The notes: generated by a model from the sequence alone, not told the origin. A DNA stretch of 42,216 bases from Clostridia bacterium (GCA_014804995.1 JAAUYS010000167.1:1-42216), one strand, 5' to 3'; shown: positions 1-42,216, numbered from the stretch's first letter. Numbers and translations: made by a program.

Positions 1-2
1 AG

Positions 3-185
3 AGGTCCTCTCTTGAGGATGCGAATAGTATTATTGAAAACGATAGGTACCCTGTGCGCTACCGTAAGCAGGCAATTAACCTGCTGTCCGCGCGGATAGA
101 GGCGTGGATACAGAAGGAGATAGATGATAGCTTTGTATCCTGGTTCCTTGGCTGGGACAGGGATTTTAGAGATAGCTTCATGTAA
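3..185 (+). CDS. C-terminal fragment of an unknown protein, cut by the window start
   Basis: An open frame runs in from the left edge and stops at TAA 183-185, leaving 60 residues. The visible part is charged and rich in tryptophan (RIEAWIQKEID, SFVSWFLGWDRDF) and looks like a helical C-terminus. No family is recognisable. A clear Shine-Dalgarno for the next gene follows the stop by a few bases, so it is probably the end of an upstream gene of the same early operon. The true start lies outside the window. Confidence 0.6.
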   Translation, partial: RSSLEDANSIIENDRYPVRYRKQAINLLSARIEAWIQKEIDDSFVSWFLGWDRDFRDSFM

Positions 186-206
186 AAACATAAAGGAGAT
201 TATTCT

Positions 207-653
207 ATGTTTAACTTAAATAACATGCGCTGCACCGATTTTGCAGTGAGAGGCATGGAACATCCAGCCAATTATTGCGGCGGCCAGATGGTGTATTTCT
301 GGTCTGCTGATATGAGCAGGCCGGAATTAGTGGCGCGGACGTGGTACTATCACGCCTTGCGCTTTGAGCCAGCGCAGGTTGCCTGCCGTCTGGAGATTAA
401 GCTGCCTGACGATGGCAGATATGGGGTTGGCCGTGGCAAGCACATTCTTGCGTCCAATACGGAGGCGTATGACAACGCCTTTATTATGGCGTTGTATGAC
501 GCCTTGCGGCCAGTGAATCAGCCAAGACGTTATATGACCATAGCCCAGGGGATTGCGGAGCTTATAAAGGCAATCTCGCGCGAAACTGGGCACAAATATT
601 TATTAACTTCCAACAGCCTTATCCCCGTTGTGATAAGGCGCAAGGACCAATAG
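207..653 (+). CDS. hypothetical protein, 148 aa
   Basis: Start chosen at ATG 207, which follows a strong AAGGAGA site at about 193-199. The protein is soluble, with no membrane segment or signal peptide. The N-terminal half contains several tryptophans and aromatics (YFWSADMSRP, RTWYYHALRF) and the C-terminal half looks helical (IAQGIAELIKAISRETG). I do not recognise the family. It is followed by a spacer with a 12-bp hairpin (670-698), the pattern seen between the first genes of this strand. Function unknown; early phage gene by position. Confidence 0.75.
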   Translation: MFNLNNMRCTDFAVRGMEHPANYCGGQMVYFWSADMSRPELVARTWYYHALRFEPAQVACRLEIKLPDDGRYGVGRGKHILASNTEAYDNAFIMALYDALRPVNQPRRYMTIAQGIAELIKAISRETGHKYLLTSNSLIPVVIRRKDQ

Positions 654-669
654 CTGATAACCTATAACC

Positions 670-698
670 GGCGCTAGTATGTGTATCATGCTGGCGCC
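670..698 (+). other. intergenic RNA hairpin
   Basis: A 12-bp stem (GGCGCTAGTATG with CATGCTGGCGCC, two G-U wobbles when transcribed on the plus strand) closes a 5-nt loop TGTAT. It lies between the stop at 653 and the Shine-Dalgarno at about 703-708. No T-run follows, so it is unlikely to be a simple intrinsic terminator; a transcript-processing or 3'-end-stabilising element is more likely. Both wobbles are favourable only in the plus-strand RNA. Confidence 0.55.
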
Positions 699-715
699 AC
701 AATAAGAGGTAACAT

Positions 716-958
716 ATGAGACTGGAATTTCGTAGTAGGTTGACTGGCAAGGAGTTTCGGACAAATGTCAAGCCTCTTTCAATGGAGAGAGACGGCAACT
801 GGCGTACATGGAAGATGCCTGAAAGATTCTGCAAGCGCTTCTGGGGTAGTCGCTACCAGGGAATGAGATACCAGATAGACATTTTATGGGGAGTATTCTG
901 GTGCCCTTGTATAGTGGGCAAGGACTGGATAAGTTTCTATACAGGAGACTGTTGGTAG
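716..958 (+). CDS. hypothetical protein, 80 aa
   Basis: ATG 716 follows the site AAGAGGT with correct spacing. The protein is basic in its first half (RLEFRSRLTGKEFRTNVK) and tryptophan/cysteine-rich at the end (WGVFWCPCIVGKDWISFYTGDCW), possibly a small folded domain. No family recognised. It is flanked on both sides by intergenic hairpins (670-698 and 974-1010), which supports it being a separate cistron rather than a chance frame. A minus-strand frame across the same bases lacks a ribosome site and was left out. Confidence 0.6.
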   Translation: MRLEFRSRLTGKEFRTNVKPLSMERDGNWRTWKMPERFCKRFWGSRYQGMRYQIDILWGVFWCPCIVGKDWISFYTGDCW

Positions 959-973
959 TTTTATAGTGTCTGA

Positions 974-1010
974 CAGACCATGTATAACTCATAATATTAT
1001 GCGTGGTCTG
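974..1010 (+). other. intergenic RNA hairpin
   Basis: A 14-bp stem, CAGACCATGTATAA (974-987) with TTATGCGTGGTCTG (997-1010), closes a 9-nt loop. Three G-U wobbles keep the stem intact only in plus-strand RNA. No T-run follows. A weaker second stem, TGGCA (1014-1018) with TGCCA, lies just downstream. It sits between two early genes, about 60 bases before the next start codon. Confidence 0.55.
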
Positions 1011-1070
1011 GACTGGCATTGTAAATTCCAGGCAATTTTGCCATAATAATCTAACATTAGGAGATATATT

Positions 1071-1655
1071 ATGAACGTGCAGGATTTGGAAATCAGGATT
1101 GAGTATGACCAGTATGCTGAAAATCCCAGGGAAATGTTTGACAATTTGGGCAAGATAGTTTATCACAGTAACAGATATATGTTAGGTGATGAAGACATAT
1201 CTCCAGATGAATTTGAGATGCCGAAGGATGCTATTTATCTGCCGGTGTATGCGAACATTCACGGGAGCATAAGCCTGTCCGTGAGTGAGTATGCTGGCTC
1301 ATGGGATAGTGGCATGTCGGGGTACATTTATACCACGCCTGACAAGATAAGGGAGTTCTACGGCGACAACATCCCTTCAGAGTCTGACATAAAGGAGGCT
1401 CTCAAGGGTGAGATAGCGGAGTTCTCGGCATACTTGTCTGGGGAGGTTTATGGCTACAGGATTCTGGACAGGAGGACAGGTGAGGAGCTGGACTCTTGTT
1501 GGGGATTCTACGGCTACGACTACTGCAGGGAGTATGCCGAGGGAGAGGCGCAGGGAATAGTTGACAGCGCCAATCAGAGGGAGTATGATAGCGCCGTTCG
1601 CGAGTACTTGTATGCGAGAGAGAAGTACCAGGCTATTGCCAAAGAGATAGCCTAG
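1071..1655 (+). CDS. conserved phage/plasmid protein of unknown function, 194 aa
   Basis: ATG 1071 follows TTAGGAGA. The sequence carries motifs I recognise from a widespread uncharacterised phage and plasmid family: an N-terminal LEIRIEYDQ...DNLGKIV, a central WDSGMSGYIY, LSGEVYGYRI and DSCWGFYGYDYC. Length (194) fits that family. The protein is very acidic and tyrosine-rich with no membrane segment. The biochemical role of the family is, to my knowledge, not established; acidic DNA-mimic or host-takeover functions are possible but unproven. Hairpins bound it on both sides. Confidence 0.8.
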   Translation: MNVQDLEIRIEYDQYAENPREMFDNLGKIVYHSNRYMLGDEDISPDEFEMPKDAIYLPVYANIHGSISLSVSEYAGSWDSGMSGYIYTTPDKIREFYGDNIPSESDIKEALKGEIAEFSAYLSGEVYGYRILDRRTGEELDSCWGFYGYDYCREYAEGEAQGIVDSANQREYDSAVREYLYAREKYQAIAKEIA

Positions 1656-1668
1656 TGTTATAAGAGGC

Positions 1669-1704
1669 ATAGGCAGGTCGGTATTGCCAGTGCTGGCCTG
1701 CTAT
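1669..1704 (+). other. intergenic RNA hairpin
   Basis: ATAG (1669-1672) plus CAGGTCGG (1674-1681) pairs with CTGGCCTG (1693-1700) plus CTAT (1701-1704). This gives 12 bp with one bulged G and an 11-nt loop. No T-run follows directly. It is the third hairpin of its kind between early genes and lies immediately upstream of the AAA+ gene leader. Confidence 0.5.
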
Positions 1705-1713
1705 AAAGATAAT
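1684..1713 (+). promoter_or_regulatory. candidate sigma70-type promoter before the AAA+ gene
   Basis: TTGCCA (1684-1689, one mismatch to TTGACA) is followed after 18 bases by GATAAT (1708-1713, one mismatch to TATAAT). It overlaps the hairpin at 1669-1704 and would start transcription about 25-30 bases before ATG 1747. Sequence match only; the surrounding leader is AT-rich, so chance similarity is possible. Confidence 0.35.
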
Positions 1714-1746
1714 AGTAATAATTTATAAAAAGAAAAGGAGATTATT

Positions 1747-2703
1747 ATGGCGACTTATGTGAATTATGACGCGGGGAAGTTGTTTGCTGGGAAGGCGAGT
1801 GGCAATCTGATTGCTGGATATGACCAAGCTACAGAAGACGTGCCGCCATTGCGCAGGGACTACATCCCGCAGGAGTGGGTGGCGCGTGACCTGATTCCGC
1901 AGCTTATTAATTATAATGAGCCGATATGGATTTCAGGCCCTACGGGTTGTGGCAAGACTCTTGGTGTGAAGTGGGTGGCGGCCAGGCTCCGCTATCCCGT
2001 TTTTGAAATCACGGCCACGCCTGACATGTCCGCGTCTGACCTGTTCGGACATATCGGTCTGGAGAACGGCGAGACCGTCTGGGTTGACGGCGCGCTGGCT
2101 TGTGCGATGAAGCAAGGCGGCATATTCCTGCTGAATGAGATAGACTATTTGCAGCCCTCTCTTGCGGCTGGACTTAATACTGTCCTTGATGGCAGCCCAT
2201 TGCGGATACCAGATACAGGGGAGGTGATAGTTCCGGAGCCTGGGTTTAAGTTTATCGCCACGGCCAATACAAATGGCAATGGTGATATTTCTGGTCTGTA
2301 TGTGGGCACAAATGCGCAGAACATGGCGTTTGTGAATCGTTTTATTAATATCAGTGCAAGTTATGTCAATGAGAAACAGGAGATGGCATTTCTCATAAAG
2401 GCATATCCGAATCTTGACAAGACCATAATCTCGTATATGGTGAAGCTGGCTGGGCTTACACGAAAGGCATTGGCTGGAGAGAAAATCTCAAGCGACTATT
2501 CAGACATAACGCAGGAGCTGACCACTGCCATAAGCACGAGGTCGCTTATGCGCTGGGCGAAACAGATTGAGATATATAAGCCGCTTGCGAAAGCTGGCAT
2601 CAACGTGGTGGAGTACGCGCTTGAGAGGTCGGTGACGACAGACAGCGCGAGCATGTCGGTGTTGAAGGCGCTTTTGCAGAGGGTGGCGGGGAGTACGAAA
2701 TGA
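1747..2703 (+). CDS. MoxR/CbbQ-like AAA+ ATPase
   Basis: 318 residues; ATG 1747 follows AAAAGGAGA. Walker A is GPTGCGKT at residues 64-71, Walker B is GGIFLLNEID at about 124-133, sensor 1 lies in FIATANTNGNGD at about 169-180, and a VNRF motif near 196 fits the arginine-finger region. The DMSASDLFGH segment after Walker A is typical of the MoxR/CbbQ/CobS branch. These are ring ATPases that remodel client proteins or drive metal insertion, normally together with a VWA-domain partner, and such a partner is encoded at 3932-5584. Client unknown. It overlaps the next small gene through ATGA. Confidence 0.9.
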   Translation: MATYVNYDAGKLFAGKASGNLIAGYDQATEDVPPLRRDYIPQEWVARDLIPQLINYNEPIWISGPTGCGKTLGVKWVAARLRYPVFEITATPDMSASDLFGHIGLENGETVWVDGALACAMKQGGIFLLNEIDYLQPSLAAGLNTVLDGSPLRIPDTGEVIVPEPGFKFIATANTNGNGDISGLYVGTNAQNMAFVNRFINISASYVNEKQEMAFLIKAYPNLDKTIISYMVKLAGLTRKALAGEKISSDYSDITQELTTAISTRSLMRWAKQIEIYKPLAKAGINVVEYALERSVTTDSASMSVLKALLQRVAGSTK

Positions 2704-2834
2704 GATTTCATTCAAGAAGATTTACAAAGTTTTGCAAGACCACCCAGAAGGTGCATAAATGGGTGGAGATTGACGCCGACTACTGGTGGGATATTCATGC
2801 CGCATGGTGGCGTCTGGTATTTGTAGGTAAGTGA
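2700..2834 (+). CDS. small basic tryptophan-rich protein, 44 aa
   Basis: ATG 2700 overlaps the AAA+ stop in the arrangement ATGA, and GGGGAG upstream serves as ribosome site. It has 44 residues: a very basic first half (MRFHSRRFTKFCKTTQKVHKW) and a second half with WW twice (DADYWWDIHAAWWRL). No known family. The tight coupling to the ATPase and the position inside the AAA+/DUF3150/VWA set suggest an accessory role in that machine, but this is inference from position only. Confidence 0.5.
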   Translation: MRFHSRRFTKFCKTTQKVHKWVEIDADYWWDIHAAWWRLVFVGK

Positions 2835-2861
2835 ACAATCTAACAGAATGGAGAAAAGAAA

Positions 2862-3881
2862 ATGGCGGACCAGAATGTTGTATCTAACGGTATTTTTGTT
2901 ATTCCTAATATTACTATTTGGACAGGCAAGGCCACGCTCAAGCGCGAGGAGTTGCCTGTTGACCCTGACAAGCTGCCCCCGGATGACGTGACCAAGAGTT
3001 TCGGTAGCAAGGCGATATATGACAAGGACAAGCTGCGTCCGTTCCTTGCTATAAAGTCCAGGATGCGGACGCTTATGATGAGCAAGTGCATGCCGTTCAT
3101 AGGTGGCTACATGTGTGGCGAGGACCAGCTTCAGGATGTGGAGGCTGGGCTTGATGCCTTGCGCAATGAGTTTTATAATGAGGTAACAAAACTGGAGGGA
3201 GAATATCAGGCCGTTTGTGATGAGTGGCTTGATGAGCATAAGGACTGGGCGCATATAATGCAGCCTGCCATGCCCAGTCCGCATGAGATAGGGAGCAGGT
3301 TTGTCTTTGGCTGGGACACTGTGAGAATCTCGCCAGTGGGAGATGCGACAGAGAAAAAACTGGACTCTCTCGTTGACGAGTCGGTGGCGAATATGGCGGA
3401 GGAGATTGCCGCCACGCGGGAGAGTGTCTATTCAAAGACCAGTAGCAAGAATACGGTGAAACCTCTTGAGCGTCTTATAGAAAGGTGCAAGGCGCTGACG
3501 TTCATGGGCAGTCCGCACCTGGCGAAACTTGCGGACGTGCTAACGGCGCTAACGACCCTGCCGAGCAGGGAGACTATCAACGCGGCGCTTGCGCCATTGG
3601 CTACGTCGGAGGGGTTGCAGTCATTTGTTGATAGTTTATCTGGCAATGAGTCAGGTCTTGAGGTGTGGAACAAGGCGGTGAGTCTCGCGCCACAGGATAG
3701 TGAGCCTGACAGTATTATATCTGAAGCGGAGCAGTTACTGTCAGGCACTGATGAGGAAGGAGTGCTAGAAGCCGAGCCTGTACCCGAGCCGGTCAAACCC
3801 GAGTCAGTCATTCCAATGGCGCCAGATGATGACAAGAAAGATGGTGATGGGGTATTTCTTGACTCATTCGGTTTATTCTAA
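2862..3881 (+). CDS. DUF3150-like protein of the AAA+/VWA module
   Basis: 339 residues; ATG 2862 follows AATGGAGA. The middle (about residues 60-190) is helical and includes MSKCMPFIGGYMC and LDALRNEFYNEVTKLEGEY, resembling the DUF3150 family, which I recall being encoded between a MoxR/CobS-like ATPase and a CobT-like VWA protein in phage operons. The C-terminus (about 270-325) is acidic and proline-rich, probably disordered. Gene order here (ATPase, this protein, VWA) supports the assignment and suggests an adaptor or substrate of the ATPase. Family call from memory of sequence pattern and context, not from a search. Confidence 0.6.
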   Translation: MADQNVVSNGIFVIPNITIWTGKATLKREELPVDPDKLPPDDVTKSFGSKAIYDKDKLRPFLAIKSRMRTLMMSKCMPFIGGYMCGEDQLQDVEAGLDALRNEFYNEVTKLEGEYQAVCDEWLDEHKDWAHIMQPAMPSPHEIGSRFVFGWDTVRISPVGDATEKKLDSLVDESVANMAEEIAATRESVYSKTSSKNTVKPLERLIERCKALTFMGSPHLAKLADVLTALTTLPSRETINAALAPLATSEGLQSFVDSLSGNESGLEVWNKAVSLAPQDSEPDSIISEAEQLLSGTDEEGVLEAEPVPEPVKPESVIPMAPDDDKKDGDGVFLDSFGLF

Positions 3882-3890
3882 TAACTAATA

Positions 3891-3912
3891 GGGCATGGGG
3901 AAACCCATGCCC
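3891..3912 (+). other. GAAA-tetraloop hairpin (copy 1)
   Basis: GGGCATGGG (3891-3899), loop GAAA (3900-3903), CCCATGCCC (3904-3912): a perfect 9-bp stem with a GNRA tetraloop. It lies just after the stop at 3881 and before AAAGGAGA of the VWA gene. No T-run. A near copy lies at 5791-5816. Confidence 0.65.
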
Positions 3913-3931
3913 ATAAATAAAGGAGAGTGTT

Positions 3932-5584
3932 ATGAAGGTTAGTGAGATTACAATGCTTACAAAGGCGTTGAGTGAAAAGAAAAATGTCCGTGCCATGTTG
4001 TCGTTTGATGGCAGGGCATATGCCGGTTTCAAGAGCGGAAAATATACAATCCATATCCCTGTACCGGATGACAATTCCCATAGTCAACTGGTTCATGGAT
4101 ATATTGACCATGAGACAGGGCATGTGAAGTGGACAGACTTTGATAAATTACAGGAATTATATAGAGATGAGCATACGCTTGCCAATATCTATGAGGATGA
4201 GATGGTGGAGCGCAAGATGGGAGAGATTTTCCCCGGGTGCAGGGAGAATCTGGAAGCTCTTGCGAAAAGCGTATTTGACTGCAAGATGCCGGTATACATA
4301 AAAGATACTGTAAAAAAATACAAAAGAAACCCGCGTATGGATATTATAGAAATTGTTGATTATGCTCTTTTATATATCAGACGGGCGCGTCTGGTGAAAG
4401 AGTTTCAGAGCCATGCCAATGCCATGAGAAAGGTTTTGTATGCGATATTCAAAGGCGAACGCAAGGAGCTTGACGAGCTTCTGGATGCGTCATGTGATTG
4501 CACAGAGGATAGTGTGCGTTGTGCCAGGGAGCTTTACGCTTTGATTTGTATGCGTTTTAATGAGGATGTTGCCCAGAATAATTCCCAGCAGAATACTGGA
4601 GAGGACGGCAATCAGGATAGTGATAACCAGGGAGATTCTGGGGAGAGTGGCGGCGCATCGGGAGAGACTGATAGTACTGGTGACAGTGAGCTGGATGAGG
4701 CATTGAACGAGGCGCAAGGTGAGGAACAACCAGGGTATGGTTTGGGAATTTTCTCAAGTGATATTGGCAACGCGTTGAGCAATAGGTTTTCAGAAGAATT
4801 GAAAACGTATGATACTGAGAAAAAAATGGAGATTGAGGAGTTCAATATAGGGAAGAATGATGAGTATAATGATTATTTAAAATGTGATTGGACTAGACAG
4901 AGTTCTGTAAAAGTCATAACGAATATGGCCGCAAGAATGGGGAGGACTCTTATGCCTCTCTTGCAGCATCATTCATATAGGCCAGCGCGTCCTGATTATG
5001 CTGGGACAAGTATTGCCAAAAGAAGATTATATAAAGTCAGGACTGGAAGCGCGGATGTCTTTATGACAAAGGGTGTGCAGCGGGATGTGAATGTTGAGCT
5101 GAAGATACTTTGTGATACATCCGGCTCAATGGATGGAGAACGGATTAAGATAGTGGCGCGGAGTCTGCTTGCGATATATCATGCGCTCAATGGTAGGCGT
5201 GGTATAGATATGCATGTGGCATATTTTGATGATGCGTATAAACCCGCTGATGACAGGGATTTAAGGAACTATGTGACAGCGGATGCTGAAGGTGGGACAT
5301 GCCTTGGCATGGCTATTGGAAGGATATTACAGGAGTACAAGACGGACAAGCGCAGGGTTCTCTTTGTGTTCACAGATGGGGAAACATGTGACAAGGGTAC
5401 TGCGCTGGACATGATAAAGAGTGCGGCGCGTAAGGGAGTGGAGTTATATGGCATAGGCATATGCACGGACATTCTTGATGATTATGATGGGCTTGTGCAT
5501 GAGAATGTGTATGAGCTTGACAAGGTGCCTGGCGTGCTTCAGAAGATGTTGCGCGAGGCGTTATTAAATAAAAAGGCGGCATAA
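3932..5584 (+). CDS. CobT-type VWA-domain protein with HExxH motif
   Basis: 550 residues; ATG 3932 follows AAAGGAGAG. The C-terminal third is a von Willebrand A domain with an intact MIDAS: DTSGSMDG at about 394-401, GGTCLGMA near 453 and FTDGETCDKG near 480. The N-terminus carries HETGH (residues 60-64), a HExxH pattern, followed by TDF and an EDEMVERKM segment. A similar HE..H / ED..VE signature occurs in CobT-like VWA proteins; whether it binds metal or cuts peptide bonds here is unknown. An acidic, low-complexity stretch (about 210-270, Asp/Gly/Glu/Gln) separates the two parts. Presumed partner of the AAA+ ATPase at 1747-2703. Confidence 0.85.
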   Translation: MKVSEITMLTKALSEKKNVRAMLSFDGRAYAGFKSGKYTIHIPVPDDNSHSQLVHGYIDHETGHVKWTDFDKLQELYRDEHTLANIYEDEMVERKMGEIFPGCRENLEALAKSVFDCKMPVYIKDTVKKYKRNPRMDIIEIVDYALLYIRRARLVKEFQSHANAMRKVLYAIFKGERKELDELLDASCDCTEDSVRCARELYALICMRFNEDVAQNNSQQNTGEDGNQDSDNQGDSGESGGASGETDSTGDSELDEALNEAQGEEQPGYGLGIFSSDIGNALSNRFSEELKTYDTEKKMEIEEFNIGKNDEYNDYLKCDWTRQSSVKVITNMAARMGRTLMPLLQHHSYRPARPDYAGTSIAKRRLYKVRTGSADVFMTKGVQRDVNVELKILCDTSGSMDGERIKIVARSLLAIYHALNGRRGIDMHVAYFDDAYKPADDRDLRNYVTADAEGGTCLGMAIGRILQEYKTDKRRVLFVFTDGETCDKGTALDMIKSAARKGVELYGIGICTDILDDYDGLVHENVYELDKVPGVLQKMLREALLNKKAA

Positions 5585-5586
5585 GT

Positions 5587-5781
5587 ATGGAACAGGTGAG
5601 ACTTTTATGCAGGGTGGACAAGGTTGCGTATGAGGCAAGACGCAATCCGAAAGTGAAAGAGGCGGCGGTGAATTATATAAGGCTTGTCATGGACAGGTTT
5701 GGCAAGGCGTGGCCATATATGGAGGGTGTATGCGCATGTTACCTTGATGAGCTTATTGACTTGCCAGAGGATTTGGGATAA
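5587..5781 (+). CDS. hypothetical protein, 64 aa
   Basis: ATG 5587 starts two bases after the VWA stop, so it is probably translated by coupling; only a weak AAGG precedes it. The product is small and helical (VAYEARRNPKVKEAAVNYIRLVMDRF) with an acidic end (LDELIDLPEDLG). No family recognised. It is the last gene before the second GAAA hairpin and a candidate promoter, so it likely belongs to the AAA+/VWA transcription unit. Confidence 0.6.
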   Translation: MEQVRLLCRVDKVAYEARRNPKVKEAAVNYIRLVMDRFGKAWPYMEGVCACYLDELIDLPEDLG

Positions 5782-5790
5782 TAAAAACTT

Positions 5791-5816
5791 ATGGGCATGG
5801 GGAAACCTGTGCCCAT
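5791..5816 (+). other. GAAA-tetraloop hairpin (copy 2)
   Basis: ATGGGCATGGG (5791-5801), loop GAAA (5802-5805), CCTGTGCCCAT (5806-5816): 11 bp including two G-U wobbles. The left arm and loop are identical to copy 1 at 3891-3903. The right arm differs at two positions, both of which turn a Watson-Crick pair into a wobble in plus-strand RNA. It marks the end of the VWA unit. Confidence 0.6.
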
Positions 5817-5824
5817 GATATAAT
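5816..5824 (+). promoter_or_regulatory. candidate extended -10 promoter
   Basis: TGATATAAT gives a perfect TATAAT (5819-5824) with an upstream TG at the extended -10 position. No good -35 is present (the hairpin occupies that place), which is acceptable for an extended -10 site. It would drive the gene at 5847 and the downstream nuclease/helicase genes. Match only. Confidence 0.35.
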
Positions 5825-5846
5825 AACATTTAATAAGGAGATTGTC

Positions 5847-6395
5847 ATGTCAGAGTACAATGTTGAGAAGCCAAAGAAGATTGCCCAGTCTATCAGTCCA
5901 GAGGAGATGGCGGCGATGGAGCCGATTGACAAGCTGGTGCAGGTAGTTGTGCCAAGGCTTATTGACAAGGTGAATGAGTTGACATGGGAGAACGGGAAAC
6001 TCAAGCATGATTTCGCGGAGCTTGAGGCCAGTCTTAAGTCACGCATTGACGCGCTGGACCTGTCACTTACCAAAGCCAAGGCGGACATTGAGGCGATAAG
6101 CAGGGAAGACAAGGGAGAGAGCAGGCCTGTTGAGAAAAAGACAAAGACGCGTAAGGCTGTGAAAGACAAGCCGACATATGTGCCCGAGGCGCAGTACGCT
6201 GTTTATGATTCCGAAACTGATACATGGCAGCCGAGGGAGATTGACGGCAAGAAAATCACGGGTGCGTTGATAGACACGGTGAAACATTTGAATGGCGGAG
6301 CCAGCGAAGTCTATAGTCAGGAGCTGATAGACTATATAAACGGCCTTGATGATGAGATTGTGGCGGCCATTAAGGATAGGTTTCCCACGGCATAG
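5847..6395 (+). CDS. hypothetical coiled-coil protein, 182 aa
   Basis: ATG 5847 follows AATAAGGAGA. Residues about 28-85 (LVQVVVPRLIDKVNELTWENGKLKHDF and following) form a likely coiled coil. A basic linker (EKKTKTRKAVKDKP, about 93-107) follows, then a compact C-terminal domain with YVPEAQYAVYDSETDTWQPREIDGK. No named family. A structural or DNA-associated dimer is plausible. It begins the second early gene cluster and is followed by the MazG-like gene after 13 bases. Confidence 0.75.
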   Translation: MSEYNVEKPKKIAQSISPEEMAAMEPIDKLVQVVVPRLIDKVNELTWENGKLKHDFAELEASLKSRIDALDLSLTKAKADIEAISREDKGESRPVEKKTKTRKAVKDKPTYVPEAQYAVYDSETDTWQPREIDGKKITGALIDTVKHLNGGASEVYSQELIDYINGLDDEIVAAIKDRFPTA

Positions 6396-6408
6396 ATAGG
6401 AGGAAGAT

Positions 6409-6741
6409 ATGACAAGATATGCAAGTTCCGATGATTACTATGGCTTTATGAAAGATAGGGCTATAGATATATACAGGACTCTTGGTAATGGAGATGAGCT
6501 TGCTGGAGAGAGCATACTCATAAACCTGTGTTCATTCCTGCGGGTTGCGAGGATGAAACATAGGTCCATTGACCAGAATAGAACCCAGCTTATGAATGAC
6601 TTTCTGGAAGAAGTGGAGGAACTTAAGGGAGCCCTTGAGGGAACGCATGAACATGATTTTCCATCGGAGCTTATGGACTGCATGACAGTGCTGGTCCGGT
6701 TGTGGAATTATGAGTATGTAAATCAGGTATGTGAGAAATAG
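6409..6741 (+). CDS. MazG-like (all-alpha NTP pyrophosphohydrolase-like) protein
   Basis: 110 residues; ATG 6409 follows ATAGGAGGA. The acidic pattern FLEEVEEL (residues 66-72) followed by SELMDCMTVL (E87, D90) matches the ExxE...ExxD metal-binding helices of MazG/dUTPase-type enzymes, which hydrolyse nucleoside triphosphates to monophosphates. Phage MazG proteins are thought to lower alarmone or non-canonical nucleotide levels. The spacing is short for a full enzyme, so it could be a minimal or divergent member. Genes before and after are closely spaced in one operon. Confidence 0.5.
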   Translation: MTRYASSDDYYGFMKDRAIDIYRTLGNGDELAGESILINLCSFLRVARMKHRSIDQNRTQLMNDFLEEVEELKGALEGTHEHDFPSELMDCMTVLVRLWNYEYVNQVCEK

Positions 6742-6751
6742 GAGGTGCGAT

Positions 6752-7006
6752 ATGGGGACTGCCGCGTTTACGCATAAATTGTTACAGGAGAATTTACGCC
6801 AGAAAGAAATGGACTATGAGAGGCATAAGGCTGTGAAGCTGTTTGCCGACAAGTTGGCGGAGGCGAGGGAGAGGGATTCAAAAGAGTTGGCCGAAGCGTT
6901 GCGGGTGTGCGCGCCAGAGGACATGATGAAGCTCCTGCTCAATAAGTTGCGGGATGTGGGTTATAAAGAGGCGGTGGAGATGTATGAGTGTCGTATTATC
7001 TCCTAG
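6752..7006 (+). CDS. hypothetical helical protein, 84 aa
   Basis: Start chosen at ATG 6752 because TAGGAGGTG lies directly upstream; a longer start at 6731 would overlap the MazG-like gene and has no ribosome site. The protein is charged and almost wholly helical (ENLRQKEMDYERHKAVKLFADKL and similar), ending with KLRDVGYKEAVEMYECRIIS. No family recognised. Its 3' end overlaps the start of the nuclease gene at 6984, so the two are probably translationally coupled. Confidence 0.65.
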   Translation: MGTAAFTHKLLQENLRQKEMDYERHKAVKLFADKLAEARERDSKELAEALRVCAPEDMMKLLLNKLRDVGYKEAVEMYECRIIS

Positions 7007-7676
7007 TAACTTACAGACATTCAGGCAGTGTCCGAGGCAGTTTTATGGGAAGACGGTGACGCGTCAAATTGTCTGGAAGCCGACAAAACAAAAGACCAGA
7101 GGTACCCAGATGCACACGCTTATGGAGCGCGCCATGCGGATGGGCTGGTCTGATGATATAAGCGGCCAGTTTGACAACCAGGTTGACATAATGATGGCGA
7201 AGGACACTGTGGACTTTGTTGTGGGGATGCGCAAGACAGGATGGGACTTGCGCATTGAGCATGAGATGTGCGTTGATGGGAAGTGCAATCCCTGTGGCTG
7301 GTGGGATGAGGCGGCGGCCTTGCGAGCCAAGGCGGATGTCGTGCTTGTGCCGGAGGATGCGTATGACTGTCTGTTTATAGGGGACATAAAGACTGGGAAG
7401 AAATATGATAATGACCATTTCCAGTTACGGGTTGAGGCTTTGCTTGGGCATATAATCTATGGCGTGAAAGAGGTGGCGTATTACTACTGGTATATAGACA
7501 GTGGTGATATAGATTATGCCAGCATAGATTTTTCAAGGGGACTGGCGGATGTTCAGGACGTTCTTGATACTATCAGGGACTGTCGGCAGAGCATAAAGAA
7601 TAATTATTTTCCGCCTACCAATAATGTTTTTTGTAAATGGTGCGAATGGTACAAGAAAAAGGAGTGTGGGTTATGA
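6984..7676 (+). CDS. Cas4/RecB-like PD-(D/E)XK nuclease with Fe-S cysteines
   Basis: 230 residues; start ATG 6984 (GGTGGAGAT upstream) gives the typical N-terminus LSPSNLQTFRQCPRQFYGK. Motifs in order: C16; RGTQMHTLMERA (about 39-50, the helical GxxxH-type motif); ADVVLV then GDIKTGK with D134 and K136 as catalytic core; QLRVEALL as the QxxxY-like motif; and C217, C220, C228 at the end. With C16 these form the four-cysteine 4Fe-4S arrangement of Cas4/AddB nucleases. Expected activity is single-strand DNA exonuclease, here for replication or recombination; no cas genes are present. The stop overlaps the next start. Confidence 0.85.
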   Translation: MSVVLSPSNLQTFRQCPRQFYGKTVTRQIVWKPTKQKTRGTQMHTLMERAMRMGWSDDISGQFDNQVDIMMAKDTVDFVVGMRKTGWDLRIEHEMCVDGKCNPCGWWDEAAALRAKADVVLVPEDAYDCLFIGDIKTGKKYDNDHFQLRVEALLGHIIYGVKEVAYYYWYIDSGDIDYASIDFSRGLADVQDVLDTIRDCRQSIKNNYFPPTNNVFCKWCEWYKKKECGL

Positions 7677-7888
7677 ATATTACAGGAAGAGTACAAGAAG
7701 TAGAATTGGAAAGAGAAAATAGATGTCCTTTTTGTGAATGTCTTTATGCTACTATTCTTCCTACAGAATATGGTTGGGTAGTACAGTGCGATAGTTGTCA
7801 AGCTGCTGGGCCACTTTCTTCTAATGCAAAAGAGGCTTGGGAGAGATGGAATAAACGGAAAAGGAGGAAGATGGATTATGACGCATGA
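7673..7888 (+). CDS. Lar-like restriction-alleviation zinc-ribbon protein
   Basis: Start chosen at ATG 7673 (AAGGAG nine bases upstream, overlapping the nuclease stop as TTATGA); an in-frame ATG at 7637 lacks a site. The 71 residues show CPFC (C18, C21), VQCDSC (C39, C42) and EAWERWNKR, the zinc-ribbon plus WNxR layout of the Lar restriction-alleviation family. Lar-like proteins reduce type I restriction of unmodified DNA by modulating host methylation. This gene is visibly more AT-rich than its neighbours, a sign of separate acquisition. The basic tail KRKRRK could contact nucleic acid. Activity is inferred from family. Confidence 0.7.
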   Translation: MNITGRVQEVELERENRCPFCECLYATILPTEYGWVVQCDSCQAAGPLSSNAKEAWERWNKRKRRKMDYDA

Positions 7889-7985
7889 GTTATTCTGGGT
7901 GGCTGTGACTTCAGGATTCGCCGCTGGTGTTACTGTCCTTGTATTCTGGATGTTCGTACACTGGATAATAGACAGGTTCTTTTGA
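7878..7985 (+). CDS. 35-aa single-pass membrane peptide
   Basis: ATG 7878 sits about 11 bases after AAGGAGG and overlaps the Lar-like stop by 11 bases in another frame. The product is one hydrophobic helix (about residues 5-30: FWVAVTSGFAAGVTVLVFWM then FVHWII) with a short charged end. This could be a small holin-like or regulatory membrane peptide. It is short and unsupported by a known family, but it fills the only gap between two coupled genes. Confidence 0.5.
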   Translation: MTHELFWVAVTSGFAAGVTVLVFWMFVHWIIDRFF

Positions 7986-7997
7986 TGGAGATTACTA

Positions 7998-8234
7998 ATG
8001 CGGGTTATTGAGTTCCTTGCTAAAGACTTACAGATATTTGTTCCTTATGAATCTATCACCGATGTTGAGAAAAGAAAGGTTACAGGTCTTTTCTTTCAGA
8101 ATAAATGGGTTGTAAAAATATTTGTTGGTCTTATGGTCATAGCTTCATTAAGTTTCACTGATGAGGCTGAAGCGGATGACCTGTATTGCAAACTGAAGAA
8201 GGATATGGAGAATTATGACAACACCGGAAGGTAA
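7998..8234 (+). CDS. hypothetical protein, 78 aa
   Basis: ATG 7998 follows GATGGAGATT. The sequence resembles a small two-layer fold: FVPYESITDVEKRKVTGLFFQNKWVVKIFVGLMVIASLSFTDEAEADDLYCKLKKDM. The central hydrophobic stretch is more likely beta strands than a membrane helix, given the phage-style 'KWVVKIF...A.L.F.DEAEAD' pattern. No function known. Its end overlaps the VRR-NUC gene by 20 bases, so the two are coupled. Base use is AT-rich like the Lar-like gene. Confidence 0.6.
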   Translation: MRVIEFLAKDLQIFVPYESITDVEKRKVTGLFFQNKWVVKIFVGLMVIASLSFTDEAEADDLYCKLKKDMENYDNTGR

Positions 8235-8550
8235 GATAAAGACGAAAGTTAAAGCGATACTTGAAAGTCTGGGAGATAAATGCTGGTACTTCATGCCTGT
8301 GCAAAGAGGGCTTGGATGCAAGAGAGGTGTGCCGGACTTTATAGTATGCGCTGGCGGGTTGTTTGTCGGTGTGGAGACCAAGGCGGGTAATAACAAGAGG
8401 ACGACAATCCAGAAATATGTTGGGGACAGGATAGAACTTGCCGGAGGCGCAGTGATAGTGGTGAATGAGGATACTCTGGACGCCTTTGAACAGGCCATGC
8501 AGGTGTGGGTGAGCGATGAGAGTGATGGAGAATCTTGTTCTATATCCTGA
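8215..8550 (+). CDS. VRR-NUC domain nuclease
   Basis: 111 residues; ATG 8215 follows ATATGGAGA inside the upstream gene. The VRR-NUC core is clear: GVPDFIVCAGGLFVGVETKAG with D41, E54 and K56 forming the PD...ExK active site, preceded by the basic QRGLGCKRG. Stand-alone VRR-NUC proteins are compact PD-(D/E)XK nucleases common next to phage SNF2-type helicases, acting on branched or flapped DNA. It overlaps the downstream helicase start by 35 bases. Confidence 0.85.
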   Translation: MTTPEGKIKTKVKAILESLGDKCWYFMPVQRGLGCKRGVPDFIVCAGGLFVGVETKAGNNKRTTIQKYVGDRIELAGGAVIVVNEDTLDAFEQAMQVWVSDESDGESCSIS

Positions 8551-10123
8551 ATATCAGCAGATGGTGGCGAAGCTGGATAGACCGGAGAATGTCATGCAGC
8601 TTGCCGCCATACCTGATACAAAGGTCAGTGGCAAGTTTGTCCAGATACCCTGGAGCATAGGAGCCTGCCGTCTGTTATATAACATGGGAGTGCGAGCCGC
8701 GCTTGAGGCCGCTCCCATATGTTTTGACAGACTGCCATTGGTTGAGGGGAAATACAGGCCAATGAAACATCAGCTTGAGATAGCGGCCTTTATGACGCTA
8801 TACCCAAGAAGCTATGATTTGGCTTCCCCTCGCCTTGGCAAGACGTCCGCCACGCTCCTGGGCATAGACTACTTGCAGCGAATACACGCCATAACAGGTG
8901 GCTGTCTTATTATTACAACGCTCACTACCATACATGGTGTGTGGAAAGCAAGCATAGAGTCCATGTTGCCTGGAGCGAGAGTGATAGTGGCGCATGGGAA
9001 AGACAGGGCGAAGGTTCTGGAGAAACCGGCGGACTTTTATATAACCAATTATGACTCGGCAAGGATAAGCCGGGACGCTTTTATGAAAGCCTGTAATGAG
9101 GGGCGCATAGGAGCGGTCGTAGTGGATGAGCTTACCCATGTTGGCAACTCAACAAGCAAGAGGCATAGGGCTATATATGATATATGTAACAAGACGCCAG
9201 TGAAATATGTGTATGGTCTGACTGGCTCCCCTGCCGATAATCCTGAAATGGTTTACGGGATGTGCAAGGTGATAAACCCTGGTCAGTTGCCATGTACGAC
9301 AAAGCAGGGGTGGATGAACCTTACAACATACCAGTGGGGTTCGGAGCCATACCAGAGAAGCCTCGCGGCTGGAGCGAAGGATGTTATCTATAAGGCCATG
9401 CAGCCAGCCATAAGATTCAACAAGGATGACATACTGGACCTGCCGCCAGTCACCACGCAGATAAGGGAGTGTGACTTGTCGCAGGCGCAGAAGGTTATGC
9501 GCAAGGACTTGCGTGATGAGGCCATAGCGCTTCTTGATTCTGGAGAGGTGATAACAGCGGCCAATGGCGGAGTGTTGTTGAACAAACTCATGCAGGTGGC
9601 GATAGGAGCGGTCAAGACTCATAATGATGGGGTTATCTATCTTGACCACGGAGAGCGGACACAGACCATACTGGACATTATAAAGGAGACAGACAGGAAG
9701 GTTGTTATCTTTTGCGGGTTTATCAAGGGCATACAGATGACGGTGGATGAGATAAGAGCGGCGGGTTATACTTGCGAGAAAGTGGACGGTTCAATAACAG
9801 GAACACAGCGCGCCGACATTCTGGCGAGGTTCCAGAATGGCAAGGACCCGCATGTGCTGGTATGTCATCCTACCACTACGGCAATGGGGGTTGAGTTGTC
9901 TGCCGCTGACACCATGATATTCAATGGCGTTCCTCTTACTGGCGGGTTTGTCTATGCCCAGTCAGTAGAAAGATTGAGCAGTAACAAGCAGACGTCAAAG
10001 AATATAAACATAGTCCATGTCATATCCACGCCAGAGGAACGCAAGGCGCTTGCCGCTATCCAGAAGGGATATGACATGGGCAAGAAGATAGCCGAGATGT
10101 TCAAGGAATTTTTTACGGAATAA
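8516..10123 (+). CDS. SNF2-type superfamily 2 DNA helicase/translocase
   Basis: 535 residues from ATG 8516 (GGTGAG upstream; a second ATG at 8525 is possible). Motif I is SPRLGKT (residues 104-110), following the Q-like MKHQLEIAAF. Motif II is DELTH (about 204-208), where DEAH/DEGH is usual. TGSPADN matches motif III, the C-terminal lobe has VVIFCGF and GSITGTQRADILARFQNG, and motif VI reads QSVERLSSNKQTS. These features fit the phage SNF2/DEXH helicase usually paired with VRR-NUC. Role: ATP-driven remodelling of replication or recombination intermediates. Motif VI lacks the usual arginine pair, worth noting. Confidence 0.85.
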   Translation: MRVMENLVLYPEYQQMVAKLDRPENVMQLAAIPDTKVSGKFVQIPWSIGACRLLYNMGVRAALEAAPICFDRLPLVEGKYRPMKHQLEIAAFMTLYPRSYDLASPRLGKTSATLLGIDYLQRIHAITGGCLIITTLTTIHGVWKASIESMLPGARVIVAHGKDRAKVLEKPADFYITNYDSARISRDAFMKACNEGRIGAVVVDELTHVGNSTSKRHRAIYDICNKTPVKYVYGLTGSPADNPEMVYGMCKVINPGQLPCTTKQGWMNLTTYQWGSEPYQRSLAAGAKDVIYKAMQPAIRFNKDDILDLPPVTTQIRECDLSQAQKVMRKDLRDEAIALLDSGEVITAANGGVLLNKLMQVAIGAVKTHNDGVIYLDHGERTQTILDIIKETDRKVVIFCGFIKGIQMTVDEIRAAGYTCEKVDGSITGTQRADILARFQNGKDPHVLVCHPTTTAMGVELSAADTMIFNGVPLTGGFVYAQSVERLSSNKQTSKNINIVHVISTPEERKALAAIQKGYDMGKKIAEMFKEFFTE

Positions 10124-10126
10124 CTC

Positions 10127-10156
10127 TTGACGTTTATGGTTTAGTGTGGTTATGTT
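10127..10156 (+). promoter_or_regulatory. candidate sigma70-type promoter
   Basis: TTGACG (10127-10132, one mismatch to TTGACA), 18-base spacer, TATGTT (10151-10156, two mismatches to TATAAT). It starts just after the helicase stop and precedes TAGGAGGA and ATG 10181, so it could start a new unit covering the HTH-like gene to the primase. Motif match only. Confidence 0.45.
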
Positions 10157-10180
10157 ATATCCATAGGAGGAAACATAGCC

Positions 10181-10549
10181 ATGAAGATTGATGAAAAAAT
10201 TATGGAGAATTTGAGAAACACTTTACCATTAATGTTTCGCAGAACAGACATTGGCAAACTTACAGGAGGAATAATAAAGCCACAGCAGTTGATTTTTATT
10301 TCACAGAAGTATCCGGAGATTGCCCCTCATGCCAGAAGGTTTGGCAAGTTTGTGGTTTATGACAAAGACGAATTTATGCAATGGGTGGAGATGTATTATG
10401 GAAACTTTGAAGAGCGGGTTTACGACAACAAGTCTGGTGGATTTAGCAAAAAAATATGCAGAGGCCAGAGCGCAGAGGGAGGAACTGGACAGGCAAGCCA
10501 GGGAAGCGAAGGAGACAGAGGAGAGCCTGAAGGAATCTTTGATTTCTGA
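10181..10549 (+). CDS. putative HTH/excisionase-like DNA-binding protein
   Basis: ATG 10181 follows ATAGGAGGAAAC. Residues about 18-70 (MFRRTDIGKLTGGIIKPQQL, then RRFGKFVVYDKDEFMQWVE) look like a small winged-helix/AlpA-excisionase fold: a recognition helix pair, then a strand and a last helix. The remaining tail (GGTGQASQGSEGDRGEPEG) is low complexity and is the out-of-frame reading of the following gene, which starts inside this one. The frame stays open to 10549, but only the first 75 or so residues look constrained. Could regulate early transcription. Confidence 0.55.
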   Translation: MKIDEKIMENLRNTLPLMFRRTDIGKLTGGIIKPQQLIFISQKYPEIAPHARRFGKFVVYDKDEFMQWVEMYYGNFEERVYDNKSGGFSKKICRGQSAEGGTGQASQGSEGDRGEPEGIFDF

Positions 10550-10853
10550 AATGGCTTCACAGCAGATGCCGTCTGTCAAGTTTGAAAAGATTGGACGGTT
10601 CGTGTTGAAACCCAATGTGCGCTATGACATAGCTGACATAGACCTGTTCGCGAGGGCGATGCTGGCGCAGATGGTTGACAATGGCAAGCATGGCAGGCCA
10701 TTATCTGATGGTCTCATGGTCCAGAAAAGAACGGCCAAGACAGTCATTGAGGAAATGGCGGATGTGTTTCAGTGGGGCGAAAAAGATTTCCAGGCTAGGG
10801 GTTTGACGCCGGTTGAAAAAATGGATATGACATTCACAAGAGAAAAAAATTAG
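10398..10853 (+). CDS. hypothetical coiled-coil protein, 151 aa
   Basis: Start chosen at ATG 10398 (GGTGGAGATG upstream), giving METLKSGFTTTSLVDLAKKYAE; an in-frame ATG at 10320 lies within the previous gene and has no site. Residues about 16-55 (AEARAQREELDRQAREAKE and on) form a strong coiled coil. The C-terminal part is a compact domain with KFEKIGRFVLKPNVRYDIADIDLF. It overlaps the previous gene by 152 bases in another frame, which is unusually long. The pattern 'coiled coil plus short domain before a DNA-binding protein' is common in phage replication regions. Function unknown. Confidence 0.7.
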   Translation: METLKSGFTTTSLVDLAKKYAEARAQREELDRQAREAKETEESLKESLISEMASQQMPSVKFEKIGRFVLKPNVRYDIADIDLFARAMLAQMVDNGKHGRPLSDGLMVQKRTAKTVIEEMADVFQWGEKDFQARGLTPVEKMDMTFTREKN

Positions 10854-10865
10854 GAGCGGGTTATT

Positions 10866-12128
10866 ATGAGTCAGTTACCAACACAGACAGTATCTTCAGT
10901 GCCACCGAGTTTGCCAGAGCAGTTTCTTTCCCAGTATAACAAGCTGGCCGAACAGTGGACAAGTGGATTTCAGGGACGCTTTAATAGGGTAAGAATTGGC
11001 AAAGCAGACTTCACACTGATTGAGGCGGGCGTTGAAAGGCGTGTTCAGAATGGGCGGCTTGTCGGCATCCTGCTTGGATTTTCGGATATTGATTTTTGCA
11101 CATGGTATGAGCGACAGTACGTTGTGGGTCAGGAGCCTGAAGAGCCAGACCTTTGCTGGAACTGGCCCGACCATTCACAGTTTCCGGCAGCTCTCCCAGA
11201 ACACCTGCGGGTGAAGCAGCTTATAGACGGCGTGGAGCGGTGGAAATTCCGTATCGCAAGACGCAGCGTATGGGCGCTTGCGCAGGTAAATCAGCAGACA
11301 GGAGAGTGGACGCTTGGCTTGCAGAATCCCTACATTCTGGACATCACAAGCGCCTCCCAGTTCGGTAAATCCAATACACATTTGAATGAGTACAAGTGGA
11401 GCGGTCTTATGGGGTTCTGCAACAGGTTCTCACAGCCCCCGAATTTCTATTGCAGCCCATCAATGTTTATGACACAGATAATGATAGATTTGGCCTCTCC
11501 CGTACCTGGCGTGGTAGTGTTCCGTCCGAGTATGACCAGTGATATGACTGGTCCACAGTATATTGACAACACCACTTTTGAGGCGGTGGTCAACACCATG
11601 CTCTCCCAGCAGGTGCAGGATATGCTGAAGGTTAAAGAAATTCTGGACTATCCCAAAGTGAAGCAGACGCCTATCCCTCCGCAGCAGATGGCAGAGCCAG
11701 CGCAGCCTGTATATCAGCAGCCACCTATGCAACAACAAGCGCAGCCTGTTCAACAGCCTGTTCAACAACAACCAGTACAGCAGCCAGTGACGGCTCCCCT
11801 ACAGGATGTCGTGCCTCCCATGCCACAGCCCCAGCCAGAACAGGCGCCACAAGTGCCCCCAGTGCAGACGGCGCAGGCTCCGGTGAATGAGCCAGTGGGT
11901 TCATTACTTGAACAGGCCGAGCAGATATTAAGCGGCAACGCGCCACAGCAGCCAGTAGCACAGCCAGTTCCCACAGCTCCGGTGAATGACGTCGTTGAGC
12001 AGCCCGTACCGACAGCACCTGTGAATGAGTCAGTGGCCCAGCCGGGACAGACACAGCAGGGACAAAAGAAAAATCTTAATCCTGTTACGGCAAACGCCAT
12101 AAACAACTTGACAGAGATGCTTTCATAG
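10866..12128 (+). CDS. P/Q-rich protein, possibly single-strand DNA binding
   Basis: 420 residues; ATG 10866 follows AGGAGCGGGTTATT. The first 250 or so residues form a folded domain rich in aromatic residues (FTLIEAG, WYERQYVVG, LCWNWPDHSQF, KWSGLMGFCNRF). From about 275 to 405 it is low complexity: Pro, Gln, Val and Ala, with repeated PVQQ and VPTAPVNE units. It lies directly before the primase-helicase. A folded core with a flexible tail next to a primase suggests a ssDNA-binding or replication accessory protein, but no signature proves it. The leader resembles that of the scaffold-like gene at 35527-36630. Confidence 0.6.
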   Translation: MSQLPTQTVSSVPPSLPEQFLSQYNKLAEQWTSGFQGRFNRVRIGKADFTLIEAGVERRVQNGRLVGILLGFSDIDFCTWYERQYVVGQEPEEPDLCWNWPDHSQFPAALPEHLRVKQLIDGVERWKFRIARRSVWALAQVNQQTGEWTLGLQNPYILDITSASQFGKSNTHLNEYKWSGLMGFCNRFSQPPNFYCSPSMFMTQIMIDLASPVPGVVVFRPSMTSDMTGPQYIDNTTFEAVVNTMLSQQVQDMLKVKEILDYPKVKQTPIPPQQMAEPAQPVYQQPPMQQQAQPVQQPVQQQPVQQPVTAPLQDVVPPMPQPQPEQAPQVPPVQTAQAPVNEPVGSLLEQAEQILSGNAPQQPVAQPVPTAPVNDVVEQPVPTAPVNESVAQPGQTQQGQKKNLNPVTANAINNLTEMLS

Positions 12129-12149
12129 ATTATATTTTCACATAACTAG

Positions 12150-12241
12150 ATAAGGGGTATGCTTTTTGTTTGGCAGTCCTAAAAAAGGTGCCTGAACCAC
12201 ACCCATTCCGAGGATTGCCAGACAAACAACATGCCCCTTAT
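12150..12241 (+). ncRNA. 92-nt long stem-loop, processing/terminator element or small RNA
   Basis: ATAAGGGGTATG (12150-12161) pairs with CATGCCCCTTAT (12230-12241), and inside it TTGTTT plus GGCAGTCCT (12166-12180) pairs with AGGATTGCC (12211-12219) and AAACAA (12224-12229), with an AGAC bulge. The apical part holds GGTG/CACC. Altogether about 27 bp in the plus-strand RNA. TTATTTTA follows, so it could also terminate. It lies between the P/Q-rich gene and the primase-helicase. Confidence 0.6.
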
Positions 12242-12261
12242 TTTATATATACGGAATAAAG

Positions 12262-15200
12262 ATGGTTCACTTCCTCCAAAGAATACTACCCCTACCAATT
12301 TCGCCTCCCGCTTGCGCGTATATTGTGGGCATACAGAAATCACCCGGTGCCAAGAATAGTCGGGTTATTCACAAGCCATATATAAATCCCACTGATGCCG
12401 TATCCCATGCCCAGACATTGAACAGACAGGGTATGGAGACCTACTTCACTCCGGTTGTGTTCAGTGATATAAATAAAGGCCGGCTTGCCGAGAACGCCTT
12501 GTCAGTCAAAAGCCTATGGTTTGACATAGATGTCGGCAAGAAATTCAATTCCTATCCCACGCAGCCAGACGCGATAAACGCTCTCCAGAATTTCATAGGA
12601 GCGACAGGACTAAAGCCCACTATCGTTGTCAGCACGGGCACTGGCTATGCCGCCTACTGGACTTTCACCGCGAGTCTTGACATACCCGTATGGAAGACAA
12701 TGGCCCAGATACTTGTTGGGCTTGCGAGGCAAAACAATTTTATCATAGACAAATGTACGGAAGACGCGGCGCGGGTTATGCGTATGCCAGGCACGATACA
12801 CCACAAGTCTGGCGGCAACCTGGCCTCCGTCATTATAGATACTGGCAAGGACTGGGAGCCTAATGAATGGCTTGAGCAGGCGAAGAAAACTTATAGTGGA
12901 ATAACGGCTCCGCTTCTTGCAAGGACAAGCACGCCCACTACTCATAGCGTGGCTCCGAAAGTTTCTCATGTTACACCTCCGCTATCCTCTCCTGCAATGG
13001 CGCAGGTGCTTGCGCAAACTGGAGTCAGACCGCAGAAGCCGAAAGTAAAAGCCGAGCCTATCGTTAGAAATTGCGGATGTATGCTGACCGCCGGATTGTG
13101 CAGTGAGCCGCAGTGGTATGCCGCCATGTCGGTATTGAAAAGATGTGTTGATGGACGCGAATGGGCGCACAAACTCTCCGCTATGGACAAGGGGAGATAT
13201 GTTTATGATGACACCGAAAGAAAATTCACCCATGCGCCTGATGATATGCCTGCAAGATGCGACAGATTCTATTCGCTCAATCCAGACATATGTCTGAAGT
13301 GTCCGCACAGGGGTAAAATCACAAGTCCGATACAGCTTCACAATCTCCCAGCAGAGGGGAGTGTGGAGGTCGCGGCTACTCCCATACCAGAGCAATCTCC
13401 TGGTCTTTCCCTTGCGCCAGTACAGCCTGTAACTGCCAGGCCAGCGCATTTGGAGATACCGAAAGATTTTGATTTCCCAATGATGGCCTTGCGCGATGCC
13501 GAGTTCGGAGTGGACAAGCGAGGCATATTATATAGATTCTCAAAGAAAGATGACTATGGCAAATGGATACAGGTAGAGCAGCTTATCTGTTCGGTGCAGT
13601 TGTATTACACTCATACAGTGCATTCCGTTGATGATGACGGCGCACCGAAGCGTGTCCACTGGTTTGTGGCGATACACCCAGACGGACGCAAGGAGAAACT
13701 GCCACTGAATATCCATGCGGATATGAACTCTCAAGCGATAATGAGGTGGTTTTATCAGGGCAACATGTTCCCCGCTTCATCAGGGATAAAGCCTGGTTTA
13801 CTGGTGGCGTTTATGCAAGCATATCTCAAGAGTGTTATCTCAAGCAATGTGGAACTGAAGACAGTGGATAAATTCGGATGGTGCAAAAACTTTCATGACC
13901 CCAAGCTGGATTGTGAGGTGGAGGGTTTTGTCGTGGGAAAAGGGATAGTTACAGAAACAGGTATCTATCCCGTGCATCATTCTGATGTATGTGAAAGGAT
14001 TGCCGAAGATGAGATGGGAGTCAGTGGCAATCTGGAGAACTGGAAACATGTTCCCAGAATGTATAAGACTCTTGACCAGAAAATAGCGCAGCTTGCCATA
14101 TGCCTCGCCTTTGCGGCACCATTCATGCGCTACTGTTCGGGCGCGGCCAAGAGCGCCACAATGTCTTTATGGAGTTCCCAGTCTGGACTTGGCAAGTCGC
14201 AGCTATTGCGGGCTTGTGCTTCTATCTGGGGACACCCAGACCGCCAGTTTGTGCAGCGCAACTCATCACAGGTCTTGCGTATGCGCAAGCTATCAACCCT
14301 TCATAATCTTCCATGCTTCATGGACGAGCTGACAGATGTGAAAGATGAGGATTTATATTCACTGGCATATACCCTCGTTGACGGCAGGGAGAAACAGAAA
14401 CTGCATTCATCAGGCGCGGACATGGTGAAGACAGGTAGCTGGAACACTGTTACATTCACCACAGGCAACAAGAGTTTCAAGGAAGCCGCATCAAAATATT
14501 GTGGGGATTCGGACGCGAGCCTCTTGCGTGTCATAGAGTTTGAGTGCAACTTCAAAACATATGAGGATATGCCGAAAGTAAAGGAATATATCAATGCCTG
14601 CATAGCCATGTGTTCAGACAATTATGGCGTGGCTGGTCCGGAGTTCATGTATCAGCTTTTCCAGAAACGGGACAGGCTTGAGACCTTGCGATACAGGATT
14701 GAGACATGGTGCGTCAATCATAACTATACCAATGAGGAAAGGTTCTTCAGTAATCCATGCGCCATAGCGCTCATAGTTGGCCGCTGGGCGTGCGAGTTCG
14801 GGATTCTGGACTTTGATATGGATGCGCTGGAAGCGTGGGTCCTGGGCGATTTCTCGGACTATAACAGGGCTATCCACAAGGAAATGAAACCATTTCACAA
14901 GGAGGTCATAGGCCAGTATCTTATGGAGCGACAGCTCAATACCCTTATCGTGGCGTCTGCCTACAGGGAGGCGCATTGCCATGAGACATCATCAACCGAT
15001 TTTTCTATGGATAGATATATTATATCCTATCCCAAAAAGGAAGTATATGTCAGGCAGGAACGCGCGGAGAAAGCTATTTATATAAGTGTTACCGATATAA
15101 AAAACTGGTGCAAGAGCAAGTCATATTCCTATACCATTCTGAAAAAAACGCTGGAGCTACAGCGGATAAATGTGGAGACGGTTGTCTATAATCTTGGGCA

Positions 15201-15303
15201 GGGCATATCATGGGCCGCCATGCCCACCATCAAATGTTTGAAACTGACACCAAAGGGACCAAGAAAAAAGCCTGGCCGAAAGACTAATCCTGAACATTAT
15301 TAA
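12262..15303 (+). CDS. primase-helicase (AEP-like primase, cysteine domain, SF3-like/DUF927-type helicase)
   Basis: 1013 residues. The N-terminal AEP-like primase has WFDID (86-90) as catalytic acidic motif, then STGTGYAAYW (124-133) and RVMRMPGTIHHKSG (171-184). A cysteine-rich segment (about 270-355, CGC...C...C...CLKCPHRGK) looks zinc-binding. The helicase part follows with a DUF927-like region (from about 400), Walker A SSQSGLGKS (about 636-644) and Walker B PCFMDELTD (about 683-691). Such fusions prime and unwind for phage DNA replication. Start ATG 12262 has only a modest GGA site, behind a long hairpin (12150-12241). The 3' end overlaps a minus-strand gene by 20 bases. Confidence 0.88.
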   Translation: MVHFLQRILPLPISPPACAYIVGIQKSPGAKNSRVIHKPYINPTDAVSHAQTLNRQGMETYFTPVVFSDINKGRLAENALSVKSLWFDIDVGKKFNSYPTQPDAINALQNFIGATGLKPTIVVSTGTGYAAYWTFTASLDIPVWKTMAQILVGLARQNNFIIDKCTEDAARVMRMPGTIHHKSGGNLASVIIDTGKDWEPNEWLEQAKKTYSGITAPLLARTSTPTTHSVAPKVSHVTPPLSSPAMAQVLAQTGVRPQKPKVKAEPIVRNCGCMLTAGLCSEPQWYAAMSVLKRCVDGREWAHKLSAMDKGRYVYDDTERKFTHAPDDMPARCDRFYSLNPDICLKCPHRGKITSPIQLHNLPAEGSVEVAATPIPEQSPGLSLAPVQPVTARPAHLEIPKDFDFPMMALRDAEFGVDKRGILYRFSKKDDYGKWIQVEQLICSVQLYYTHTVHSVDDDGAPKRVHWFVAIHPDGRKEKLPLNIHADMNSQAIMRWFYQGNMFPASSGIKPGLLVAFMQAYLKSVISSNVELKTVDKFGWCKNFHDPKLDCEVEGFVVGKGIVTETGIYPVHHSDVCERIAEDEMGVSGNLENWKHVPRMYKTLDQKIAQLAICLAFAAPFMRYCSGAAKSATMSLWSSQSGLGKSQLLRACASIWGHPDRQFVQRNSSQVLRMRKLSTLHNLPCFMDELTDVKDEDLYSLAYTLVDGREKQKLHSSGADMVKTGSWNTVTFTTGNKSFKEAASKYCGDSDASLLRVIEFECNFKTYEDMPKVKEYINACIAMCSDNYGVAGPEFMYQLFQKRDRLETLRYRIETWCVNHNYTNEERFFSNPCAIALIVGRWACEFGILDFDMDALEAWVLGDFSDYNRAIHKEMKPFHKEVIGQYLMERQLNTLIVASAYREAHCHETSSTDFSMDRYIISYPKKEVYVRQERAEKAIYISVTDIKNWCKSKSYSYTILKKTLELQRINVETVVYNLGQGISWAAMPTIKCLKLTPKGPRKKPGRKTNPEHY

Positions 15304-15913
15304 TAAAGCAGGTGAATTGTATGTTTTCTTTATCCATATATTTTTTTGTTTTTATATAAGCATAAAGAGTCATACATGCGCATAGTATAGATACAACTAT
15401 TGTTGATGCCAACATATAATAAATTCCATAGTCTGCTATAGGAATTATAAAAGTGGCACAAGCTCCAACAATCGCCCCCATATAGTGGAATCGCATTGAC
15501 TTCTGACTATATGATATACGTTTTGATGGGTCTATTATTAATGCTTCTCTTAATTCATTCTGTAATGTAGTATATGCAAGCATAAATATACCATCCAGAA
15601 CAATCATCATAGTTAGCATATAAATATATGGACTATAAAGCAATATAGGACTAATGGATATATCTAATAACACAAGACTTATGTGTATAAAAAAATAATT
15701 TTTTATTATCCATTGCCTTACAGATTTTGATTCTCCTACTCCACACCATAGCATAGCAACAATATCAGCCGTTATCGCAAAAATAGCTCTCATATATGGT
15801 GTAGTTTCTCCAGCCCATACAAGTACAAAAAGATTTACAGATATTAAATTACATATTGCAGTATTGAAAGTTCTACGCCATAGCCATGTATCAAGAATAT
15901 TATCTTTATTCAT
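15284..15913 (-). CDS. AT-rich polytopic (about six-helix) membrane protein
   Basis: 209 residues; ATG 15913 comes directly after the TAA of the upstream gene (TAAATG) with no clear ribosome site. Six hydrophobic segments can be seen, for example AICNLISVNLFVLVWAG, AIFAITADIVAMLWCG, FIHISLVLLDISISPILLY, MLTMMIVLDGIFMLAY, GAIVGACATFIIPIAD and MLASTIVVSILCACMTLYAY. It looks like half of a transporter-type protein but no family is certain. Codon use is far more AT-rich than all late neighbours, indicating recent gain. Last gene of the late operon; it overlaps the primase gene tail-to-tail by 20 bases. Superinfection exclusion or a lysis-related role is speculation. Confidence 0.7.
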   Translation of the reverse strand: MNKDNILDTWLWRRTFNTAICNLISVNLFVLVWAGETTPYMRAIFAITADIVAMLWCGVGESKSVRQWIIKNYFFIHISLVLLDISISPILLYSPYIYMLTMMIVLDGIFMLAYTTLQNELREALIIDPSKRISYSQKSMRFHYMGAIVGACATFIIPIADYGIYYMLASTIVVSILCACMTLYAYIKTKKYMDKENIQFTCFINNVQD

Positions 15914-16516
15914 TTAATCTAATCCACAAGTATCAAGAGCGAACTCAAAGGCCGCAGACTCTGTGATAAATTCCGAACACCTTGGGCCGAAGTCTATGTC
16001 AAAGCGGGCAAGCACACAACACTTGGGAGTCGGCATTTCAGGAAGCGGAGCTTGCGGCTTCGGTCTGTCGGTACATGACGGAGCGGTGAACTCCGGCGGC
16101 ACTCCCTTTGGAGGCTCCTTGTATGCTATGTCATAACCAGGCATGGCGTTGAAAGGCAGGCTGGCACTGGCAGGAGTGTAGCGAATCATCCCGTTATATC
16201 TGCCAAAGCACAAGCCTTTCCATCTTTCAGGAAGTATGAACACCACTCTCCCCTCCGTGTCCACTTCAAACGCTGGTATGCAGAAAGCGGGGAAGTCTTT
16301 GGGTGGTGGGTTGTTCAGGTCTATACCCGTGCGGACACCATAGAAACAGCCATAGGCTATCCATGGGGATAACGGCTCCTTGCACTGGCATGACTTGTTC
16401 TGTCCTGGCTGGATTATCAGTTGCAAATGCTCCCAGTCCTGCATATATGTCTGGGTAGGCCAGTGTTTGAGCTTGAACGCCAATCTGGATATATCCTCGG
16501 TTATCCTTATAATCAT
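15914..16516 (-). CDS. hypothetical proline/cysteine-rich protein, 200 aa
   Basis: Start chosen at ATG 16516, which overlaps the stop of the upstream gene (ATGA) and follows GGGAGAG; a longer frame from 16534 is less likely. The sequence begins MIIRITEDISRLAFKLKHW, has CQCKEP, a proline-rich section (about 140-165, PPKGVPPEF and PKPQAPLPEMPTP), and ends CCVLARFDIDFGPRCSEF. No family recognised. By place (right after the giant virion protein) it may be a minor virion or lysis-related protein. No enzymatic motif visible. Confidence 0.7.
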   Translation of the reverse strand: MIIRITEDISRLAFKLKHWPTQTYMQDWEHLQLIIQPGQNKSCQCKEPLSPWIAYGCFYGVRTGIDLNNPPPKDFPAFCIPAFEVDTEGRVVFILPERWKGLCFGRYNGMIRYTPASASLPFNAMPGYDIAYKEPPKGVPPEFTAPSCTDRPKPQAPLPEMPTPKCCVLARFDIDFGPRCSEFITESAAFEFALDTCGLD

Positions 16517-19500
16517 GGCCTCTCCCTTCCCCATGTTGAATTATTGAGAAATCTATCATACTGGGTGGTGGCTTTGTTATCAAATTTCAAAAACTCATCC
16601 CGTATCTGGTCAGCGTTCTCCATATTCATCCATGTGTCTTTATAGTTTGTATTGAAGTCTGAACTCAACTTTGTAAGCTCCCTGTCTGTGCTTCTCATAA
16701 GCTCATAGTCCGCGATTTCTTCTGGAGTGAACTCTCCAGATTCGGAAAGAACCCTCTCCCTGTAAGCTCTGGCTTCCTCTGGCTTGCCCATATTATCCTT
16801 TGAAGTAACTTTGAGTCCAAGCCTCTTTATCTTGTCCTCCACCTGTCGCTTGTAGTTAAAGTAAAGGGACTGGGAATTGTTACGGACCTTGCCGTATAGC
16901 ATTGAGCCGCCAAGAGCCTGTAGCCACGGTCCCATATCATCCGCTGCGGATGGTCTTGAGGCGCCTTTTCTTGGATAGTCTGGGTCGGTCAGACTGAAAG
17001 CCGAATCAAGAGTCGCCGACACCAGTTTCATAGGCCCGACAAAATAACTCTTGGCAAGATACTGATACTGTTCGGGAGCCGCGTCAAGACCGAAATGTCG
17101 CATGAAGTACCTTGCCGTATTATGCCAGAAGACGTCAGTGCTTGTGCGTCCGGAGTCCGCAAGAGCTTTGTCGCCGCGCCTGTCATTGACTATGCTGCTT
17201 CCGAAATAGTTTGTGTTTGTCGCCACTTCCATAAATGGCTTTATCACATCCGGCGTTACAAGCTGGGCTATGAACTGTGAAGGCTTCGTTGAGAAATTAT
17301 ACTGCGGAAGCGAAGTGGGCACTACGTCTTTCGCCACTGTCAGCATAAGTTCCACTCCGAAATCCTCTGGTTGCATAAGCCCACGCGATACCCTGTCTAT
17401 GCCGAGGGCGAGTGCCGCCGCGAGGCGTGGCGGTCCGAATCCGTTAGGGAGCTTCCAGTAACTGCCGTCATTATCATCAGTGGGTATGGGGATAAATCCA
17501 ACCGCGTCCCTGAATTTCAAATTATCAAAGTATGACTTCCCATTCTCATCATATCCCATAGCCTCTCTTGCTACAGAATAAAGAGCGCCAAAGGCCATAG
17601 CTCCGCCAAGAACTCCAAGCCAGCCATTCTTTCCCTGTTTGAATATATCACCGGCATTTCTTGCTCCAAAGCCAAGAGTGCGTCCAAGCGCGCGGGCTGA
17701 CTGCACTGTCGGTACGACAAAAGGCGCAGCTATACGGAGATAGGGAGTAAGCGTGCCCTGTTGCCTCATATTGATAAGCTCAAGCGTGGCCTCGGCAGCT
17801 TGCGCGGGCGAGAGTCCCTTTTCCCGCAGGGTAACATACTGGTTGAATCCCCCCAGATTTTGCAGATAGTCATTCCAGGCATCCAGTTTGCGTAATACTA
17901 CATCTTTGCCTCGGCCAAGAGTGTTGAGATATTTGTGCATTGACTCATCAATATTGAGCTTCCTTGCAATATCCTCTGCTATCCCCTCTCTCTGCCTGTA
18001 AAGATTATCGGGAGAAAAGTTCTTCTTGTCAGTACCAGGGATAAATTTCTGGAATACCCCTTGCCGTTGGAACTCATCCCACATCTGGGCCGCCACTGAA
18101 TCTGGCTCGGCGCGTCCACTCATGGCGTCAAAAAGCATCCTGGCTGCGCGGGCTGTGTTCCTTGTGTATGCTCCTATAACGCTTGTGCCCTTGAGAGTTT
18201 TCCCATCCTCTGTGTAATAGGTGCGGTTTATCATGTGAAAGACTCTTTCAAGTCCATCACGGAAGCCGCCAATGGGCGCGAAGAATGGGGAGAACCTGGT
18301 GAATAGCTGACCATGCCAGCCAGATAATGTGCCTAGCATCTCAACTGGCTTTGTATTCTTTCTGTAGTTGCTTGAGAGCGCATCATTCAGCATGTCGCCT
18401 GTAATGCCATTCTTGCTGTAGGATGAGTCAAAATAAATAAATCGGCGTTCAAGAATTTGCCTGCCGTTTTTGTCTGTGATTGGCATATCGGCGACTATGC
18501 CGCCAGCGTTCATTATCTTTTCTGCCTTGCGGGACTCATCAAAACTGCCATGTCTGCGCCAACGCCATAGCTCATCATAAGACACGGAACGAAGTCCGGC
18601 ATCTTCTGGTGTGTTCTTTTTCGCCCTGCCCTCAATCTTCAATCTCTTTGCTAACTGTCCCATTGAGAGGGAGTAATCCCTCATGCCTAGCTCAAGAGCG
18701 GTGCGCGCAGAATAAAATTGCAGGGAGCGCCATGAAGACTCTGGTCTGACATCTGCCATACCATCACGGGAATAGTAGCTACCAGGATTATATGCCCTGG
18801 CATCATTTATAGCTCCATCCCTGTTTTGCGCCGCTGAAAATAATGGTACATACTTTCCGAACTCTGGGAAACTTCTTGCTTCTTCAGGAGTGAGAGTTCC
18901 ATTTCTGGCTCTTTCATCATTCAGGAATGGAAACTCCTGTCTTAACTCCTCTGTCCATGCTTCCACTGTTGGAGCGTCAACTTTATATTTATTCAGTATG
19001 TCTTGCATTACGATTCTGGCTTCCGCATTGGTATAGCCTACTGTAACAAGACCTTCTGGCCTATCTGGGTTTTCAAGATTGGCTATAAGCTCATCTCTTT
19101 GTCTTATTAGCTTTCCTCTTTCAGAATCTATCTGCCTCATAAGTGCATCTGTTTCTGGGGTCAGTCCCTTGGAAGCGCGGAGGTTGTATTCCTGATTCAG
19201 GTCGCCAATATTTTTATCCCACTTTCTGATTAGTTCGGCATTACCTTCAGGTACATGTTCACAATTTGCGTATATGCCAAAGTCGTATGCTATTTCATCT
19301 GTGCTATATACACTCTTTTTACTTAAAGGTATCAGCTTTTGTTCCAGTGCTTTCTGACGTTTGACATATACGTTCAAAAGGCCTGCTATATTATTACGCA
19401 TCTGATTTTTTTGCCGAGTCAACACCTGCTCATATGGCTGAAGCTCTGGATTCTGGGCTTCACCCATAACCCATTTGTCAAAGACCGCAGTATTGTCAGC

Positions 19501-19884
19501 GAACCATGTGTCAAGTTTGTTTATGATATCATACCATAACCCCACATCTCCAGCGTTCAATCCATTTATTGCTCTGATAGCGTTGTCCGCGGCTTCTATC
19601 CTAGCCTGCTTCCCCTGCTTGGCTGTTTCATATAGAAGACTTTTAGATATGGCGTTTGCGGTCCTCTCATCTCCCGAAGTGGCGAACTCCGCCGTGGGCG
19701 TTTCACTCATGGCCGCAGTTTCAAGAGCGGACTCTGCTGTTTCTCTATTTACGGCCTCATTATGTTCACTCAATACTTCCCTTGTATTATAGTTGGTCTG
19801 CCACGGACCGAAGCCGCCTCTGCCATTGCCCATATTATGAGCTGCGCCAGTATATATTTCACTTTCAGTGCTACATTCAGCCAT
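16513..19884 (-). CDS. giant internal virion (ejection-type) protein, LPD38-like C-terminus
   Basis: About 1123 residues from ATG 19884, which overlaps the upstream stop as TAATG; a frame extension to 19902 is unlikely. The N-terminal 600 residues are helical with coiled-coil character. Around residues 716-965 the sequence (PFVVPTVQSARALGRTLG, GWLGVLGGAMAFGALYSVA, FGPPRLAAALALGIDRV, MLTVAKDVVPTSLP) resembles the polyvalent-protein associated domain LPD38 found in large phage virion proteins delivered with DNA. A hydrophobic stretch in the middle fits membrane insertion during ejection. Family call from pattern recall. It pairs with the similarly large protein at 19884-22958. Confidence 0.7.
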   Translation of the reverse strand: MAECSTESEIYTGAAHNMGNGRGGFGPWQTNYNTREVLSEHNEAVNRETAESALETAAMSETPTAEFATSGDERTANAISKSLLYETAKQGKQARIEAADNAIRAINGLNAGDVGLWYDIINKLDTWFADNTAVFDKWVMGEAQNPELQPYEQVLTRQKNQMRNNIAGLLNVYVKRQKALEQKLIPLSKKSVYSTDEIAYDFGIYANCEHVPEGNAELIRKWDKNIGDLNQEYNLRASKGLTPETDALMRQIDSERGKLIRQRDELIANLENPDRPEGLVTVGYTNAEARIVMQDILNKYKVDAPTVEAWTEELRQEFPFLNDERARNGTLTPEEARSFPEFGKYVPLFSAAQNRDGAINDARAYNPGSYYSRDGMADVRPESSWRSLQFYSARTALELGMRDYSLSMGQLAKRLKIEGRAKKNTPEDAGLRSVSYDELWRWRRHGSFDESRKAEKIMNAGGIVADMPITDKNGRQILERRFIYFDSSYSKNGITGDMLNDALSSNYRKNTKPVEMLGTLSGWHGQLFTRFSPFFAPIGGFRDGLERVFHMINRTYYTEDGKTLKGTSVIGAYTRNTARAARMLFDAMSGRAEPDSVAAQMWDEFQRQGVFQKFIPGTDKKNFSPDNLYRQREGIAEDIARKLNIDESMHKYLNTLGRGKDVVLRKLDAWNDYLQNLGGFNQYVTLREKGLSPAQAAEATLELINMRQQGTLTPYLRIAAPFVVPTVQSARALGRTLGFGARNAGDIFKQGKNGWLGVLGGAMAFGALYSVAREAMGYDENGKSYFDNLKFRDAVGFIPIPTDDNDGSYWKLPNGFGPPRLAAALALGIDRVSRGLMQPEDFGVELMLTVAKDVVPTSLPQYNFSTKPSQFIAQLVTPDVIKPFMEVATNTNYFGSSIVNDRRGDKALADSGRTSTDVFWHNTARYFMRHFGLDAAPEQYQYLAKSYFVGPMKLVSATLDSAFSLTDPDYPRKGASRPSAADDMGPWLQALGGSMLYGKVRNNSQSLYFNYKRQVEDKIKRLGLKVTSKDNMGKPEEARAYRERVLSESGEFTPEEIADYELMRSTDRELTKLSSDFNTNYKDTWMNMENADQIRDEFLKFDNKATTQYDRFLNNSTWGRERP

Positions 19885-22800
19885 TATAATCCCTGCCCAC
19901 AAATTTCCCTATTAGGATTTTCAAGATTGTCTTTCATATTCTCTGGTCTATTTTCCCTTGCTTCCACCATTTCGGTGTTATTCACATTCATCCCAATATC
20001 GTTTACCTTGTTCACTGTTTCTTCCGCAGATTTCACCTCGGCAGGGGGGATAACATCTTCCCATTTCATCCCAGCTTTTTCCAAAGCGTCATACTGCTGT
20101 TTTTCATTTGGTGATAGTTTCTTTCCTGTTGCGACTTTGGAAGCGATAGACACTACCTGTCCCCATGCCGCTTCGGGAGTCTTGGTATAGTCTGGTCTAG
20201 ACATGTTTTTATGTCCAGACTCATACAAGTTATTCAATACCTCCATTGCCTTGTCAGCAGTGAATGTGCTGGGTGTATCGGTAAGATTTTCAGTTTGCCC
20301 TATCAGATTATCAACGGTATCGTTTATTGGGTCTTCCCATTCTATTGACTGTTTGCCAGTATTTGCTGCATCTGTAATCCCGCCATCCCCTGCGCCTGTT
20401 TCAGATTTATTGCTTCCTGCGCCCTCACTTGATTCTGTACTGACATCGGTTGGGCTTCCAGCACTTGGTTCTCCGTTGGCTGTTTCGGCTCCAGCAGGTT
20501 TCTGTTCATTAATAATTCTTTCAATCGTTTCAACCGAGCGGGGATTCGGTGTTGTGGTCCCAACATTCCCTCCTGCTTCAACTGTTCCACCGCCTTCAGC
20601 AGGTCCTGTAGGAGATTCATTGGTAGCGGCTGGAGCAACTGGCGGGGTATCTGCTGCTGCTGTGCGATTAGTATTAGTATCTGTGATATTAGCTTCTCCT
20701 TCTCGGAGTTGTTCATCTCCTCCCAGTCTGGCAGTCTGTTCACTTCTGCTGCTCTCTGTATTGCGGGCCTCATTGTGTATTCTCCTATAGTTATTTACCC
20801 ACTGTTTCTGTTTGCCAGTAAGACGGGAGCTGTCCTCAAGCTGTGTGAAAAGAGTATCCGCCCCGCCTTCAGGCTTGGTGGCAATCAGTTCTTGTAACTT
20901 CCTCTGGAATGTGGCGCTGTCTTTTGTGATTTTCCTTAAAGTGTTTATCTCGCTATTGGTGAACTTGTCCTCTATTCTCGGGCCGAAATTTTGCGGACCA
21001 CGTATTGTAGGCTCTTCTATAAATGGTCTTACATATGCTGGCTTTGGCTCATTCGGGTCTAGTATTTTTTGTCTGAAAGCGCTTACCCAGTCCCATTGTC
21101 GTTTATTTAATCTCTTATCTCTTGCAAGGTTGGAAAGGAAAACATCTCTATTTTCTGGCGACACATAAGAAAGTGTTTTATATAGCTGGTTATCAAAATC
21201 TGGTTTATATCCCATGTTTTTATTTGGAACTTCTACTTCGCCATACAAAACATCCAACTCATCACTAACCTTGCGTTCCCCTCTTACACGGCCTACGGCG
21301 TCCAAATATGCGTCATCAGAATTATAAGCGCGTCTTGCATTGCCATACAACCTTTGACGGAATGGAGCATTTAATGAATTATTATATGCGTTCCTCGCTT
21401 CACGGTATGTATTGCCTAGCAATTCATTATAATATCTATTCTCAATGTCGGCGTTGTAATCTCTCCATGAATTATCAAGAGTGGTATTATATTCATTTCT
21501 GGCATTATTAAACTGATTCATCCCCTCCAATAATTGTGGCCTTTGCTCTCTGGCAGTCTGATTCGCCTCCCATACCTGCCGTCTGGCCGCCGAGCCTCTC
21601 GCTCCAAGAAACGCCATAGGAAGACCAATTATGGCTCCCTCCATTATAGCGTCCCCTAGTCCCTCTGTAAGCGGTATAGTCTGTCCTGTAGCCTGGTTAT
21701 AGGCATAGTTGCCAGCCACGTTGAACCCTGCGCCAAGAGTCGCGGCGTCTATGGCGTTAGGCGCAAGCCCCTTTATAACACCGCCAGTGTAAGTCTGCGC
21801 TGGAGCCGCCATCCTTGACAGTCTGCCAACATACGGAGCCGTCCTCGGTATCTGACGCAATGCCATAGCTGTTCCCGAAGCGGGACCAAGCGGTATGGCT
21901 CCAACCGCCGCGCCATACCAGCCAGCATTACTTTTATCTATGGCCTCAAGTTTTTCTGTATCTGATAAATTGCTCCCCTCAATCCTGCGGACATTGGAGT
22001 ATTCGCTCAATGGACCAGCTGCCAATGCTCCACCAGCCGCCGCGCCAGCGAATTGTCCTATGGTGCGTCCCAGATTGGCTCCAGCAGCAGCCCCTGCTGG
22101 GCCTGCCATAAACGCGCCCAAAGCTCCGCCAGCCAGACCGCTCAATCCCTGTGCCGCCAGTGTGCCGCCAAGTCCGGCAAGACTCTCACCGAATGTGATA
22201 CTAAGACCAGTAGGACGGAGAGCCATGCCAAGAGTGCTACGCCCTTCCTCCCTGCGTCTGTTCATCTCGTCCAGATAGGCGTTGTTGGCCGCCGCCTCCT
22301 GCGCCGCCTCATTGGACGCCCTTGCCGCCGCCTGTTTCTCCTGTGGTGTGGCTCTTATTGTGGAGATTGCTCTCCCAAGGTCGGTAAATCCGCGTCTTAC
22401 AGAATCCCACAAGGTATCAAGAGTGCTGGTATCCTTGATAGCTTTCTCTCGTGCCGCGATATTCTCCCGCATACCGGCAGTGCCGAGCATGACAGACTGC
22501 TGCGGGTCCATGCCAAGAGTGGGAGCGATAGCTTCCATATGCTCCCGCACCTGCTGCATACGCTCCCGCTTTCCTGGTACTGATAGACGTTCAAAACTGG
22601 GAGTCTTGTCAGTGCCGTTTATAAGGTCCTGATAGGTTTTATCCTTGGCAAGAACCCCACGGGCATATTCAGCTTTTATCTTGGCTTCCTCGGAGTCGCG
22701 TTCCTTTTGGGTAGTGCCCATAACCCATACTGTCTGACCATCAGGCAGTTTTACCCAGCGCCCTTTGCTTGGATTGCCAACCCCGCCAGTGCCTCCACCA

Positions 22801-22958
22801 CCACTACGTCCGCCACCGCTTGCCATACGATTCATGCGGGCTATAGCAGCATATGCCGATACTATCTCGCGCAATCCCTGCATGGGATTTAGCACTGGAC
22901 CTACACGCTGTAGCGCATTTGTCTGCACTTGCGGAATGGCGAATGGGTCTGTAGGCAT
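19884..22958 (-). CDS. large internal virion protein with glycine-zipper region
   Basis: 1024 residues; ATG 22958 has a GGAG/AGGA site. Residues about 256-312 are a Gly/Ala-rich hydrophobic block (LSGLAGGALGAFMAGPAGAA then GANLGRTIGQFAGAAAGGAL), a glycine-zipper pattern that can form a membrane-spanning pore. A second hydrophobic patch lies near 436-452. The middle (about 500-720) is Tyr/Asn/Arg-rich and the part from about 780 to 930 is low-complexity Thr/Gly/Ala/Glu, likely disordered. Together with the 1123-residue neighbour it is a good candidate for a DNA-ejection channel. Virion location inferred from size, place and composition. Confidence 0.7.
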   Translation of the reverse strand: MPTDPFAIPQVQTNALQRVGPVLNPMQGLREIVSAYAAIARMNRMASGGGRSGGGGTGGVGNPSKGRWVKLPDGQTVWVMGTTQKERDSEEAKIKAEYARGVLAKDKTYQDLINGTDKTPSFERLSVPGKRERMQQVREHMEAIAPTLGMDPQQSVMLGTAGMRENIAAREKAIKDTSTLDTLWDSVRRGFTDLGRAISTIRATPQEKQAAARASNEAAQEAAANNAYLDEMNRRREEGRSTLGMALRPTGLSITFGESLAGLGGTLAAQGLSGLAGGALGAFMAGPAGAAAGANLGRTIGQFAGAAAGGALAAGPLSEYSNVRRIEGSNLSDTEKLEAIDKSNAGWYGAAVGAIPLGPASGTAMALRQIPRTAPYVGRLSRMAAPAQTYTGGVIKGLAPNAIDAATLGAGFNVAGNYAYNQATGQTIPLTEGLGDAIMEGAIIGLPMAFLGARGSAARRQVWEANQTAREQRPQLLEGMNQFNNARNEYNTTLDNSWRDYNADIENRYYNELLGNTYREARNAYNNSLNAPFRQRLYGNARRAYNSDDAYLDAVGRVRGERKVSDELDVLYGEVEVPNKNMGYKPDFDNQLYKTLSYVSPENRDVFLSNLARDKRLNKRQWDWVSAFRQKILDPNEPKPAYVRPFIEEPTIRGPQNFGPRIEDKFTNSEINTLRKITKDSATFQRKLQELIATKPEGGADTLFTQLEDSSRLTGKQKQWVNNYRRIHNEARNTESSRSEQTARLGGDEQLREGEANITDTNTNRTAAADTPPVAPAATNESPTGPAEGGGTVEAGGNVGTTTPNPRSVETIERIINEQKPAGAETANGEPSAGSPTDVSTESSEGAGSNKSETGAGDGGITDAANTGKQSIEWEDPINDTVDNLIGQTENLTDTPSTFTADKAMEVLNNLYESGHKNMSRPDYTKTPEAAWGQVVSIASKVATGKKLSPNEKQQYDALEKAGMKWEDVIPPAEVKSAEETVNKVNDIGMNVNNTEMVEARENRPENMKDNLENPNREICGQGL

Positions 22959-22961
22959 ATC

Positions 22962-23171
22962 CTACTCCAACGGAATTGAATTAATCAGTTTCATAATGGC
23001 GTTGTCCATAGGACCAGCCACATAATCCTCATGTTTCTGGGCTGCCCCTGTCATCTGCATGGCCTTGTCCAGAATATACATATTGCCCTGATACTGCGGG
23101 TCAAAGAACGAATCTATATCCAGATAGTCCTCTCCCCCCTGCTGGGCTATTTCATCAAATATGGTACTCAT
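22962..23171 (-). CDS. small acidic protein, 69 aa
   Basis: ATG 23171 overlaps the stop of the upstream gene (ATGA), so translation is coupled. The 69 residues (IFDEIAQQGGEDYLDIDSFF, KHEDYVAGPMDNAIMKLIN) are acidic with no hydrophobic segment. No family. Its place just before the large internal virion protein suggests a chaperone or small virion component, by inference only. Confidence 0.65.
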   Translation of the reverse strand: MSTIFDEIAQQGGEDYLDIDSFFDPQYQGNMYILDKAMQMTGAAQKHEDYVAGPMDNAIMKLINSIPLE

Positions 23172-23881
23172 CGCATTGCCCTATCATCTGGTCCATATCT
23201 TCTTGCAACGTCAACTATCCAGTCCCATAGTCCAGTAGGCTGACTCTCCCACGGCTGGATTAAGTCTCCAAGAATAGGCGTTGTATATGCTGGCATATCT
23301 GGTGTTTCAACAGGTGCTGGAGGAGCGACACTTTGAGCCGCCATAAGTTCCGGAACACCATTTATAAACGACACTGCCTGATTTACCGGCGCGGTTGGAG
23401 TAACAGGCGTTGTGGTCGTAGGTTGAGTTTGAGTGCTAGGTTGCGTTGATGGCGGAGAAAGAGGAGTAATAGTTGCAGGATTTTGCCCCCCCTGCTGTAC
23501 CGGAGCCGCCACTTTCTGTCCCTGCTTATTCTGCTGCGGCCACTGCAAGGGCTGCATTGGAGGCATCATTGCCTGCAATACCGGAAGCCACCGAAAGAAA
23601 CTTTCCGGCGCCCCATTCAGCACATGAGGGTATTGAGAGGGGTAGCCAGTCAGAGGCTGCACTCCAAGCCCTCCAAACATGTCTGGCATTGTACGCCACG
23701 CATACTGCGCGAATGGGGTTGACTGTACCATTGGCATAGACGGCATGGCATATCCCATCTGTGGCATTACCGGCAGCTCCTGTGTCTGCATGGCTCTTGC
23801 CGCAAGGTCATCAAACATGCTCCTGCCGCCAGACCTGCCGTAGTTTGAACGGCCTCCGCTTATATCTGATAAACCTGCCAT
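23168..23881 (-). CDS. proline/glutamine-rich virion-region protein, 237 aa
   Basis: ATG 23881 follows TCGGAGG. The N-terminus is Gly/Ser/Arg-rich (SDISGGRSNYGRSGGRSMFD). Residues about 90-165 are Pro, Gln and Thr-rich with repeats such as TQPSTQTQPTTTTPVTP. The end (ILGDLIQPWESQPTGLWDWIVDVARRYG) looks folded and amphipathic. Probably intrinsically disordered and part of the ejection/internal-protein set, as its neighbours are. No named family. Confidence 0.65.
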   Translation of the reverse strand: MAGLSDISGGRSNYGRSGGRSMFDDLAARAMQTQELPVMPQMGYAMPSMPMVQSTPFAQYAWRTMPDMFGGLGVQPLTGYPSQYPHVLNGAPESFFRWLPVLQAMMPPMQPLQWPQQNKQGQKVAAPVQQGGQNPATITPLSPPSTQPSTQTQPTTTTPVTPTAPVNQAVSFINGVPELMAAQSVAPPAPVETPDMPAYTTPILGDLIQPWESQPTGLWDWIVDVARRYGPDDRAMR

Positions 23882-23882
23882 G

Positions 23883-24335
23883 TTAGCCTCCGAATCCCAT
23901 CATTTGAGAAGGTAGGGACTGCATACCCATACCGCCCATCATTCCCCCCATAAGTCCGCCAGCGCCTGGGAACATTCCGTACTTCCCCACATTGCGCCAC
24001 GCGTTCATCATCTGTGTAATCATTTCAGGAACCAGATACGGGCCTGCCTGACTGAATCCCTGACCTGAATACAGATTATATGGCAACCATGCCTGTTGCA
24101 CTGCAAGATTGTTCAAAGCCCCAATGGTATTGAAGTCAGACAGATTGCTCTGGTTATTGAACATGTTTATTCTTGGCTGCCATGTCGCACCAGTAAACGC
24201 GTTTGCATATTGCCCCTGCTGCACCTTGTTGTATTCCTCAAGGTCGCGCCAGTTGTCCTGTACCGCCTGCCTCTCCCCCTGTATGTAGCCTGGCAACACA
24301 CTGGATATGGCTCCCAATAAACTTCCAAAACTCAT
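23883..24335 (-). CDS. hypothetical structural-region protein, 150 aa, Met/Gly-rich tail
   Basis: ATG 24335 follows AAAGGAG. The product begins MSFGSLLGAISSVLPGYIQGERQ, continues with Asn/Gln-rich sequence, and ends in a Met/Gly-rich stretch (GGLMGGMMGGMGMQ, about 126-140). The N-terminal 'G.L.GA....PGY..G' resembles short phage internal virion proteins, but that is not decisive. Tight spacing with the genes on both sides points to one operon. Function not known. Confidence 0.65.
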   Translation of the reverse strand: MSFGSLLGAISSVLPGYIQGERQAVQDNWRDLEEYNKVQQGQYANAFTGATWQPRINMFNNQSNLSDFNTIGALNNLAVQQAWLPYNLYSGQGFSQAGPYLVPEMITQMMNAWRNVGKYGMFPGAGGLMGGMMGGMGMQSLPSQMMGFGG

Positions 24336-24346
24336 GCTAAACTCCT

Positions 24347-25252
24347 TTATCCTGTCGGATAAACAGACCCCGCCGGTTCATATGGGTCAGTCCTTTGTGT
24401 TGAATATCTTACTCCCACAAGTCCCTGCCCCTGTCCAGATAAATACGTTGTTGGATAATATGTGTCAAACCTCGCACCGTAGTACCCAAGGGCCTGGCTC
24501 AAACTGCTGGCCGCTCTATTGGCTATGTTGCTCACATCATTCATAAGTTTGAGCGCCACATCCCCATACTTCATGGCGACAGAGCCAAGGTTCCTTCCAA
24601 GATTGAGAATGTTGCTACGTCTGTTCCACCGCTGGTCGTTCTTGAAATCAATGAACCATTGCTCATCCTGCAAATTATAATTGTGCGTGTCTATCTCAAT
24701 CAGGTTTCTTGAATAGGCAAGCTGGTTCACGGCAGACTCATCCATGCAGAGCTTATACGCCCTCGCCGTCCTGCCCACATATGAGTCCATGTAGTCGTAG
24801 GAATGGTCTATGGCGTTTTTCGCACGCTCCGCTGGTCCAGCGCAATCAAGACTCCTTATTGGCTCATTGGATGCTTCCCATAATATAGCCCATTCAAGAG
24901 GACGATAGTTATTGGCGAACCTGTCCCACTTGTATTTCGCCTGCTGATAGTACCCTTCCGCAAGGTCCTGCTGCTTGTCTGAAATCTCTCCCTGTATCTC
25001 CGCATTTAGCAGGGCAATCGCAAGCTGCGCCGCGCGGAAAGCGTTTGTCCAGAATGACTCTCCTATCGGTCCCCATTCGGGTGCGGCCCAATGACAAAAT
25101 CTTATACGGTCAATTCTCCCAGGCTGCCCAGGGTCCTCTTTGGGTTGCCCAAGAGTGTCTTCTACTGTCTGTTTCTCACCATATAATGTCTTGTGTACTT
25201 TTTCTACAGCTTCTTCTAGTGCTTTGGGGTCAGCGCAAGTACAGTCCGCCAT
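24347..25252 (-). CDS. virion-region protein, paralogue A, 301 aa
   Basis: ATG 25252 follows AAAGGATT. The first 40 residues hold CTCADPKALEEAV; the rest is mostly helical. The core (GYYQQAKYKWDRFANNYRPLEWAILWEASNEPIRS, given here in part) closely matches the pattern in the next gene upstream (25256-26005), as does the DQRWNRRSNILNLGRNLGSV segment, so the two are tandem paralogues. Function unknown; a helical head, tail or ejection component is likely from its place between the propeller protein and the giant virion proteins. Confidence 0.65.
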   Translation of the reverse strand: MADCTCADPKALEEAVEKVHKTLYGEKQTVEDTLGQPKEDPGQPGRIDRIRFCHWAAPEWGPIGESFWTNAFRAAQLAIALLNAEIQGEISDKQQDLAEGYYQQAKYKWDRFANNYRPLEWAILWEASNEPIRSLDCAGPAERAKNAIDHSYDYMDSYVGRTARAYKLCMDESAVNQLAYSRNLIEIDTHNYNLQDEQWFIDFKNDQRWNRRSNILNLGRNLGSVAMKYGDVALKLMNDVSNIANRAASSLSQALGYYGARFDTYYPTTYLSGQGQGLVGVRYSTQRTDPYEPAGSVYPTG

Positions 25253-25255
25253 AGG

Positions 25256-26005
25256 CTAATCCTTTACGAGTGTTGAGGTTTGCTTGCCCTGCGCGTTGTA
25301 TTTCTGCCCTTCCTGCGCCATCTGGCCCGCAAGCGCTGTTGACGGATACGCTGGCTGGTTGCGGTTTTGTGTGTAGCCAAGATACTGTCCCGCAGATTCA
25401 AGACCTCTCCACGCCTGGTCAAGCAGACTGCCATATATGCCTGCGCTTGCCGCTCCCAGCGAGGTAACATCCGCAATAAGGTCGCGCCCACGCTTCGCGG
25501 TATTGAGTCGCTTTTCCCAGCGCACATCATTGCGAGTTTCCGTATATGCTCTCTCGTTCCTGTAACCAAGACCGTCAGCCATAGATACAGCCTGCGCTTG
25601 TGCCTGTGATATGCGAATGAGCATATCAGTACGCAACCCAGTGCAATAACGTGAAGTACACCGCATGGCTTCACGCAGTTTGCCCTTGTAGGCAATCCAC
25701 GCGCTTGTTCTGGCTCTCCCCCTTGCTGTCTCATAACTTGGCTCCGCAATGGGTAGGGCCATAGCCTCCCATAATTCCTGGTCCTCTACTGGCGCGTATG
25801 AACTTTTATAATAGTCAAGCCAGTTCTCGGCGATACGCCAGTACTTCTTTGCCATCTCCCATTCCTGGACGGCAATGTCATAGGCCTTGTAGGCGTTATA
25901 TCCCGCGGCGAGTATTGCCGCCGCAGACAGGATATTACCGAACAGGCTTCGTTGTGTATCGTTTACGCCACGATTGGGATTGCATCCGTCTTTCTGTTGC
26001 GCCAT
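25256..26005 (-). CDS. virion-region protein, paralogue B, 249 aa
   Basis: ATG 26005 has only a weak AAGAA site. Shared features with the adjacent 301-residue protein: a helix with YWRIAENWLDYYKSSYAPVE then LWEAMALPI, and later NDVRWEKRLNTAKRGRDLI. Both have the scheme aromatic-A-N-aromatic-Y..P-E-LWEA and a later D-RW-RRLN..RDL/GRN. It lacks the N-terminal cysteine region of paralogue A. The C-terminus is Gln/Ala/Pro-rich. Helical virion component by inference. Confidence 0.65.
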   Translation of the reverse strand: MAQQKDGCNPNRGVNDTQRSLFGNILSAAAILAAGYNAYKAYDIAVQEWEMAKKYWRIAENWLDYYKSSYAPVEDQELWEAMALPIAEPSYETARGRARTSAWIAYKGKLREAMRCTSRYCTGLRTDMLIRISQAQAQAVSMADGLGYRNERAYTETRNDVRWEKRLNTAKRGRDLIADVTSLGAASAGIYGSLLDQAWRGLESAGQYLGYTQNRNQPAYPSTALAGQMAQEGQKYNAQGKQTSTLVKD

Positions 26006-26007
26006 TG

Positions 26008-26478
26008 TTATTTCTTCTTGTAACAGTCAACGTAGGTTGTTCCGATAATATTCCAGCTATTCATAACAGACGGCACCTGCTCATGCGGACTGTGGCTTAT
26101 CCACACCTCATCCACCCCGAGAAATCGCATGGCGTTCTGGGTATATGTGAAAAGGCCATCTCCCACTTCCCTCACCCCCCTGTCATACCAGTCCTCCACA
26201 TGGAACACTGTGGCCTTGTAGGTCATTGGAGTGAACACTATGCCCAATAAATACCCGCATATGTCCTGCCTCTCATCATATGCGACTATGAGCTTCATGG
26301 CTTTTGAGAACCACATGTTCGCAAATGAGTTCACATTCATGTCAAAAGGCGGATTGCCCTTTCTTGGAGCCTTTTCCTTTACCCAGCTTTCAGTATATAT
26401 CGGAGCGAATTTTGTTGTCAGCAAGTCAAGAGACGCGTTCAGGTCCGCGCTTGGCTCAAATAAATCATATGAATACAT
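26008..26478 (-). CDS. GNAT-fold-like acetyltransferase, 156 aa
   Basis: Start chosen at ATG 26478 (AGGGGACAG upstream, one-base overlap with the previous stop); a GTG at 26481 is possible. The sequence KLIVAYDERQDICGYLLGIVF looks like the beta4 region of a GNAT fold, followed by the helix VGDGLFTYTQNAMRFLGVDEVWIS and a C-terminal strand. Stand-alone GNAT-like proteins inside structural operons are common in podovirus-like phages, role unclear. The usual Q/R-x-x-G-x-G/A acetyl-CoA loop is only weakly visible (GVREVGDG), so activity is doubtful. Confidence 0.45.
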   Translation of the reverse strand: MYSYDLFEPSADLNASLDLLTTKFAPIYTESWVKEKAPRKGNPPFDMNVNSFANMWFSKAMKLIVAYDERQDICGYLLGIVFTPMTYKATVFHVEDWYDRGVREVGDGLFTYTQNAMRFLGVDEVWISHSPHEQVPSVMNSWNIIGTTYVDCYKKK

Positions 26479-28139
26479 CACTGTCCCCTGTATGCCGTGA
26501 ATGATGAGTTTCCAAGACTGATGCTATATACATTGCCACTTCCCGTCAACGTCAATTTATACCAGGGATGCCTCCCACAGCGCCTTATCTTATGCGCTTT
26601 TGTATCAGCAAGGAATCTGTCAAAGACCTTGTGGAAGTTGGAGTCGTACAGCTCCACAGTTGCCTCACCTGACATTTTTATCTCGGTAGGCCACCATAAT
26701 GGAGAGTCCGCCAGACTCATGGCGGCCTGCTCATTGTTGCCATACGCCTTGTTGTCAGACACTATATGGCGGCTCTCCCAGATATACGACATGTATTTGT
26801 CGCCACCATCCCATACCCAGACCTTGTTGTCTTCCAGATATAATAACTTTCCAGTGTTAGACACAAGCAGGTCATCGGGTCTTATTGAGAGTGTGCATAA
26901 CTCTCCATCAGACATATCGCCATAGGGCTTGCCGTTCAGGTCCAGCATGAATGTCGCCATGTCAGTGGCGAATACGAGATACCCCTCCCAGTAGGCCATG
27001 CGGATAGTGTCAGGCATGAGCCTTGCCCACTCATCCCTGCCGAACCATTTGCTTGTAACTATATGCCACTGACCATTGGCCTGTAAAAGTATTATCCCCA
27101 CAGGAGAGGCATAGAACATCCCATGCTCGGTCATAATCGCCCCATGCGGACGGACGCATCCTATGTCTGGAAGTGGGAACTCAAGCTGCGAGACAGGAGT
27201 GCATTTTGTGTCATCGCAATTTGATACGTCTATGATATACGGCACACTGTCAGTTGTAACGAATATGCGCTGGTCCTGCACCATCATGCGCACTATATTA
27301 TGGTCAAGGGTAAGGTCATATTTGGCGGGCCAGTTATGAGGCTGGAACTGCTCGGAGAAAAATATCCTGTTTCTGATAAACGCCGCAAGACGCACCTGGT
27401 CCCCGATGCTTATGAGGCCAGTCATCCCCCTTGGCGGCATACGGTCATATTGTGTCTCAAGCGCGGAACCAAGCGCGAGAGTCCTTATCTCATCAGTATA
27501 GCTGCTTTGCCCAGCAGGGATGGTGTCAACATAAAGAAATTCAGTAACAGGAGTCTGGACCTTCCCATCCATCTGCCGAAACCCTGAAGCACTCCGATAG
27601 ATATTTATCTCAACAGCATTATCCGTAGCGACAAGTCCTGATATTGTTACGCTTGTTCCGTCATTGACTCTTATGATATTGCTCGCCGGACTTGGCGCGG
27701 ACTCGGCTCCATGCTCATCAACACAGGTATAGACGTAAGAGCGGGCATCAGCGTCCCTGCTACATTCCTCGGACGCGTTAACAAATGGAGCATTATAAGG
27801 AGCCGCTATCCCATAAGCCCTTGCAGTCTCATTACAGCACTCGTCAACGGCCACATACTGAAGCCCAGTGCCGCAATGGTCTGTCATAAAATAGCCACCC
27901 CAGTCTGGCCCAATGGTCGCCACGTCCATAATCTGCGTCCATGACGGCATACAACACCCGTAAAGCCAAAACATCTTCGCGTTCGCCACAGGCTCCCTGC
28001 CGAACTGACAGGGCACTCGCCATGCCTCCAGACGGCCATTGCGGAGTTTCACATCATGGGCCACAGTCGCCTGATACTCGGCAAGCATATGGTCCGCAAG
28101 TCTTGGTATTATGCCGCCGAAATGGGATATTGCGAACAT
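26478..28139 (-). CDS. beta-propeller tail protein (nozzle / P22 gp10-like)
   Basis: About 553 residues from ATG 28139 (MFAISHFGGIIPRLADHML), preferred over 28193 because it avoids a 52-base overlap and gives the 'FGGI.PR.....L' start typical of phage tail propeller proteins. A fibronectin-like segment (VYTCVDEHGAESAPSPASN, about 136-155) interrupts the blades. Blade-like repeats such as LISIGDQVRLAAFIRNRIFF and YWEGYLVFATDMATFMLDLN follow. These proteins close the portal-adaptor channel at the short tail. No Walker or lytic motif. Assigned by pattern, not by search. Confidence 0.65.
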   Translation of the reverse strand: MFAISHFGGIIPRLADHMLAEYQATVAHDVKLRNGRLEAWRVPCQFGREPVANAKMFWLYGCCMPSWTQIMDVATIGPDWGGYFMTDHCGTGLQYVAVDECCNETARAYGIAAPYNAPFVNASEECSRDADARSYVYTCVDEHGAESAPSPASNIIRVNDGTSVTISGLVATDNAVEINIYRSASGFRQMDGKVQTPVTEFLYVDTIPAGQSSYTDEIRTLALGSALETQYDRMPPRGMTGLISIGDQVRLAAFIRNRIFFSEQFQPHNWPAKYDLTLDHNIVRMMVQDQRIFVTTDSVPYIIDVSNCDDTKCTPVSQLEFPLPDIGCVRPHGAIMTEHGMFYASPVGIILLQANGQWHIVTSKWFGRDEWARLMPDTIRMAYWEGYLVFATDMATFMLDLNGKPYGDMSDGELCTLSIRPDDLLVSNTGKLLYLEDNKVWVWDGGDKYMSYIWESRHIVSDNKAYGNNEQAAMSLADSPLWWPTEIKMSGEATVELYDSNFHKVFDRFLADTKAHKIRRCGRHPWYKLTLTGSGNVYSISLGNSSFTAYRGQ

Positions 28140-28141
28140 GA

Positions 28142-29458
28142 CTAATTCGCTGACAGGTTGGCTGCCATAGTTACGGAATTGAGCATGAGGCATACACTGT
28201 TCGCCACGTCAAAGGAGCCGCCCTTCCATTCAAACTTGAGCGTATGCTCCCCAGCTCCAAGCACCGCATAGGACCAGAATACGAATCCTCCATGCCCACC
28301 GAATATCCGCACCTCGCATGTTAGGGAATCATCTATAATCACATCAGCGTTTGGAGAATCTCTTGAGCCTAGAAACGTGTCCTTGTCATCCACCGTGGCT
28401 ACGACAGGAACGAATATTGTCCCCGCTATCTGGCTATCACTCTCAAGATTGAATGTGCCAGTATAGTTGTGGGCAACAGCGTTAGCCATCCAGTAAAAGA
28501 AAAAGTTGCTCCCAGAACTTGCGCCACCCGCGCTTGCCTGTTTCTTTTCTATGCTTGTGGCAGAGCCAAGCTCGTTGAATGTGATGTCATAGCCGCCACA
28601 GCTAACGGTCTGCTCACCGCCTAGGTCTATATTCTGCTTGATGTCATATATATTATTATACTTGTCAAGGGTGACGTCATAACCGCCAAGGAGCCATATG
28701 CCCTCTCTTTTATTGAGAGGTTCAGCAAGTTTTATTGTATATATATTTGTCTTGGGGTCAGCGTCAACATCAATCCCATCCCCAGGGATTATGCCTGTAA
28801 CACCCTTGTTCGCGCTGCCTGAACCCGTATCTATAAGATGCCCATACCTGTCAAAGGTCATCCCATTGATAGTTGTCTGTGTGCCCTCTTTATGGTTTAT
28901 GACATAGGGGTCATCATAAGTGCCAGAGCCTGTAAGTTTTATGGCGTCATTCCCTGAACGGATATACATGCCGCCAGAACTGGAGCCACCAGAGCCGGAT
29001 ATGATAAACGGATTGGTGGATGTGCCATTGCCAGTTACGGTTATGCCGCTGCCTCCCTCAATATAGACAGTGACAAGGGGACGCCCAGACAGGTCACAGC
29101 GATAGAGATTTCCTGGTGTCGCGGATGGGTTGCAGAGATTGCCGCTCCCCCCACCGCCAGAACCGGAGCCAGTGCAGTCACCAGGTAACGGAGCGCAGGG
29201 GCTGCCAGTATAAATAGGCACAGTCTCGCTTTGCCGCACATTCACAAGACAGCCGTCAGCTATGACAAGCCTGTCATATACGCCATCTGGAGGCGGACTG
29301 CCCTTTTGGAGGTGAACGCCAAGCTCATCAGCATATAGGAGACCACCCCACGGCAGACATATCTCCCATGTTTCCTGCACGGGTACTTGTGTTTCACTGG
29401 CAGATACAAGTTCTTCTGCGCATTTCTGTACGGTACGGGGAGTGCATTGTTCTTCCAT
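28142..29458 (-). CDS. tail fibre/appendage protein with Gly/Ser-rich repeats
   Basis: 438 residues from ATG 29458, which follows AGGAG with good spacing; a frame start at 29500 has no site. After an N-terminal domain (about 1-85, including PRTVQKCAEELVSA and ETWEICLPWGGLLYAD) comes Gly/Ser-rich GSGSGGGGSGN, then repeats of the type 'IT/IK-x-T-G-(N/S)-GT-x(2-3)-P-(F/Y)-(I/V)-I' and 'GGYD(V/I)T', typical of trimeric fibre shafts. The end (TCEVRIFGGHGGFVFWSYAV, and GEHTLKFEWKGGSFD) resembles a jelly-roll receptor-binding tip. Likely host recognition. It is the first gene downstream of the terminator at 29509-29536, so it may have its own start signal. Confidence 0.65.
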   Translation of the reverse strand: MEEQCTPRTVQKCAEELVSASETQVPVQETWEICLPWGGLLYADELGVHLQKGSPPPDGVYDRLVIADGCLVNVRQSETVPIYTGSPCAPLPGDCTGSGSGGGGSGNLCNPSATPGNLYRCDLSGRPLVTVYIEGGSGITVTGNGTSTNPFIISGSGGSSSGGMYIRSGNDAIKLTGSGTYDDPYVINHKEGTQTTINGMTFDRYGHLIDTGSGSANKGVTGIIPGDGIDVDADPKTNIYTIKLAEPLNKREGIWLLGGYDVTLDKYNNIYDIKQNIDLGGEQTVSCGGYDITFNELGSATSIEKKQASAGGASSGSNFFFYWMANAVAHNYTGTFNLESDSQIAGTIFVPVVATVDDKDTFLGSRDSPNADVIIDDSLTCEVRIFGGHGGFVFWSYAVLGAGEHTLKFEWKGGSFDVANSVCLMLNSVTMAANLSAN

Positions 29459-29508
29459 AAAAAAGACTCCTGATTCGCAAACCCATATCATACTATACAA
29501 AAAAAGTA

Positions 29509-29536
29509 AAGTCCCACCTTGCCAGAAGTGGGACTT
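29509..29536 (-). terminator. intrinsic terminator after the AntA/AntB-type gene
   Basis: On the minus strand, AAGTCCCAC (29536-29528) and GTGGGACTT (29517-29509) form a 9-bp stem with a 10-base loop, followed by TACTTTTTTTG (seven T's at 29505-29499). It lies between the antirepressor gene and the fibre gene. Good Rho-independent layout in the direction of the late genes. Confidence 0.8.
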
Positions 29537-29569
29537 ATGAAAAGGAGATGTATTACGACTAAATAATAT

Positions 29570-30346
29570 TTATATCATTTTGTTGGGATTGTCAATGTCT
29601 GAAACCTTTAATAAATCAAGGATATTTGAATACCATTTTATTTGAATTACGGGTGTGCCGCCATGTTTCTTTCCAGTATCAAGCATGATTCCATAGGGCA
29701 GACCTGATTCGGTCAACTCCAAACGGCCATTAGCAAGTCGCTTCTGATAGCCTTTATCAATCAACATCTTGTTGACCTTTCTATTTGATATGCCACCTAA
29801 TTCAAGGCCAATTTCGGTCGGCGTCAACATTGCTTTTTGAACTGGTGAGGGTAGGGCAATCTGGGATTCTTGCAGATAGTCATATCCTGTACGGCCTTTC
29901 ACCATATTGTTTACGCCAAGTGCTACTTGATTGGAATTTAATCCTGCTATTTTTAGTAACCGTTCTGTAATTGTCATATCAAGCAGGATTTTTGCTTCCT
30001 TTCTGTCTGCCTGTAGCCTTTCTTCACAAGCTATAAAATAACGTCTGATTTTCTTACCTTGGTCATTATTTTCAACCATGCAAAGTTCCTTCGCCATGCC
30101 AATGGTTATTTCATATTCAATGGTTGGACGCCCACCTGATGGATTAGAGGTTTTCCCCAAAACGGGGGAAAACTCCTTTCCTTCAATAAAATTGAACTTT
30201 TCTATACGGTCTTTAATCCAGCTTGAAAAATCTCGGCCAACCTGTAAGGCTTCATGTAATTTTCTTGCGTCAACCCATTGGATGCCTCTTCGTTCTTTCA
30301 CAGGCAAGACAGTATCAAATTTAATAGCAATATCTTCATCATTCAT
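29570..30346 (-). CDS. AntA/AntB-type antirepressor
   Basis: 258 residues from ATG 30346, following ATGGAGTTTTGAG; an earlier frame start (30409) lies in the terminator-like leader. The N-terminal AntA/AntB domain is evident: VDARKLHEALQVGRDFSSWI, then DRIEKFNF, then KTSNPSGGRPTIEYEITIGM and AKELCMVENNDQGKKIRRYF. The C-terminal half (about 150-250) looks like a winged-helix/KilA-type DNA-binding part (LTPTEIGLELGGISNRKVNK). Antirepressors bind a CI-like repressor or DNA and promote lytic development. The gene is AT-rich compared with its late neighbours and stands between two minus-strand terminators, so it forms its own cassette. Confidence 0.85.
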   Translation of the reverse strand: MNDEDIAIKFDTVLPVKERRGIQWVDARKLHEALQVGRDFSSWIKDRIEKFNFIEGKEFSPVLGKTSNPSGGRPTIEYEITIGMAKELCMVENNDQGKKIRRYFIACEERLQADRKEAKILLDMTITERLLKIAGLNSNQVALGVNNMVKGRTGYDYLQESQIALPSPVQKAMLTPTEIGLELGGISNRKVNKMLIDKGYQKRLANGRLELTESGLPYGIMLDTGKKHGGTPVIQIKWYSNILDLLKVSDIDNPNKMI

Positions 30347-30370
30347 CTCAAAACTCCATAAAATAAAAAA

Positions 30371-30422
30371 CCCATGATAGGGTCGCAACTTGAGTATATC
30401 CAAACTCAAGACCTATCATGGG
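30371..30422 (-). terminator. leader terminator/attenuator-like hairpin before the AntA/AntB-type gene
   Basis: Minus-strand order: CCCATGATAGG (30422-30412), inner CTTGAGT (30410-30404), loop, ACTCAAG (30395-30389), bulge, CCTATCATGGG (30381-30371), then TTTTTTATTTTATGGAG. The stem is 11 + 7 bp and the T-run runs straight into the Shine-Dalgarno of the gene. It stops upstream late transcription or attenuates the gene itself. The bulge includes TTGCGAC, complementary to the loop of an upstream hairpin (30443-30464). Confidence 0.75.
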
Positions 30423-30442
30423 AAAATTCGGGATATTGTTTT

Positions 30443-30464
30443 TTGCCAGTTGCGACATTGGCAA
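30443..30464 (-). promoter_or_regulatory. leader hairpin with loop complementary to the terminator bulge
   Basis: TTGCCA and TGGCAA form a 6-bp stem (30464-30459 with 30448-30443 on the minus strand) with a 10-base loop ATGTCGCAAC. The loop part GTCGCAAC is perfectly complementary to GTTGCGAC at 30389-30382 inside the downstream terminator structure; the match extends to 9 bases if the closing base is used. Confidence 0.45.
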
Positions 30465-30469
30465 GTCAA

Positions 30470-30498
30470 TATCTATCTTACTATAAAATATTTGTCAA
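30470..30498 (-). promoter_or_regulatory. candidate promoter of the antirepressor cassette
   Basis: Minus strand: TTGACA (30498-30493, perfect -35, including the stop codon of the upstream gene), 17-base AT-rich spacer, TAGATA (30475-30470, weak -10 with half the bases matching TATAAT). It would give a leader of over 100 bases containing both hairpins. The weak -10 makes this tentative. Confidence 0.4.
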
Positions 30499-31097
30499 GC
30501 AGAAACCACAATTTTTGCCGTGCCAGTATGAACCGCCGTGCCGCTGCAATTAGTGGCCGCGAACGATATGGTCGTTTCACTGGCCTTGGCTGGCGCTATG
30601 CCAGATAATATTATCGCACTCCCCTGCGCCTTTGCGCTTACCCATGCTGGCAAGTCGCCCACTCCGCATGTTACAGGAGGCGTCCCATCAAAAAGTATAG
30701 CCCCAGTCCACTGCTGCCCTGCCTTGGCCGGAGCAAGCTCAATGAAATGATTGCTTACTGGAGCGCATACGCAGTCGCCACTACAGCAATCATAGTTGCA
30801 CACAAGGTCTTTTATGGCTGCAAGTATAGCTGGTGATACCGATTTCACACAAGACCCCTCTGGATGCGTGACAGCCTTTGTTCCCTCAAGCCCTCGTTCA
30901 ACAACAAGAGTGCCGTGGTCATTGGTTACTTTCACCGCCTCCATATTGGTGTCATCCAGTATGGAGAGAAATGTGTAGCCATCCTCGCCAAGCAGTTTCA
31001 CAAGGTCAGACTCGGCAGACCTGCATAACGGCAGATAGTTATCTCCTGCCTGCATGACGGCAGACGTATAAGCCGAGAAATATTCGCTAACCATCAT
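30495..31097 (-). CDS. virion/tail-appendage protein with cysteine cluster and Ig-like end, 200 aa
   Basis: ATG 31097 follows CAGGTGA and overlaps the collagen-like gene's end by 11 bases. The middle contains CNYDCCSGDCVCAP (five cysteines in 14 residues, about residues 99-112). The C-terminal part (about 115-200: TGAILFDGTPPVTC, GSAIILSGIAPAKASETTIS, GTAVHTGTAKIVVSA) has the repeating strand pattern of an Ig-like or putative-Ig (He_PIG-type) domain. Adjacent to the collagen-like gene, so probably a surface appendage component. No exact family known. The last codons contain the promoter-like TTGACA of the next cassette. Confidence 0.55.
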   Translation of the reverse strand: MMVSEYFSAYTSAVMQAGDNYLPLCRSAESDLVKLLGEDGYTFLSILDDTNMEAVKVTNDHGTLVVERGLEGTKAVTHPEGSCVKSVSPAILAAIKDLVCNYDCCSGDCVCAPVSNHFIELAPAKAGQQWTGAILFDGTPPVTCGVGDLPAWVSAKAQGSAIILSGIAPAKASETTISFAATNCSGTAVHTGTAKIVVSA

Positions 31098-31695
31098 GGC
31101 GGTTCACCTGTAATAGTCTGGCGTTTGTTATAATAAGAGCTTCCTCAAGTTTCGCTATCCGCTGCTCAAGACTCTTTACATACACTTCAGATGCGAATCC
31201 CTTGTGGCCGCTTCGTTCATAGTCCAGATTGAAAAGCGCGGCATGGTTGCTTGTGCCAGCCGGTCCAGCCGGCCCCTGCCGTCCCTCTCTGCCCTGCGCT
31301 CCTGGCACTCCCCTCGGCCCCTGGTCCCCTTTCGGTCCCACTGGCCCTTGTGGTCCTATCGGTCCCTGCGCTCCTGGCACTCCCTGCTTCCCTTGTGGAC
31401 CAACTGGACCCTCTGGGCCCTGCGGTCCCCTCTCTCCTTGCAGACCTGTTCTGCCTGTCGCTCCAGCCGGTCCCTGTATGCCCTGCGGTCCCCTCTCTCC
31501 CTGTGGTCCCTGCGGTCCCATAAGACCCGTGGCGCCCTGTATGCCCTGCGGTCCCCTTGTATATTCTCCCCATGAGATACCAAGAGGACTTGTGCTGTCG
31601 GCTACAAGAACCTGGCCGTCCTTGGCTCCAACTGGCAGTCCCAGAACTGGAGTGTATTCAGGATATGTGGAAGGACATTGCTTGTGAATAGCCAT
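31087..31695 (-). CDS. collagen-like (GXY) tail/fibre protein
   Basis: 202 residues from ATG 31695 (AAGGTGATGTG upstream); a GTG three bases earlier is possible. Residues 48-149 are 34 consecutive G-X-Y triplets (such as [27 protein letters not shown]), a collagen-like trimeric rod. They are preceded by a 47-residue head and followed by a short coiled coil ([20 protein letters not shown]) that would trimerise it. Phage proteins of this sort are fibre stalks. The proline/glutamine-rich GXY and the charged triplets resemble bacterial collagen. An in-frame DNA repeat lies inside. Confidence 0.9.
31249..31554 (-). repeat. collagen GXY triplet repeat with a 23-bp direct repeat
   Basis: The coding DNA for 34 GXY triplets. 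A 23-base segment (31472-31494) recurs exactly at 31535-31557, 63 bases apart, equal to 21 codons or seven triplets. This in-frame spacing favours expansion and contraction of the rod length by slippage or recombination. Confidence 0.8.
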
Positions 31696-32357
31696 CACAT
31701 CACCTTGCCGAATTTCATTTTTATTGAGCCACGCATAAGATTGGTATGCGACATGACCGCTTCCTCGCGAAGCATCTTGTTATACTCATTATAAAGTTCA
31801 GCTCCCAGACGCAGATTGGTCCAGTCCCTGCCGGTTATCAGCATGATATTGGCCCTGGTTCCCATGAGCAGAATGGAATAATATCTTGTCTTGTATATGG
31901 CCGGAAGCTCGCAGACATCCCTCTCCGGCACTACAGCGATAGTCACTACAGCGGAGTCGGCACATCCACAGTCTGTTTCTATATGAAGCTCACCCTCAAA
32001 CTCATCATACCATACACCCTTTCTATGGCATGAACTACCAACAGGAGCTTCAAAATATCTTGGTGGAATCCTCTCACCACAATGCTCATGGAGTCTTACA
32101 CCCAGTATGGCCCACAATTTCAGTCCATCCGCAGACGCCAGACTGTATGTGCTGACTCCTGGCTCAAGCTCAATGTCAACGCGACGGCGAAGGAGATTGC
32201 CTTTCTCCGCCATGTCAACAGCGGTCTTTATAAGATAGTGGGCAAAAAGCTGGGGAGGAAGCTGTTGATGGGTTTTAGTCTGAAACTCAAATTTCAGCTC
32301 ATCATAAAAATCACTGACCGGAACGGTCGGGAACTTCTCGTACACTATCCTTGCCAT
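31695..32357 (-). CDS. head-tail adaptor/connector-like protein A, 220 aa
   Basis: ATG 32357 has only GGAAATGAAG upstream and lies 46 bases inside the previous gene. The product shows YLIKTAVDMAEKGNLLRRRVDIELEPGVSTYSL and, near the end, YYSILLMGTRANIMLITGRDWTNLRLGAELYNEYNKML, the helical 'LP..Y....L.GA...L....W......A..Y...YN..L' scheme of phage adaptor proteins (gp6/DUF6682 type). The cysteines CHRKG and CGCADS are unusual. A related protein is encoded just upstream (32311-33024). Role: ring between portal and tail. Confidence 0.55.
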   Translation of the reverse strand: MARIVYEKFPTVPVSDFYDELKFEFQTKTHQQLPPQLFAHYLIKTAVDMAEKGNLLRRRVDIELEPGVSTYSLASADGLKLWAILGVRLHEHCGERIPPRYFEAPVGSSCHRKGVWYDEFEGELHIETDCGCADSAVVTIAVVPERDVCELPAIYKTRYYSILLMGTRANIMLITGRDWTNLRLGAELYNEYNKMLREEAVMSHTNLMRGSIKMKFGKVM

Positions 32358-33024
32358 ACTTCATTTCCCTTTCCAGCATATTGTATTGCACTTCCTTGTC
32401 CATGAGCGACATAAACATGCTCATATGCTGCTTGGCCTGTTCGGTTACGACAGTGTTATTCTCACTGTCAACGGCATATGCCCTGCCAAGCATCCACTGC
32501 TTCACCATCGGTACGAATCTGTCAGGCACATTATAGTCGGCGTCTATATGCTCCGGCAGTTTATAACACTCAACCAGCACATAATACTTTTTCTTTGAGC
32601 CTCTCGGCACCGGCGGGATAACTCGGAACATGGAGTCGTCAGTCTCATTTATGACGTACTCCCGCATTTCATAGTCATCATCCCTCTTGCTTTCGCAATA
32701 GGCGACACCAAACCATCTTATGTCTATGTCCGCATCATCCCGTACTCTCCGGAGCCTGTGAAGTATCTCCGTGCCGTCCGCATTGCTCTCACCAAGCACA
32801 TTCTCTATGCTCTCGCACTGGCAAGCCGTCTGCCAGTTGTCGCCCTCTTTCAACTCAACCACCTGACGGGTTGTGAAATACTTTTTGAATCTGGGCGCGA
32901 GATATATTACAGCGTCATATAAAAAGGACATGAGCATGGCTTGCGGCCACAAGATAAACTCATGTCCATATTCCTGGTCATTCAGGTCATGCGATACCTG
33001 CCGGACTATTTCTTCCGCTTTCAT
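32311..33024 (-). CDS. head-tail adaptor protein B, 237 aa (DUF6682-like)
   Basis: ATG 33024 overlaps the upstream stop (ATGA). The N-terminus AEEIVRQVSHDLNDQEYGHE, then WPQAMLMSFLYDAVIYLAPRF, and the late segment VPDRFVPMVKQWMLGRAYAV, resemble the DUF6682-type phage adaptor family as I recall it. These proteins bind the portal ring and start the short tail. Length is in the expected range. The 3' end overlaps the next gene by 47 bases in another frame. Assignment from pattern and place. Confidence 0.6.
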   Translation of the reverse strand: MKAEEIVRQVSHDLNDQEYGHEFILWPQAMLMSFLYDAVIYLAPRFKKYFTTRQVVELKEGDNWQTACQCESIENVLGESNADGTEILHRLRRVRDDADIDIRWFGVAYCESKRDDDYEMREYVINETDDSMFRVIPPVPRGSKKKYYVLVECYKLPEHIDADYNVPDRFVPMVKQWMLGRAYAVDSENNTVVTEQAKQHMSMFMSLMDKEVQYNMLEREMKYGKDSVREVPDRSGQ

Positions 33025-33494
33025 GCCAGTGTTATGCTCAACTGGTCAAGGACAGCGGCGCTCTTGTCCGACATGAATGTGTCAAATGGCTTGGCCCCAT
33101 AAGGCATCTTGCGCTCATCGGGATTGTTTATCACTGGAGTCGCCACCTGATTTTTCGCCTGATTGATATTGGCTACAGCGCTATGCAACAATGCCGCCTG
33201 TAAATCGGGATTATAGGCTTCCTCCTGCACTATGGTCGGCATCCACATCGCAGGGTCAGTGTTGCCAAACCTGTCGCAGTTCTCCATAATGTCCCGCATT
33301 TGCGCAAGCCTTTCTGAATATGGCAGCACCACTCCTGTCTTCTTGTTTTTCAAAAAAGCGGAGTGCGGGAGTGGCTCAAACGCGCTAACCACTCCCAGTC
33401 TCTGCAATGTCTCAATATCCTGTGGATTGTCAAAGGCGCTGTCCATAAGCGCATCCATGTTTATTCCCGATACCGGCGTTGGCCTTGTTTGCAT
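33021..33494 (-). CDS. hypothetical protein in the head-completion region, 157 aa
   Basis: Start chosen at ATG 33494 (GCAGGAGCGGGTT directly upstream), giving MQTRPTPVSGINMDALMDSAF; a frame start at 33509 is less likely. Middle part: NCDRFGNTDPAMWMPTIVQEE, then helical LQAALLHSAVANINQAKNQ. No family recognised. Between the capsid genes and the adaptors it is probably a minor head or tail-completion protein. The stop overlaps the adaptor start (ATGA). Confidence 0.7.
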   Translation of the reverse strand: MQTRPTPVSGINMDALMDSAFDNPQDIETLQRLGVVSAFEPLPHSAFLKNKKTGVVLPYSERLAQMRDIMENCDRFGNTDPAMWMPTIVQEEAYNPDLQAALLHSAVANINQAKNQVATPVINNPDERKMPYGAKPFDTFMSDKSAAVLDQLSITLA

Positions 33495-33511
33495 AACCCG
33501 CTCCTGCAATC

Positions 33512-33721
33512 CTATTTAGGCACTCTTGTCAAAACACTTTTCACATTGGATGACATATCGGAACCAGTGGAGCCGATACGCAATCCCATAATTGTACGTC
33601 TGGCTTCCTCGGAGCTGTTGCTCAAACTCCTTGGAGAACCAACAGACGCTGTAAGTTTCGGGGTGAATGTCTTTCCACCCTGGACTGTATCTTTTGATGT
33701 CGGCCCTTTCAAATCTGCCAT
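33512..33721 (-). CDS. small Ser/Thr/Lys-rich protein, 69 aa
   Basis: ATG 33721 follows ATAGGAGAATAG. The 69 residues are basic and Ser/Thr-rich (MADLKGPTSKDTVQGGKTFT, then SLSNSSEEARRTIMGLRIGS). No hydrophobic segment or known family. It lies between the 267-residue virion protein and the 157-residue gene. Could be a minor head protein; unsure. Confidence 0.6.
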   Translation of the reverse strand: MADLKGPTSKDTVQGGKTFTPKLTASVGSPRSLSNSSEEARRTIMGLRIGSTGSDMSSNVKSVLTRVPK

Positions 33722-33731
33722 TGCTATTCTC

Positions 33732-34535
33732 CTATCCTATCTGGCTTGGGCACTCAAAGGCCAGAAGTTTCGCTGACATATACACTGCTATATTGGACCG
33801 CCAGATAAGTTTTATCTTGTCGGCTGCCCCTTTGGAAATCTGGTAGCCAAGCACGACCGCTCCATAATACTCATCCAGACCGCCAGTGGGATTGCCGTTG
33901 GCGTCAGTCTTTACAAGATTATGACCGAATGTGCATGGAGCAGACGCGGACACAGAAGACGTGGAACTGGCCGCGCTTACGGGACTGCCAGTGAGTGTAG
34001 TGGCAGTTGACACTTTCGGAAGCGTAAGGTCAATGAAACCCCACCGCGCATCAGACGCGCCGAACTTGCCAAACGGGAACTCCGTAACTCCAGACGCCGC
34101 CACCGCCGCCGCATAGTCTGTATTGGTGGTGTCTTTATAGGCGTTGGTGGTGAAGTCCCATGCCACGCGCTTCGCCACTGGCTTGAAGTAAACGCCCTCA
34201 AGCAATGGGTCCACACGGCTCACTTCTATGTGCTGGGCCACGACAAAAGAACGCAGTGGAACCCATGTAAGCCATATAATGTCATTCACTTTCTCCAGAC
34301 CTTTCAATGCGGTCTGCATCCAGTGATGCCCCATTGTGTCTCCCAGTCTTGGGATAAGAGGGAAAACCAGATTCAGATACCCCTGCCCTTGTGCCGCTTC
34401 AGCATGGGAGTCGTAAGGCGGTGTGTCTTCCTTGTGATAACTGTCAAAAGGCGGAGTCCACTCGGCATACTCGCCAGCGCAAAACATGGGCTTGAAAGCT
34501 GGAGTGCCGCCCCTGAAAAGATTTACATTTGCCAT
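33732..34535 (-). CDS. capsid-associated structural protein, 267 aa
   Basis: ATG 34535 follows TAGGGAGATT. N-terminus MANVNLFRGGTPAFKPMFCA; central KVNDIIWLTWVPLRSFVVAQ and a Ser/Thr/Ala-rich stretch (about 175-200, SPVSAASSTSSVSASAP); C-terminus YYGAVVLGYQISKGAADKIK then YMSAKLLAFEC. It looks like a beta-rich virion protein, directly after the major capsid gene, where decoration or minor head proteins are usually encoded. Name not known to me. Confidence 0.6.
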   Translation of the reverse strand: MANVNLFRGGTPAFKPMFCAGEYAEWTPPFDSYHKEDTPPYDSHAEAAQGQGYLNLVFPLIPRLGDTMGHHWMQTALKGLEKVNDIIWLTWVPLRSFVVAQHIEVSRVDPLLEGVYFKPVAKRVAWDFTTNAYKDTTNTDYAAAVAASGVTEFPFGKFGASDARWGFIDLTLPKVSTATTLTGSPVSAASSTSSVSASAPCTFGHNLVKTDANGNPTGGLDEYYGAVVLGYQISKGAADKIKLIWRSNIAVYMSAKLLAFECPSQIG

Positions 34536-34546
34536 GAGTAATCTCC

Positions 34547-35509
34547 CTATGCTGCTACGTTGATTTCATCAAATGTCCAGTAACCAAGGGCGAGAGCGTC
34601 AGGATAGATAACATCCGCGCCATACGCCACAAAATACTGATAGCGCACTCCAAGGCTGTTCGGGTCATTGGCCGCGAGACGCGCCTTGACTATATTGGAC
34701 GCATACGCTGTCGCTTCCCTGTGTCCGGCTATGATAAAGAATGAGAGCTTGCCTGTCTCATCCATACGCACAGGCACATGAATGGACTCAATGACATTGA
34801 AGCCCGCAAGCTGCTTGTCCCACATGCCAGACACAATAGTGCCACAAGTGCAGCTCCAGTCAGAATTGGAGTAGTTGCTCATGGCGATATATGTCCGCAG
34901 GATGGGAGGCACTATGAGGAACATCTCGTTGTCGCGCCATCTCTTTGTCTCAAGCATTGTGCGCTGGAGATTGAACAGGTGCAGCGGCAGATTGGACGGG
35001 CAGATATGCACGGGATTGCCAGGCTCGCCAAGATTGATGTCATGGTAGCGTCCGGCTCCGTTCATGCTGGTAAGAGGTGAAACACCCGCCATCATGCGGG
35101 CCAGCACATAGGAGCGCTGGCTGTCCACATAGGACTGGTACATGGACTCAAGCAGTTTCTGCTCATAGGACGCCCATCTATCACAGGCCATCTGAATGTC
35201 AATCTCATCAAACTTGATGTCCTGATAGTCCAGGTTGCAGATATTCAGACAACGGGCCTCTGTCGTCACAGTGTTCGGCACTAGCTGCTGGTTTTTCTGA
35301 TAGGGTCGCATTGGTCCCACTTCAGGCGCGTACATTATCTGTATGCTCTGGGCGCATCTCGTTACTGGCTCAAGCAGTTCGGACGCTGTGATACGGGGAA
35401 GCCAATCTTCCTCATATACGCGGGAAAGTATTTTATCGCTATACTCATGCCGCGCAAGTGGGGTAGCCTCAATACCGGAATAACCACTGGCACTCTGATA
35501 AACAGGCAT
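34547..35509 (-). CDS. major capsid protein (HK97-fold-like)
   Basis: 320 residues; ATG 35509 follows CAGGAGATTG. It has the layout of a phage major capsid protein: an N-arm (EYSDKILSRVYEEDWLPRIT), a long helix (WASYEQKLLESMYQSYVDSQ), the P-domain (FNLQRTMLETKRWRDNEMFL then IVPPILRTYI), and a C-terminal (YQYFVAYGADVIYPDALALG). Directly downstream of a scaffold-like protein, as usual. Note the CTCGT and several cysteines. Role: forms the icosahedral shell. Fold call by pattern and gene order. Confidence 0.75.
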   Translation of the reverse strand: MPVYQSASGYSGIEATPLARHEYSDKILSRVYEEDWLPRITASELLEPVTRCAQSIQIMYAPEVGPMRPYQKNQQLVPNTVTTEARCLNICNLDYQDIKFDEIDIQMACDRWASYEQKLLESMYQSYVDSQRSYVLARMMAGVSPLTSMNGAGRYHDINLGEPGNPVHICPSNLPLHLFNLQRTMLETKRWRDNEMFLIVPPILRTYIAMSNYSNSDWSCTCGTIVSGMWDKQLAGFNVIESIHVPVRMDETGKLSFFIIAGHREATAYASNIVKARLAANDPNSLGVRYQYFVAYGADVIYPDALALGYWTFDEINVAA

Positions 35510-35526
35510 ATCAATCTCCTGTGCAA

Positions 35527-36630
35527 CTATCCTTGCGTTGCTTGTTGCGCGGCTTGTCTCAATTTATTAAGCTCTGCCCGATACTGTTCTGGCGTAATGC
35601 GCCGCGTTTGCATTAGGCTGTTCAATTCGGACAGTGTGAACTGTGGCTGTGTCATGGGCTGCGCCGGAGTTGCAGCACTGCTGGCAACCTGCACTGGTGG
35701 CACCTGCTGGATATTCTGCGTGTTTGGCAGTGTCCCCTTGAACCTGTTTAAAAGGTCAATCACATAGGCTGGATTACCAGCGTAAAATTCCTCCGTGGCA
35801 ATCTGCTCACGGGTCTTTGAGTTGTACCCGTCCCTCTCACTCATAAACGCCTTGAAATCAGGACGGCTGTAAAGGCTATAAAAATCGGGATGCTGCGATA
35901 GAATATCCTGCGCTACCCGCTGCACCTGCACCTTGTATAAATCCTGTCGCAACGCTTCCTGCTGTGCGGCCATATCCTGCTGCTGCTTTAAAATAGCTTC
36001 CTGCGTCTGCTTCAGGTCTGGACGGGTTACTTCAGCAGCCATTTGTATAATACGTCTGGCATCATCAGGGGCTACGGTCTCCATACCCGCGAAAGCCTCA
36101 TCAGAAGACAACTTCTGCCATAACTCTTCCCGCTGTTTGTACTGCTCAAGCTCCGCCCGCATCTGCTCATACTGCGCAAGCTGCTGCTGTTGCTGCTGTA
36201 ACGCCGCCTGCATTTGCTGCTGCTGTTGCGCATAATACTGACGCTCTTGCGCCAGTTGCTGCTGCAACGCGTAATCCTGTTGAGAAAAAGCCGCAACCGG
36301 CGCGGGTTGTGTCTCCGGCTGCGGCGCTGTTGTGGGGACTTCCTGCGCTGGTTGAGGCGCAGGCGCCTCCGGCGATGGCGTTTGTGTTGACACCGGAGGC
36401 GGTAATATGGGATTGCGATACTGTTCCCTCGGCGCTGGGATAAGTGTCGGGTCTATCACCGGAGGATTTTGAGGAGGCAACGGCGCGCCCTGTGGCTGTG
36501 GGTTGACCACCGGCGCCGCCTGTTGCTGTGTTCCCTGGTTCCCCTCGCCCTCGGGAGTTTGTTTGAAAAAATTGGCCGTTGATGGCGCCTTTGTGAATGA
36601 CATGGGATTACCCAATAATGCCTGACTCAT
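35527..36630 (-). CDS. scaffold-like protein, P/Q-rich and coiled coil, 367 aa
   Basis: ATG 36630 overlaps the upstream stop as ATGA; the Shine-Dalgarno AGGAGCGGG is formed by the end of the previous gene. Residues about 30-125 are Pro/Gln-rich, then Gln-rich coiled coil (QLAQERQYYAQQQQQMQAAL, about 130-160), a helical section to about 300, and an end with LSELNSLMQTRRITPEQYRA. This layout, directly before the major capsid gene, is typical of scaffolding proteins that template procapsid assembly. The Shine-Dalgarno and first codons resemble those of the P/Q-rich gene at 10866. Confidence 0.7.
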   Translation of the reverse strand: MSQALLGNPMSFTKAPSTANFFKQTPEGEGNQGTQQQAAPVVNPQPQGAPLPPQNPPVIDPTLIPAPREQYRNPILPPPVSTQTPSPEAPAPQPAQEVPTTAPQPETQPAPVAAFSQQDYALQQQLAQERQYYAQQQQQMQAALQQQQQQLAQYEQMRAELEQYKQREELWQKLSSDEAFAGMETVAPDDARRIIQMAAEVTRPDLKQTQEAILKQQQDMAAQQEALRQDLYKVQVQRVAQDILSQHPDFYSLYSRPDFKAFMSERDGYNSKTREQIATEEFYAGNPAYVIDLLNRFKGTLPNTQNIQQVPPVQVASSAATPAQPMTQPQFTLSELNSLMQTRRITPEQYRAELNKLRQAAQQATQG

Positions 36631-36878
36631 AACCCGCTCCTGTTAGTTAATGTATCAATTATCTTGCCCAGCATTTCAACACGCCCAAATGCGGCGCAAG
36701 CAGCCTCACGTTTACCAATGTCAAATAGCGCACTCTCCGCAAGTTGGGAAAGCACGCTCTGTTCTTCATCTCGCCATTCCGAAAATACTTCAGCTAGAAC
36801 CCCACAAGTTCTTTCAGTGAATGGCAGTTTGGTTATAAGCGCCGCGCTTAAGGGATTAAGGTTTTGAATTGGGAACAT
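36627..36878 (-). CDS. hypothetical protein, 83 aa
   Basis: Start chosen at ATG 36878 with AGGTGG upstream; a GTG at 36890 is an in-frame alternative. Product: PIQNLNPLSAALITKLPFTE, GVLAEVFSEWRDEEQSVLSQ and a helical end (EAACAAFGRVEMLGKIIDTL). The start overlaps the previous gene by 23 bases. Possibly a scaffold partner or head-morphogenesis helper; no family recognised. Confidence 0.65.
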   Translation of the reverse strand: MFPIQNLNPLSAALITKLPFTERTCGVLAEVFSEWRDEEQSVLSQLAESALFDIGKREAACAAFGRVEMLGKIIDTLTNRSGL

Positions 36879-37056
36879 ATCGGAGTCCACCTATCGCATC
36901 CCTTATCGCATTGTTTGGCACTGTGTTCGCGCCACCCACGCTCGGAGTAACCGGACGCCCAGGGTAATATATGCCACCAGGTCGGACACCACTTATGGCA
37001 GAAGGAGTTGATATGTTTCTGTTCCTGTTACCACCACCACATCTCGGACAACCCAT
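36856..37056 (-). CDS. small CPRC-containing protein, 66 aa
   Basis: ATG 37056 follows TATGGAGG. It begins MGCPRCGGGNRNRN, one zinc-ribbon-like CxxC pair, then a Pro/Gly-rich stretch (VRPGGIYYPGRPVTPSVGG). A single CxxC could bind metal only as a dimer or with other ligands. No family. Sits in a run of small genes between the portal and the scaffold. Overlaps the next gene. Confidence 0.6.
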   Translation of the reverse strand: MGCPRCGGGNRNRNISTPSAISGVRPGGIYYPGRPVTPSVGGANTVPNNAIRDAIGGLRYVPNSKP

Positions 37057-37058
37057 GA

Positions 37059-37289
37059 CTAGCCTCCATATCTCATAGTCATTATATCGGCATAAACGCC
37101 GCCGGATACAGGGATACGCCTTATATGAGCATCTCTTTCAAGCTCTCTCATATTGCGACTCACCCTGCGTTCCTCTATTATTTCTTCCTGCGGCTGGGCA
37201 AGAGGATTCCCCTGAATGGTAAAGGGATTCTCTTTCGCCTTGCGCTCCGCCGCAGCATACTTATCGTCAAGACCTATAATAATTGCCAT
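37059..37289 (-). CDS. small charged protein, 76 aa
   Basis: ATG 37289 follows TGAGGGGTAG. Charged and helical (LDDKYAAAERKAKENPFTIQ, QEEIIEERRVSRNMRELERD) ending VSGGVYADIMTMRYGG. No known family. One of several small genes between portal and capsid, possibly involved in head assembly. Confidence 0.6.
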   Translation of the reverse strand: MAIIIGLDDKYAAAERKAKENPFTIQGNPLAQPQEEIIEERRVSRNMRELERDAHIRRIPVSGGVYADIMTMRYGG

Positions 37290-37293
37290 TTAG

Positions 37294-37734
37294 CTACCCC
37301 TCATTATATGCGGGCACAGCATAATTGCCCATCTTGAGCCACTTGGCGGGACGCCCAAGATTGAGGTCTCTTGTACCAACCATTGTGGCTGGCAAGCCCT
37401 TGTCAGCCAATGTTTCAGTTGGAGCCGTGGCCTGCGCCGACAGCATGGCGTCAGCGAGAGCCTTGGCGAGAGCCGCAAGCTGCTCCTTGCTCAATGCCGC
37501 CATAGCGTTGGCAAGGGCTTCGGCAAGCGGGGCAAGCTGCGCGTTGCCAAGTTTGCTTATGGCGTCAGCTATTTTCTTGGCCGATGGAGCATCAATGGAC
37601 GACAGGTTTGTGATAGTTCCATTGTTGAATGTTGAGTCGGTAATCGTTGAACCCTGTATCGTTGAATTGGATATTGTGGCATCTACGATTACGCCACCAC
37701 GCATAAATTCGCGGTCATCACAGCAACTGCTCAT
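37294..37734 (-). CDS. pentapeptide-repeat-like head/appendage protein, 146 aa
   Basis: Start chosen at ATG 37734, which overlaps the upstream stop as ATGA; a GTG at 37743 is in frame. Residues 19-43 are five perfect units of (A/S/G)-T-(I/F)-x-x: ATISN, STIQG, STITD, STFNN, GTITN, which would form a short right-handed beta helix. Then Ala/Leu-rich helices with LGNAQLAPLAEALANAMAAL and KEQLAALAKALADAML, two near-repeats. The C-terminus is DLNLGRPAKWLKMGNYAV. Could be a small trimeric appendage or decoration protein. No family known to me. Confidence 0.6.
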   Translation of the reverse strand: MSSCCDDREFMRGGVIVDATISNSTIQGSTITDSTFNNGTITNLSSIDAPSAKKIADAISKLGNAQLAPLAEALANAMAALSKEQLAALAKALADAMLSAQATAPTETLADKGLPATMVGTRDLNLGRPAKWLKMGNYAVPAYNEG

Positions 37735-38174
37735 ACTGTACACCCATGAGTTTCATTATAATAATATCTTTCCAGATATAACTGCGCCACATTCACCGCC
37801 GTTGTGTCATTGAGTATCGCCCTGTATGTCCCTGGTATCTCAATGGTCATCAGATTATTGCAGTTGGTCATGGACCAGCAACACCCATTCTGCGCCACAT
37901 TCTCATATACTACCGGAACTGTTATCCTGCGCCAGTCCATGACATAATCACAGGCTCCGGCAGGGGGATTGGGCATGACAAGCTCCACTCCCTCATCTGG
38001 AAAGGCCAGCCGCTGAATACAGATAACCTGCGGCCCCTCTATCTCACTGGCACTCGCCTTGACTTTCTTGCTCTTGAGACCAGTGGCGAACAACACAGCG
38101 TAAGTTCCTGAACAGATATGGAACACATCTGACTCTGTGGTATGATTCGTTGACTTCCAAAGAGGTATCATCAT
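37731..38174 (-). CDS. hypothetical beta-rich protein, 147 aa
   Basis: Start chosen at ATG 38174 (TCGGAGCC upstream and ATGA overlap with the previous gene), giving MMIPLWKSTNHTTES; a frame start at 38246 lies far inside that gene. The product alternates beta-like segments (YAVLFATGLKSKKVKASASE, VICIQRLAFPDEGVELVMPN) and has CCWSMTNCNN. The end, IEIPGTYRAILNDTTAVNVA, resembles phage fibre/head proteins that work with Ig-like domains. Possibly head decoration. No family found. Confidence 0.65.
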   Translation of the reverse strand: MMIPLWKSTNHTTESDVFHICSGTYAVLFATGLKSKKVKASASEIEGPQVICIQRLAFPDEGVELVMPNPPAGACDYVMDWRRITVPVVYENVAQNGCCWSMTNCNNLMTIEIPGTYRAILNDTTAVNVAQLYLERYYYNETHGCTV

Positions 38175-38455
38175 ATGAGGCTCCGAAGGATATATCCCAG
38201 AATACCGCCGTAAACCAGACCTCTTACTGTGTTGCAACAGATACAATTATTCTGCTTGAAAGGGAAAAGCCAATACTCATAGAAGAAGTTGTAGATTTTA
38301 TTTTCAGGCTTGTCAAGCAAAAATTCAGGATTTTCTGGATTTACTCGGTCATAGAACTGACCGTGGCATATATTAATATTATCACAAAACCATCTACAAA
38401 ACTTGTACCGCCATGTACACTCTGGGGGTTTTATGCTTGTGTCTATCAGTTTCAT
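38171..38455 (-). CDS. small cysteine/aromatic-rich protein, 94 aa, with hydrophobic end
   Basis: Start chosen at ATG 38455 (ATAGGAGAG upstream), giving MKLIDTSIKPPECTWRYKFC; the longer frame (to 38635) lies inside the portal gene. Middle: YNFFYEYWLFPFKQNNCICC. End: GLVYGGILGYILRSLI, a short hydrophobic helix. Its six cysteines and the aromatics are unusual. More AT-rich than its neighbours. Function unknown; may be a small membrane or disulfide protein. Confidence 0.6.
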   Translation of the reverse strand: MKLIDTSIKPPECTWRYKFCRWFCDNINICHGQFYDRVNPENPEFLLDKPENKIYNFFYEYWLFPFKQNNCICCNTVRGLVYGGILGYILRSLI

Positions 38456-38463
38456 AATCTCTC

Positions 38464-40431
38464 CTATGCCTCTCCACCTGATACGTCCGCCATTACTCCA
38501 GCGCCTGTCGGGGATGGTGGAGCGGGATTGGCGTTGGGGTCCATCATCATTCCCTGCCCTGAAGTTTCCCCTTTCATCTGTTCGGTTATGCTGCCTGGCA
38601 CTCCCATTGAGGTAAGCAGCTTGTCCAGCGCCCACTGGATAGCCGGACTGATATTGACCATCTGCCCAAGACCAGCGGCGGCTCCACCAAGTATCTGTAG
38701 TATCTCCATCGCGGATTGCTTCTCCATTTCCCTCTGAAGCAATCCCTCCGCACCCTTGGTAACTATCTGACTGTCCCCTTTCACTTCCACGTCAGGGGAG
38801 AAAATCATATTGGTATTATATAATAAATGCCCAAGTGGGTCAAACACGCCTTCAGATATATGACCAGCACTGGCTGTAAGGGCTTTTGTCGCATTGCCCT
38901 GTAACATGCTCATGCCTCTGAATGTGCGCATGGCTCCAGACCCCACCGCCTCTCCATGAAGCGCGGCGGGAATATTCGTAACCTTGTCCGCAAGCTGCAT
39001 GAACATTTCAAGTAGCTGCGCATATGCTGGCATGTTCGCTGGGATATTCTGGAAGCGTATCGCTGGCTCATTCCTGTTTGACGCGTTGGAGTCAACCAGA
39101 TACATTGTGCCTGGGATAAGCTGCCCAAGCTCATTCTCCCCAAGATATTTCGCAAGCCTTGAGTAATCAGCCTCCGATATGGGAGCCGAAGCGAATGAGG
39201 CATTACGCATAAGGTATTGCAGACTGGCGATATAGGCCCGCTCAACGTCACGTATGCGCTGCGCTATCCCATCCCCTGCTATCCTGTCCCCGCCAGTCCT
39301 GTAGAAACTGGCAGTATAAATCGGTCTTGTATGAAGCCGTGGGTCAGTATAGACCTTTACCTGAATGACACGGCCAGATACCATAGCGACAGTGGCGTTA
39401 TAAAACTCGGTACTATCCAGACCTTTGAAATTATATCTCTCAAGCTCCCTGCCGGAGAAAAGGCCATAATGAGTAAGCACTTCTATTGGCCTCACATTGG
39501 ATGCCCATAACGCGAGACTCCGCATTTCCTCATCGGGTGAACGGGATAACCACTCAAGAGGGAAGTTCGCGTCCCTGTCGGCAGACTCAAGAACATCCAG
39601 CACATTCTCATGGATGTAGCCTTGCAGTTTCATGGCTTGCAGTAATTCCCGCCTTGTCCACAATGTACGGGTAAAGACGCAAGTGCCTCTCTGGGTATCG
39701 GGACTGTCAGGGGAATATGCGAAATCAAACGGACTCACCGCCCTGAATGTTGGAAATATCTCATCCTGTATTCTGGGCTTGGTCTTTCCCCATACAAGCC
39801 TGGGAGCGCGGGTTATGAATGGTCCTGTGAAAACGGCGTATGGATATATCACAAAGTAATGCAGGAAATCAGATAACGCCCTTGCAAACCCACCCTCGGC
39901 GCACTGGTCGGCAATGAGCATGAGCATGGCGTCAGCGGCCTTTTTCGCCGCCTCACTCTCCTTGTCATACGCCATGAGTTTCAACTGCCTAACTGTTTCA
40001 ACAAGCAGACCAGGATTGCCCCCGAACATGTTGGCCTCAAGTCCCTGGCGGATTGTCATCACAATCTCATCCTTGGCATCCTGCGCTATATCCGGTCTTG
40101 GAGTTGGCTGTATCACCCACGGAAGGTCTGCCGCCGCTCCACCAGTAAGAGCCTCGTTGAGAAAGGCATTGGCTATATCGGCTTTGAGACTCGTCAGATT
40201 CACCACCACATCAACACCGAGAGCCTCGGCACGTTGGAGTGCTGTGCAGTCAAGTAAAGAGTTTTGCTGGTTATAGCAGTTCTCAAGAACGGTGCGGAGG
40301 GGCTTGCCGTTCACAAGCTCCGTTGACTGATACGCCACTGCCCCATTGAACCTGCGGATAATCTCTGCGGCCAATGGGTCCAGCTTCTTTGGTATATCGG
40401 AAATTTGTTCAAGCCATTTTATTGAGGCCAT
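38464..40431 (-). CDS. portal protein
   Basis: 655 residues; ATG 40431 lies in the T-run of a terminator hairpin, the AGGG of which doubles as ribosome site. The protein has the layout of podovirus-type portals: helical N-terminus, wing domain with YFVIYPYAVFTGPFITRAPR and FRAVSPFDFAYSPDSPDTQR, stem and crown with IRDVERAYIASLQYLMRNAS and LLEMFMQLADKVTNIPAALH, and a Gly/Met/Pro-rich tail. It lies between terminase and the capsid genes as expected. The portal forms the dodecameric gate for DNA packaging and the tail attachment point. No frameshift seen. Confidence 0.8.
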   Translation of the reverse strand: MASIKWLEQISDIPKKLDPLAAEIIRRFNGAVAYQSTELVNGKPLRTVLENCYNQQNSLLDCTALQRAEALGVDVVVNLTSLKADIANAFLNEALTGGAAADLPWVIQPTPRPDIAQDAKDEIVMTIRQGLEANMFGGNPGLLVETVRQLKLMAYDKESEAAKKAADAMLMLIADQCAEGGFARALSDFLHYFVIYPYAVFTGPFITRAPRLVWGKTKPRIQDEIFPTFRAVSPFDFAYSPDSPDTQRGTCVFTRTLWTRRELLQAMKLQGYIHENVLDVLESADRDANFPLEWLSRSPDEEMRSLALWASNVRPIEVLTHYGLFSGRELERYNFKGLDSTEFYNATVAMVSGRVIQVKVYTDPRLHTRPIYTASFYRTGGDRIAGDGIAQRIRDVERAYIASLQYLMRNASFASAPISEADYSRLAKYLGENELGQLIPGTMYLVDSNASNRNEPAIRFQNIPANMPAYAQLLEMFMQLADKVTNIPAALHGEAVGSGAMRTFRGMSMLQGNATKALTASAGHISEGVFDPLGHLLYNTNMIFSPDVEVKGDSQIVTKGAEGLLQREMEKQSAMEILQILGGAAAGLGQMVNISPAIQWALDKLLTSMGVPGSITEQMKGETSGQGMMMDPNANPAPPSPTGAGVMADVSGGEA

Positions 40432-40433
40432 AA

Positions 40434-40463
40434 AAAATCCCTGTTGATATTTCAGCAGGGATT
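40434..40463 (-). terminator. intrinsic terminator after the BRO-N gene, overlapping the portal ribosome site
   Basis: AAAATCCCTGCTGA, loop AATA, TCAACAGGGATTTT (minus strand): 14 bp with one G-U, tetraloop, then TTTTTT running into ATG of the portal gene. The right arm CAGGGA also serves as the only ribosome site for that gene. The plus strand reads T-rich as well, so it may act in both directions. Confidence 0.8.
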
Positions 40464-40495
40464 TTATACTGTTAGATTTTATTTGTCAACTTAAG

Positions 40496-41239
40496 TTAAG
40501 ACTTCCGATACTCTGCAAAGATATTAGTGGTCATGGTCTGCTGTTTGAACAATTCTATTATTTTTACGCTATAAACATTGACGGTGCCATAAGTGGAGTC
40601 TTGTGCCTTTCTTATCTCCTCATTCATTACCCTTGAGAGCGCAGATAAATGCTTTCCGATTTTCCTATACACATTGGGAATACTCACATCATAATAATTC
40701 GGCAACCAGTCTATAGCCTTGACCTGTTTCCAGTAAGTCGCATTTCCTACTTCTTCCCGCAGATACTCATTATCCTCCGTCAATATTTTATTTTCCTCAA
40801 GAGCTTTCATCTTGGCTTCGTATTCATCAGCCCATGCCCTTGCTGCCTCCACCGGATTAGTGAAGTCTAGCAATTCAACTTTCTGCAATGAGTAGCTTCC
40901 TGTCTTGCGGATTTCCGGCAAAACCTTCTCACATACCCATTGCCGAAACTGAATTGCAGTAGGTAAATTACTGCGGAATATTAGAGCATACACATCCGAT
41001 TCAGGTATAATATTGATACCACGGGGGCTGTCGGTGAAAGGTTGCGAATCACCTCCTTTCAATAATTCCACATAGTTACAATGTGCGCTTACGGCGTCTT
41101 TAGGAATTGAATACCCCAAAGCAGCGGCTACATCATTCGCTACAAACCACGGCTCACCATCCCGAATAAGCACGCGAACCTTTCCAAATTCAGGATTTTC
41201 AAAAAGTTTAATTTCCTGCTTGACATTTTCCGGTAACAT
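40496..41239 (-). CDS. BRO-N antirepressor with C-terminal helical domain
   Basis: 247 residues from ATG 41239 (AAAGGAATATAATT upstream); the frame start at 41275 lacks a site. The N-terminal BRO-N domain shows KVRVLIRDGEPWFVANDVAA, ALGYSIPKDAVSAHC, INIIPESDVYALIFRSNLPT and AIQFRQWVCEKVLPEIRKTG. The C-terminal part (about 130-245) resembles a KilAC-like DNA-binding domain (EDNEYLREEVGNATYWKQVK, VSIPNVYRKIGKHLSALSRV). BRO-N antirepressors counter CI-type repressors or regulate late genes. It stands between terminase and portal, with terminators on both sides. Second antirepressor in the window. Confidence 0.85.
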   Translation of the reverse strand: MLPENVKQEIKLFENPEFGKVRVLIRDGEPWFVANDVAAALGYSIPKDAVSAHCNYVELLKGGDSQPFTDSPRGINIIPESDVYALIFRSNLPTAIQFRQWVCEKVLPEIRKTGSYSLQKVELLDFTNPVEAARAWADEYEAKMKALEENKILTEDNEYLREEVGNATYWKQVKAIDWLPNYYDVSIPNVYRKIGKHLSALSRVMNEEIRKAQDSTYGTVNVYSVKIIELFKQQTMTTNIFAEYRKS

Positions 41240-41277
41240 AATTATATTCCTTTGCATTGGTTGGTTGAAGCACATGC

Positions 41278-41328
41278 AGAAATGCCGCCAATGCTATCAG
41301 CATTTCTTGTGGTAAAGAATTGATAGCA
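41278..41328 (-). promoter_or_regulatory. structured leader of the BRO-N gene (pseudoknot-type inverted repeats)
   Basis: Minus-strand order: TGCTATCA (41328-41321), AGAAATGC (41307-41300), TGATAGCA (41299-41292), GCATTTCT (41285-41278). The first and third, and the second and fourth, are perfect 8-base complements, interleaved as in an H-type pseudoknot. AATGCT-GAT-AGCATT (41304-41290) is also a perfect palindrome. It lies 39-89 bases before the start codon. Could equally be operator DNA. Confidence 0.5.
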
Positions 41329-41330
41329 CA

Positions 41331-41365
41331 AAACCCCGCTGGCCGTCAACCTAGAAGCGGGGTTT
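41331..41365 (-). terminator. terminator between terminase and the BRO-N gene
   Basis: AAACCCCGCT and AGCGGGGTTT form a 10-bp stem with a 15-base loop. TTTTG follows on the minus strand and ATCTTTTTA on the plus strand. It ends the terminase transcript. GC-rich stem, moderate T-run in the minus direction. Confidence 0.7.
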
Positions 41366-41371
41366 ATCTTT

Positions 41372-42216
41372 TTACACAATCTTTATCAGCTTCTGTCTGT
41401 GATTTCTCACAATGTCCGCCACCCTGTCCTGATATGGGTCGTTTATAGCCCACCCTTTTGAAATCAAAAGGCAAGCATACTGGTTCGCATCTTGCAAATG
41501 GCTTGCCTCATTCTTTTCAGGCTGCGGAGTATAAGCCGCGTCTATGCTCCCCGCCGCCCGCAATCTTCTATATCTGTACTCGCTCTCAAATCCCCTTATG
41601 AGCAACTCACAAGTAGGCGATATGAGCAAGCCGCCAGTGTAAAGATTGAGCATATGCTCCACACACTGTATTCGTACCTTGGGAGTATTGTCTATCTCCG
41701 TAATAGCCGTAATGCCCACCGCCTCAAATCTCTCCCTCGGAGTTATGGCTTGCCATGAGTCCCTTGTATTGCTTGGGTCTATCGCCGCAATAACCGGACA
41801 GGTACTATATTTCTCTCGCAACAGCGGCACAAGACCGCCATAGAGAAACTGCTCAAAGCCCTCACCATCCATGTAAAGCTCATCAAGCACGCACCACATG
41901 CCATTCTGATTCTGCATCACCACTGCCGCTGGGTGAATACCAGACTGGTCCACGCCTATAATAATATTCTTGAATGGGATAGGCACAAGAGGCTGCTGCG
42001 CCACATGCCGTTTTCTGTTGAAGTTAGGATATACAGGCTTGCCATCTATTATTGGCACATCCATAAGACAGTAAAGATTCTGAACCAAATCCTCCCTGCC
42101 CGTTCTCAAATGCGTCTCAATCTGGTCCCTGTAGTATCTCTTTCCCCTTTCCTCTGGAGGAAAATCCGGCGGGTCATCCGGCCTTTCAGACCCAAGATTG
42201 TAAAGATTCTCGGCGC
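41372..42216 (-). CDS. terminase large subunit, C-terminal part (cut by window end)
   Basis: The frame runs from the stop at 41372 to the right edge without interruption; the true start and the ATPase domain lie beyond the window. Visible: IIIGVDQSGIHPAAVVMQ (a D/G motif of the RNase H-like nuclease domain), the following strand with WCVLDELYMDG, VIAAIDPSNTRDSW (second acidic motif), and a third acidic region near SHLQDANQYACLLISKGW. These are the nuclease features of large terminase proteins, which cut and translocate DNA into the prohead through the portal. A leucine codon (TTG) at 42109 is not the likely start because the frame continues upstream. Confidence 0.8.
   Translation of the reverse strand, partial: AENLYNLGSERPDDPPDFPPEERGKRYYRDQIETHLRTGREDLVQNLYCLMDVPIIDGKPVYPNFNRKRHVAQQPLVPIPFKNIIIGVDQSGIHPAAVVMQNQNGMWCVLDELYMDGEGFEQFLYGGLVPLLREKYSTCPVIAAIDPSNTRDSWQAITPRERFEAVGITAITEIDNTPKVRIQCVEHMLNLYTGGLLISPTCELLIRGFESEYRYRRLRAAGSIDAAYTPQPEKNEASHLQDANQYACLLISKGWAINDPYQDRVADIVRNHRQKLIKIV

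Follow-up and report, generated by a model that had tools for sequence, protein, structure and literature searches.

A predicted AAA+/DUF3150/VWA module with a conserved peptidase-type motif is shared by phages and conjugative plasmids

Three neighbouring genes on a tailed-phage contig (contig C167 of bin G000; its 42,216 nt are the whole stretch of DNA that was analysed and are called the window below) code for an AAA+ ATPase, a DUF3150 protein and a VWA protein with a conserved HExxH motif. We see an even chance that these proteins work together as a protein-remodelling machine that is driven by ATP and has a metal-dependent head of peptidase type, whose clients would sit on the element's own DNA. 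The pair of AAA+ ATPase and VWA-metallopeptidase is already known; new here are the DUF3150 variant, the spread over plasmids and phages, the aromatic tail and the finding that CobT has apparently lost the site.

The region 1747-5584 holds four ORFs on the + strand, coding for the AAA+ ATPase (1747-2703, 318 aa), a W-rich peptide of 44 aa (2700-2834), the DUF3150 protein (2862-3881, 339 aa) and the VWA protein (3932-5584, 550 aa); all of them lie exactly where the original prediction had placed them. The 44-aa ORF indeed overlaps the AAA stop codon via ATGA as had been described; however, its proposed place in the module did not hold. Profile searches with it gave no family match, a counterpart is absent from every related locus fetched, and in the nearest phage-borne modules (L013 and L015) the AAA and DUF3150 genes stand almost back to back, with no small ORF between them in L013. 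It was rejected as a conserved component for lack of any counterpart and probably lies outside the conserved module, and its own status is uncertain. The assignment of the four genes to one transcript is a weaker point of the prediction, because a hairpin is located between DUF3150 and VWA, upstream of the VWA gene (3891-3912, +; 9-bp perfect stem, GGGCATGGG-GAAA-CCCATGCCC; RNA fold z = -3.4, no T-run on the + strand). A second copy at 5793-5814 (+) has two changed bases with the pairing kept (G-U); for the first hairpin, no match is expected by chance. The VWA gene and the next small ORF stand between the two hairpins, which are near-identical (GGGCATGGGGAAACCCATGCCC), and each hairpin precedes a gene start.

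The left, + strand part of the window continues with a PDDEXK exonuclease (phrog_69), an SNF2-type helicase and a primase/helicase-like protein, and a 122-aa ORF with the acidic-aromatic end EPEGIFDF (10181-10549, +) is found within this replication cluster. On the - strand we observed a 1129-aa protein with an LPD38 polyvalent-protein domain (16513-19902, E=1e-14) and a collagen-like protein with many G-x-y repeats (31087-31698).

According to its sequence, the first protein is an AAA+ ATPase of the MoxR/CbbQ/CobS class. It matched the Pfam families AAA_5 (3e-24) and CbbQ_C (8e-6) and carries the features that characterise the MoxR class, i.e. Walker A (GPTGCGKT, residues 64-71), Walker B (about 126-133, with E131 and D133), sensor and arginine motifs (N174, R198 and S263-T264-R265) and a CbbQ_C-type C-terminus. 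These motif residues are conserved, nearly all of them invariant, in the AAA alignment A3, and the relatives in the PDB are Midasin, CobS and NorQ. Pfam and alignment thus agree with the MoxR/CbbQ-like ATPase with intact Walker motifs that had been predicted.

The VWA protein (Pfam VWA, 8e-8) is laid out as an N-terminal zincin-like domain, a low-confidence linker at about residues 222-320 and a C-terminal VWA domain with the MIDAS residues D395-S397-S399, T456 and D482. The full MIDAS and the HETGH at residues 60-64 (codons 4109-4123, +, from the translation) had been noted before, and both are present and conserved. Among 59 homologues with 20-27% identity to the window protein, D395, S397, S399 and D482 were invariant, and the same was true for H60, E61, H64, E88, D89 and E93, with N85 kept in at least 90%; the viral homologues had been retrieved via a pattern containing HExxH and are biased for it, while NxxED was not used in the retrieval. 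The combination expected for a zincin, namely HExxH and a conserved candidate third ligand downstream (N85-x-x-E88-D89-x-x-x-E93, codons 4184-4210, +, from this alignment), was found across these homologues. Moreover, 11 out of 11 divergent homologues that BLAST found on plasmids, in phages and in a genomic island showed HExxH, followed by N-x-x-E-D-x-x-x-E or a sequence near it. In two sets that were not selected for the motif, HExxH is kept in 24 of 25 distinct VWA proteins encoded beside DUF3150 and in 7 of 8 VWA partners found through the phage AAA gene, the latter being those of Gordonia ScarletRaider, ICP2, P-SSM4, three further Kyanoviridae and a Klebsiella phage, with Nican01 as the exception. 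Free variation of the HExxH residues, which would have spoken against the prediction, was seen neither among the 59 homologues nor in the unselected sets, and judged from these alignments the motif is not a chance occurrence.

The AlphaFold (AF2) model of the VWA protein (pLDDT 80 on average, with block means of 91-97 for residues 51-110) begins with a helix at 3-14, three strands in 19-43, the HExxH helix at 48-67 and a helix at 78-99 that carries N85-E93. This predicted order of helices and strands fits that of zincins. Since the Foldseek search against the PDB matched the VWA domain alone, best with NorD and Midasin, the zincin assignment rests on the motif and the predicted order. No Pfam peptidase family matched the N-terminal domain convincingly, and the CobT family matched 58 of the 59 N-terminal domains.

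Parts of the site have been lost in some relatives. The VWA homologue of Pseudomonas phage Nican01 (L116, 3364-5445) kept the MIDAS and lost HExxH, that of Vibrio phage ICP2 (L113, 3898-5640) kept the MIDAS and HECYH and lost NxxED, and within the DUF3150-linked set L140 is without HExxH and L141 without NxxED, both likewise with the MIDAS kept; hence, proteolysis may be dispensable. Genuine CobT aligns with the N-terminal region, but it has no HExxH, and EA or EQ replaces ED. CobT therefore looks like a relative that lost the peptidase-type site.

The third component had been called DUF3150-like and proved to be a true DUF3150 protein (PF11348, E=5e-42, 144.4 bits against a gathering cut-off of 24.9). 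Residues of about 6-274 are structured in its AF2 model, and the tail 275-339 is disordered with a pLDDT below 50. The structure search returned no match, and the PDB sequence search none that was meaningful. The protein ends with ...DSFGLF, i.e. with an aromatic residue in the last position, and the same applies to 24 of 25 distinct DUF3150 members (C-terminal F, W or Y), compared to 78 of the 859 long ORFs in the fetched loci (9%) that served as background. In the same loci an aromatic C-terminus was also found in Exo (10/11) and in a third protein (6/6), counts which come from related plasmids, hence are not independent and are inflated by kinship, but only once among 24 AAA proteins and never among 23 VWA proteins. 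The aromatic end as a general trait of YqaJ-type exonucleases was rejected, since only 3 of 22 such enzymes outside the module have it (L171, from a genome that also has DUF3150, was kept apart from this tally). Several DUF3150 tails are acidic ahead of the aromatic residue (DDDGDYFF, YDDDEEEF) and resemble the tail of SSB (DDDIPF in L012). Because the DUF3150 tails are otherwise dissimilar and have little end sequence in common, the comparison suggests that the aromatic end is under constraint. In two SSB frames (L008, 6060-6590; L106, 3446-4042), a DDDIPF-like tip is followed by extra residues (DDDIPFMRLHHLAGG, DDDDIPFYYGHVG).

The adjacency of AAA and VWA is close to universal, as it was observed in 77 of 80 viral contigs and the other three are cut near the contig end. 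Together with the occurrence of VWA beside DUF3150, this excludes a lack of co-occurrence of the genes, which had been named as a point that would refute the prediction. DUF3150 is less common: it was found in the window, in L013 and L015, in Desulfovibrio and in several further genomes, was above its cut-off in 8 of 399 genomes in a sample of one phylum, and appears to mark a sub-lineage of the AAA/VWA pairs that includes MOBH conjugative plasmids (IncA, IncC). It is present in 1051 plasmid records, 952 of which are predicted to be conjugative. The original prediction of a phage-borne remodelling machine thus stands with regard to a MoxR/VWA system with zinc-protease-like sequence features; however, the module is not specific to phages. 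The phylogeny of 64 AAA proteins agrees with one common DUF3150-linked group, for which one change is needed, although the support of 52/90 is not firm; the AAA proteins of the window, L013 and L015 clustered together with good support (96/92). L013 (6440-10204) is a second, divergent module on contig C122 of the same bin, with the order AAA-DUF3150-VWA and 48%, 32% and 27% identity to the window for AAA, DUF3150 and VWA, respectively. Among 151 genomes of the family, DUF3150 was found only in this bin (84% complete, contamination 6.45%). Since no other genome of the family has it, the contigs C167 and C122 are probably mobile-element DNA and possibly misbinned. In the nearest phage, as judged by the portal protein (63% identity), the VWA gene is positioned in the same way with respect to helicase and primase; the contig of this phage breaks off within the VWA gene and does not cover the region where AAA and DUF3150 would be expected. 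Single-protein scans of viral contigs with VWA, DUF3150 and primase of the window revealed no relatives, and no pattern that could be used emerged from the alignments of viral contigs (A2) and of genome contigs (A1).

The module is found among genes of DNA metabolism. On plasmids it is accompanied by SSB, by RecT or Bet and by an exonuclease of the lambda type, and the commonest recognised neighbours on phage contigs are DNA polymerase, sigma factor, integrase, DNA-binding protein, ligase, primase and helicase. Such a neighbourhood speaks for the client only indirectly. In the window, a search with profiles built from the plasmid proteins detected no SSB, RecT/Bet or Exo of plasmid type, and it has no stretch that unites the three as in an IncC/SXT-type recombination operon. 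Furthermore, four Kyanoviridae have a gene annotated as 'peptidase' with HExxH, NxxED and a DxSxS motif near 'cobS' (L114, 2760-6855; L176, 3155-6837; L177, 3435-6885; L178, 1028-6849), both between the recombination endonuclease gp46/47 on one side and the sliding clamp gp45 and gp44 on the other. From their motifs, these two look like an AAA+/VWA-metallopeptidase pair in a replication-recombination cluster. Due to this resemblance, the cobalamin annotation of the cyanophage cobS, which the literature has counted among the cobalamin genes (PMC3037559), appears doubtful.

Regarding the mechanism, we infer complex formation, metal binding, proteolysis, the adaptor role of DUF3150 and the client as follows. 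In NorQ/NorD, the best-studied analogue, the VWA protein is located in the AAA+ ring, which is held by its C-terminus, and ATP drives a rotation of the VWA domain against the N-terminal one by way of a stretched linker (PMC13036017). The VWA protein of the window is laid out alike, with a zincin-like domain at its N-terminus. By analogy, the AAA+ protein would form a hexamer, one VWA protein would dock in the ring via its VWA domain, and ATP hydrolysis would rotate this domain against the N-terminal one, with the flexible linker connecting the two. The MIDAS metal could then grip an acidic group of the client, which would be brought to the zincin-like site (H60, E61, H64 and E88 or D89) and clipped there. 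DUF3150 may serve as the adaptor, with a mostly helical body and a disordered tail docking by its terminal aromatic residue, either on the AAA+ ring, like the NorD C-terminus on NorQ, or on an SSB-tail-binding site of the replication/recombination machinery. The client would most likely be a protein located on the DNA of the element itself while this is being replicated or recombined; we propose such a DNA-bound client rather than B12 or virions because the module is common to conjugative plasmids and sits among replication and recombination genes. In the literature searched, DUF3150 was not named, and neither biochemistry for the AAA/DUF3150/VWA family nor a functional study of the module in IncC/SXT was found.

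Other explanations have to be weighed. The proteins could be a remodelling chaperone whose metal head is structural or a metal-insertion site, and which inserts metal into an element-encoded enzyme or opens it. The closest solved relatives, CobS/CobT and NorQ/NorD, are metal-insertion machines, and the MIDAS without HExxH in Nican01 would be in line with such a role; but it is precisely the metal-insertion relative CobT that has neither HExxH nor ED, while 24 of the 25 unselected DUF3150-linked proteins have retained E61, a residue that serves zincins as catalytic base. We regard this explanation as unlikely but worth keeping in mind.

It is rather improbable that the machine serves host takeover or counter-defence by unfolding and cutting a host protein that would otherwise attack incoming DNA or stand in its way, such as a nuclease or nucleoid protein. 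The presence on mobile elements and the absence from the 150 other genomes of the bin's family would be expected in this case, and compared to the nearest phage the VWA protein is more diverged than the helicase (28% vs 51% identity). However, the family search of the window gave no convincing match to a defence family, and the plasmid module accompanies ssb, recT/bet and exo across diverse elements and not a changing cargo.

The original prediction stated that no client in phage infection had been described, which has to be corrected, as virion assembly had already been proposed. Iyer et al. (2021, PMC7824862) reported a MoxR-VWA-metallopeptidase pair in group 2.2 jumbo phages, in which AAA+ and VWA would fold or assemble structural proteins and the metallopeptidase would process them during maturation. 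The architecture corresponds to their description, they refer to a MoxR-VWA pair that the Acidianus two-tailed virus requires to assemble its tails, and the VWA protein of this virus was a weak structural match (rank 28) in our search. Nevertheless, the DUF3150 module also occurs on conjugative plasmids, which make no virions, the phage neighbours are replication genes without any virion family among the 25 commonest in viral contigs, and portal, major head and internal virion proteins of the window are encoded on the opposite (-) strand at its right, far away from the module. We therefore consider a role in virion assembly of this module improbable. Finally, cobalt chelatase subunits supplying B12, as many records are annotated, are hardly credible and cobaltochelatase membership was rejected, because the homology to CobS and CobT is only distant (87.9 bits against the cut-off of 558.55 for the CobS equivalog TIGR01650, 16.3 against 26.1 bits for CobT PF06213), CobN (PF02514) had no match in the 84% complete bin including the window, and genuine CobT is without the active-site motifs.

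In eukaryotes, SPRTN together with p97 is an AAA+/zincin system that clears proteins from DNA. If the preferred reading of a machine acting on DNA-bound clients is correct, one may speculate, with considerable reservation, that the module is a mobile-element counterpart of such systems, which is targeted by the aromatic tail common to DUF3150 and its recombination neighbours and clears away proteins, or trims them, on phage and plasmid DNA that is being replicated or recombined, with the cyanophage 'cobS' as part of the same kind. Genes that were annotated as cobalamin biosynthesis or left unassigned, and that occur in marine cyanophages as well as on major antibiotic-resistance plasmids, would thereby be united in one testable hypothesis, an ATP-driven, metal-dependent protein processing in DNA replication or recombination. 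The conserved aromatic C-terminus of DUF3150 offers a simple target for mutation.

Compared to known systems, the module shares homologous AAA+ and VWA proteins with the aerobic cobaltochelatase, and the N-terminal region of CobT aligns with the peptidase-like domain, but CobT lacks HExxH and ED and works with CobN. NorQ/NorD has the AAA+ ring and a VWA protein in which a flexible linker joins the N-terminal domain to the VWA domain with its MIDAS, and gave the best PDB fold match to the VWA model; in contrast, it inserts metal into a respiratory enzyme, the C-terminus of NorD itself docks on the ring, and there is no DUF3150. The jumbo phage pair, which was matched by description, also consists of a MoxR AAA+ gene beside a VWA gene with an N-terminal metallopeptidase domain, whereas the window module has DUF3150, occurs on conjugative plasmids as well and is surrounded by genes of DNA metabolism and not by virion genes. 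In the T4-like Kyanoviridae, a CobS-like AAA+ protein is likewise encoded near a protein with HExxH, NxxED and DxSxS, but no DUF3150 was seen, the VWA protein has 690-784 aa and other genes may intervene (pcyA in P-SSM4). The ssb-bet-exo stretch of IncA and IncC plasmids and related MOBH elements has AAA (32-34% identical), DUF3150 and VWA with the same motifs and the aromatic DUF3150 end; however, these plasmids carry SSB, RecT/Bet, Exo and sometimes a further protein inside the stretch, in place of which the window phage encodes a PDDEXK exonuclease, an SNF2-type helicase and a primase of its own.
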